Notes under the pieces: generated by a model
Databases searched by the model: none
Seen by the model: only the letters and a program-made list of their open reading frames with translations
Told to the model about the DNA's origin: nothing
Program-made: the position numbers and the translations under genes
NCBI RefSeq assembly: GCF_020085105.1
Contig: NC_058046.1
Location: 17,384,675 to 17,448,674, forward strand
Reading direction: 5' to 3'
Length of the DNA: 64,000 bases
DNA from: Siniperca chuatsi
Taxonomy: Eukaryota; Chordata; Actinopteri; Centrarchiformes; Sinipercidae
Shown here: positions 1 to 64,000 of the stretch, one piece after another
How positions within the stretch are numbered: position 1 is the stretch's first letter
How the letters are laid out: each line of letters begins with the position of its first letter

Positions 1-786
1 CAAGTTATGCAGGCTGACAGTTCGTGTTCAGAGTTGGAGTGTATGTTGCTGTTGTCAGTGGCAGCAAATAAAACACATGAGCATCATTCAGCAAATCTAC
101 TTAAACTTGTGCAACATGAGGTTATGTCAGCTGACAGAGCGGCTGTAGTCTTGGTGCTGCTGAAGAGAAAAATGAGAAGGAGATTGAAGTCAACTGTGTA
201 TTCTTTCTTATTAGGAACCTTTGCAGAGCAGAGCTCTCCTCAGAGTGCAGTGGTCAAATTCCAATCTCAGAGGAAACAGGGAAATTCTTTGGTGCACGTG
301 TTTAGGTGCCTAAGACAGTCAGTGGTTGAAGCAGGGTGGGGTGCGTTGTAGAACGGGGGAGTGAAATAGTTGAAAGATTTGGCTCAATAGTAGAAGGAAG
401 GGTTATGATGACCCAGGTTCAGGCGAAGGCATGCTGAAAGAATTTTTTTTTTTTTGGGGGGGGGGGTGTTTTGCACCGCTCTTTTGCGGTCGTTTAGGGT
501 TACGCCTGCAGACATAAGTTTCTAATTAAAATTCCTGTTTATTGTGTGGCAGAGGCTTTTCTGTGTGATGGAATCCATGTGTTTCCAGAATGTCATCACT
601 AGTCATAAACAGACAGATTACTTTAGAGGCGTTATGGCGAGATATTCGTTCTGATGAACTAGGGGAAAATTTTACATTCAGTTTTTGTATTTTGGTATTC
701 AAATACAGATCATGACAGTATTTCTTGACATGATTCATGCACTCTGCCTTATAACTATTCATGAGCCCTCTCCTCTCTCTGTGTAG
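1..786 (+). other. cert1 intron (upstream part, open to the left)
   Basis: Lies before the first visible cert1 exon. It ends in a pyrimidine-rich tract (ctctcctctctctgtgtag). The long open frames here have no coding character and no family resemblance. A poly-T/poly-G run sits at 440-466. Confidence 0.7.
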
Positions 787-14835
<14,049 letters not shown>

Positions 14836-17060
14836 ACACAAAGAGGTAGCCAGGAACCCAAACACATCTTGCTTTCCAATTGAGAAAGCAACTAAACTGA
14901 TAGGTAGAACATTCATTAAACTGTTAATGGATGGGATATCTCCTGGCTGATGCTTTATCTGTAATTTTGAACCATGAAAAAGCCAGCAGATGTACAGAGT
15001 CAGTTATTATTTCAGTTTTGTTCATTTCTGGGATATTGACTTTTAATCTTCCTTTGTTTTTCAGGCTTGCAGATGACCAAGGTTGGCTACTGGAGAGACT
15101 ACATTGTTCAGCATTGAAAAGGCCCTCAATAACTACATGAACCATTCACCTGTCAAATAGAATGTGTTTTCAAACTTACTACACGCAGGACACCATATCA
15201 TCCAGGATGCCCCACAGGACACCTGCTTGTAGAAGAGACTGGTTTTTACGGCATCAATCCATCAGTAGTTGTCATCCCAGCTATATTATAATGGCAAAAC
15301 ACCATCTGTTGGTCATGGGTACATTTGTATGTAAATTCAAAAGTTTCCTAAGTGGTTTTTGAATTATTATTACCGATTATTTGCTTTTTTTGTAAATTGT
15401 TACATTGTACATTTCTTATGATTCCATACTTCTTGACTTTTTGGGGTTTGCTTTAATCGCTAGTATTACAGCTACTTGTTTTGCTGCTGCTAAAGTAACT
15501 ACCATGAGGGAGGAAAATAGATATTGACAGGAAAAGCATTGATGAGGTGTGGTACTGTATCTCCTCTTTCTTGCCTTCTCCAGTCCCTCTAGTGATGACT
15601 CTCTGCAGTTTGATGGGGGGTCAGAGTCTAAGCTTTGAAATCTTTATATTTCTAGATTGTTATAAAGTAGCTTTTGGAGAGCACCATGGACACAATGTAT
15701 TGTACAGAGAAAACAAACAAGTTTTCAGTTAGTTTACCAATGTGAGAAATGTGATTTGACTGTTAAACGCTTGAATTTGATGACACGGCCAAGAAAACCT
15801 GAAGTGGGAGTTAAACAGCATTTAACTAATTGACTCATGTTGGACAATATTTTTGACACAATTGAACTGATAATCATTAATTGGATATGGTCTATAGATG
15901 CTAAGTTGTGGTCTGTTGTCGGTGTGTATCTGCCTTTAACCTCCATATAAGACAAGGTTTCTGACAGATCTTTGCAAATGGCCAGCCATAGTGTCTAATA
16001 TAAAGATTCCTCTCTTTCACTGAGAGATGAGTGGATACATTTTGTATACCCTAGGTTGTTTTTCACCATTTTCAGCCCCTGATGAGGCAACAAAAAAAAT
16101 CTGTCTGTCCATTCACAAGTGTCATGTTTGTAAATTAGTACTGCTGCTATTGTGCAGGTAAAATTGTAAAATGTTGAGTAAGATATCACCTCCACCCTAC
16201 ACTCTGTCTTACTCTAACATTACATTTCACATGCCACACTACAGTCCAGTGGCCTCCTGCCCTTTGACTGATAAACTACCCCCAGAATGCCTTAGACACC
16301 AGGATGAACCCTAAAAATCCTGGTTATCGCTACTGTACAGCTACCAGATGTGCATTTATCAACACTGAAATGAAGCGGGGTGTTTAGGGTCAGCATTTCA
16401 CATCGTCTTACCTCACGATTTAAATTTACTCTAGATTGTGTATAATGCCATCAAAAGTTGGGAGTTTTGCAATCAGATCTGCAATGGTTGAAAATTCACC
16501 ATCAGATTTTTGGTCTAAGGGGTCAGAGGTTACGAAGGATCTGGATAATTGTTTTGCTGATGATTACAAGATCTAGATCTGCAAGCAATGTCAGCTGAAG
16601 AATTCATTTAGTGTTTTTAATTTTGATATTTTGTCAGTAATCTACACACTTTGTATATTTCTAAGTTGTACATCAGAAGTGTTATCATTTGCACTACATG
16701 TAATGCAATTTGACAATGTTATGTAAATTAAAATTGTTACACAACAGAAATAAGTGCAGTGTACTGTTTTGAGTGGCACTACTGTGAAGGTGAGGGTAAT
16801 TTCTTTAAAAAAAACTCAACTCCCATATTATGCATACATACACAGCAGTGATATGCAAATAGATGAAGTTCTTGAATATTGGGATCACAGAAATACTTCT
16901 TCAGTAGCTGAACAGTAGACATTGAATTTTAGCGGTTTATTTATAGGAGTCTCTTCTATATATAAATATGCATTGTCTTTACATTCAGTGATTAAAGTAT
17001 TTTTTCAGCAAATGGTAAAATATTGAGATTTACATAATAAATTATGGTCTCAACCAACGT
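14836..17060 (+). other. cert1: cert1 3' untranslated region
   Basis: Non-coding sequence after the TGA at 14833-14835. A canonical AATAAA at 17036-17041 is the last good plus-strand poly(A) signal before the neighbouring gene, giving a 3' UTR of about 2.2 kb. A possible 3'-UTR intron (GT at 14846 to the AG before 15065) is conceivable but unsupported beyond the dinucleotides. The end overlaps the likely 3' end of minus-strand pip5k1b. Confidence 0.6.
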
Positions 17061-18244
17061 GATCATGGATTTCAACATTTATAGTTGGATATGGTCTTGA
17101 AGAGGTATCGGACAGCTTCTAAGTGTTGGATGCATGTCTCATAACTTCTTGAAGAGGACACACTTATTCCGTATCAAAGGATATCCTGAGTAAAAGCATT
17201 TCAGTCATGACGCAAACCTCACAAAACTAGTAACTCCACATCAGAAATTATGTACAATATTCCTTCACTGTCTCTGTACATGTAGTATCAATGACTTACA
17301 GAGGTGTGCATTTGTAAAGAGTAAAAAGAGGAAAAAAAGTGCATATTCACATATCCAAATCTGTGCTTGTGTCAGGTAGCCCATCCACCTAAGCAACTTC
17401 TTCAGAGAAAAATATTTCTAATCATAACCAATGTCAAAAGTGACTTTTTCTCAAGAGCAAGTGCTTCATCCCTCCACTCTGTGCTTCATCCAAGATCCAG
17501 TAACTGTCTTTTCTCACTTTACAGCAACCCTTTGCCAGGGCTTCAGGTTACTGTCAGGGCAGCACAAATAACAGCCCAGCTAGGATACGGTGGCCACTTT
17601 AACCATGTCACAGTCTGTGTTTAGCCTCGGGAGCTTCAGAATCCATCAAGTCTGTTCATGTGAATCTTTTCTCATCCGGGTTGGCTGTGGTTACAAGCTT
17701 GTGTCCTTTCTGTGACATCGTCACATCCCTGTTGATCAGGGACAAAGACGCCATCATAAATTCACTGTAAACATTTCTCTTCTGATCAGCAACTAATGCA
17801 GTTGCACACTTTGAAAGTCTCTTTCATTTCTTTCTGGTCAGCAGGAAAAAACATTTAAAGAAATGTATCTACCCTCTCCTCATATGTATATATAAAAATG
17901 TTTAGATCTTTGTGTAGGCCATGAAAACAGTATACATACGTATATAAAACTTAATGGCACTGCATTGACGCATGCTCTAAAAAGCGACACTCAGTTCAGC
18001 CTTATGTTCATCACATTACATAATATGTCACATGGTTCCTGCAGATGTACATCGCTGTGACTCTGTTGGTGTCTTCTTTTAGTCCATCAACCTGTGGAGA
18101 ATCTCAGTCTTTTTATGTGTTGGCAATACAAGTGGCAACATGAATCTAGCAGCACTGGAAGTGGAGGCCAACCTGACCGGTCCAATGGAGTATGATGATT
18201 GTCTTATGATTGGCAGGAGGAAATGACGGTTGTAAAGCTGCTCT
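16930..18244 (-). other. pip5k1b: pip5k1b 3' untranslated region
   Basis: Read on the minus strand, it follows the TGA at 18247-18245. The best minus-strand AATAAA in reach is at 16941-16936, which would give a UTR of about 1.3 kb and overlap the end of plus-strand cert1 by roughly 100 bp. The exact cleavage site cannot be fixed from sequence. Confidence 0.5.
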
Positions 18245-18247
18245 TCA
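18245..18247 (-). CDS. pip5k1b: pip5k1b stop codon at the first base of the final exon
   Basis: Acceptor ttctcccctacag ends at 18248 and the first three exon bases are TGA. The final exon therefore contributes only a stop codon and the 3' UTR. If the upstream donor at 18433 were not used, translation would run on with VSCF and more residues. Confidence 0.85.
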   Translation of the reverse strand, partial: 

Positions 18248-21200
18248 CTGTAGGGGAGAAGAGAGAAAAGGATGATTGTTAAAGTAGTTTAGGCCTGTTT
18301 TGATAATGTGAACAAGCTAAACATGCATAAGCACAGATAACCAATATCTGAACCTTAAGAGGACAAAACAAGTCATGAATTCCCAAGAATGATCCCAATG
18401 TGACCGGAACTAACAAATGGAGAAACAACTCACCAAGTAGACATCGAGAACAGATCCGTCATCACGGTCTATGTCCACATCCATGGTGCTCTGCTCTGAA
18501 GTGAGGCAGATAGCACTGTCCTCCAGGGTAAACGTGGAGCTGGATGCAGCATCATCTCTGAAACAGAAAAAGATATTTTCATATTAACCTACGTAGTAGA
18601 CAGCCCTGAGTGTTTATTGTCTGGGTCAAAGGCAGTTAAAGTAAAGCAGCTGTATAAACAATCCTTGAAAACTGATGAAATACATTCTCTCCAGAAACAA
18701 ATCACACACTATGCAGAGGCTCTGACATCAAAGGAGATTATCCGACTGTGAGCAGGATGAGAAACCTGTCTGGTGTCGGGCCAGTGGAGGCCTCAGCTGA
18801 GAGGCTCATAGCCTCAGAAATGTCTCACAGGAAATGAACAAAATCTCCTCAAGATTGGCCAGATTTGACCACAATGACCAAGTCAAAATGAGACTCTTGC
18901 TGGGAGAGTATGTACCACAAATGGTCACATATTGCATAAAAGATAAGAATGAATTATTATTATAGAAAATTGCACACCTTAAATTTAAGTTTCAACTAGG
19001 GGGAAGACATGCGTCACAAGCTCATAGGCCAATTTTTTGGGGGGAAAGGAATGACATAAATGTTTCTGTCTCAAGATCTTAACCAGGATATTAACAAAAA
19101 CTGTAACATGAATAATATATTATGTGGCAGAGAATGTGTTCTAAATGATGACCAGGAAGTGTCACATATGCATAAAAAGATGTCACATATGTACGAGAGA
19201 GTGAAGTCTCGCTAAAGAGCAGCCTACAGAGCCATCACCTGCTTCTGCAAGTGCACAAAGGAGACCTCCAAGGCACAAAACCAAAACTATGCTTTTATCC
19301 CTTTATTACAAATGCATGTTAACTTCTCTTAGAAATTCCTGGGGGGGACCTGGAAAAGAAAACCTTTAAATTAAACTAAATGACAATCATAAAACTAGCA
19401 ACATATAAATGCACTTCAATAATGAAATATTGAGACTGCATCAGTACATGAATCAAATACATGGCTTTAAAAGTAGCTTGACCATCACGAGACAGAGTTG
19501 AATACTGTTCATCCTCCCTTTCTTTCATAGTTCTGGTTCAACCACCAGGGGGCAACTTGAGAGCTGTTTTCCTTTTATGTAAGTCAAATGACTCCCTGAT
19601 AAAATAAGGAATGTGTTTTTAACCTTTTATGACATGTGACTATTTTTTGTGTTCAAAGTCAAAATGAAAGCCAAGTAGAGAGAGTAGCAGAGAAGTACAG
19701 ATGTAGAGATAGATGGATGGATAAGGAGAGAGATAAACAACAGCTTTGTTTTAAAACAGTCCTACCCTGACACATCACACAACATAAGGTGTTACTACTG
19801 CAACAGGCAGACCAGCTGTCAGACAGGGATTATTGTTGGTGGATATACAGTCGCCACTGCACCGCTTGTCCTCTTTTGTCACAGTCTTTTCTGCAGCATA
19901 ATGGCACTAAGTAAGACTGTGTCAAAGCCGCTGTTTAAATATTTATGAAAACAGTTGACAGAACAATGTCAGCGCAGCAGCAGGTGACTGATGAGGGGAC
20001 AAGACCGGGCAAGTCACACAATGGAACCTCAAAAACCAAGCTGAACCTGAAACTGGAGAGGTGACACATAGAGGGCAGAGGACACAGTGTTCAGAAGCTT
20101 CTAGCGAGAAGCAGAATGAATCTGTCCTTCACTAACAGCCAGACGATGTAGTGAAATGAGAAAAAAGTGGGTTAAAGGTGTAATAAAATCTGTTGATGTA
20201 ATATGTTGATTATTATTTCATAATGTACAGTAACTTGTCATCAGATTTTGCAGTATAATATGATGTAATAAATAACTTCCACTATAAGTCAACACTACCA
20301 TTAAAACATTCTATGAATTATGTCGTAAGAATTGCTGGTTAATGAAATAAAGTCAAGCCAACCAAGCAAAAACATGCTTTCATGGAAAGATTTGTGTAGT
20401 ACTTCCGGAGTATTTCTTCTTCCCCTGTCTTGTACATGAAAGAGAAGTACCCACCATCACACCACTCATCCTTGGACTGTACTGTCCGTATGTTGTGTAG
20501 GAAGTATGTGTATGTGTATTGGATGCAGGTTGCCAAGCCAGCTGAGTCACCTGCTCCATGACGCATAGCACCAGTAAGACCATGTGATGTAAAAGCACAG
20601 GTGACAATAACGTAGGAGTGTGTCTGTGTGTTGGGCGTGGCCTTCCCTCTCATCCTCAAGGCCATTACTGTGTACAGTAACCTTGCATCATGGTTTTAAT
20701 GTGTTAAACTACACGTTCCACCGCTAAATCAACACAGAGTGTCATGATATAATGAAAGCAACCAGAAAGAGTAAAAAGACATCATACCCATCCTCTGTTT
20801 GGTTGTCTACGTTGACAAAGATGGAGGAGGTGGAGATGGTTCCCATGGAGGAGCCTTCGTAGAAGGACGGGTTGGTAGGGACCAGATCAGGATGCAGGCA
20901 TGAACCACCACTGAACACAGCTGGGGAGAAAACATTCACATGCATGTGATAACAGTAAAGGAGAACAAGTGCACACTTTCCTACATTTTCCATTTCCTAT
21001 CTTTCTGTCTGACCCTTAAATGCCAACATCTTTCAAACTCCATGCTCCCAGTTTGTTAAGCATGTTTTTTTTCCTAAATTTGTAGTTTCAAAGCCCAAGC
21101 CGAGACGAGACTTCTCAGAATTTTGAAAGCTCCAGATCCACAGAGACATTCTACAATTTTTTCCACAGGCCGTGTAGTACTACCCATGATGAGTAAACTT

Positions 21201-24200
21201 TGTAAATCAATGGAGTTCCCCTCTAATTGAGAGAACACACATCGACCAACACTGACACACACTGTCATAATTTCTTGGGTGACCAAAATTGCCCTAGCAA
21301 GCAAACAATATGATCAATACAGCTTTTTATAGCAGTATTGATCATATTGTTATATCCAAATGTAAAGCTGACACTGGATCACCCACAGGAAGACAGGAAA
21401 AAGAGTTATTGTAATTTTGTTGTGCTTTCCACTGTGGACTTCAAGTTTAAACAAGCCTAATGACTGAGACAAGGGCATGACAATTTGATTCAAGTTAATT
21501 GATTAAATGGTTCCAATAAAACTGTCACATATCTATCTGTATCAGATAAAGAGTAAAACTGATTTTCTCTATCCTCTTTCAGACGAATTTAGTAACTGTA
21601 AAGACAGAGTCAGGAAGTCTAACAATCCAAATTGCTTTATAGTATGTTTCGTCACAGCTGGAGACACTGGTGGGAGAGCGCTCGGTTGTAAAGAGAAAGA
21701 CGACACATGAACCCGTGACTTCTCTTTCACTCCACACCCACACTCACACCCACGCACTTGTTTCTCCCAGTGTGGCGTTGGCTAACACTCCTTCTTCATA
21801 TCAAACACAAAGGTCAGAAACTGCTGCTGAGTGTGTGCATCATTGCAGACACTCTCACCCTTTCTCAAACACCTGATTCATATACTGGGGTCAGATTATG
21901 ATCATGAGAGAGAGTGAGAGGGGAGGTGAGGATAGCACAGCTAAAACTACACATCTCTTTTTTTACACATGCCCTATGGACAAACACATGCACACATTCT
22001 GTATCTGTTTTCTTTCCATCAAGGCCCAACACTATATCAACCAGTGACACCATCCCCCCGGGGTAACATTTTTTATGGCCAAATGCAAGTGGCTGTTTAC
22101 GGGCCTCAAGTGTTTCTAAAAAGCTCTAATAAGCTACAAAAACTAGAAAATGACTGAAATGGCAGATTAGGAGGCAGTTTAGAGAGAGACATGGTGAGGA
22201 TAATTGTAACATGGCAAGTGCATTTATGATCAAATCATTTAGGTCTTTCAAACTATATGGAAAAAAATAGCTTGAGAGTGAGGTTTTCCTAAAAAGTTGT
22301 TGTTTTGCATACCTCGTCCGTCCAGACTGGCCAGACTGCAAGCTCCTCCCAGCCTGTCCCTCCTGTCCTCCTCGTTCCTCTTATCAGCGTGCGATGAAAG
22401 GATCTCCTGTGAGGACGACTTCAGAGCCGGGATGGAAGTACGAGTCCTCTTTGAAGGGGAGAATCGAATTACTGCAGAGCAAAAAGGAGAGTGTGGGGAA
22501 GACAAGAGAGAGATAAAGAGTCAAGGAAGCAGAAGCAGAAAGAGTAAGAGGAGAGGATAATTGGAGGAGATAGTGGAAAGAGACGATTATCCTGATTGAT
22601 GCAATGTTCGCACACAATAAAACGGCAATGCTCTGCCTCCAAAATTAGCAGTCAAGTCATTAAACTGTTAAAATGCACAGTGATGATTACACAAGTGTCC
22701 CCTACGCCATCCTTATTCTGCCTCCCAAGCAGGGCATGAAATTAAATCCTTTCCTGTCATCTCCCTCTGACGGGACTTGCTGATGGTTAATAGCACGGCT
22801 AAATCCTCAGATCGTTGCCTCAGCCATGTTAATTTCCAAAAGGGGGGTCCTGCATGGTTGCATAACATTGTTACTATATTTCATAAATGGTTTGAATGTT
22901 TCGGTCGTAAATACGACAGAGGATCAATCAATCTGTCATATATCGATCAGCTCTGCATGCCTGATTTCTGTGGAGTTAGAATCAGAATCAGAAATACTTT
23001 ATTGATCCCCGAGGAGAAATTGGTCACCTTACAGTTGCTCCTATTCTAGAATAGAAATATACTATAAATAAGCATAGAGAAATTATAAGAAAATATAAAA
23101 TAAGAAAATAAGAAATATGTAAAAAATATGTGCATGCTGAGAAATGGGATCTATTAATGTGTTAAAAGGCAGGCGATTAAAAGGAGAATCAACGTCATCC
23201 TTACTTCCTGGACTGAAGGAGTTTATTGACGTTTTTTTATCCACATCAGTGGTTTGTAACTGTGTACTTTTGTTTCTGGATTGCCAAACAACAAACTCAG
23301 TCTGTTTTGACTGAGGCAAAAGAAAAGAAAATAAAATGCTCTGTGTGATCGGGAGGACAATATTCCAGTTAATGTAACAAGTGAATTACCACTAATCTAA
23401 TATCTTATAATGTTACAGTGACTCACAAGTGCCCAGCAATAGACAATAAAAACTGCCTACAGATCGACTCTTCTTATCAGGCCAGGATTTCCTACTTCCA
23501 ATTGCTGCCCCTCTCTTTGTTTTTTGTGCATGTGGGCTGCTTTCCTGTGTGTGACGATGATCAAACTGCAAACTTACGTTGAGTCTTCCTGAAGACCCGT
23601 GTGCTCATGAACTTGAGGAAGCGGCTGGCATAAAACCCGGGCCGGTGCACAGAGACGGAGTCCTGAGGACAGGCAGAAAAAATACCAGGCTTTTAGAGTA
23701 TGTGACCAAATAAAAGGCTCATTCATAAAAGTAGCAGTGTCAGATTTGAGTAGGGTATCAACTTACGCCATCGTACACAAGGGCTTTCCACGAGTGTTCC
23801 AACTTTTTAATGAACCTGGGGAGAAACAAAACAAGAAGAAGCCTTGTCACAAATGTATCCACTTACACCAGAACTTCCCCTTTATGCTTGTTCAAACCTG
23901 AGACTCTTCCCCCTTGGTGCAACACAAATTTTTCATCATTTTAGCAGAAAATACATCATCACACATCTTTGAGTGAAGCAAGCTACCAGAAATAAGGCAG
24001 GTAAGTGGAGACAAGTTGGGCTTATTCATCCTTCCTCCCTGACCCGACCTCGCCTCACCCACTTTGTGTGCATTTGATGCCTCGACCAATCAGGCTGACA
24101 CAGATTTATGTGATGCTTTTAAATTTCCACAAGTCTGAAAAGCCACTGAGCCAAAAGGCTTCCTCCTCTGTTACCCGACGATTTTGCTCTCCGGACAAAA

Positions 24201-27200
24201 AAATCAATGTGTAAATAAAGAAGACTGATAGGCTGCTGTGTCCATTTAAATTGTGTTGGATAGAGAAAAAGTCTTGAGGCCTTTTAGGGGTTTGATGAAG
24301 TGGCTTGTAGCTCTTTCCATCAATGCAGGGTGATAATTCAATATTAAGAGGTCTTGTTGTAGGGCAAGCATCAATCGAAGCAGTTACTTTGAGAATTATG
24401 ACATGTTGTCATACTGAGTCCTTAACTATTCATGCACATTCCCTTTTAATTGAGGGAATGTCTTCATTAGCTATTAATGAGACATTTAACATTTCAGAAA
24501 TTGAGACATTTCTGCATATAATACACTCAGTTCTAAATGGGTTTAGTGGCCTCAACAGATAAATGAATTTTCTGATCAGTATTAATAAGAAAACACCAGA
24601 ATTAGAAATAAAATGACAGCAGGTTTATAATGTCATAAAGATCAGTACCTGTATGACTGTAGAATATCTATGATACCCAGGAAGATGAGCAGCTTTTCTT
24701 CTTTGTGTGTTTTGGCAGGGATGCCACCCATCCTAAAACAGAGTAAAAACATAGCAGCAGTCAGAGAATATCTACTGTGCTTCTTCTGCAATGCATGACA
24801 CTGTTCAAATAAAGGCAATGTGCCCACGTACTTTTACAAATGTTTGTAAAAGAGGCACTTACAGTATTTACATTCATGTGTATTGCTGTAAATACGCAGA
24901 TCAGTGGCTGTGTTTGTATTTGTGTAGCTATGGTTATATGAAAGCCTGACTGTGTGTACACTTAGTGTCCTGTGCGAGGTATGAGCATGGTTGTATAACT
25001 GTGCCTGTGAGAGAAAAGGTGGATATTAAGAGACAGACAAAGGCAGAGTGTGAATGCCCAAATATGTGCGCATAATATGTGTGTTTTCCCTCAGCTGAGC
25101 TGACTCACGTGTCGTCTGTGGTGAGGGCTTCAGCAGCCTTGCCGTCTCCTTGGATGGACTCCATGGCAGTGGAGTACAGCACCCTCTGACCCACAGGTCT
25201 CCTCCCGTCGCCCCCTGCCTGCCCCGGCTCACCCCCCTCTCTCTGGCTCTGGTCCAGGACGTGCACACCCAGCAGCAGGCTGTAATCCATGATCTTAAAG
25301 CTCTCCAGCACCTGTAGAAAGTTACAGGACATGCAGTAAATGCAGGAAATGCATGATGAGTCCATTGACACAAGACGCATTGTAATGACCTGTTTGAACA
25401 CTGAAAAGATTATTCTCCTGGACTGAATGCTTCACCTTCAGCTCCCCGACAGTAAATATTGTGACATTATGAAATGCTTTGAAAAACACAGTTTTTTTCC
25501 TCCCAGAACACTTTTATCACCCAATACGCTGCAGACCTAGCAAAAGAAAATATCTGTTTAAACCAGTTTTGAGCTAAATAAACAAGGTGTTTCTCCACAG
25601 TGAGCCAAGTGTTTACACACTGACCCGTCCGAGGAGCCTTTCGCCCAGTTTCCCAGAGACTCTGCGACTTCATGTCTCTGAGTGCTCGAGTAAAGCAGTC
25701 ATGGCAAGACAAGGGCAGAGAGAAAGGCAGGAGCTTGATCTGGGAATGGGACCAGAGTCACTGTCAGGTAGCCAGGCCTATCTTATGACCTACACTGGAA
25801 AAGAAAGTTACTGTACTGGTTTATAATTCTTGACTTGAATAAGTAAGTGTTTAAAAGGGGGTGGCAGAGAAAGAGAAAAAGAGAGAGAGTTGTCAGAAAG
25901 GGAGAGGTGAATATACTTATGCTTTCCATTCAGTCCCTTCAGTTCCCTTCAGTCAGAGAACAAGAATCAAAAACTCTCAATAAATCCTGTGTCAGAAAAC
26001 TCCCTGAAAGAAGAAATTGCCAAAAACACAACATTGTGACTAAGTCTGATGAAAAGTTTATCATTATTGTCTTAGGCATTCTTACTTACACTCCAGAAAT
26101 AACACATTCCTAAACCTAATAGGATTGGAAGCACTAAAAAAAACTTCTGATATAATCAAAGAGAGCTGTGACCCAGAATCCAGAGAAAACTGGCCTGTTT
26201 TTGTGAAGAATGTGAGACCAATAGTGTTTTGAAGTTGACCTACAACTTCGTCTCATCTTTCACTAGATAAGCCATTTTCAATGCATAGTCAAAGAAGACG
26301 TGATTAGTATTAGTTGTAAATCCAATTTGCATCTGTAATAGAAACTGCTGAGTGATGTGTAAAGTCATAGTCACACACATTCATACTCAAACACACACAC
26401 ACACACACACAAAATAGACTTAATGACTGACTCAAACAAACACTGGGGCTTTTGTCTGAGCTTTTCCTTTTCCATATCAATGATTTGCATCCCATCACTA
26501 GAACTCCCCCAGCATATTCAAACAGCAGCCATTTTGAATAGAGCCACACACACCAGGCTGCCTACAGAAGGCCATTACTGTGTGTCCTGGCCCCAGCTTT
26601 CCCAGACAAACAATCAAACCGTCACAGCAGAAAGAAAACAGCTGCATTTCTATGGTTGTTTGTGGAAAAGATTTTCTTTGGATTCTGAAAAATACTGTTT
26701 ATATGTACAGGCACAGAAAAATATCAGCTAGAGGAGTGTAATAGAGGCATAACAGCCAAGTGTTTGGGTCAAACACAGCTCAGTTTTCTCACAGTGAATG
26801 GGAAAGTATAATCCTAATACTCCTGTAGGAAGTGAGCTTTGTCACAGCATCCCCTGATCCTTAACAAATCTCAGTTGTTTGTCAGTATATTCCACCCTGA
26901 AGCACTCCTCCACCCATCTATCTCTGTGCCAGTAGGGCGATAAAGCTCCCCATAGTGCTCACTGGCGTGCCCCACTTTGCAGTGACACTAATATACTGCA
27001 AGCTCTTAAGTATGAGTCTGTCTGCTAGGTCTCTCATCCTTGGCATACGCTGACTCTGAGTCCAGGTACAATCACAGAAATGTATCTGCTAAAGTATGCA
27101 TCTGTAATACAACATATTGTACAACCTGCTACCCATGACACAACATATCAGATTAGGGACATGTGGCTTTTAACTTATATTTACCTGTCTTTACCTTAAA

Positions 27201-27980
27201 TTCAGCAGAACAGTTCCACAAAATTTCTATATTTTGGCACTGTCTTTTTTTTCTTCTTCTGTTCCTGATAAAACGTGTTCCAAAAATAAAACCTCTTGTC
27301 TTGTAACAACTGTAATAATGTAATTTTAAAACAATTTAAAAATCACTTGTTTCTGTCTCTGTTCTCTGATACTGTGAACATAAACGGAACATTATAAGAC
27401 ATCTGAACATGTCACCATGGGCTCTGGGAACTTAGGCATTTTTCACTATTTGCTGACATTTTATAGACCAAGCAATTAGTAGAAAATAGATAGATCAATA
27501 GATTAATCGATAATCATTAGTTGCAGCCAAGTAGTTGCAAGGTCAAGACCTTGGTCTTTTGCAGCTGAGAGTGAGAGAAGCCATTGTTGTCGCAGGATCA
27601 CATGGCTGAGAGGAGGGGGAACCATACACTAAATGGTTGTTTATGATTGGTTACATAGGCTGCTATGAAACCCATTGTCCAACTTCCAAGAATGCATGCC
27701 TACATTGTCTGAATCATTATTTCTGCACTCGTTTGTATGGGAGATTAAGGGACTCCTATTTCACAAATTCTCAAACAGAATTAAGAGTACGTAGATGTCA
27801 TTTAGCCTGGGTTATCCCCAACATGACGAGGCCTCAACTGTCAAACATTTGCTATGAACAAAACTGTCTTAACAACTTGACATCATCATCAGCATCACTA
27901 TCATCATTGTGTCTGTCTCAAAGACGGCTGCAGCACAGTCAGTGTAATGCAACAGGGACATGATTCTCTGATTCAAAGAG

Positions 27981-28026
<46 letters not shown>

Positions 28027-31000
28027 CACACAGAATTATTAAGGCCTTGTGTTGTTTTGGCATTTGGCTAGTATCAGGGGAGCTGCAGAGTAATGGAGAG
28101 AGTAGACTTAAAAGGAAGAAAACATACCCTGCATTTCCCTAGGAGTGTCCCACATAGCAGAAATATCTGATCCTCTCAAACACACTGCTCATCCTCCTCT
28201 GTCTCATAGTTCTGCTTCAACTCAACTCCTCCCACATTCCTATGAAACAAATCACAATACTGCATGCACTGGAAAAATAGATAAAATGTATTTTTCAGAG
28301 GCCTCACCACATGTACTTTCATAGGACAACAATCCCCTTCACCTTCCTCATTCCCTCCACACCCCTCACCCCCTGTTGCTTGGCTTCTGCCGACCCCTCC
28401 TCTGTGTTTTGGTCTGCAGCCTCTCCTGGGGTGACAGGGTTAGCTGCTTACTCATGGAAATGGACAGCGATTCTGCTTAGAGGGCACTTTTCCTCCCGCT
28501 CAGGAGGAGAGCGCAGGAAACCATGACAATAACAAACTGTACAGCTCCTGCTCAACAGTCTCACATACATATATGCAGACACACACACCACACCATATAC
28601 TTTATACATACAATATATGGGACACAGAGGCCTATACTTGCACACATAGCGGGTAGACAGTGCATGTCGACGGTACGTTTGGGTAAGGTTGTAAATGTGA
28701 GTGTGCTGCCAGGTTAAGGAAACACTGACATAGCAAAAAGGGTGAATGTCATTCTGGCTGCAATCTGCTTAAGAAAACATTAAAAAGAAAATAGAGGACA
28801 TCAACAAAGTCAGCATATTGGTTAATGAAGAGCAGGGCCATAACCGGAGAAGATCACGTGAAGTTCCTCTGAATTTCTGATTATTACTCTAACCCAACAT
28901 TACAAGACCCAGGTCAAAAAGCTTGTGATCCAGATACTGTTTGACTTAAAAGGTGGGAAAGCAACAGTTGTTTACACCTGTTTACACACCTTTCCTCGAT
29001 GGATACTCCCCTTTCCCAAAAGAGCAACACTAAACCACTGGCAGAACCAGAAAATTCTTTCATTTAAATGAAAGTCAAAGTAATTTCATAAGTGGTGGAG
29101 GATATATTCAGATCCTTTACTTAAGTAAAAGCACTAATACCACGCTGTAAAAAGACTCAAGTAAAAGTCCTGCATTGAAAATGTTACCTAGGTAAAAATA
29201 TGTAAGTATAATCAGGAAAATGTACTTAAAGTATTAAAAGTACAAGTACTCAATGTAGAAAAGTGAACCTTATGACTGTTATATTATTATTTGTTAGGTT
29301 TAGCAGTATGCTCTTTAGTAATCATATTAGTAGTTTCTTCTTTCTTTTTGACTGGCTGGTAGTGGGTGGGGCTTATCAATTAACCAAGTGACCCAGGTGC
29401 GATAAGGATTCTGGCTAGCAGCGTCCAGGTGTGATTCTGGCACTGAACCACTGTGCACGACCACGAGAGTGAGAGACCCGATACCAGAGCAACTTTTGGC
29501 TAATCCTCGCATTTGAGAAGCGGGAACCAGGAAATGTTCTTGCATGAAACATGACTTGAAAAATTAAAAATGTGAAATGATTATCAAAATAGTTGCCAAT
29601 TAATTTTTCTTTCAGTCGATTAATCAACTAATCGTTTCAGCTGTACTTGTACATTTTCATGTTTTGTGTGCAATAAAAAAAAAATCTTAAATTGTAAAGT
29701 AACTAAAGCTGTCAAATAATTGTAGTGGAGTAAAAAGTACTTGAGTAAATGTACTTTTTTTTAAATGTACTGTACATTTCACCACTGCATTTCATGTGTA
29801 GCATAAAATTTGCTTTTCGATCGCACACAAAGGAGAGCAGAGGAGAGAATAGAAGAGTGCTCTGTTACTTAGGCTAAACCAAATATACCCACAGCATCAC
29901 ACTGTTCATTACTGCTAACTCCTTTCCATGCGCCATCAATCACCGTTTGGCAATAAATCAATGAAGTTTCTTCTATTCCCACACACTAAAAACTGAAATA
30001 TTACAGCTGAGGCTGGTGTAATGGAAGTCATTAAGTTGTTTGCTGAATGGTGCCATGCATGGTTGCCAGGTCTGGCAGGTTGGCTGGACCCAGCAGGAAG
30101 TCTGGCAGGAAGTCTTTCTTCCTGGTCTCTGGGCCTCATCTGATACACCGATCCACACTTACAGTAACATCCTGGTCAGATTTCAGGTTGTAATATCAGA
30201 GGATTCTATGGAGGAGGAATGTCACTGCACTATATATATTTAGTTTGCTGAGGAACCAACTCAAAAGAATTATTGTACAGTTTCACAATCCAGTGTTTTA
30301 CTGTTAATCAATCCTGTTTTTGTTACATTTCCAGCACATAACTCTGTGGTCTAGTAGCCACAGTATCTCAATTGTTGTTATTTTAGAGACAGAGGATAAG
30401 CAAATCAGCAATTCAGCTCTTCTGTTCTGCTTCTTTTGCTTTTTAAAGCCTGGAGGCTTGTTCCTTGCCCACAATTATAGTCCGCAAACATGTCAGCAAA
30501 ATCTGAAAATATATTGTACATGGTTCTTCAGTCTCCACTACTACAGTAGGCTGTTTTCACAAACACGTTCTCCGACACTGATGTAACGTAGATAGACAAA
30601 AAGGATATGAAATTCTGAAGTGTGAGGTATTTCAGATAACTGATTTTGTATGCTGTTGTCTGTTTTCGTGCTTCTAAAAGCAGGGAAATACTGGCCTCTG
30701 CGTTAAAATAGAGAAGAATGCAAGCCTTTAGATTGGAGGACTATCTTTGGATCGAGCTCTGAGTCTCTCACGCTACCAGGATCATGTCTTAATCACATTC
30801 AGTGTTTGGAGAGCTGTCATGTACTGAAACATAGCAGCACAGAGACAGGAGAACAGAGCCCGGGGCAAACAAGCTTAGACTGAACACACAGTGAAAACCC
30901 ACTGAGGTCCCACTGGCAAACACATGGAAAATTCTCTTTTCAAAACATTCTGTCACTCTCCTGAACTTGTACACGATGTGGTTAACTTGTGCTTATTATG

Positions 31001-34000
31001 TGTTTAAGCATCCATAATCGGTTACAAGAATGAGAGGTCAGTGACATCCCTTCAACAGCTACTGTATGTCCCTTCACTCCAGTGAATTCCCAGGTTCAAA
31101 GTAATCTGCTCTAAGCTCTGATATGGCACATGACATAATGTCCATGTGGGGCTTCCTTTTATGGAATAATAGTGACCTTCCTGTTGTGGTATGACTTTGC
31201 CATTTCAAAGCCAGTCTAATGAACAGACAGAGACAAGAATGAGCACACAAAATCCCTTACTCCACACAGTGCTAAAACCACCTACCCGACAGTCTCTCTG
31301 CAGGGTCTTCATTAGGTTGTTGTACGTTTCTGCGTCAAAGTAAAGCCCTTCTTCATGCATGTCCTGGAAGTCCAGATCTTTGTAGGTCGGACAAGCCTTC
31401 TCTCTCTCTTTACGGGACGCTCGTCTCTTGTAGGTGGATCCCTTCAGGTCGTATTTGTAGTGCATTTTGACGGACCGCGGCAGCACGTTGTTCATCACCA
31501 CCAGGCGGATGTTGATGCCACCAGACTGGATGCAGTACAGTCCGTAGAACTTGGGCAGCAGGGTGCGTGGATTCTGATTCAGGTTCTGTGAAGTGAAAGG
31601 CAGCTTAAGTCATAATGCAGTGACCAGGATCAAAATACACAGAAACAATTTCATCGATTTGGATTACACTTTTACATTAATGTAATTGGGCTATGTTTTT
31701 GGAAACTTTGAGTTTGGGTTCTGATTTCTGAATGGCTATATTGTGTTGCAAATTACCTGATAAATATAATAGGTTTTTAGCTATGTGGCTGCAGAAAACC
31801 CCATACATGCGACTTTGTTACTGTTTGTGGAGTGCTTTACTTTATAAAAAATATAATTTCATTATTTGGTACTGTTTAAAAACTAAATAAATATTGTGGA
31901 CCATACATTTTCTGTTTTTATTACAATCATGTTTTATCACAAGTTTAAATGGGTGCAGAGGGTCAAACATTTAGGTTGCAAGTATGAAAAAGGGAGCAAA
32001 GGATCAAATGTTTGACTTCTGTACATGCAACCAATGTGTCCTCCATCCCCTTGACTGAGACACTTTTCAGTCTGATGGTGCCCTACTGCTGGAGCTATTG
32101 AGAACATTTACTGCATATCATTAATGCCACATCTGATGAGTGGTCTGTTCAGATTTAACACTAAGAGGGTTTTAGACACCCATTCAACACTCAGAAGTGT
32201 AGTTTTGCCACCTCACCATGTGCTGGAGACCTCATGAAGCAATATATATTATGTGTAATATATAATAATATAATATTATGGTGTCTCACCATGTAGTACC
32301 CAGGCAGCAATCTCTGGAGAAACTTGGCCTCTTTGTGCTGGACGGTTTTAATGATGAACTCGTCATCGCTGGTTAGGTAGAAGAGAGAACCGCTGGCCCC
32401 CGGGTTGGTCAGCTCAATCAGAGGCTCATTTACCAGGGAGTACTGAGGAAGGAAAACATAAAAAAACAGAGGTCAGACTTCTAGAAAACAGCTTCACTTG
32501 GAAGATATCCACACATAAACAGCTCTAAACACATAAACTAATACACAGAAAAAAACATTTTCACTATTTAAAGTTTATATGGAAAACACCATTAAACAAA
32601 GATGCTACACCACAGACATCTTTTGTTTATTTAGTGCTGGAAGTGCTGGGTATTTACAGTAAGTCTTCTCATACAAAAGCACCAGGTTTCTATTCAATTA
32701 CTTGTTTTAGTGGCTCCATACAGCATCCACTCCGCTGGGAAGGCGTTCCACACATTTTGGAACCTGGCTGCAGGGATTTGCTCCCATTCAGCCACAAGAG
32801 CATCAATGGGGTAAGACACTGATGTTAGGCAATATGGCCTGGCTCCTTAAAATTCACCCCCAAGGTGTGGGATGGGGTTGAGGTCAAGGCTCTGTGCAGG
32901 CCAGCCACGTTCTTACACATCAAAGTCAGAAAACCATTTCTTTATGGATCTGGCTCTGTGCATAGAGGCACTGTGATGTTGAAACAGGAAAGGGCCTTCC
33001 TCAAACTGTTGTCACAAAGTTGGAAGAACACTGTTGTCTAAAATCTCATTGTATGCAGCATGTCAAGGAATGCAGGTCTCTGTCTACATTATTTTCATTG
33101 TTCAAAAAAACACTAATCAGTTAATTGCAGAAATACCAGATCTGGATCACATGACTCCAAAGCAAAATCTGTCTGCTTCAACTTCAATGAAATCTACAGA
33201 CATTTGACCGTTCCTCCTGACAAACAGGAGGGAACATGGACAGAAACATATGCTCCTCAGCCGAGGGTAATAAGGAGCAATTACTGCTTGCGCTGCATCT
33301 CAAAAAAACACCAGAACGGATCGAGAGTCTTCATGCCAACGTGTGAGGGAGAGCTGTGAGAGCGGCCGACTGAAGAGAAGGGTTAGATGTTAATCAGTGC
33401 ATTATGAGTGCAACATGTTCAGAGGAGATTAGAAACACTGGAGGCATCCACTCTCCCTCTCGAGGGACTTTTCCACCGTCTGCAGTCACATTGAGTTACC
33501 AGCACAAACACATCCACAGTCTATTGCATTTGCATTCAGGATACTGTGTGTGTGTGTTCTCTCTTTTAATTAGACTCTGCTGTGTGGCTTCTGTCTGAAT
33601 GAATTCATCATCACCTCAAGGACATCAATCATCAGAGTACATCCTCTAAGCTGCAGTTTCTTATGCCATCCTCCCTCTATTGCCTTGAAGTTAAATTTCG
33701 TCTCTGTGTCTGCTCCATAGCCTTTTGTCTTTCACTCTGCAGAAACAAATTTGGCATTTAAAAACAAGAATGCAGCTGGTGGGGTTTTGAGAGGCTTGGA
33801 GGCAGACAGAAAACAGGAAGATGGCATCACATCATGATGAAGCCCAAACAAGATTACACAAAATCTAATTTTGTTCCAAGCAAGAAGCATACGTGTAAAT
33901 AATAAATAATAATAATAAATATGGCAACAAGGTATACTCGTGAGCAGCAAATTAAATTAACATACAGGATGGCATGTAGGGTACATAAATAAAGGCTTTG

Positions 34001-37000
34001 ACAGGGGTGTTTGAACATGCCTTGTGAGTGATATTAGATACCCAAGGCTTCAGTCAGAGAACATTTTCACAGACAGAAACACAAGTGAATCTCTTCTCAG
34101 AATCTCTTTAAAAACATTACTCTCTCTTTCTAGTTCTCATTCAGTGTTTGTCATTGATTCTGCTAGGAAATCACTGAATCATCTGCTGCTTTTATTCAGC
34201 ACTGGGAGCTGGTTAAAGCCGTCGTAATGAGGGCACACTCCGTTAGCTCAGTCATTACCTCCACTATCTCCACCACCCCAATGTTTTGCCTCGACTTCAT
34301 CCTCCTATCCTGTCTTTCCCCTGCACAGATGGTGTGTGGCATTACCCGCCCACTACTCAAATACACGTTGAATTCTGTGACAATTTAGTAAGCACTGAGG
34401 TGGAAAATTAGCGTTCAGTCAGTGGGAAGTAATTCAGGACAAAGACAACCAGCAGGCCATTGTCTCTTGTTTATAGGAGCAATGGTCGTTTTTCTATTAG
34501 TATTTTTGACATATGTATATATAGAAACAATGGAACAAAGTATTCATGAGGACAAATAAATGAACTACTGAGCAGAAATAAAGTGTGTGGTTCAACATAG
34601 AGTATGCTTACACCAGAGAGATTTAAAAAAATGTTAAATGCGTTGTTTGAGACACACTGACTAAAGCAATAGTTCAAAATTTGGGGAAATACGTTTATTC
34701 GCTTTCTTGCCAAGAGTTATATAAGAAGATTGATACCACTCTCATGTCTGTCCGCTAAATACAAAGCTACAGCCAGCTGGCAGTTAGCTTAGCTTAGCAT
34801 AAAGACTACAGCTACAGCTAGCCTGGCTTTGTCTGAAGGCAACAAAATCTGGCTACCGGCATCTCTAAAGCTCACTAACTAACACGTATTTTGTTGGTTT
34901 AATCCATACAAAAACTGAAGTCTAAAAACAACAATTTGTGGTTTTATGTGGGGTTATGTGCAGGACTATTTCTTGGCCAGGAGCAGTGACTTCCTGTCTT
35001 TTTTTCTGGGTAAAACTCTAACATACAGTAGGTGAATTTGATCTCATGTTTCATAGTGTCTTACTTAGGTATACAATGTTTATGCTTGATTTGATTTGAC
35101 GCTTCATCCCCACACCCACACCTGCATGATATTTTGAAAATGAGTTGGTAAGAAGCAAAAGGATTGAACTTGAGGACTGGATTATGAGTGTGCATAATCG
35201 TGTGAAGGTTGAACAAATAATGACCAGCTGGGTCTCAGCCAGGTTTTAGTCTTACCAGGTAGTCGTCTGGTTTGATGCCAAACAGATCCCTGAAGTAGCG
35301 GAAGGCCAGCGGGGCGTAGGTCTTGAAGCGGAAGTCAGGATAATGATGTGCTGGGGTCAAGTTGCTTCCCTCACTGGGATGTGCAATGAATAACCAAGCA
35401 TGCCAGGAAACAAAAACATATAATGATATATTAGATACATTATTCCAACACTAACTCAAATAAGGGGTGTAAAGAAACCCTTTCACATTATATAAGTGAA
35501 ACATGCCACTGTCATTAACACAGTCATTCTCCAACCAAGGATCCCATGCAGGCAGCACCAGGGGGAAAGTGAAGCCAAACACCCAGTCTTTGTGCCTGGG
35601 TATCTAGGCCATTGACTCCCAGTAAGTGTATCAGTGGGCCCTTGTAATGTGCTCCACCCATGCATGAACAGGCTTCAGTAAAGTTATCTATGGGAACCCA
35701 GATTTACCAGTATTGTGGTGACAAACTGGCCTGTATAGAGCGCTTCGTCTGGAGACTGAAGGTGGCTCTGATTACTGAATCTTAACAATACCACACAACA
35801 TATGAGCCTTGACTCTGAGGGGGAGAAAGGGAATAGCAAATAAAAACAGCAAACACACAATATAACCTACATTTTTTTGTTGTCTTGACTGGACAGTGAG
35901 ACCTGACATTCTCAGACGGGCTTCAACAAAGACCAACCCTGTTTTGTAACCTGTGTCCGCGGGGAACACCACGACACAGGAGTAAGCACGTCTGATAAGC
36001 TTAGCACAAATCAGCCATCAAGTCTTTCTTCAAATAAACTCTCATTGAAATCAATCACACTGACCCTAAATCTACAAGAAGTAAGTTAATAAAGGCTTTT
36101 GTTTTCCAGGGCATCTCTAAATCTGGTTAAAATTCTGAGGACTGGGATGGTTTTCTGGGTAAAGAGGCTACTGTGTTGTTGTTTTGTGCTGGTGCCATAT
36201 TCGGTAATGGGATACAGGCAACAGTCAGGCCTTGCTGCATATACCTGTGATTACGTTACAGTGAAATCTAACTGGTCTGTTTAGTGCGTGAGGGCAGCAA
36301 CAATTATCTATCATCAGTGACTGACAGTCCATTATGGTAACGCACGCCTCGCATGGAAACCATTGAGCAACACACAGCACCTGGAAATGTTTCATTCAGT
36401 CTAATCAGAAAGCCATCTGTGTGTGTGCCTCTGCCTGGTGAAAGACGTGGGCTGGTTGTCAGAGATACATGCACTGGGAAACAAAAAACTGTGTGTGTGT
36501 GAGTCAAAATGATCTGCAACATCTCTAGGCATCCAAAACTAGACTGATGGGACAAAAAAGGTGGAAAAACCTCCAGAGAGGAGCAACAACAAGAGGAGGA
36601 AGAGTGGGAGAGAAGTGGTGAGAGGGAGGGAGGCAATAAAAGCATCTGAGAGCCCTCCCAATCACTCAGCCGCTCTCACAGGATACTCTGTCAGTGAATT
36701 GAAAAAGAGGAGTTTGTGTTTGTGTGCTGTTACAGAACAGAAAAGAAATACAGAGAAAGTATGGAGAATAAAGAGGAAAATGATTATGTCAGATGCTGTA
36801 CATAATACTTACATTTTCCCTCCCCACTGATTAAGTTTTGTTTGTTGTTTCTTGTGTAATTTTCTTTTTTCTCCTAACCATGTAGCCTTGATTTTTTTTA
36901 TTTCAGTTGGCTTTTCCAGTGAAAAGCTGGCTCTGAAGATAAGACTAAAACTTCCGTTTTATTTCACCATTATGTGAAAAGCCTTGACATTGGGTGCAGA

Positions 37001-39185
37001 CTGAGGATGATGTAACATGCTTGCTTTCATATGTTGTACTTCACTATCTCAGCAAAGCTACAGCAGGTTTTTAAACATTCATCACTGTAGGGCCAATACC
37101 GAAACCAAGAGTAACGTCTGGCTGTTGCTGAGGAGCAGGGCAGTAAATGTGCGTGCCAAGACCAGGTTTGCATAAACCATACCATGAGTTTGCATATCCT
37201 GGTGCAGGATCTCAAATGTAAACCACAAAGTATTTCCTAGTAGGACTCCAATTCTCTTCCTGAAGCTTCAGAGGTAAATACAGTGATGATACATGTAAAA
37301 ATAAAAAATAAAACAACTAGTGAACACCTTTTTTGTCATCTATTTCCTTTTGTAATCTTTGCATGTTTTTCAGGATAGGACATACAAAGCACATTTTTAA
37401 ATAGAAAATAGAACATAATCAATCCATTCAGACAGCTAACATCAAATGATGAGATCCTCTAAAACTGACTATTATCTACTGTGAGACTGTAAGTGCTAGT
37501 AAGTGACATTGTCGTACTGATTAATTGTAAAAATAGATACCGTATATACCTGAGCATCAACTGTGTGTTAATGTATGTGTGAATACATGAGTCACACTTT
37601 CAAAGAATTCTTGGGTCTGTTTTGGATTATATAAAATGTTTCTTTAAAGCTAAAGCCAGCCTGAGATGACGGAGCAGCCACACACTGACATATGTTTTGC
37701 ACTGTGGCACTAAGAGGCACACAGTAAGCTGATTTTACAGTTCTTGGCAGGATTATCCACTAGAATAGTTTTATTCCTGCATCATGACTTCGACTAGCAA
37801 AATTCACTTTGTTGATAAATGATGATGGTGGAAGTTTGTGGTAGCAGCATAATTTCTTTGGACTGGATGTCCAGCGCCTGCAGTTTCCATTCAACATGAT
37901 TAATAATAGTTTTAAATGTTTTTAGTACAAGACCCAGACATATAATATGTGAGTGGGCAGACAGGCAAAGTTTAGTTTTAGTCGCTTTCCATTTATTCGC
38001 ATTGCAGAGTCAGGAAACTGTCACAACCCAAGAGCAGCCTGTTACCACCTACACATAATCTGTTTCATGAAGCAGCTCTCTGATTCACTAGACCAATAAC
38101 ATTGAGCTTATGCAAAAGTCTGGCTGTTATTTTGATGACAATGTGCAAACTATTACTACACAAATAACTGTATACTGTATACTGTATGTTAAACGAGTGC
38201 TTCCGAAAATGGATACATTATAGAACATGTCGTGCTGTGTATGGAAGCTGTGTGCGAGTATGAACGCATGTCTGAATGGGTTGGCGCTACGTAACACTGA
38301 CCTGGGCAGAAAGACACTCTCCACCACATAGAAGTCTTGCATAAGCACGTCTCTGTCAGGCTTGGAGGTGAGGTTTCCCACTGTATAGCCAATACCAAGC
38401 TGAATGGCCCCCTTCAAGGCCGATGATGTGGTCTAGATAGGAAAGTAGAAGAAAAAACATCACATCAGTCAGGCTGTTATAGCATACTGTCACTGCTATC
38501 CCCATTACATACACTGTTACACATTGGGTGTAAATGTGAACGATTGAAAAAAAAAATTTGCAAGCCTGAGAGTGATATTACTTCTGTTTGAGCCATTTTT
38601 GTATTTGTATATTTTGTATAGTACAATTTGTACTAAAATATAGTATAATTTCAATACAAACACAATAAACCCCAAGGCCAAAAAAGGCTGGGATATAAAC
38701 ATACTAGTACTCTTGTTGAGTGGGTAGCCACTACAAAAAAAACATTGACCAGTTTTTTTGTTCCAACCTGAACAATGGGACTCTCACTGTGGAGAGCCTT
38801 GTAATGGTGACATCTTAAGAAATGCTGCCATAAGCAGTGATGTCTAAAGTAAAAAAAAAAAAGAAAGAAAACAAGTGAAAGAAAACAAGTCTGACCCCTG
38901 CCAGCACTGGCAGGGGTCAGGACATTATGTGCTGTACAAGAACATTTATAAGGACTCATGTGACTCACAGGCTCAGAAGTAAAGATCATTTGGACTTGTT
39001 GCCTCTAAACAGCGGCATTCCAAAATAAATGTTGTGGATGCAGGTTCACATTCGTCTTAAGAGGCAAATAAAACCAAACACAGTGAGGCTCTTGTATGAA
39101 TAGTCACACTTTTTACCTTCTTATATGTTTTCTCTCTGCTTGTGCTCCACAGCCCGCTCATCCCATTTTCTGTTGTGGTTGACAT
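18245..39185 (-). CDS. pip5k1b: Phosphatidylinositol-4-phosphate 5-kinase type I beta, complete coding sequence
   Basis: Makes PI(4,5)P2 from PI4P at the plasma membrane. Coding exons in transcript order: 39185-39117, 38432-38302, 35373-35256, 32442-32290, 31585-31286, 25311-25109, 24732-24649, 23815-23767, 23662-23578, 22471-22313, 20920-20788, 18557-18434, then stop in 18247-18245. Together 1,611 nt, 536 residues (human about 540), frame kept at every junction. Landmarks: glycine-rich loop NPGASGSLF (119-127), catalytic lysine in [10 protein letters not shown] (K138), DLKGS (203-207), MDYSLLLG with D266, GIIDILQSY with D347, and activation loop [16 protein letters not shown] with E359, the PI4P-specifying glutamate of type I enzymes. 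The beta isoform is favoured over alpha and gamma by the tail motifs [11 protein letters not shown] and STFTLED and the C-terminal DVYL. Start ATG is the first codon of its exon. Confidence 0.95.
18434..18557 (-). CDS. pip5k1b: pip5k1b last long coding exon, C-terminal tail
   Basis: 124 nt. It completes a split glycine codon from the exon at 20920-20788, then reads [20 protein letters not shown] and ends [12 protein letters not shown]. The donor gtgagt directly follows the TTG leucine codon. The conserved DVYL ending and the TGA at the start of the next exon show that translation ends exactly at the exon junction. Confidence 0.92.
18558..20787 (-). other. pip5k1b intron, 2.2 kb
   Basis: Between the last two protein-coding exons. 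AT-rich, with no second gene and no clear mobile element; a phrase resembling fish repeats (accaccagggggcaac) occurs near 19540. Confidence 0.7.
21081..21230. mobile_element. Half-copy of the 46117-46515 miniature element
   Basis: It runs from gtagtttcaaagcccaagcc to ggagttcccctctaatt. It aligns by eye with about 46365-46515 of the TTAA-flanked element (gtctccaagctcaagccaag ... gagtgcccctttaa), with shared internal words such as catgatgagtaaac versus catgacaagtaaac. The left half is missing or unrecognisable. Confidence 0.6.
21304..21351. repeat. Perfect 17-bp inverted repeat (hairpin)
   Basis: Arm AACAATATGATCAATAC (21304-21320), a 14-nt loop, and the exact reverse complement at 21335-21351. 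It lies just outside the miniature-element relic. Confidence 0.9.
22472..23577 (-). other. pip5k1b intron, 1.1 kb
   Basis: Contains a retroposon-tail-like segment at about 22975-23040. The rest is unremarkable. Confidence 0.7.
22975..23045 (-). mobile_element. Retroposon 3'-tail relic
   Basis: Contains tactttattgatccccgagg preceded by an aatcagaatcagaa direct repeat. This phrase is very common in percomorph genomes. On the minus strand it reads as a small hairpin, then AATAAAG, then short TTCTGA repeats, which looks like the 3' end of a LINE or SINE. Exact family not assigned. Confidence 0.6.
23816..24648 (-). other. pip5k1b intron, 0.8 kb
   Basis: Separates the split arginine codon of [13 protein letters not shown] see nothing else in it. 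Confidence 0.75.
25109..25311 (-). CDS. pip5k1b: pip5k1b exon with MDYSLLLG and the variable insert
   Basis: 203 nt, residues 258-325, acceptor tttctacag, donor gtgagt. It begins [20 protein letters not shown] with the catalytic aspartate (D266). A Gly/Glu/Arg-rich insert of about 25 residues follows, then [20 protein letters not shown]. The insert is where PIP5K isoforms differ most. The [12 protein letters not shown] form, with V rather than A, favours beta. Confidence 0.94.
27474..27535. mobile_element. 'attaatcgataat...ttgcagc' miniature repeat relic
   Basis: The phrase gattaatcgataatcattag followed by ttgcagcc is the conserved end of a fish repeat family with alternating ATTAATCGAT words. 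Only one end is visible here. A similar phrase in another copy lies at 29610-29645. Confidence 0.5.
27984..28025 (+). repeat. (CA)n microsatellite
   Basis: About 21 uninterrupted CA units inside the 6-kb pip5k1b intron. Confidence 0.97.
29090..29787. mobile_element. hAT-type non-autonomous element ('tacttaagtaaaag' family), with internal insertion
   Basis: The left end aagtggtggaggatatattc and the right end aaatgtac...ttcaccactg form short inverted ends (AGTGGTG / CACCACT). Flanking words aATTTCAT and cATTTCAT suggest an 8-bp target duplication with one mismatch. Both arms are full of ACTTAAGTA/TACTTGAGTA words typical of this fish family. The middle (about 29330-29650) is unlike the family and includes a second repeat's end (gattaatcaactaatcgttt), so another element has probably inserted. 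Confidence 0.75.
31286..31585 (-). CDS. pip5k1b: pip5k1b central kinase exon (DLKGS)
   Basis: 300 nt, residues 158-257, acceptor cacttcacag, donor gtaggt. It carries [18 protein letters not shown], the hinge region [10 protein letters not shown], the PIP-kinase signature [17 protein letters not shown], and ends LQRDCR. It is the longest coding exon of the gene and diagnostic for type I PIP kinases. Confidence 0.95.
32634..33060 (-). pseudogene. Decayed Tc1/mariner-like transposase fragment
   Basis: On the minus strand the pieces read [20 protein letters not shown], then after a stop [17 protein letters not shown], then [20 protein letters not shown] in another frame. WPAQSxDLNPI around the second catalytic aspartate and the EWxxIP segment are hallmarks of Tc1-type DDE transposases. 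It has an in-frame stop and frameshifts, so it is dead. It lies in a pip5k1b intron, in the same orientation as the gene. Terminal repeats were not found. Confidence 0.8.
34664..35035. mobile_element. Widespread fish non-autonomous repeat ('ttagcttagcataaagact')
   Basis: Contains tagcttagcttagcataaag, gctagcctggctttgtctga and ctctaaagctcactaactaa in the order seen in a very abundant teleost repeat. It carries no coding capacity. Ends were estimated from the conserved start (aatagttcaaaatttgggga) and are approximate. Confidence 0.7.
35374..38301 (-). other. pip5k1b intron, 2.9 kb
   Basis: Between the split serine codon of [12 protein letters not shown]. It has a purine-rich patch at 36555-36640 and AT-rich sequence elsewhere. 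No feature was recognised. Confidence 0.7.
38433..39116 (-). other. pip5k1b intron, 0.7 kb
   Basis: Between TYKK and TTSSALKG. It contains a 14-bp perfect-arm palindrome at 38891-38920. Confidence 0.75.
38891..38920. repeat. 14-bp perfect inverted repeat, 2-nt centre
   Basis: CTGACCCCTGCCAG (38891-38904), CA, then the exact reverse complement at 38907-38920. It is GC-rich in an AT-rich intron, 200 bp downstream of the start-codon exon of pip5k1b. Confidence 0.92.
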
Positions 39186-39298
39186 CTGAAAGAGACATAA
39201 AGAACTGAAATATAACCATGAAGTAAAATTACTGGTACTAATGTGATCTCTTAAAATTACTGTTTTCATCATTAATATGGTCAACAGCATAAACTTAC

Positions 39299-39402
39299 CT
39301 TGCTTAATGAAAAGCTGTGCACAACAAACAGTGATCAGGGCGACATCTCTTGATTGTCAGCTTTAGCAAACATCAGGAGGTTTGGATCTGTCAGGGGACC
39401 CT
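39299..39402 (-). other. pip5k1b: Probable pip5k1b non-coding 5' exon with a short upstream ORF
   Basis: On the minus strand the sequence has acceptor ttctcctacag, 104 nt of exon, then donor AAG/gtaagttt, 113 bp upstream of the start-codon exon. Because the coding ATG sits at the very first base of its exon, a separate 5'-UTR exon is needed, and this fits. It contains an upstream ORF at 39373-39335: ATG, 12 codons, then TGA. No transcript evidence is available. Confidence 0.5.
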
Positions 39403-42009
39403 CTGTAGGAGAACAGACATGCAAAGAGTTATTATTAAACAATATGAAACCAGGGCAAAGAAACGCTCACAGCCTCGCCATTAAGTGAAGCTGCTCCAAA
39501 GTTAAGATGTGACAAGCTGAAGATGGGAGAGAACATGTCCACCAGCAAAGATTTCTTGATTAACTGCGAGGCCATTTTAATGCCATCATTCTCCTATTAA
39601 TCTGTGCCTAATATGAGAGGCAATTTAGTTCTATTTCTAAACTCTCATTGTTCTCGTTAGTCTTGTTTTGGAGAACAGTACAATCCTGATTGTCAGTTCA
39701 GCTGTAGCGTCACAAATCGCACTGTGCAGATGTAGAAAGCACACTATACTTAGACATTTACTGGCACCTTCCTCCTCCTCCTCATCTCTGACTTCTTTAT
39801 TTTCATAATTCCTTCCATATTCCAGGCCATGTGTGTGTTGGATAAATAACACCTCATAAAGAAGCAGAGCTGCAGAGTGTGTATGAATGAGGTGTAGCTC
39901 TGGGGCTGAAAGCGACCTGCTGGTGCTGCCCAGCTTACAGCACAACCAAGTCCTTACTGAGCCACAAAAACACCAGTCTGTCTCATTTCCTCATATGTTC
40001 TCCATGTTTTTCACTGTACGACTCCCTGTAACTCTCTTTCCTTCCCTCCTTACTTTTTTCTAGCTTGCTTTCCTCATGTTTCACTCCTTCACTCTCCTGA
40101 GACAATAAGAGAGAGTGACACAAGTCAATGAAACTGTGACATAACTGTTCCTCAATGTGTGTCTTCTGAGTGAGTGGGAAAACAGGGATACAGACGAGGA
40201 GTAAGGAGTAGAGGCTTAATAGAAACACTGGCAAAATGTGGACCTGTGTCTGATAAGCTCTGGCAAGCCTGCAGTCAGCACTCCACCTGCATATAAATGC
40301 ACCTGCAGGTCTCAGAGCCTTGACTATTGCACAATGTCTTTGTGCTTCATCAGCACTTGCAGCACCATGTCCTCCAGTCACCTGCTCTGTGACCAGCTAT
40401 CACATCCCCATCAAGTCAGAATCCATTGCACTGAGAATATACACACTCAAGGGAACAATGCTGGTGAAAAAAAGCACCAAATATGTTGTAGCCATGTATT
40501 AAAATAGTCTTCAAAAGGAGAATTGTGTCTTTAGATGAATACATGTTGACATACACACACTGATTCAGATAGTAAAAGAATGTAGCAGACACTAAACTCT
40601 TATCTCCAGACTGGGTCCTTATCTGTGTACCAGCTCTTTTGTTGCTATAAACACAGAGCCAACACCAATACAGATACATTTTGGCTGGAAGCACACCTCC
40701 CAACTACAGCTATGTGTCTATATTTGGCATCTATGCATCATTTATGCCTCTATCACCTTTAAAATAATATTCAGTCTTTTGTGTTCCCCTCTTAGGAAGG
40801 AACGCAAGCACATCTGGTCACATAAAAGTTATTAACTCATCCTGAATGAAAAGATGATGTTTGTCGCACAACTTTGTGTTACTGGAACTGAGGCAAAAGT
40901 CGCCTGGAATGCTCTTTACAAAACAAAATCCTTAGCTGTGTCATTAGTATCGAATCAGAATATATCTATTCGCCACTGTGTAACGAGGTGTTGATCCACC
41001 TGAGCCATTACACTGTATGACTGGCTGTGTGCTCTGAACCTGAGGAATGTTAATGAGCCTGCCAGCCTGTCTGGCTCTCTGCTCAGCCCTGGCCTGAGTG
41101 TCAGTGTTAAAAGGGATTGTTTGGACCTCTTACTCTCCCTCTCTTTCTCTCTCACCTGACCCCACAACCCAGCCGGTGCTCCAACAGACTGTTTCCAGAA
41201 CAATCTATGTGAGGCATGCAGCTGCAGTGAACAACAGCATGTTTGTTGTTCACCTCAACAAAAGAGAGGCAGACAGATGGTTGGACATGTGGATGAGAAT
41301 GGATGGATGGATCATCCTAATCAGCCGTGTCTTACCATTGTCATGCACTCCCATTGCAAATACCACTAGCAAACAGGAGTAAAACAAGGAAAAGAAGAGA
41401 GCACATTTACACTGTTACACATATGTAAAATGATACCTTGTAAGTTGTAAGTCACAATTACATTACTATAAGCTACAAATACAAGCATGCATCTTTGTCA
41501 AATCAATACCTCTGGCAAATAGTGGATGTTTTGTGATCTGGATGAGGACCAAATCCGTAAACTGATACAACTGATCAATAAAAAGGAAACTCTGTACTTG
41601 AAAGTCTAAATCTGAATGAAAACCACTTAGAACTGGCCTGTGTAGAGGGGTTGAATTGTGGGTTGTTTATGAGCCTATGTGAAAGTCAAGCAAGATCATA
41701 ACGACATCATAATGTACGTCATGGTAAAACTGTGCAAGACTATGTTTGCACAATGTAGACCAGAGAAACTTTTCGATGGAATGGGGGAAAATACAATCTG
41801 GGTTAATTTCCATTTCACATAGTTGTCAAGCCTGGATTTAACACACAAGCAAATATATGATACACAGACAAGGCAACTGTCCAGTAAAAATGTAAAAGAC
41901 AAAACCTTTGCAACTGCAAAGTTTCTTGGCAAACTCACAACAGCTCTTCATGTGACTGTGTCAAAACCCAGACTTGGTCAACACATGTACTTTTCATTCA
42001 CTTTATCTT

Positions 42010-42078
42010 TCCTACTTGTGAAGCACTTTGTGACTACTGCTCTTAAAAGGTGTTATATAAAGAAACTTTACTTACTTA
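42010..42078 (+). mobile_element. LINE/SINE 3'-tail relic
   Basis: Contains gaagcactttgtgactactg then aaaggtgttatataaagaaa. This is the phrase found at the 3' end of many fish non-LTR retroelements (aagcactttgt ... aaggtgctatataaataaa). A second relic of the same phrase lies at 58458-58500. Confidence 0.6.
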
Positions 42079-44159
42079 GCTCTTTTCTCCGTCAGTCTCT
42101 CTGTTCCTAAACAACTCTCTTCCCGCTCGTCCACACGCCCTTGTCAGAAACTCTACCACCCTTCAAACCAACACACTTGAGTGCAGATCAAACACTGGCT
42201 CTTATGCCATATCTCCTCCATGGTTTCAGGGATATTGCCAAGGGTGCCAGTCAGCCCCAGTGGAAGTCAAATAGCCACTCTGAAGCCAAGCAGTCTTGGC
42301 AAGAAAAAAATGTTGCTGAGAGAAAACATGGGCTGTCTGGTATGATGAAAATGCAGATCCAATGCATCTGAACTGTCAAAAAGTAGCTGTGGTAATATTC
42401 CCTAGGTATTAGGCAAAGGTAGCGGTAATAATAATGAAGGCATGAATCAGACAGATCAATCAGCCAGTCACCAGCCATGCTACACACTTGTTTTAGAAAT
42501 GATACATAATTTAAAAATAGTTTATCTCTTCCAATAGGGAGATCTGGTTCTTTACAATAAGGTTGAAAGTGGAACAGCAATTTCCACAGTAGAGCACAAC
42601 CATTTTCAAACAATCTGATCATAACATCAGGGCTGAGAGGTATTTAAGGAGGCTCCCACAGTTTCTATCACCAGGACACAGATACTACATGTAGGTTACT
42701 TTTTGCTCTGCTTTGCTTCACTGGACTGCTGGGCTTTCATGACCTTCACAATCCCTGACCGTGAGATGTTAGATAAGCACAGATATCTGGATTTGGATGA
42801 ATACAATCAAGAAGATGCATGGGGAGTCAGCTTAGTCCCGCCTGCAGGGGATCGGCTTCATCAACTTAACTGCTCTGATCCTTGACTACAGCTCACAGAA
42901 ACTCCACCCAAGCAAAATTTAACTCAGACAACTTGTTCAATGCATTGTTTGTATTTTTTAATCAAATCTCTTTTCTGTATCCAAAACTGCAATATTCACA
43001 GGCAACATGATAAATACACTGAAATAATGTGTGAACTAATAGATAAAATAAAATCCCAAAATTCTTTGGGATTTCTTTCTCCAAAGTACTGTATAACCCA
43101 AGGCTGAACATATACAGTTTGTGGTGTGGGGCAGTAGTCATTATCTTGCGTAAACGACTTGTTTGGTGTGTCAGTGTAATTACATAATTGGCTTAGTTAC
43201 CCCAACCCTGTAAAATAGTTGCTTGTGTGAAATGTGTCATGTTGTGTTATGAATTATGCGGATGGGAAACAAACATGTAATGTGTGGGCTCCCCTCCAAT
43301 AGCCAAGCAGAAGTGCTATGAATGACAATAATAAACAAATGATATGTAGTCCTCTACCACCTCAAAAACATTCAGGTTTATCCCCTGGCTGTTGTAGATA
43401 TTTTAAGACAAATACTGAGACAGGAAGAGGAGTAGGAAATGCTTGGTGGGGGGCAGACAGAGTGAGGGGATAGAGAAGAGACTAACACCGTCCTTGTGAA
43501 ATGTTAAGTCAAACAGAAATATCATCATTCCCAAAGACACAAAAAGAGATAAAACACATCCAGTTCAGGAGCTCTGCTCTAGTTACACCCAATTCAAACA
43601 GACTGCCTAAATATAAATACAAACACACACAAAGCAAAACAGAAAATGCAAACACAAACATATGTGCACACAAACATACAGGTTTTGTGGCCCTGTAAAC
43701 ATAGCCACACATCTTAAACACACACCCTCTCTGTTTCCTCTCCCTGGTGATCCCCACACCAAATGAAGCTGTAAAACAGCAGGCAGATATTATTTTGGAT
43801 TGTTTTTGGTGCGTTCTGTTCCATATTTCAGGGCATCCTCTGGAGGTGTGTTTGTTTTCATCATCCCTCTGAGGGACAAGCTGTGCTGCAGCTTCAGAGT
43901 AGTGTCTGCCTGTCTACAGCAGGCACTACACAGCACTGCAGGGCTGTGCGAGTGTGTGGGGACACTATATGTCTAAACAAGACAAAAAACCTCTGGCCAC
44001 ACTGGCAGCCCATATGGATGTTTGATTGGTTGGATTAACAACATGGAGACAACCTTTATTACTCCTCGTAGGGCAAAAATGGAAGTTTGGCCAAAGGGCA
44101 GTACCAAATGGAAAGATTATGTTGTTGTCTAAATCAAAAGGGTTTATCTTAATTTTTAA

Positions 44160-44405
44160 CATGTAACATCCAGTGTGTAGCATGTACACTTAACATGCAT
44201 GCTAATGTAGTGTAATAATTCATGCATAGCATGTTAGAATGCTAACGTCATCCCGTTAGCGTGCTACAGTATTTTGGCATTGACCTCAGAGTAGATGGGA
44301 AACTTTGGTCATAAGTTTTAGATGCATCTTGTCCTGAAAGTGACATCCATCCCATAGTTGGACACTGTTGTGCAAACAGACAGATCAACCCGCCAACAGA
44401 ACTAG
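44160..44405. mobile_element. Decayed 'atgctaac' fish miniature repeat
   Basis: Blocks of catgcatgctaatg, catgttagaatgctaac and gttagcgtgctac, followed by tttggtcataag and ending ctagcatggctgaaaa, match the layout of a common teleost miniature repeat. It has diverged and no target duplication was identified. Confidence 0.5.
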
Positions 44406-46116
44406 CATGGCTGAAAATACAGTGATTTATGTCTTAACATGATGCTGCAAGAACACGACAAGTGCAAAGAACAGGAGTTCTTTACAATGAGAACAGCTAC
44501 TGTCCCTGAGACAGGAAGACAATGGGAGAGAGAAACAGAGATACAGAACAAAAGGTGTGATAGTTTATAATATTTAGTTGGGCGCTTCCAACAATGTAGA
44601 ACAATGTACAACAAAACCACACGTTAAATTTTATTCAAAGCAAAGCAATTTTCCCAGCAGGACAGAAAAGAAAAACAATCTGCACTGTAATGATGCAAAT
44701 GCAAGTACATAATCACACGATATGGAGCAAGACAATGAATATATTTTGTTTTCTAAGACAACATGAATGCCAGAAACCCAGGGAAAGGATACGGCTTATG
44801 TATTTGTAATTCAGAGAGTGTCTCTTCTAGTTCCACTCTGAATGAAAAGCAGCGAGGAGGAGGTCACCCTCTGTGTCCAGAGAGTCACATGATTCAACTG
44901 AAGGAATGGAGGGGGGAGTGAGCGAAACATAGAGATGAGTACATAGAGAGAGAAAACAGAGATGATGTTCTCTAAAGACACAGAGGCAGGGACAGGCTGC
45001 CCTGGTGGGGCGATACAGTACAGCACGACACTCTGAGACAAGGACTTATTACAGCAGGCTTATTATATTCAACCACCTTGTCATATCTACACAAAGCTAC
45101 CCTCAGCTCCTAACGTCACAGCCCATGGAAAACATGATCACATGACAAAGAGAAGAAGAGAGAGACTTGCCTATCCCCAAGCAAGCCCAGCTTAGTTTTA
45201 CTCAGCCCTGCCCTGGAGTCCAAAGGTCCTCTTACTCTCCTTTAAGCCACAAGGGTGATAGGCAGGTTTATTACCTATGCATATCACTGTTGGCACAACT
45301 GACTGGTTATTATTCTCAGTAGTGGTCAATCATGGGGGTAAGAGGGGATTAGGTCACCCTGCCTTTATTGATCGGAGGTCAGAGGCTGCTGAAGAAAAAG
45401 AGGAGGAATTTCATGCTGTCAAATTTCTGCATTTCTCCCACTTCACCCACCCCTCTATGTCTTGCTGTTGGACCGTTTAGTCATCTCTCCTTCCTACTCT
45501 CTCACTCTAGCACCCTAGGGTCCCCTGAGTGGGCCTCTGCAAGCCTTGTCATTACCAAGGCAGGAAAGTAGGAGGGGGGCATGGGGGCTCAGCAGGGCCA
45601 AAACAACAACATCAAGAAACAACAACAAACACCACAAACTCTGAATTATCTGAATTCCTGCAGGGCTGCCAACCTATCGCACTGCCTGCAACCCTCCAAG
45701 CAACCAATCGTTATACAGAGGAGCAAAATTATGAACCAATTACAGCTGCAGGCCTCCTTTAGCAGATTTTTTTTGTCCTCTCAAAAGCTGGTACTGACGT
45801 GATGCGAGGCCAGAGAGGGGGGGACTCCCCTTCAGAGGTCATTAAGATCAAAGCGATAATACTGGGAAATTCTACTTCCAGATTCACCTGCTGCAAAGTA
45901 AATGAAGGACATTTTTAACAGGCCCTGACACTGGCGTTTGTTGACAGACTTCCCAAGATTAACATACTGTGTCTCTGTACAAACATGAATTTAGGAAGTC
46001 CGTGTAGGAGAAACACAGCTTTAAATGATGAATATTTGTCAGGTCACATCATCAAGAATTACATAAGGTACTGTGAATGAGGATTGTTGTGACTTTGTCG
46101 TGAGTTTGTATCTTCA

Positions 46117-46515
46117 CTCTTAAAGGGGCATTCCAGTGATTTTGTAGAGTTGGAGAACTTTTGAGAGACTGATTTAAAAAAGAATAGTCAAAATCTGTCA
46201 CAGAGGCTGAGATATCCTGGCTTTTAGTCCCCTAAAAGTGGATTGGGTTGAACACACAATACAACTCAATAGTGTATTTTAATTAGATCCTCCCTGCCTG
46301 GTAAATGCCCAGGTCTTTTAACCGTCCCACCCCCAGTTTGTAATGCAGACTGTTATAATATTGTAGTCTCCAAGCTCAAGCCAAGATAACTGATTTTTCC
46401 AGACTTAACATAGCTTCTCCAGAGCCACAAAAGACATTATACAAATGTTTTCAGTTTGCACTCCATGACAAGTAAACAGATCTTCATGTGTAAAATTGGT
46501 TGAGTGCCCCTTTAA
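46117..46515. mobile_element. TTAA-flanked miniature inverted-repeat element
   Basis: Left end TTAAAGGGGCATTCCAGTGA; right end, read in reverse complement, TTAAAGGGGCACTCAACCAA. Both termini sit in TTAA, the target of piggyBac-type transposases, and the element is about 390 bp with no coding frame. Inverted ends of about 11 identical bases are followed by looser similarity. A second, partial copy of the same sequence lies at 21081-21230. Confidence 0.75.
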
Positions 46516-47329
46516 CTATTCACTTGAGTTTTTTCACTTTCAGCATGTGCAAAGCCAAAAACACTTGATTTATTATGGCAATGTAATATCTATTTGTAGG
46601 GAGAACCACTGACTCTAGCAAGAAAAGCTGAGCTTATAAACAGGTCTTTTTCAAGGATTTAAAATTAAAAGAACATGCATGCTTTGTTTTATCTATCTCT
46701 GAACCTGTTTTGTTGTTCAAGCTTTTTTAATTGCTGTATTTTTACAGAAAATTTTGTGAATAGTTATTACATGAACTTGAAATTACTTTAACGCCCTCAA
46801 CTTTACTTTAAGTATTACTTATATATTTACAAATACTACAAATCACATAAAAGGGGGGACTTTAAGTTAAGATGATTTCCCATTTGTTCCAACTGGCGTA
46901 CAGTTTAAGTTCCCATTGCTGTAAAAAATAATGTGGAGGAGCTTTCATTTTCGAATAAATTTTATATCGTCTAGGGTGAACATTGATCACAGTACTGATA
47001 AAAAAAGACTGTTAATTTTGAAGTCCTGACTGAGTCCTGGTGGCTATCAGTAGTACGTGGTATGTGCTGACATGAGTGCAGCCTGGCTGATGAATGAGGA
47101 CAATAAAACAGATAACAGAGAGAGAGCAGCCCACGATGTGCTTAGGTAGAGGTGCAACACAACTGAACAGAGGTGTGGAAGCTAAACCTCATCCAATCAA
47201 TAGAGTATGTTGGTCAAACTGCCCACTGACCTGTCTAGGCTTTATGCTCCTTCTTCTTCAGCAGTGCTCTGATTCATACTGCTGGCCATGAAAAAAGTGC
47301 ATCTGATTCTTTGTTTTAATATTTAGTTG

Positions 47330-47940
47330 AGGCTTTGAGCACTGATTCAATTAATCCAATGATCTGTTAGTCACAATAGTTGGCAATAAATTCCAATTTT
47401 GAGCAATTAATCATTTTAGTTATCTATTAAAAACAACAAAAATGCTAGTTAATGCTTCACAAATGTAGATCCTGACCGATAACTCGAGATGGGTAATATA
47501 TCAGCCAATATTATCCCAGATTTATCAGTATCAGTGTATGTGTCGGCCAATGAGTAAGAAGACATTGCAGTACAGAGATACCAAAGATATAGTTGAGGTC
47601 ATTTAGAAACAGTGACCCCATTCTAATTTTTCAACCTAAAAATTTTTTCGCTCAATACAATTCTTTAATCAAAAAGTTGTGTTTATGTTTAAAAATAAAA
47701 TATTGGCCAATATGTCATTTTCAGATTTTTTTAGACAGTTTTAGGCCTAAAAAAATCCAGTTTAGTCAGACTATAATAAAAAGTTGCTTACTTTTTTGTT
47801 TCATCAGTTTGAATTGAATACTTTTGGTTTTTTGGTTGCTGGTTTGACATTGTTTAGGCTAAATGACTATTTTAGTCATCAAAACAGTACTAGACTAACC
47901 AATAAAAAAGTAATCATTAGTAGCAACCCCTAAAGGCCTG
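47330..47940. mobile_element. Cluster of old fish repeats
   Basis: Contains caattaatcattttagttat, aatatatcagccaatattat, atattggccaatatgtca and tcattagtagcaacccctaa. These are the word types of two abundant fish repeats ('attaatcg...gcaacccta' and 'ccgatatatcggcc'). Too decayed to set boundaries. Confidence 0.4.
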
Positions 47941-50900
47941 GCACTGACTTACTGAGGAAATAGCAAAGCAGCATAACACACAACACTCATTAACCATCAG
48001 AAACTGCAAAACCAACCGCACATTGTATTGTAGGACATTCCACAGCTGCAACAAGTTAAATCGCAGTAAACTGAAATACAATAACTCCAGTAATGTCCAC
48101 TACAGGAATTAATACCACGTCCTCAGAGTCACACAAAGATGGATGCTGCATTTTGTTTTCATATAATGTTTTCAAGCTGTATGGAAACACCCTACAAATA
48201 ATCTTGAATCTCACTCTACAATGAAATGCATCACTCACTCTGCTGCTTCACTGAAATTAAAGTAAAGTGATCTGAGTAAAGGTTCCTACAACTGAGCTGA
48301 GAAAATAAAATAATGATATGGTGCTGAATAACCTGAGATGACGAACTCTGGAAAGAAAACAAACACTCTTGTCACCCTTTCAACTCTTTGCCACTGGGAC
48401 GTGGCACATTAGCAGTTCGACCCAGATTATAACACTGTAGGCGGGAGTGAGAGAGGATCCTCTGAGAGAAGAATTAGAGTGGGCGTAGGAGGAAGAGAGG
48501 TCACACTAAACACACACAAACATTACGAGGTGCCGAATTTCATTATAACAGTGAGGCATTTTTATTAGAACATCTTGAATGTAACTAGACCCAATGTGGG
48601 GCCACACCCCTGTGTGCAGACACAAGGCACTTCGGTCAGTCAGACCATTATCAGGAATGCGAGAGAGAGAGCTGAGAACTACAGTTCAGAGCACTGACTT
48701 ATGTAACTGTCTTAATGAGCCTCATGCCTGTTATTTTGGTCCTACCACTACTGGGATCCCATGGTACAGTATGAGCAGAGTACACAGAGTGCTCTTTGAC
48801 CCAAAATCACAAGACAGCACTCAAAACTCTATAGCTGTTAATTATTGTGCTACCCTTTCACAGGAAGCTCATACAGCAGGAAAAAGACTAATACTAAATA
48901 CTAATGTTGGCTTATAAAAGGTGGCCCTCTGCTTTCGATCAGTGATTAATGCTTACAGTTACAATTTAATCACTAATTTAAGAGGGAATCTGATCCACCA
49001 CAGTAAAAGCCCAAGAAGAATGATTTGTGTTGACAAGATTTTGGCTCTACAGTGCTGTGGCACTTCTGCTGCTACTCAGATGGAAAATATTACATAATGC
49101 ACAGATGCTGCTCACTCTGACAAGCAACATATCAGTGCAAGGGCGGCAGACAGCACAGCACAGGAGCTCAGGTGCTAGTCCCAAGGAGAGAGCAGAGGAT
49201 TTGCATATGCTGTTTTCCCTTTCAAACATCCTTTGCAGCAAGCTGGACCACTTGCACTGCCATCCAGTCAAATGAGAAAGAAGCAGGAAGTTCATAAAGG
49301 AAACCACATACATGCTCATAATCCTGTGTAACACCTTATCCTTGTCCTAAAGCCTGACTTGAAACCAGTCAGATTTGCATGACAATTCATTTTCTCCAAT
49401 CATTAATATGTTGCAATTTGATCTAAATTAGTGACTGGTGTCTGTAACATTTCAAGGAACAATCACAAGATATTTTTAACATATGTTGCTTTATTAGTCA
49501 GACAATACCATGAAGAGGGCCACAGAATCGGACCCAGGACATAGCAGATACACCAGGATGCTCTGTGACCAAATGTTTTGAGATTAGATGGTCTAGAATG
49601 AGGTTAAACTGAAGAAAAAGCAAATAAAATCACAGTACTCTATCAGAAAATTATTCTATTGCATGAATTAAAAAAAAAAATCCTGAGTCATTTCTAAAGG
49701 GAAACATTTCTCATTCAAGTTATTCAAGATCCTCAAATGAAGGAAACAAAATACTGCAACTGCCTCCCTCACAGCAGAGAGCGAACCACATCATAATGTG
49801 CCAAAACTTCCTTCATTATGACAAAGCAAAACTCTCCCTCAGACACACAAACATAATTTTGCCTATTCAAATTCAGTATTTTGTCAATGATATAATGTCA
49901 TAAAAACACAAGCTCAACAGTTGAACTGCCACTGACCAGTAAGTCCAGATCATTCACTGGACACTGTTGTTGTTGAGCTTGCCTAAGCAGCTTCCCTGCT
50001 CACTGGGCAGCTCTCACTCTCCCAGCACAGTATACAAGATAACCAGTTACCTCTTTTTCTATTAGGACTGGCGAAGCCATTTCACAATCACAGCCTGACT
50101 GCCAACTACCAGGAGCAGAAATGTAGCACTTCACTGTAAAGAGCAGTGATAATGTGATAGGTACTGAGGCTCACACCAGTAAATTAAAGGCTGGTCCAGT
50201 GCAGCATCAAATAAGATATTTGGAATAAAGAAAACCTGTCACCTGGACTATTGCACATATTGTGCCACAGGGGTTTAGTAACTTATGGCTGCACACAGAG
50301 GCCAGGTGTTAACAGCGATATCCAGACATGAAGACATCTTAACATTAGCGTTTCTGCCCTTATACCAGGGGGTTAAGGAGAGATTTCCATTACGTTTTGA
50401 GCCAGTGACTTTCTTCCTCTGCCCCCTAATGTGTTACACAATCTTCAACATGCTTGCCTCATTTCCCATCAAACTACAGACGTCCAGTTTCTCGCTAAAA
50501 GTGCAAGACAGAGTTGCAGACACATAAACAACAAACTTCCTCATTAATAGGAAACAGCAGCAAAAAGTAAATGTTCATACAGTAAACACTAGTGACTGTC
50601 CAGCAGCTACACTCTGGCGCAAACTGGTTGTACGACCAGGCTTTAGCAACAACAATTTCATTTATGTAGTTAAAGGTTGAAATTGAAATGAGTCACCCCC
50701 AAGACCACATTTAATTTTCACACCTTCACTTAACTTTTGTCATTTAAATTATGATAAAATAAGAAAGCATAACCTTATACCTATAATCTCATCACACCTT
50801 CGTATACGACCATAACCAGTTCAAGCGCACCTGCACTTCTTCACCTGTCGCAGCACCTGGATACACTTTGAAACATGAAACGTAATGATGTGAGGTAAAG

Positions 50901-51016
50901 GTCTATGTGTCAGTACAGTTAACCTCTCATATTTATTGATTTTTTTTACCGCGTACATAAATCTCACCAAGATATTTAGTTTCGCGCTAGATCCATCAAA
51001 CTCACAGAAACCTTAC

Positions 51017-51150
51017 CAGCCAATCGTATTTTTCTGAGTAGTCGTGCAGAAATATTTTCCTCAGAGTGGCTGCTGCAGTCCTCACAGAAAGCCCTTTCCT
51101 CAAGCAGTCGAACCCCAACAGATAAATAAATGCGGTTAAGACAAATATAC
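51017..51150 (-). promoter_or_regulatory. Candidate pip5k1b first exon and promoter region
   Basis: A good minus-strand donor (TTGGCTG/gtaaggtt) lies at 51017/51016, preceded by GC-moderate sequence and a TATA-like TATTTATC at about 51119-51126. This would be a non-coding first exon 11.6 kb upstream of the 39,299-39,402 exon and just beyond the 3' end of the next gene. The evidence is positional only, and the true start could lie anywhere in the upstream intron. Confidence 0.25.
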
Positions 51151-51594
51151 GCAGTGTGTATTTTCACCACAGGCTGACAGTGTACAACTGAAGAGTCACT
51201 CCTCCACTGACAGCAGCAAGAAGCCCTGTGTCCCTGCCCTGCCTCTTTGCATACAACCATGCCATTTAGTGCACCACTGGATACAAAAATGACAAGAGAC
51301 TCGAGCATGCCCTCTGCAGGCCACAGGAAACTTCAGTTTCTTCAGCAACAATAAAGAGATGTATTTAATTTCATTACCTAAAATTAGTATGGCAATAATA
51401 TCTCTGTTATCTCTCCCAGTTGTATTAGTAGTTTAGAAATCCTTGAAATTTTTATATTCACATCTTCATTTCTGGTTACATGATATGAGAGTTTTGGCAT
51501 CACTGTGATGATAACAAAGGTCTGTAGTAACTTGTGGTGGTGGAGGCTTGTACAACAATAAAATAAAAAGTAGCCTGTTTCATGCTTAACATGT

Positions 51595-53904
51595 TTATTT
51601 ACCAAACTCAGAACAAATCAAAGCAAAAACGGAAGTTCCATCGTCACATTGAGAAGGAGAGATGTCATCATTCAATCCAGGATGAACACGAGTATCTCTG
51701 GAGGTGTGAAAAGTCATCTCAGAATTAGTATATTTACATCTACATTTGCACATACTATGGGCTACATGCTGGCTATTTAATGTTCACTAACCCCTCAGTG
51801 GTTTCTCCAGGGCTTTGCATCTCACTTAGGGGTTCAATCACATCAGTCGCTGAAACAAAATCATATTAAACATGAGGACATGTTGGTAACATGATATCGC
51901 AATAGCAAACATATGAATAAAGAAACTTTGTGAATAACAATAATATATTTCCATTACCTTGTTGACTTTGCTCTTGGTCTCCTCTCTTTTTACAGAAATA
52001 CAAGCCTACTATTAGTAGTAGTAAAGTACCTGTGGAATCAAGAGATGGATATTTAAGATGATTGTATCAATACAAAATTAATGCAAGACATCATAAAATT
52101 TTGATCTCACCTGATTGTCAGCATATGAAAGACAAACATTTCAACCCTGAGCGAAAGCAAGAAGACAGAGGATGGCACAGAATAAAAACAAGTCGGATTA
52201 GCAGCAGAAAGCATTATTTTCTTGAATTTAACAAATAACATATCTTGGCAGACATGAAAGAATGTGAAAGAAAGATTTACCACTGGCTGCTGTCGACAGT
52301 TGCTTATCCAGAAGCAGAAGAAACATGGTGTAAGCAGACAAAGTATCAGATTTACTGGTGTTTAGAACTTACCAACTCCACCAACAATTAATCCATGTTT
52401 TGCGCGGTCCTTTACCATACCCTCTGTGGTGACTGGTGGTGATGTTATAGCTAGAGGAAAGAGGAAAAACTCCAGTCAATGGTCAATCAAAACAGTGAGC
52501 AGCATGATGTAAAGTGTGTATCTGCCAGAAAAGCTTACCACTGATAAAATCACAAATCTTGCTGTGGTCTATTTGAGAAAACAAGAGAAGTGTTAGAAAG
52601 TGTTATTAGACACAATAGCATCATAAAAAAAACATCAGAGAAGATATCGTAGAAAAGGTTTCAGTCGTAGTCATCTGGACACTGTTTTCAGAATCAAGAC
52701 GTTTCGGCTCCTGTTGTGAAAAAAAAAAAATGGGACGGGAACTACTTTCACAATTGAGAATGACTTCCGTGACTATTTATTTAGGAAAATGTGTTGGGTG
52801 TGAAATTCTGATTTATCGTAATTATGAACAGCTCAGTCAATCAACTTACTGTGCATATTAAACAAAAACATTTTAATGAGAATAAATAGAAATCTAGAAT
52901 CTAGTTTGTCATCATGGGTGTTATCGCTTTTTGTAACGAGTACACTGATTTAAAGTCAGCAAAAAGTGACAGCAGAGAGATTCAACAGCTAAAATGTGGA
53001 TGGTGAATATTGACAGTGTGTAGTGATGGAATTTCCCTCCAACATCAAAATTATTAACAAACAGCACCCTCAGCTGGAGTGAACTGCAGTGAACAAAAAC
53101 CTGGATAAGGAGTTTACATGACACAGTAACCCCATCTCAGTCAGAGTACACAAGTAGAATATTTCTGTTTTTCAAAACTAGCATAAGGGGTTAACCAGGT
53201 TTCTGAACCCAATATATGAAGTTTACACATAAAAAACTCCAAAAACCCCATCAGAACAGGGATACTAATGTGCATGTAAACACACTAAATCTGTGAAATC
53301 TGTTGATTTCTGGGCCATCAAATGAAAATGTAAGTTTTAAGAATGTTGTCAATGATTGCAAGAAAATCACAAAGTACAGTATATTAAAGGCTTTAGAAAG
53401 TAAAAGTATATACCTGTACATTTTTCAGTCTTAATATAACCGGATGTCCCTTCAAATTCACACTCATCTGCATTAGTGGAAACAAATGCCCGACCATCAT
53501 GCTGGCAGACAGTATTGGGGGATGGAGGGCCTGTGCAAGATGTGATGTGAGTGTGACGTGTGAAGAGAAGCTTGTCATTGCAATATACGCAAGTCACATT
53601 AGCAGCACACCCTGGAATCTTGCAGAAAAAAAGCTGCACAGAGCTGTTTCCACCTGTAAGATTAAACAGTATATCTATGAAATATGTCACATAAACTTTT
53701 TTTTTATCATGACAGTGGTGGTCAAGAGAAGACATACCTTGACTTGCTGCGACTGGAAAGCACTGAGCGAGCACAGGAGCACACAGCAGCAGAGAGATGG
53801 TCAGCCCTGTCAAGACAAAAATATAAGAATTAATTGAAGGCTCTCTGATGGTTGCCGCTGAACACAGTTTAAAGTTGGTAAATTGTCAGAAACCTACCAT
53901 TCAT
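51595..53904 (-). CDS. Unrecognised single-pass type I membrane protein, cysteine-rich, 218 residues
   Basis: Eight exons in transcript order: 53904-53898 (ATGAATG), 53806-53738, 53653-53414, 52568-52539, 52450-52373, 52029-51958, 51849-51792, 51697-51595. They give 657 nt with all GT-AG junctions and continuous frame. The protein starts MNGLTISLLLCAPVLAQC, a convincing signal peptide (about 1-23). The ectodomain (about 24-134) has nine cysteines at 36, 41, 47, 50, 65, 75, 90, 104 and 111, and N-glycosylation sites at NSS (28) and NVT (44). A Thr/Pro-rich stem (ITSPPVTTEG) leads to a membrane helix (GLIVGGVGTLLLLIVGLYF, about 135-153), then KKR and a 62-residue acidic tail ending CSEFGK. The exon layout resembles small fish immune-type receptors, but I recognise no family; the cysteine spacing fits neither an Ig fold nor a standard TNFR repeat. 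It lies head-to-tail with pip5k1b on the same strand. Confidence 0.72.
51958..52029 (-). CDS. Transmembrane exon of the unknown membrane protein
   Basis: 72 nt. The codon split with the upstream exon (G/GT) gives GVGTLLLLIVGLYFCKKRGD, i.e. most of the membrane helix, a cysteine and the basic stop-transfer signal, and then QEQSQQ. It is the piece that makes the gene model convincing, because the hydrophobic run appears only when the splice is made in this frame. Confidence 0.75.
53414..53653 (-). CDS. Cysteine-rich ectodomain exon of the unknown membrane protein
   Basis: 240 nt, acceptor cttacag, donor gtatat, phase 1 at both ends. It holds CKIPGCAANVTCVYC, SCTGPPSPNTVC and DECEFEGTSGYIKTEKC: eight of the nine extracellular cysteines in 80 residues. 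Because both ends have the same phase, it is a mobile module of the kind common in extracellular receptor domains. It is the longest exon of the gene and the best query for a homology search. Confidence 0.75.
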
Positions 53905-55726
53905 GTTAGAGATCAGTGCTGAGAAGGCTTTCTGGAACACACAAGCCTGCTGCCACTGTTGCTCACTGAGATGAATATTGTTCCCCCCACACCTACTGAT
54001 GGAGATATGGTTTACCATCCGAAACTTTACAGTAAGTTACATCACATCCTCCTGTCATGACCCCTCATTCAGAACCACTCTTTTCTTCCTTAGTCTGTTT
54101 GAGCTTCATTAGCTAAAATACTCACAGCATACCACTTCCTCCTCAGTTGGTTCGCCTCAGCTCTTCACACTTCAATTTTTTTTTTCCATATCCCCACGAC
54201 AATTGAGACAACTTTCCCCATCCATACCACTAAAGCTACCCTGAGAGAAATGTACTTTCTTCTTACATCCTGCACCTCACCGCACCAGTGACTTACTTGC
54301 TCTTGAACACAGCTGTCCTCCCTACATTTCGTTAAACAGTAGCATTGGTACCTCTGTTAGTCACGCCTGTTTCTTGTAAAGATTTGTGAAATGAAGTTTC
54401 TATCAGTTAGAGAAGACGTGGTATTTACTGTTACTGTGGTGAACATGTGTATTCACTTCAATAACTGGAGAAAATTATACATGTCGCAGTACACGTGGAA
54501 ATGCCATAATAGCTGCCAGTTTATTAAGTACACCTGGGTAAAACTAATGCAGACTAACGCAATAAATCCCACCTTCATGAAGTTTATCATTTTCAGTTTG
54601 TTTAAAAATCATTTTAGAGAGGTGTTGATTCAGCAGTACTGTCTTTTTGGAGGCTGTGGTTTGTGGTGCTGATGAACTGTATTGCATTACACAGGGGTGT
54701 TTCTGTTTTCTCTTTAGCCTACCCTAAATGTAATAATGGGTTGGATAAAAGTTTCACAGCGCATGTGGAATGTTATCACGGACCTGTACGCCTCTTTGAT
54801 AGCGGTACAATCCATGACACCTCACAAGGGTGTCAATAAAGGCACTTACACGTCAATTTCACGGGTCAAACACGAAAACAGAGTCATCGGTGTAAATCTG
54901 AGTTTCTACACAGAGAGCATACGTGCGCTCATAGGTTATCTGAATTAGCTAATAGCTAACAGTCGCTTCTGGCTGCTGTACTTTCAGCGTAGGCTACGAC
55001 CTTGACTGCCTCCCTGATGCGCGTGTTTATCAGGTGGTAAACTAAGCAAGTTATGAGCTGTGCTTCGATGTAATGACTGATGTATCATATGTCTGCTAAT
55101 CCCTTAATGAACTTACCTAAATATATCCAGATCCACGCTCAATGTTTTCTGAGAGACCGAGGGCTCACCTCTCAGCCCGCGCGCTAACAGAGTCTCCTAT
55201 TTTAGGCTATTACTGGGGAGAAATGGCGTTAGCCGCAGGGGTGTGTGGGGGTGTGGTCGTGTTTATTTGTGCTTTAGCTCAAATTTAACCGCTGTGAAAA
55301 AAATCGGAAAGTAACCTTTTATTTCTCCGACTCAGTGGCTTTCTCGGTAAAGGTATTCCTCATTCATTCCTCGCCCGACCACTGCTGCCTGTCTCTCAAA
55401 CAAACAAACAAACAAGTGAACACAAACCAAAGGAAGCGTCTTTGTAGCGATATTTATCAGCATAGACTGCAAGCCAGACACAGACGTCGAAGCTGGGTAC
55501 ACGAAATAAAACAAGCTATGACAAAACTGAGAGAGTATCATAGTCTGATCGGACTGGCCAGGTCGCAGGTCGTTGCGTTTTTTTCGGCATCCCCTGGAGG
55601 AATATTTAAATACATAAAGACTGCATACATAAATATCATTGTTATTATTCATTCCCTGCGCACCCACACATAGGCTGAGAGAGAGAGAGCGAGAGAGAGA
55701 GTGAGACAGCCCTACAAACACATTAA

Positions 55727-56719
55727 ATTATGGCAACGTTGCACTTTGGTCATAATTTGGTAAGTTGCAACATTACCAACAGGTGACGTTGTGACAACAT
55801 TGCTCTATGGTAACCAGTCCTCGTGGAGACTGTTCTACAACGTTTCAGTAACTTTATAGAATGGCGTCATTTTGATGTAATTTATAACGTCACAACGACG
55901 TTATATCACAGTCCACATCCTTATTTCATTAGAAACTGGTACACGGCAAAGGAGAATTGTACACACTTTGGGAGTAGAATGGGCATAAAGTACATTTCTC
56001 AGGCTGCACCGTGTGTCTTGGTACTGAGTCTGAGTTAGCTTTCGATCATTACATCGGCCTCCTCTCTGAAAGAAGCGCGCAGCCATGACGGTTACAGTTG
56101 GCTACACGACAACAAAGATGTCGAAATTTCAGCTGTCTCTACTAACTCCGCGGGACTGAAGGTAAGAAACCATTAAGCATCAAAATGCTCCCCAACCCCA
56201 CAACATACAACTACTTAGTTAACATTGAGTGGCATTGGATGCTGAGCTATGTGTTGGGTATGGACCAAGTGTCCTGTCGCAATGGATTGCCCTGCATCAG
56301 TTAGTTTTGTATTGTCTTTCATTGTCAAAACACAATTACAATTTTAGCCTGCTGCGTGTTACTCTATTTATTTTTCTTACTTGGTCCAATTTTATATCCT
56401 TTCAGCTCCCACACATGGCCTTATGACTGTTCCCCCAGTGAAGCATCTGAGGTCCAGCCTTCCTCACTCAAGACATGCCTGAGACAAGAGTGACTGTGTT
56501 CCAGGTTGAACAATGCACTGGAGGCCTGTGAGTTTGGGCAGTGTGATTTGGAACTGTATAGTAAATAATATAAAACTCAACTGAGCTCTTCTAACCTTAT
56601 TAAATTTCAAACATGGAAATCATTTTTGAAAATGAATAATTAAGTAGCATGTCTTTGTGTCAAGGTGACTCTAGTATTCCCTGACACACCTGTCTTTCTC
56701 AGGCTCATAACGCTGTAGT

Positions 56720-56804
<85 letters not shown>

Positions 56805-58262
56805 TTCAGGCCTCCCTCGTGATTCTAGTGTTCTTAGTGATTTGTTTACTCATGTGATTTTTCCTGTGTCTCTCTTTTGTTCCAGGATCATACCTCACCT
56901 GTCTGCCTGCCTGCCTGCTCTTAACCCTTCATCCACCAGTCATGAAGGGTAGCCACGGCATTCCCTCTCACTCACCCACCTTGCACCTGTCTCTCCAGCC
57001 ATACCTCACTGTCCTCCGCCTCAGCCAGCTGCCTCCCTGCTCACTCCACCTCTAGTCCCCGCTTCTCTTACAATAAATACCCTTTTCAATTAATCTACGT
57101 CTGCATTTGGGTCTAATCTGCAAATCATAACACTGAATGTTTATAAGCCCTTAAAAGTCTTAAATTTGTTTTTGTTCCTACAGGTGTCTAATACATCATG
57201 ACAGAATATATCATGGTGATAAAAGTCTGCAATGTGTCCTTTTCTTGGACGAAAATAAACATTTGGACAAATGTCAATGTTGTTGTTTAGATAATTGTAA
57301 AAATGTGCTTGCTTGTGTGACAAACTGTTTTAAATGTTATTCTAAGAAGCATTTAAAATGTTTTAAAAGCCTTAAATTGAACTTGCTAATGCCTGCAGAT
57401 GTCCTTATTTAAAATGTGGGGTTCCTAACTGAAATGTAGTTCACTGCTTGAAAAGGACAAAAATACTCAACACTATAATGTTGAAATTATTGGTCTATGG
57501 TTGTTTCTGTCCTGGAACTACAACAATGCAAGATAATGTATATTTTACTGACAAGCAGTTTTTGGTGTATAAATTTAGTTCTGGTGCACTTTAATCTGTT
57601 GACATATCAAGAAATGGAATGACATCATTTTATAAGAAATATACTAGGGGGGATGTAGTCATGATATTCTGTCAATTTGCTGCAGTTATGATGGTAGAGG
57701 TCACAATTATGGTGATGAGAGATACTGTATATATTATACTAGCACTTTGTTGTTTCTGTATCTAGTTTTGTTTGTTTATGTCTCATCTTCTGTACAATAA
57801 TTATGCGTACTGCAGCACATATTGCCTACTGAGAAATGGAACTTGCACCTGATCTCAATGGCATTTGGGCTTGATATGTGCATTTTTACTGCTGCACTGA
57901 GTATCTTTGAAAATAAATTTTCAGGTCATGAATTACAAAAGCAATGACGTTTAATTGGTAGGATAGTATAGAGATTAAATTACAACATCATGATATGCAT
58001 TTTTTAATACACAAAATATAAACCAGTCAGCAATGTTGTAGAAAGGTAAATAACGTAATAAGGAAGTGTAAACGACGTCTCAGCAACGTAAATCTATAAC
58101 GTTATGACGGACGGATTCACAACGTTGTGTGAGGACTGTCTGCCGACGCAATCACAACGTTGGGGTTAGGTTATTATAGTACCTCGTCAAATGTAACGTT
58201 TTTAGAACAATTGTTATATAATAATAATAATAATTGTAACGTATCCACAACGTTATTTTAAC
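55727..58262. mobile_element. Candidate DNA element bounded by AACGTT-rich ends
   Basis: AACGTT or close variants recur near both ends: 55737, 55840, 55885 and 55898 on the left, and 58104, 58120, 58158, 58193 and 58250 on the right, in contexts such as acaacgttgtg and tataacgttat. A palindrome TATAACGTC-n5-GACGTTATA lies at 55883-55905. Such CAACGTTG-rich subterminal arrays are known from some fish DNA transposons. I found no transposase and could not fix the ends or a target duplication. Confidence 0.35.
56720..56802. repeat. (AT)n microsatellite
   Basis: About 41 AT units with a single interruption (acat) near the left edge, inside the AACGTT-rich element. Confidence 0.97.
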
Positions 58263-58457
58263 TACACTGTGTCCTATTGTCTACCTGCCTGTATGCCTGC
58301 TGTTTGCTATTAATCATCGATAAATCACTGTAGTAAACCTGCTACCACCTCTGTCTGTACTTGGGTCCAATCCTGCATTTCCTGAGTCCTGGCATTTTAA
58401 TTGCCTGATTTTATTTGCCCCATTGCAGTCCTGAAATGTTTTAATCCTGGTTCAACC

Positions 58458-58500
58458 ATAAAGCACTTTGTAATTTTGTTTTGAAAAGCTTATTATAATG
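58458..58500 (+). mobile_element. LINE/SINE 3'-tail relic
   Basis: ataaagcactttgtaatttt followed by gttttgaaaagcttattata, the same tail phrase as at 42010-42078 but more decayed. Confidence 0.45.
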
Positions 58501-59835
58501 TAGGTAAGCCAGCATGAAGGTACTAAAAAAACATTGGTCATGTGTGTCATGTAAACAGTAATTTATTTATGGTCCGTAAATCAACCCCCATCGATTAAGC
58601 GCAGATTGTATCTATTATTATTATTATTATTATTTAATTTGTTGCTGTTGTTTTTAAATCTGTTGGGGCTGTTACTGAAGAATAAAACCTTCCGGATCAT
58701 CCACAATCGTGACCACTGATATGCAAACCATATTTAAATTAACTGAGATTGACATCGTAATTAAATAAAGTCAAAAAAGATAATGTGGAAAAATACCTTT
58801 TACTGTCCCGTCTAAAATTCGAATTAAGTTGTTTAATTATAGGACATTTTAATGGTTGAGTTTTCTTTCTTAGTCCTTCGCGTGATTATATGAGTCATTT
58901 CACTTGAAGGTAAATAATGACAAGTAATCGACAGTCACGAGCGTCTCGTTGTCAGAAGCTACCTGTAAGTGCATGCGGCTAGCAGGTAATGATCATCATT
59001 GCCATGGGTCTAACGCTATTAAAAAATATATATTTTATTATTATTAATTAAGTTCAATTTCCAGCAAAGCAATTCTAAGTTACAGTTTTTCTCCATTGGT
59101 TTGGCTCATTTTTTGAAACAGAAGTTACATTCTCAAAACTCTAAGATAATTTGGCAAAACAGTCTTACAGTTTAGCACAACGCTATAGCTCACTTGGAAA
59201 AGCTCATATCTCTACCAAAACTGTTCACTCATGGTTCAAAACTAAATTCCTTTTCCATATAAAGAGTCAGTGCCACAGAAATGGCAAAGATCCTTCTCAA
59301 TTGCTTTGGCTCATTTCTCAAAACAGACCGGACATTCTTAACAGTCTTGGTGCTTTTGTCAAAATAATGTGGATGGTTCGGCACAACACCATGGTTTACC
59401 TGCAAAAGCTCATACCTCTCCTAAAACATTTTACTCATGTGTCAAAACTAAATTTCCTTCTCATTTAAACAGTCAGTGCCCCCAAAAGGCTTCGTCCCTT
59501 TGGCACTGTGTAAGCACTGCAAGTCAAAATGTTTAGATGTTTTGTCACTATGGCACAATGGTTACTGTACTGTTTTTTTGTCTAGCTAACAGAATACAAT
59601 GGTGTAAATAAAACTGAAAAAAAGACATATGATTTTAGGGTAAGAGTAGCCTCCAAGGTTTGACATCACACATTGCATCCATACTGCCAAGGAAATTGTA
59701 ACCATTTTTATTCACACAAGAAAAAAGAAAAAAGTAAAAAGAAAATGTATACAGCATAATATACTGTAATATAAACACACAAACAAAAAACAATAAAAAT
59801 TATATGCAGCCTACAGTGCTGTAAAGAAAGGTTCT

Positions 59836-59925
59836 TTACTGGTCGCTGTCCTCACCCTCCTGGCCATCCACACGCTGCTGTCCGTCTGGCCACAGATTCT
59901 CATCCACATCACAGCGTATATTCTC
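59836..59925 (-). pseudogene. C-terminal fragment of the same transposase
   Basis: On the minus strand it reads RCDVDENLWPDGQQRVDGQE and then GEDSDQ, stop at 59838-59836. The 'C-DVDE-LWPD' ending is typical of the last residues of this fish Tc1-like transposase family. It follows the N-terminal fragment after about 110 bp, so roughly 200 residues of catalytic core have been lost. Confidence 0.65.
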
Positions 59926-60036
59926 CCTTCCATAGTTTATTTTCTCCAATGTTTTTCTAGTAATTTTTAGTATCATAATAGGAATAGGTAAATGTGTTTA
60001 AATAAATATATTTATTGGTCTATGCACAGTGTCCTG

Positions 60037-60382
60037 TCCTATACAACATATAATTTCATCATTGACTGACAACATACCAGTTTTCCCTGCGAAAGGTTTG
60101 GATGATGGAGGAGACTGTAGAGTGAGGCACATTAGGCTGCACTCGACGACCTGCCTCCGCCATTGTGAGGCCATGGTTGATGACATGGTCTACAATTGTG
60201 GCCCAAATTTCATCCGGGACAGCATGGTATCTTCATCCTCCGCTGCCTCTTCCCCCTATTCCACCACCACGCACCCTTACTCCTCCTCCTCCTCCTCTTC
60301 TCCTTCCTCTTCCTCTTCCTCTTCCTCGAGCAGGTAGCTGCCCTTGTTCATTTACTTGGCCAGGTGCCTCCATGTTCAGAAA
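60037..60382 (-). pseudogene. N-terminal fragment of the Tc1-like transposase
   Basis: Read on the minus strand. First comes a start-region segment NMEAPGQVNEQGQLPARGRG followed by a run of Arg/Gly (RGRGRRRGGGGG), then, in a shifted frame, DHVINHGLTMAEAGRRVQPN and HSTVSSIIQTFRRE. The second part is a helix-turn-helix DNA-binding domain of the IS630/Tc1 type (family knowledge). A frame change after the Gly-rich run and a stop beyond the domain leave it non-functional. Confidence 0.75.
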
Positions 60383-61034
60383 CTGTACTGGTCCTGCATG
60401 GTCAAGCTCTTTACATACATGTTTGGCAGCATTCACAGTCATGGACAGCACCTGTCAGGTAACTAAACATACTGTTTGATTGGTCATCTGAGATGTGTGA
60501 AACTCCTCCTTCATTAGTCAAGTTCTAGTTTCACCTGACTGTCAATTGCTGTAATAATTTATCAAATGTTCCAAGGATTCATATATTGTATTCATGGTAT
60601 TATGTTCTTGAGTAATTTTGACAATTGAACAAACTATTGTGCATGTGATGACTTATACAATGAAATGACGCTGACACGTTTTGGAGCAAACAATCATTAG
60701 ACTGAGAATCAACAATCAGTTTAGATCAACAAGATCTATTCACTTGGAAATTGTGCTAAATGTAGGCTACCTGTACTTAATCATTCGCAAAGATGTACTG
60801 AGACATTGAGACATGTACTTAGACATTTGCAATTTGTAAAATGAATGAAAAATTCAATTCTGTTGTGAACAATTGCCAAGTGGTTTAGAGGTTTGTCCAT
60901 ATAGTTTTGAGAATGTAATTTCTGTTTCAAGAAATGAGCCAAACCAATGGAGAAAAACTGTAAAACCTAAAACATAACAGTTCTATATGAATCATGGCAT
61001 GTGGCAATTTTAAGGCAACACCTGAGATCCCAGC

Positions 61035-61205
61035 AGGCATTTTTGAGTTACAAACCTCTCCATGCTGAGCAGTTGGCTAAAATAATGTGCATAAGATATG
61101 AAACGATTTCCCAGAGAGTCGCCTTTTTAACACCAAACATCTGCAGTTTACATTTGGTACAAGAAATTAAGGTCTAATCCAAGTTTAACAAATGTGAAAA
61201 TAGTA
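61035..61205 (+). repeat. Diverged direct duplication, copy 1
   Basis: Shares, in the same order and orientation, gcatttttgagttacaaacc, gttggctaaaataatgtgca, taagatatgaaacgatttcc and agagagtcgcctttttaaca with copy 2 at 61697-61880. Spacing between copies is about 665 bp. Confidence 0.7.
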
Positions 61206-61696
61206 ATATGAATGGTATTAATGGTGATAGCAAATGCTTTATGGAACCGTTTCATTCAAGTTCTGGCTTTACAGAGAATGGCCAAGGTACAGAATTAAAG
61301 AAACACTGTGATGGGTAAAGATGCAGATTATGTGTCGCAGACAGGAAATGTGGCAGAAGTGTTGGTGTTCCAGTAAGCTATAGAGAAAGCAGCTAGATGC
61401 TTTTCTTGGAAAGTTGAGAAAGTATTCACTTCCTGTTGTGTTCAAAGTCAACCATCAGAGAGCCTCTAATTTAGTTTGTATTTTTGTCTTGACAGAGCTG
61501 ATATTCACTTGGCAGGACACCTACAACCTCCTTGCAGACTGTGTGTGTGAGAGAGAGAGAGAAAGAAAGAGAGAGTAGGAGGCTGGTAATGATCATTTTA
61601 CTTTAATAAAACAATGTTACTTTACTTTTCACGTAGAACTGTTATGGCATGAAATGACACAATTTTAGTGATACCACTTGCCCTGGAAGGGACAGA

Positions 61697-61880
61697 TGTT
61701 GCATTGGCTTTTGAGTTACAACCCTCTCCACTCAAAGTTGGCTAAAATAATGTGTGCATAAGAAATGAAATGGTTTTCCAGAGAGTTGTCTTTTTATCAC
61801 CATCAAATGTCAATGAAATTTACAGTTGGTTGGTCTAAGACATTTGGGTGCAAACTTGAGTTTAACAAAATGTTATCAAA
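61697..61880 (+). repeat. Diverged direct duplication, copy 2
   Basis: Counterpart of 61035-61205: ttggcttttgagttacaacc, gttggctaaaataatgtgtg, cataagaaatgaaatggttt and gagagttgtctttttatcac. The unit carries no open frame and I do not recognise it. Confidence 0.7.
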
Positions 61881-62344
61881 GGGCAAATCGAGTTATGGAA
61901 GTAAGTGTGTGTAAGTCAAAAATATTAGTGGCCCTATTTCAGTAAGAGTTTTCTATTGTTAGGGTTTAATTAATGTATTACTTTACTTAGTTTACCTAGT
62001 TTTAGTTTGTTTCAATCTCTGTATGTTTTGCATTTAGTTTTCCTGTCACAGCTTGTGACATTTGAAAAGGAAGGAAGTGGCTTGATTTATATAGTCATAT
62101 TGAATATAGTCATATTTCAGTTTATGGAAGCTTTTCCTAACAAAGAGAAATATATATGAATATAATCACTAGCAACAGCATAAAAATATTTTTAAAAGGA
62201 ATATATAATTCAACACTGTAAGGAGTAAACTGTTTTCACATGCAAAATGTGCATCATCTTCACAGAACTCCAGCCTTGATGCATAAAACCTAACCTAAGA
62301 TCATAGAAGAGGCCTAAATGTAGGCATGTGCACTGAACACTGAT

Positions 62345-62590
<246 letters not shown>

Positions 62591-63032
62591 CATGTATGAG
62601 TTCCAAATTGACACTAAAGCACTTAGGTGTTATTTAAAAGGTATATTTTGGCTTCCCATTCATTTTGTCATCTAACCAAACAAATTCCAAACAGTGGAAT
62701 CCAGTATAAACAACACAGGTAAACTGATCAGTCTTTAAACATTCATTCACAGTTCATCATAAATAGAAATAACATTTCATGATGCTTCATGGTGGGAAAT
62801 CCCCCATACATTATGTGCTTATTTGCTTATTCTACTCCCCTAGTCCCAAACAGCCTCTGTAAAAAAAAAAACAGATTTATATTGTGAGATTATCTATAGA
62901 GATTTGGAGCCACGTTGATGTATCATATAATATCTTTGATAAATGCTAAAAATCATTTGGAAAAAAAGTCTGTATTTAACAGAGGACATAAGAATAATGT
63001 CCATTGCTGTTGTTTTTCTTGTTGCCAGCGTT

Positions 63033-63305
63033 TTAAGAAGGGCTGGTGAAGGGTTTGATGAGACCAAGATCCATAGCTTTGACCAGGCACATGCGTGATG
63101 CATCGATGGCCTCCTGCCTCTTGGGATTGTCCTCCGCCTTGCCAATCACTGAGAGGATTTCCAGCATCTCACTCTCAATCAGCTTCTTGGTCAGCTCACT
63201 GTCGTCTGAGTTGAGCATGTTGTAGACAATCACAAGGCCCCGGTGCTGTATCTTAGGGTTGGTATGGAGACACAACCTCTGCAGGATCTCTAGCCACTGG
63301 GTGGT
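63033..63305 (-). CDS. unc45b: UNC-45 myosin chaperone, last coding exon
   Basis: UNC-45 proteins are TPR/armadillo chaperones that work with Hsp90 to fold myosin heads in muscle. One 273-nt exon (acceptor ctcccaacag, phase 0) encodes 90 residues and a TAA. It reads TTQWLEILQRLCLHTNPKIQ, HRGLVIVYNMLNSDD, KKLIESEMLEILSVIGK and ends MDLGLIKPFTSPS. This is the end of the UCS/armadillo domain: the WLEILQRLCLH, QHRGLVI and GLIKP signatures match vertebrate UNC45B better than UNC45A as I remember them. The rest of the gene is to the right. Family is secure; the paralogue is less so. Confidence 0.82.
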   Translation of the reverse strand, partial: TTQWLEILQRLCLHTNPKIQHRGLVIVYNMLNSDDSELTKKLIESEMLEILSVIGKAEDNPKRQEAIDASRMCLVKAMDLGLIKPFTSPS

Positions 63306-63691
63306 CTGTTGGGAGAGAGCAGTCACTCAGTCACTGACTGGTAAAGAGTGTGAATGATGAGTTAAAAATGCCACATGCTGGGGTTGAGTAAGTTAGTGTG
63401 TGTATAACTCAGCATATTTTTATTTTCATTTTAAATGGGATATCCTCCGATTTTACACATGACCATCAGTTTACAGTCACAGGGAGTGTCTCTGAAAAAT
63501 GTCTTCAATGGCTCTGGAGAAGCTTTGTCATGTGTGAGAAAATCCCCTGATGAATGTAATACTGATGTCATCAGCTGTATCTCAGCTTGGGCTTCAAGAT
63601 GGCAAATTTATAACAGAGAGCCTACATTACAAACTGGGAACTTGGAGTTTGAAAGACACAGGAATTTATCAGGCAGGTAATGAAAGTATGC

Positions 63692-63738
<47 letters not shown>

Positions 63739-64000
63739 GATAGTATTATGGAAAGTGTAGGATTCATTGTTTTTAGAGGTTGACCAACAGGGACTCAAAG
63801 TCAGGATATCTCAACCTCTGCTTCTTCCATTTTTACCATTTTTTATGTGTCTCTCATGTGTCCCCTCCCACAACTTTGTGGAAGTGCAATAACTAAATCA
63901 TTGCAGTACCCTTAAGTCACAGCTGTGATGGTAATGTAACAATTTGAAGTATTACAGATTTACAGATTAATACCATAATGATTTTGTAATCTCACAGTTA
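63306..64000 (-). other. Intron of the UNC-45 gene (open to the right)
   Basis: No further exon before the window edge. It contains an (ATT)n microsatellite and otherwise unremarkable sequence. Confidence 0.7.
63692..63738 (+). repeat. (ATT)n microsatellite
   Basis: About 15 trinucleotide units. It produces a poly-leucine open frame that should be ignored. Confidence 0.97.

Follow-up and report, generated by a model that had tools for sequence, protein, structure and literature searches.

A 64,000-nucleotide stretch of Siniperca chuatsi DNA (NCBI RefSeq assembly GCF_020085105.1, contig NC_058046.1, positions 17,384,675 to 17,448,674 of the forward strand), here called the window, probably harbors a real gene on its minus strand at 51595..53904, whose eight exons would encode a small, cysteine-rich type I membrane protein. 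The exon anatomy, the membrane topology of the translation and the above-chance status of the whole were established in silico, and the predicted protein is an orphan in Pfam and the PDB, with a head that was placed in no family. We consider it likely that this is a functional protein-coding gene for a small single-pass surface glycoprotein, most likely a receptor, counter-receptor or adhesion protein.

Gene model and splice sites

Rebuilding the model from the window joined eight minus-strand exons into one in-frame open reading frame (ORF) of 218 amino acids plus a stop codon, so that the eight-exon structure of the original prediction was recovered, its coordinates rejoining in frame to exactly 218 residues. 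The 7-nt coding part of exon 1 (53898..53904) carries the start codon, with an A at -3, and ends in the donor ATG/gtaggt (top 1.24%); this and all following ranks place a site among all GT (7748) or AG (8567) dinucleotides of the window, using consensus splice-site frequencies. Exon 2 (53738..53806; acceptor top 0.46%, donor top 0.39%) encodes the signal peptide and the mature N-terminus with Cys18. Exon 3 (53414..53653; acceptor top 3.08%, donor top 4.32%), which runs from phase 1 to phase 1, encodes an 80-residue cysteine-rich core with 8 cysteines and both N-glycosylation sequons (Asn28 and Asn44). Exon 4 (52539..52568), 30 nt in length, contributes Cys111 and is bounded by a weak acceptor (top 13.79%) and a strong donor (top 0.67%). 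The Thr/Pro stem and the first part of the membrane helix are encoded by exon 5 (52373..52450; acceptor top 0.53%, donor top 0.81%), and the remaining helix, the KKR stop-transfer and the start of the tail by exon 6 (51958..52029; acceptor top 0.88%, donor top 2.23%). Exon 7 (51792..51849; acceptor top 5.99%) continues the tail up to the weak donor GGG/gttagt (top 4.70%). Exon 8 (51595..51697; acceptor top 2.25%), the last in the 218-residue model, closes with a stop codon at 51595-51597 or, alternatively, is 3′ untranslated region (UTR). An AATAAA polyadenylation signal (51594..51599, minus strand) overlaps this long-form stop.

All seven introns are GT-AG. Five of the seven donors rank within the top 2.3%, with those of exons 3 and 7 within the top 4.3% and 4.7%, and five of the seven acceptors rank within the top 3.1%, followed by exon 7 (top 6.0%) and exon 4 (top 13.8%). 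Exon lengths place introns 1 to 6 in phase 1, the usual intron phase of modular extracellular genes, and intron 7 in phase 2.

Predicted protein architecture

The rebuilt translation carries cysteines at positions 36, 41, 47, 50, 65, 75, 90, 104 and 111, exactly those of the original prediction, and further cysteines at 11, 18, 154, 202 and 213. The N-terminal signal segment displays a 19-residue hydropathy of 1.94 from residue 4, and a putative cut after residue 16 (VLA/QC) fits the -3/-1 rule of thumb by which the site was judged, as do six other places. If the signal is cut after Ala16, Cys18, which the nine positions of the original prediction leave out, also belongs to the mature protein, and the head would contain an even set of ten cysteines when exon 4 is included and nine when it is skipped. 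A 19-residue membrane helix spans residues 136-154 (mean Kyte-Doolittle 2.43) and is followed by KKR. Hydropathy and sequence agree with the signal peptide, helix and basic stop-transfer that had been proposed, and the signal segment with its acceptable cut site, the single helix and the basic stop-transfer together describe a type I membrane topology.

In the long form, the tail (residues 155-218) has a net charge of -8, in line with the acidic character first described, and measures 64 residues rather than the 62 reported. Tyrosine is absent from it, as are ITIM and ITAM matches. Its main linear motif is a single PxExx(acidic) match of the TRAF6 type, PGETTE, which is located in exon 7 and may be due to chance; there are no TRAF2-type matches. 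Tryptophan does not occur among the 218 residues. Structure prediction with AlphaFold2 on exon 3 alone, as a single sequence, gave a mean pLDDT of 43.6, and no fold was obtained.

Comparison with chance and codon usage

The architecture was evaluated by a spliced scan comprising a start, a hydrophobic signal, an ectodomain, a helix of at least 19 residues, a basic stretch, a tail and a stop, with introns of 70-1200 nt. Across 2.7 kb around the gene, the scan scored 88.6 bits along a path consisting of the originally predicted exons minus exon 4 and using an upstream start. None of 150 dinucleotide shuffles, scanned on both strands, reached this value (best 27.1 bits, mean 7.2, sd 6.4). When the window was scanned in 92 tile-strand combinations, the tile containing the gene came first with 89.2 bits, followed by a tile in the CERT gene with 49.5 bits; the tile run started at the originally predicted ATG, the upstream ATG having fallen outside the tile. 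The gene architecture is thus above chance level. Replacing the cysteine-rich ectodomain with a generic one still yielded 78.3 bits for the region. Because the scan was built for this protein architecture, it tests the architecture and not coding status in general.

Codon usage of the whole model was neutral (-3.6 bits on a human table), and the ORF of exons 2 and 3 ranked 245th among 1292 stop-free segments of at least 30 codons. Among four ORFs of PIP5K and UNC45, three scored +32 to +40.5 and one scored +5.5. The neutral value either counts against the gene or reflects its AT-richness (GC3 0.35). A custom general gene finder, whose chain took exons 2 and 5, joined exons in excess, and its output was not used as evidence.

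Searches for related proteins

Pfam-A returned zero matches at E up to 10 for the full model (query with one extra residue), the ectodomain and the mature short form, and zero at E up to 1 for exon 3 alone. In the PDB, exon 3 alone matched nothing, and the full model (again with one extra residue) matched just a CD4 helix at E 1.8, a chance match. The cysteine pattern, which the original prediction could not place in any receptor family, is likewise without a family in Pfam and the PDB, as a weak null result: of the human yardstick queries, CD27, BCMA, CD59 and CD164 each matched their own Pfam family, and GITR, a true TNF receptor, matched nothing, so that an absent Pfam match does not exclude a known family.

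A tblastn search of the model against the window recovered its own exons, with the best match elsewhere at E 0.86. Searching with a peptide pattern, we obtained 7 matching stretches in viral contigs and 122 matches in bacterial and archaeal genome contigs, none of which was confirmed as a relative. Among the titles and abstract starts listed from the literature (pip5k1b, unc45, col4a3bp, teleost synteny/tnfrsf and orphan cysteine-rich), none pointed to this gene, and the retrieved passages of PMC7657398 and PMC3625193 concern other matters.

Individual cysteine-rich families were also considered. Ly6/uPAR was rejected: 842 of 1000 cysteine-fixed shuffles did as well as the protein on its profile, and the CC-x4/5-CN ending is absent. 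Kazal was likewise rejected: the pattern PS00282 (C-x7-C-x6-Y-x3-C-x2/3-C) was unmatched, and 524 of 1000 cysteine-fixed shuffles scored as high. Immunoglobulin and sushi domains were set aside on the absence of a core tryptophan and of any Pfam match, and EGF and LDL-receptor class A domains on patterns and sequences. The C-x4-C-x5-C-x2-C spacing of the head appears similar to that in ZP-C, the C-terminal half of the zona pellucida module, for which Pfam gave no match. Since a TNF-receptor likeness was lost on retest (see below) and the Ly6 and Kazal profiles performed no better than shuffles, the protein was filed under no family.

The gene may well be an ordinary one that is already annotated, be it as "uncharacterized" or with the name of a known receptor, a reading that we also consider likely and that overlaps with our preferred explanation. 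A gene of such quality has usually been predicted in annotated vertebrate genomes. The family searches covered Pfam and the PDB, and the GITR query, unmatched at E up to 10, indicates that Pfam can miss known families. The zero Pfam matches and the single chance match in the PDB speak against a name already given.

Possible alternative transcript forms

A second in-frame ATG lies upstream of exon 1 (about 54018) and was used by the scan path around the gene; translation from it would place 41 residues ahead of the hydrophobic segment. Exon 4, which the scan skipped in both the 2.7-kb run and the tile run, may be an in-frame cassette. Outside the main model, a 36-nt cassette candidate (52111..52146, minus strand) is located inside the membrane-helix intron and combines an in-frame TGA with strong splice sites (acceptor 5.9, donor 7.1), its donor exceeding every donor of the model. 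Acceptor-donor pairs this strong and 20-200 nt apart occur 3 times in the window versus about 0.6 expected by chance, an expectation obtained by arithmetic from the window's site counts. Another of the three pairs, 39299-39402 (minus strand), is possibly, at a guess, a PIP5K 5′ exon. We put forward a splicing switch through the 36-nt cassette as a hypothesis only.

The last exon is uncertain. If exon 7 is read past its weak donor to the stop at 51773-51775, an alternative terminal coding exon results (51773..51849, minus strand), giving a 190-residue protein with a shorter tail that ends in ...TTEGLVNIK, and the 103-nt last exon would thereby become 3′ UTR. Splicing of the last intron is favored by its fair acceptor and, 31 nt upstream of this, a branch-like CTAAT motif, and the short form by the AATAAA that overlaps the long-form stop and leaves almost zero 3′ UTR.

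Two further observations concern the 5′ part of the gene. Intron 2 (53654-53737) is 84 nt long, a multiple of three, and fully open, and its retention would insert 28 extra in-frame residues between the signal peptide and the head. In addition, a 66-nt block (53801-53866) comprising the end of intron 1, the acceptor and the first bases of exon 2 recurs at 61437-61501 on the other strand with 85% identity, and a looser alignment of this repeat, with 67% identity over 173 columns, covers exon 1. The block is either a dispersed repeat supplying the acceptor or the relic of a second copy of the 5′ end, of which a fragment has survived.

A functionless gene, either decaying or confined to a lineage (a recent pseudogene), would be in keeping with the neutral codon usage, the weak acceptor of exon 4, the strong-sited 36-nt segment with its in-frame stop and the repetition of the block at the end of intron 1 elsewhere in the window. 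However, 218 codons run over eight exons without frameshift or stop and the splice sites are mostly good, and we regard loss of function as fairly unlikely.

Unlikely readings: TNF-receptor membership and chance assembly

Also quite improbable, in our judgment, is a divergent member of the TNF-receptor superfamily, in which residues 41-75 would correspond to the latter half of one cysteine-rich repeat, with TRAFs recruited by the tail. A relaxed C2..C6 spacing, drawn up after the likeness was noticed, fits residues 41-75, and a profile of 10 human receptors gave the ectodomain 5.5 bits, a score that 14 of 300 cysteine-fixed shuffles and 2 of 300 free ones attained. By contrast, a profile of 8 receptors gave just 1.4 bits, which 258 of 1000 cysteine-fixed shuffles and 128 of 1000 free ones attained, when the held-out true members 4-1BB, CD27 and GITR scored 44.1, 56.9 and 22.2 and the unrelated CD164 scored 1.2. 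A single-repeat profile yielded 1.2 bits, a value reached by 29 of 300 cysteine-fixed and 27 of 300 free shuffles. Held-out BCMA scored just 3.8 in the 8-receptor profile, so that a small, atypical member could escape such a test. The C-x2-C-x2-C core is absent, PROSITE pattern PS00652 and Pfam TNFR_c6 were unmatched, and the tail yielded no Pfam death domain. The PxExx(acidic) motif would suit TRAF recruitment, and the score of the tail against the human HVEM tail, the best of eight tails tried, was reached by 9 of 500 shuffles; the scores against the other seven receptor tails, however, were reached by 88 to 481 of 500. The HVEM resemblance is slight and not enough to count.

That the exons form a chance chain picked by eye is very improbable: loose splice thresholds allow many chains, the original prediction chose freely among them and codon usage is unsupportive, but the real score lies 61 bits above the best of 150 shuffles, and the best tile away from the gene, among the 92 tile-strand combinations, is 40 bits lower.

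Genomic neighborhood

The minus strand carries, in order, unc45 (upstream), the orphan gene and PIP5K (downstream). Exons of a type I PIP5K lie at 25-32 kb on the minus strand, and UNC45 C-terminal sequence at 63.0-63.3 kb on the same strand ends the gap upstream of the gene. For the flanks, the original prediction was partly right: the neighbor that it called pip5k1b is a type I PIP5K, putatively the 1B paralogue, and lies on the same strand, the gap holds one inverted-repeat element, and UNC45 at the end of the gap had been left unnamed. CERT exons are located on the plus strand within 12.2-14.9 kb (139 residues matching solved CERT at E 2.1e-83); further exons from about 6.8 kb, suggested by the gene-finder chain, may belong to CERT as well. 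The flanking UNC45, PIP5K and CERT genes fit an animal genome.

The element in the gap (59080-60963) has 64-nt terminal inverted repeats that are 95% complementary and 1756 nt apart. It holds a weak helix-turn-helix transposase-like ORF (60062-60232, minus strand), with HTH_23 at E 0.013 and HTH_SB at E 0.02, both short of the Pfam cut-offs. A tRNA search with ARAGORN and an Rfam search at gathering thresholds found none in the whole window.

Proposed mode of action

In summary, our preferred explanation is a functional gene for a single-pass surface glycoprotein. It draws on the exact recovery of the model, the scan scores, phase 1 in six of seven introns and mostly good splice sites, together with the helix, the basic stop, the sequons, the AATAAA at the 3′ end and the even number of cysteines. 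Points against it are the neutral codon usage, the architecture-specific nature of the scan, the weak sites at exon 4 and the last intron, the strong-sited, stop-bearing 36-nt segment in the helix intron and the lack of a fold from AlphaFold2.

From the sequence we infer the following course. Once the gene is expressed, the signal peptide (residues 1-16) would be cleaved, delivering a head of roughly 95 residues that is presumably glycosylated at its sequons and held by up to five disulfides among ten cysteines (18, 36, 41, 47, 50, 65, 75, 90, 104 and 111). This head would sit on a short Thr/Pro stem, with the helix at 136-154 and the KKR stop expected to fix the type I topology, and would be followed by an acidic tail, 64 residues long if the last exon is coding and 36 if it is not. 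The head may bind either a protein ligand or a partner that another cell displays, whereupon the tail may recruit cytosolic adaptors and signal.

A bolder version, which we hold to be distinctly unlikely, makes the gene the founder of a receptor family that is restricted to a lineage and has a ten-cysteine head of new fold, the surface level of the receptor being set by splicing of the 36-nt cassette. If the cassette reading is true, a stop in mid-helix would switch the receptor off or release an anchorless head. Family searches miss many small, quickly changing vertebrate surface proteins, and a clean exon model with an unassigned disulfide-rich head is something that transcripts and orthologues can be checked against. 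Should the head represent a new fold or an unrecognized receptor branch, the biology of immunity or adhesion would gain from it.

Comparison with known systems

Three groups of proteins invite comparison with the preferred reading. Ly6/uPAR three-finger proteins also have ten cysteines within some 80-90 residues, whereas the predicted protein lacks the CC....CN ending and has a membrane helix and tail instead of a GPI anchor. CD164-like sialomucins are likewise small type I glycoproteins in which cysteines cluster and stretches are rich in Thr/Pro, but the cysteine spacing here is different and the acidic tail is longer; human CD164 matches its own Pfam family at 1.6e-62, whereas the protein of this gene matches none. 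Compared with the short-tailed members of the TNF-receptor superfamily (HVEM, BCMA and GITR), the predicted protein differs in having no C-x2-C-x2-C core, Pfam match or profile support on retest, yet it shares with them a small type I form, a disulfide-rich head, a short stem and, in a tail where Pfam finds no death domain, a TRAF-type motif match that may be due to chance.
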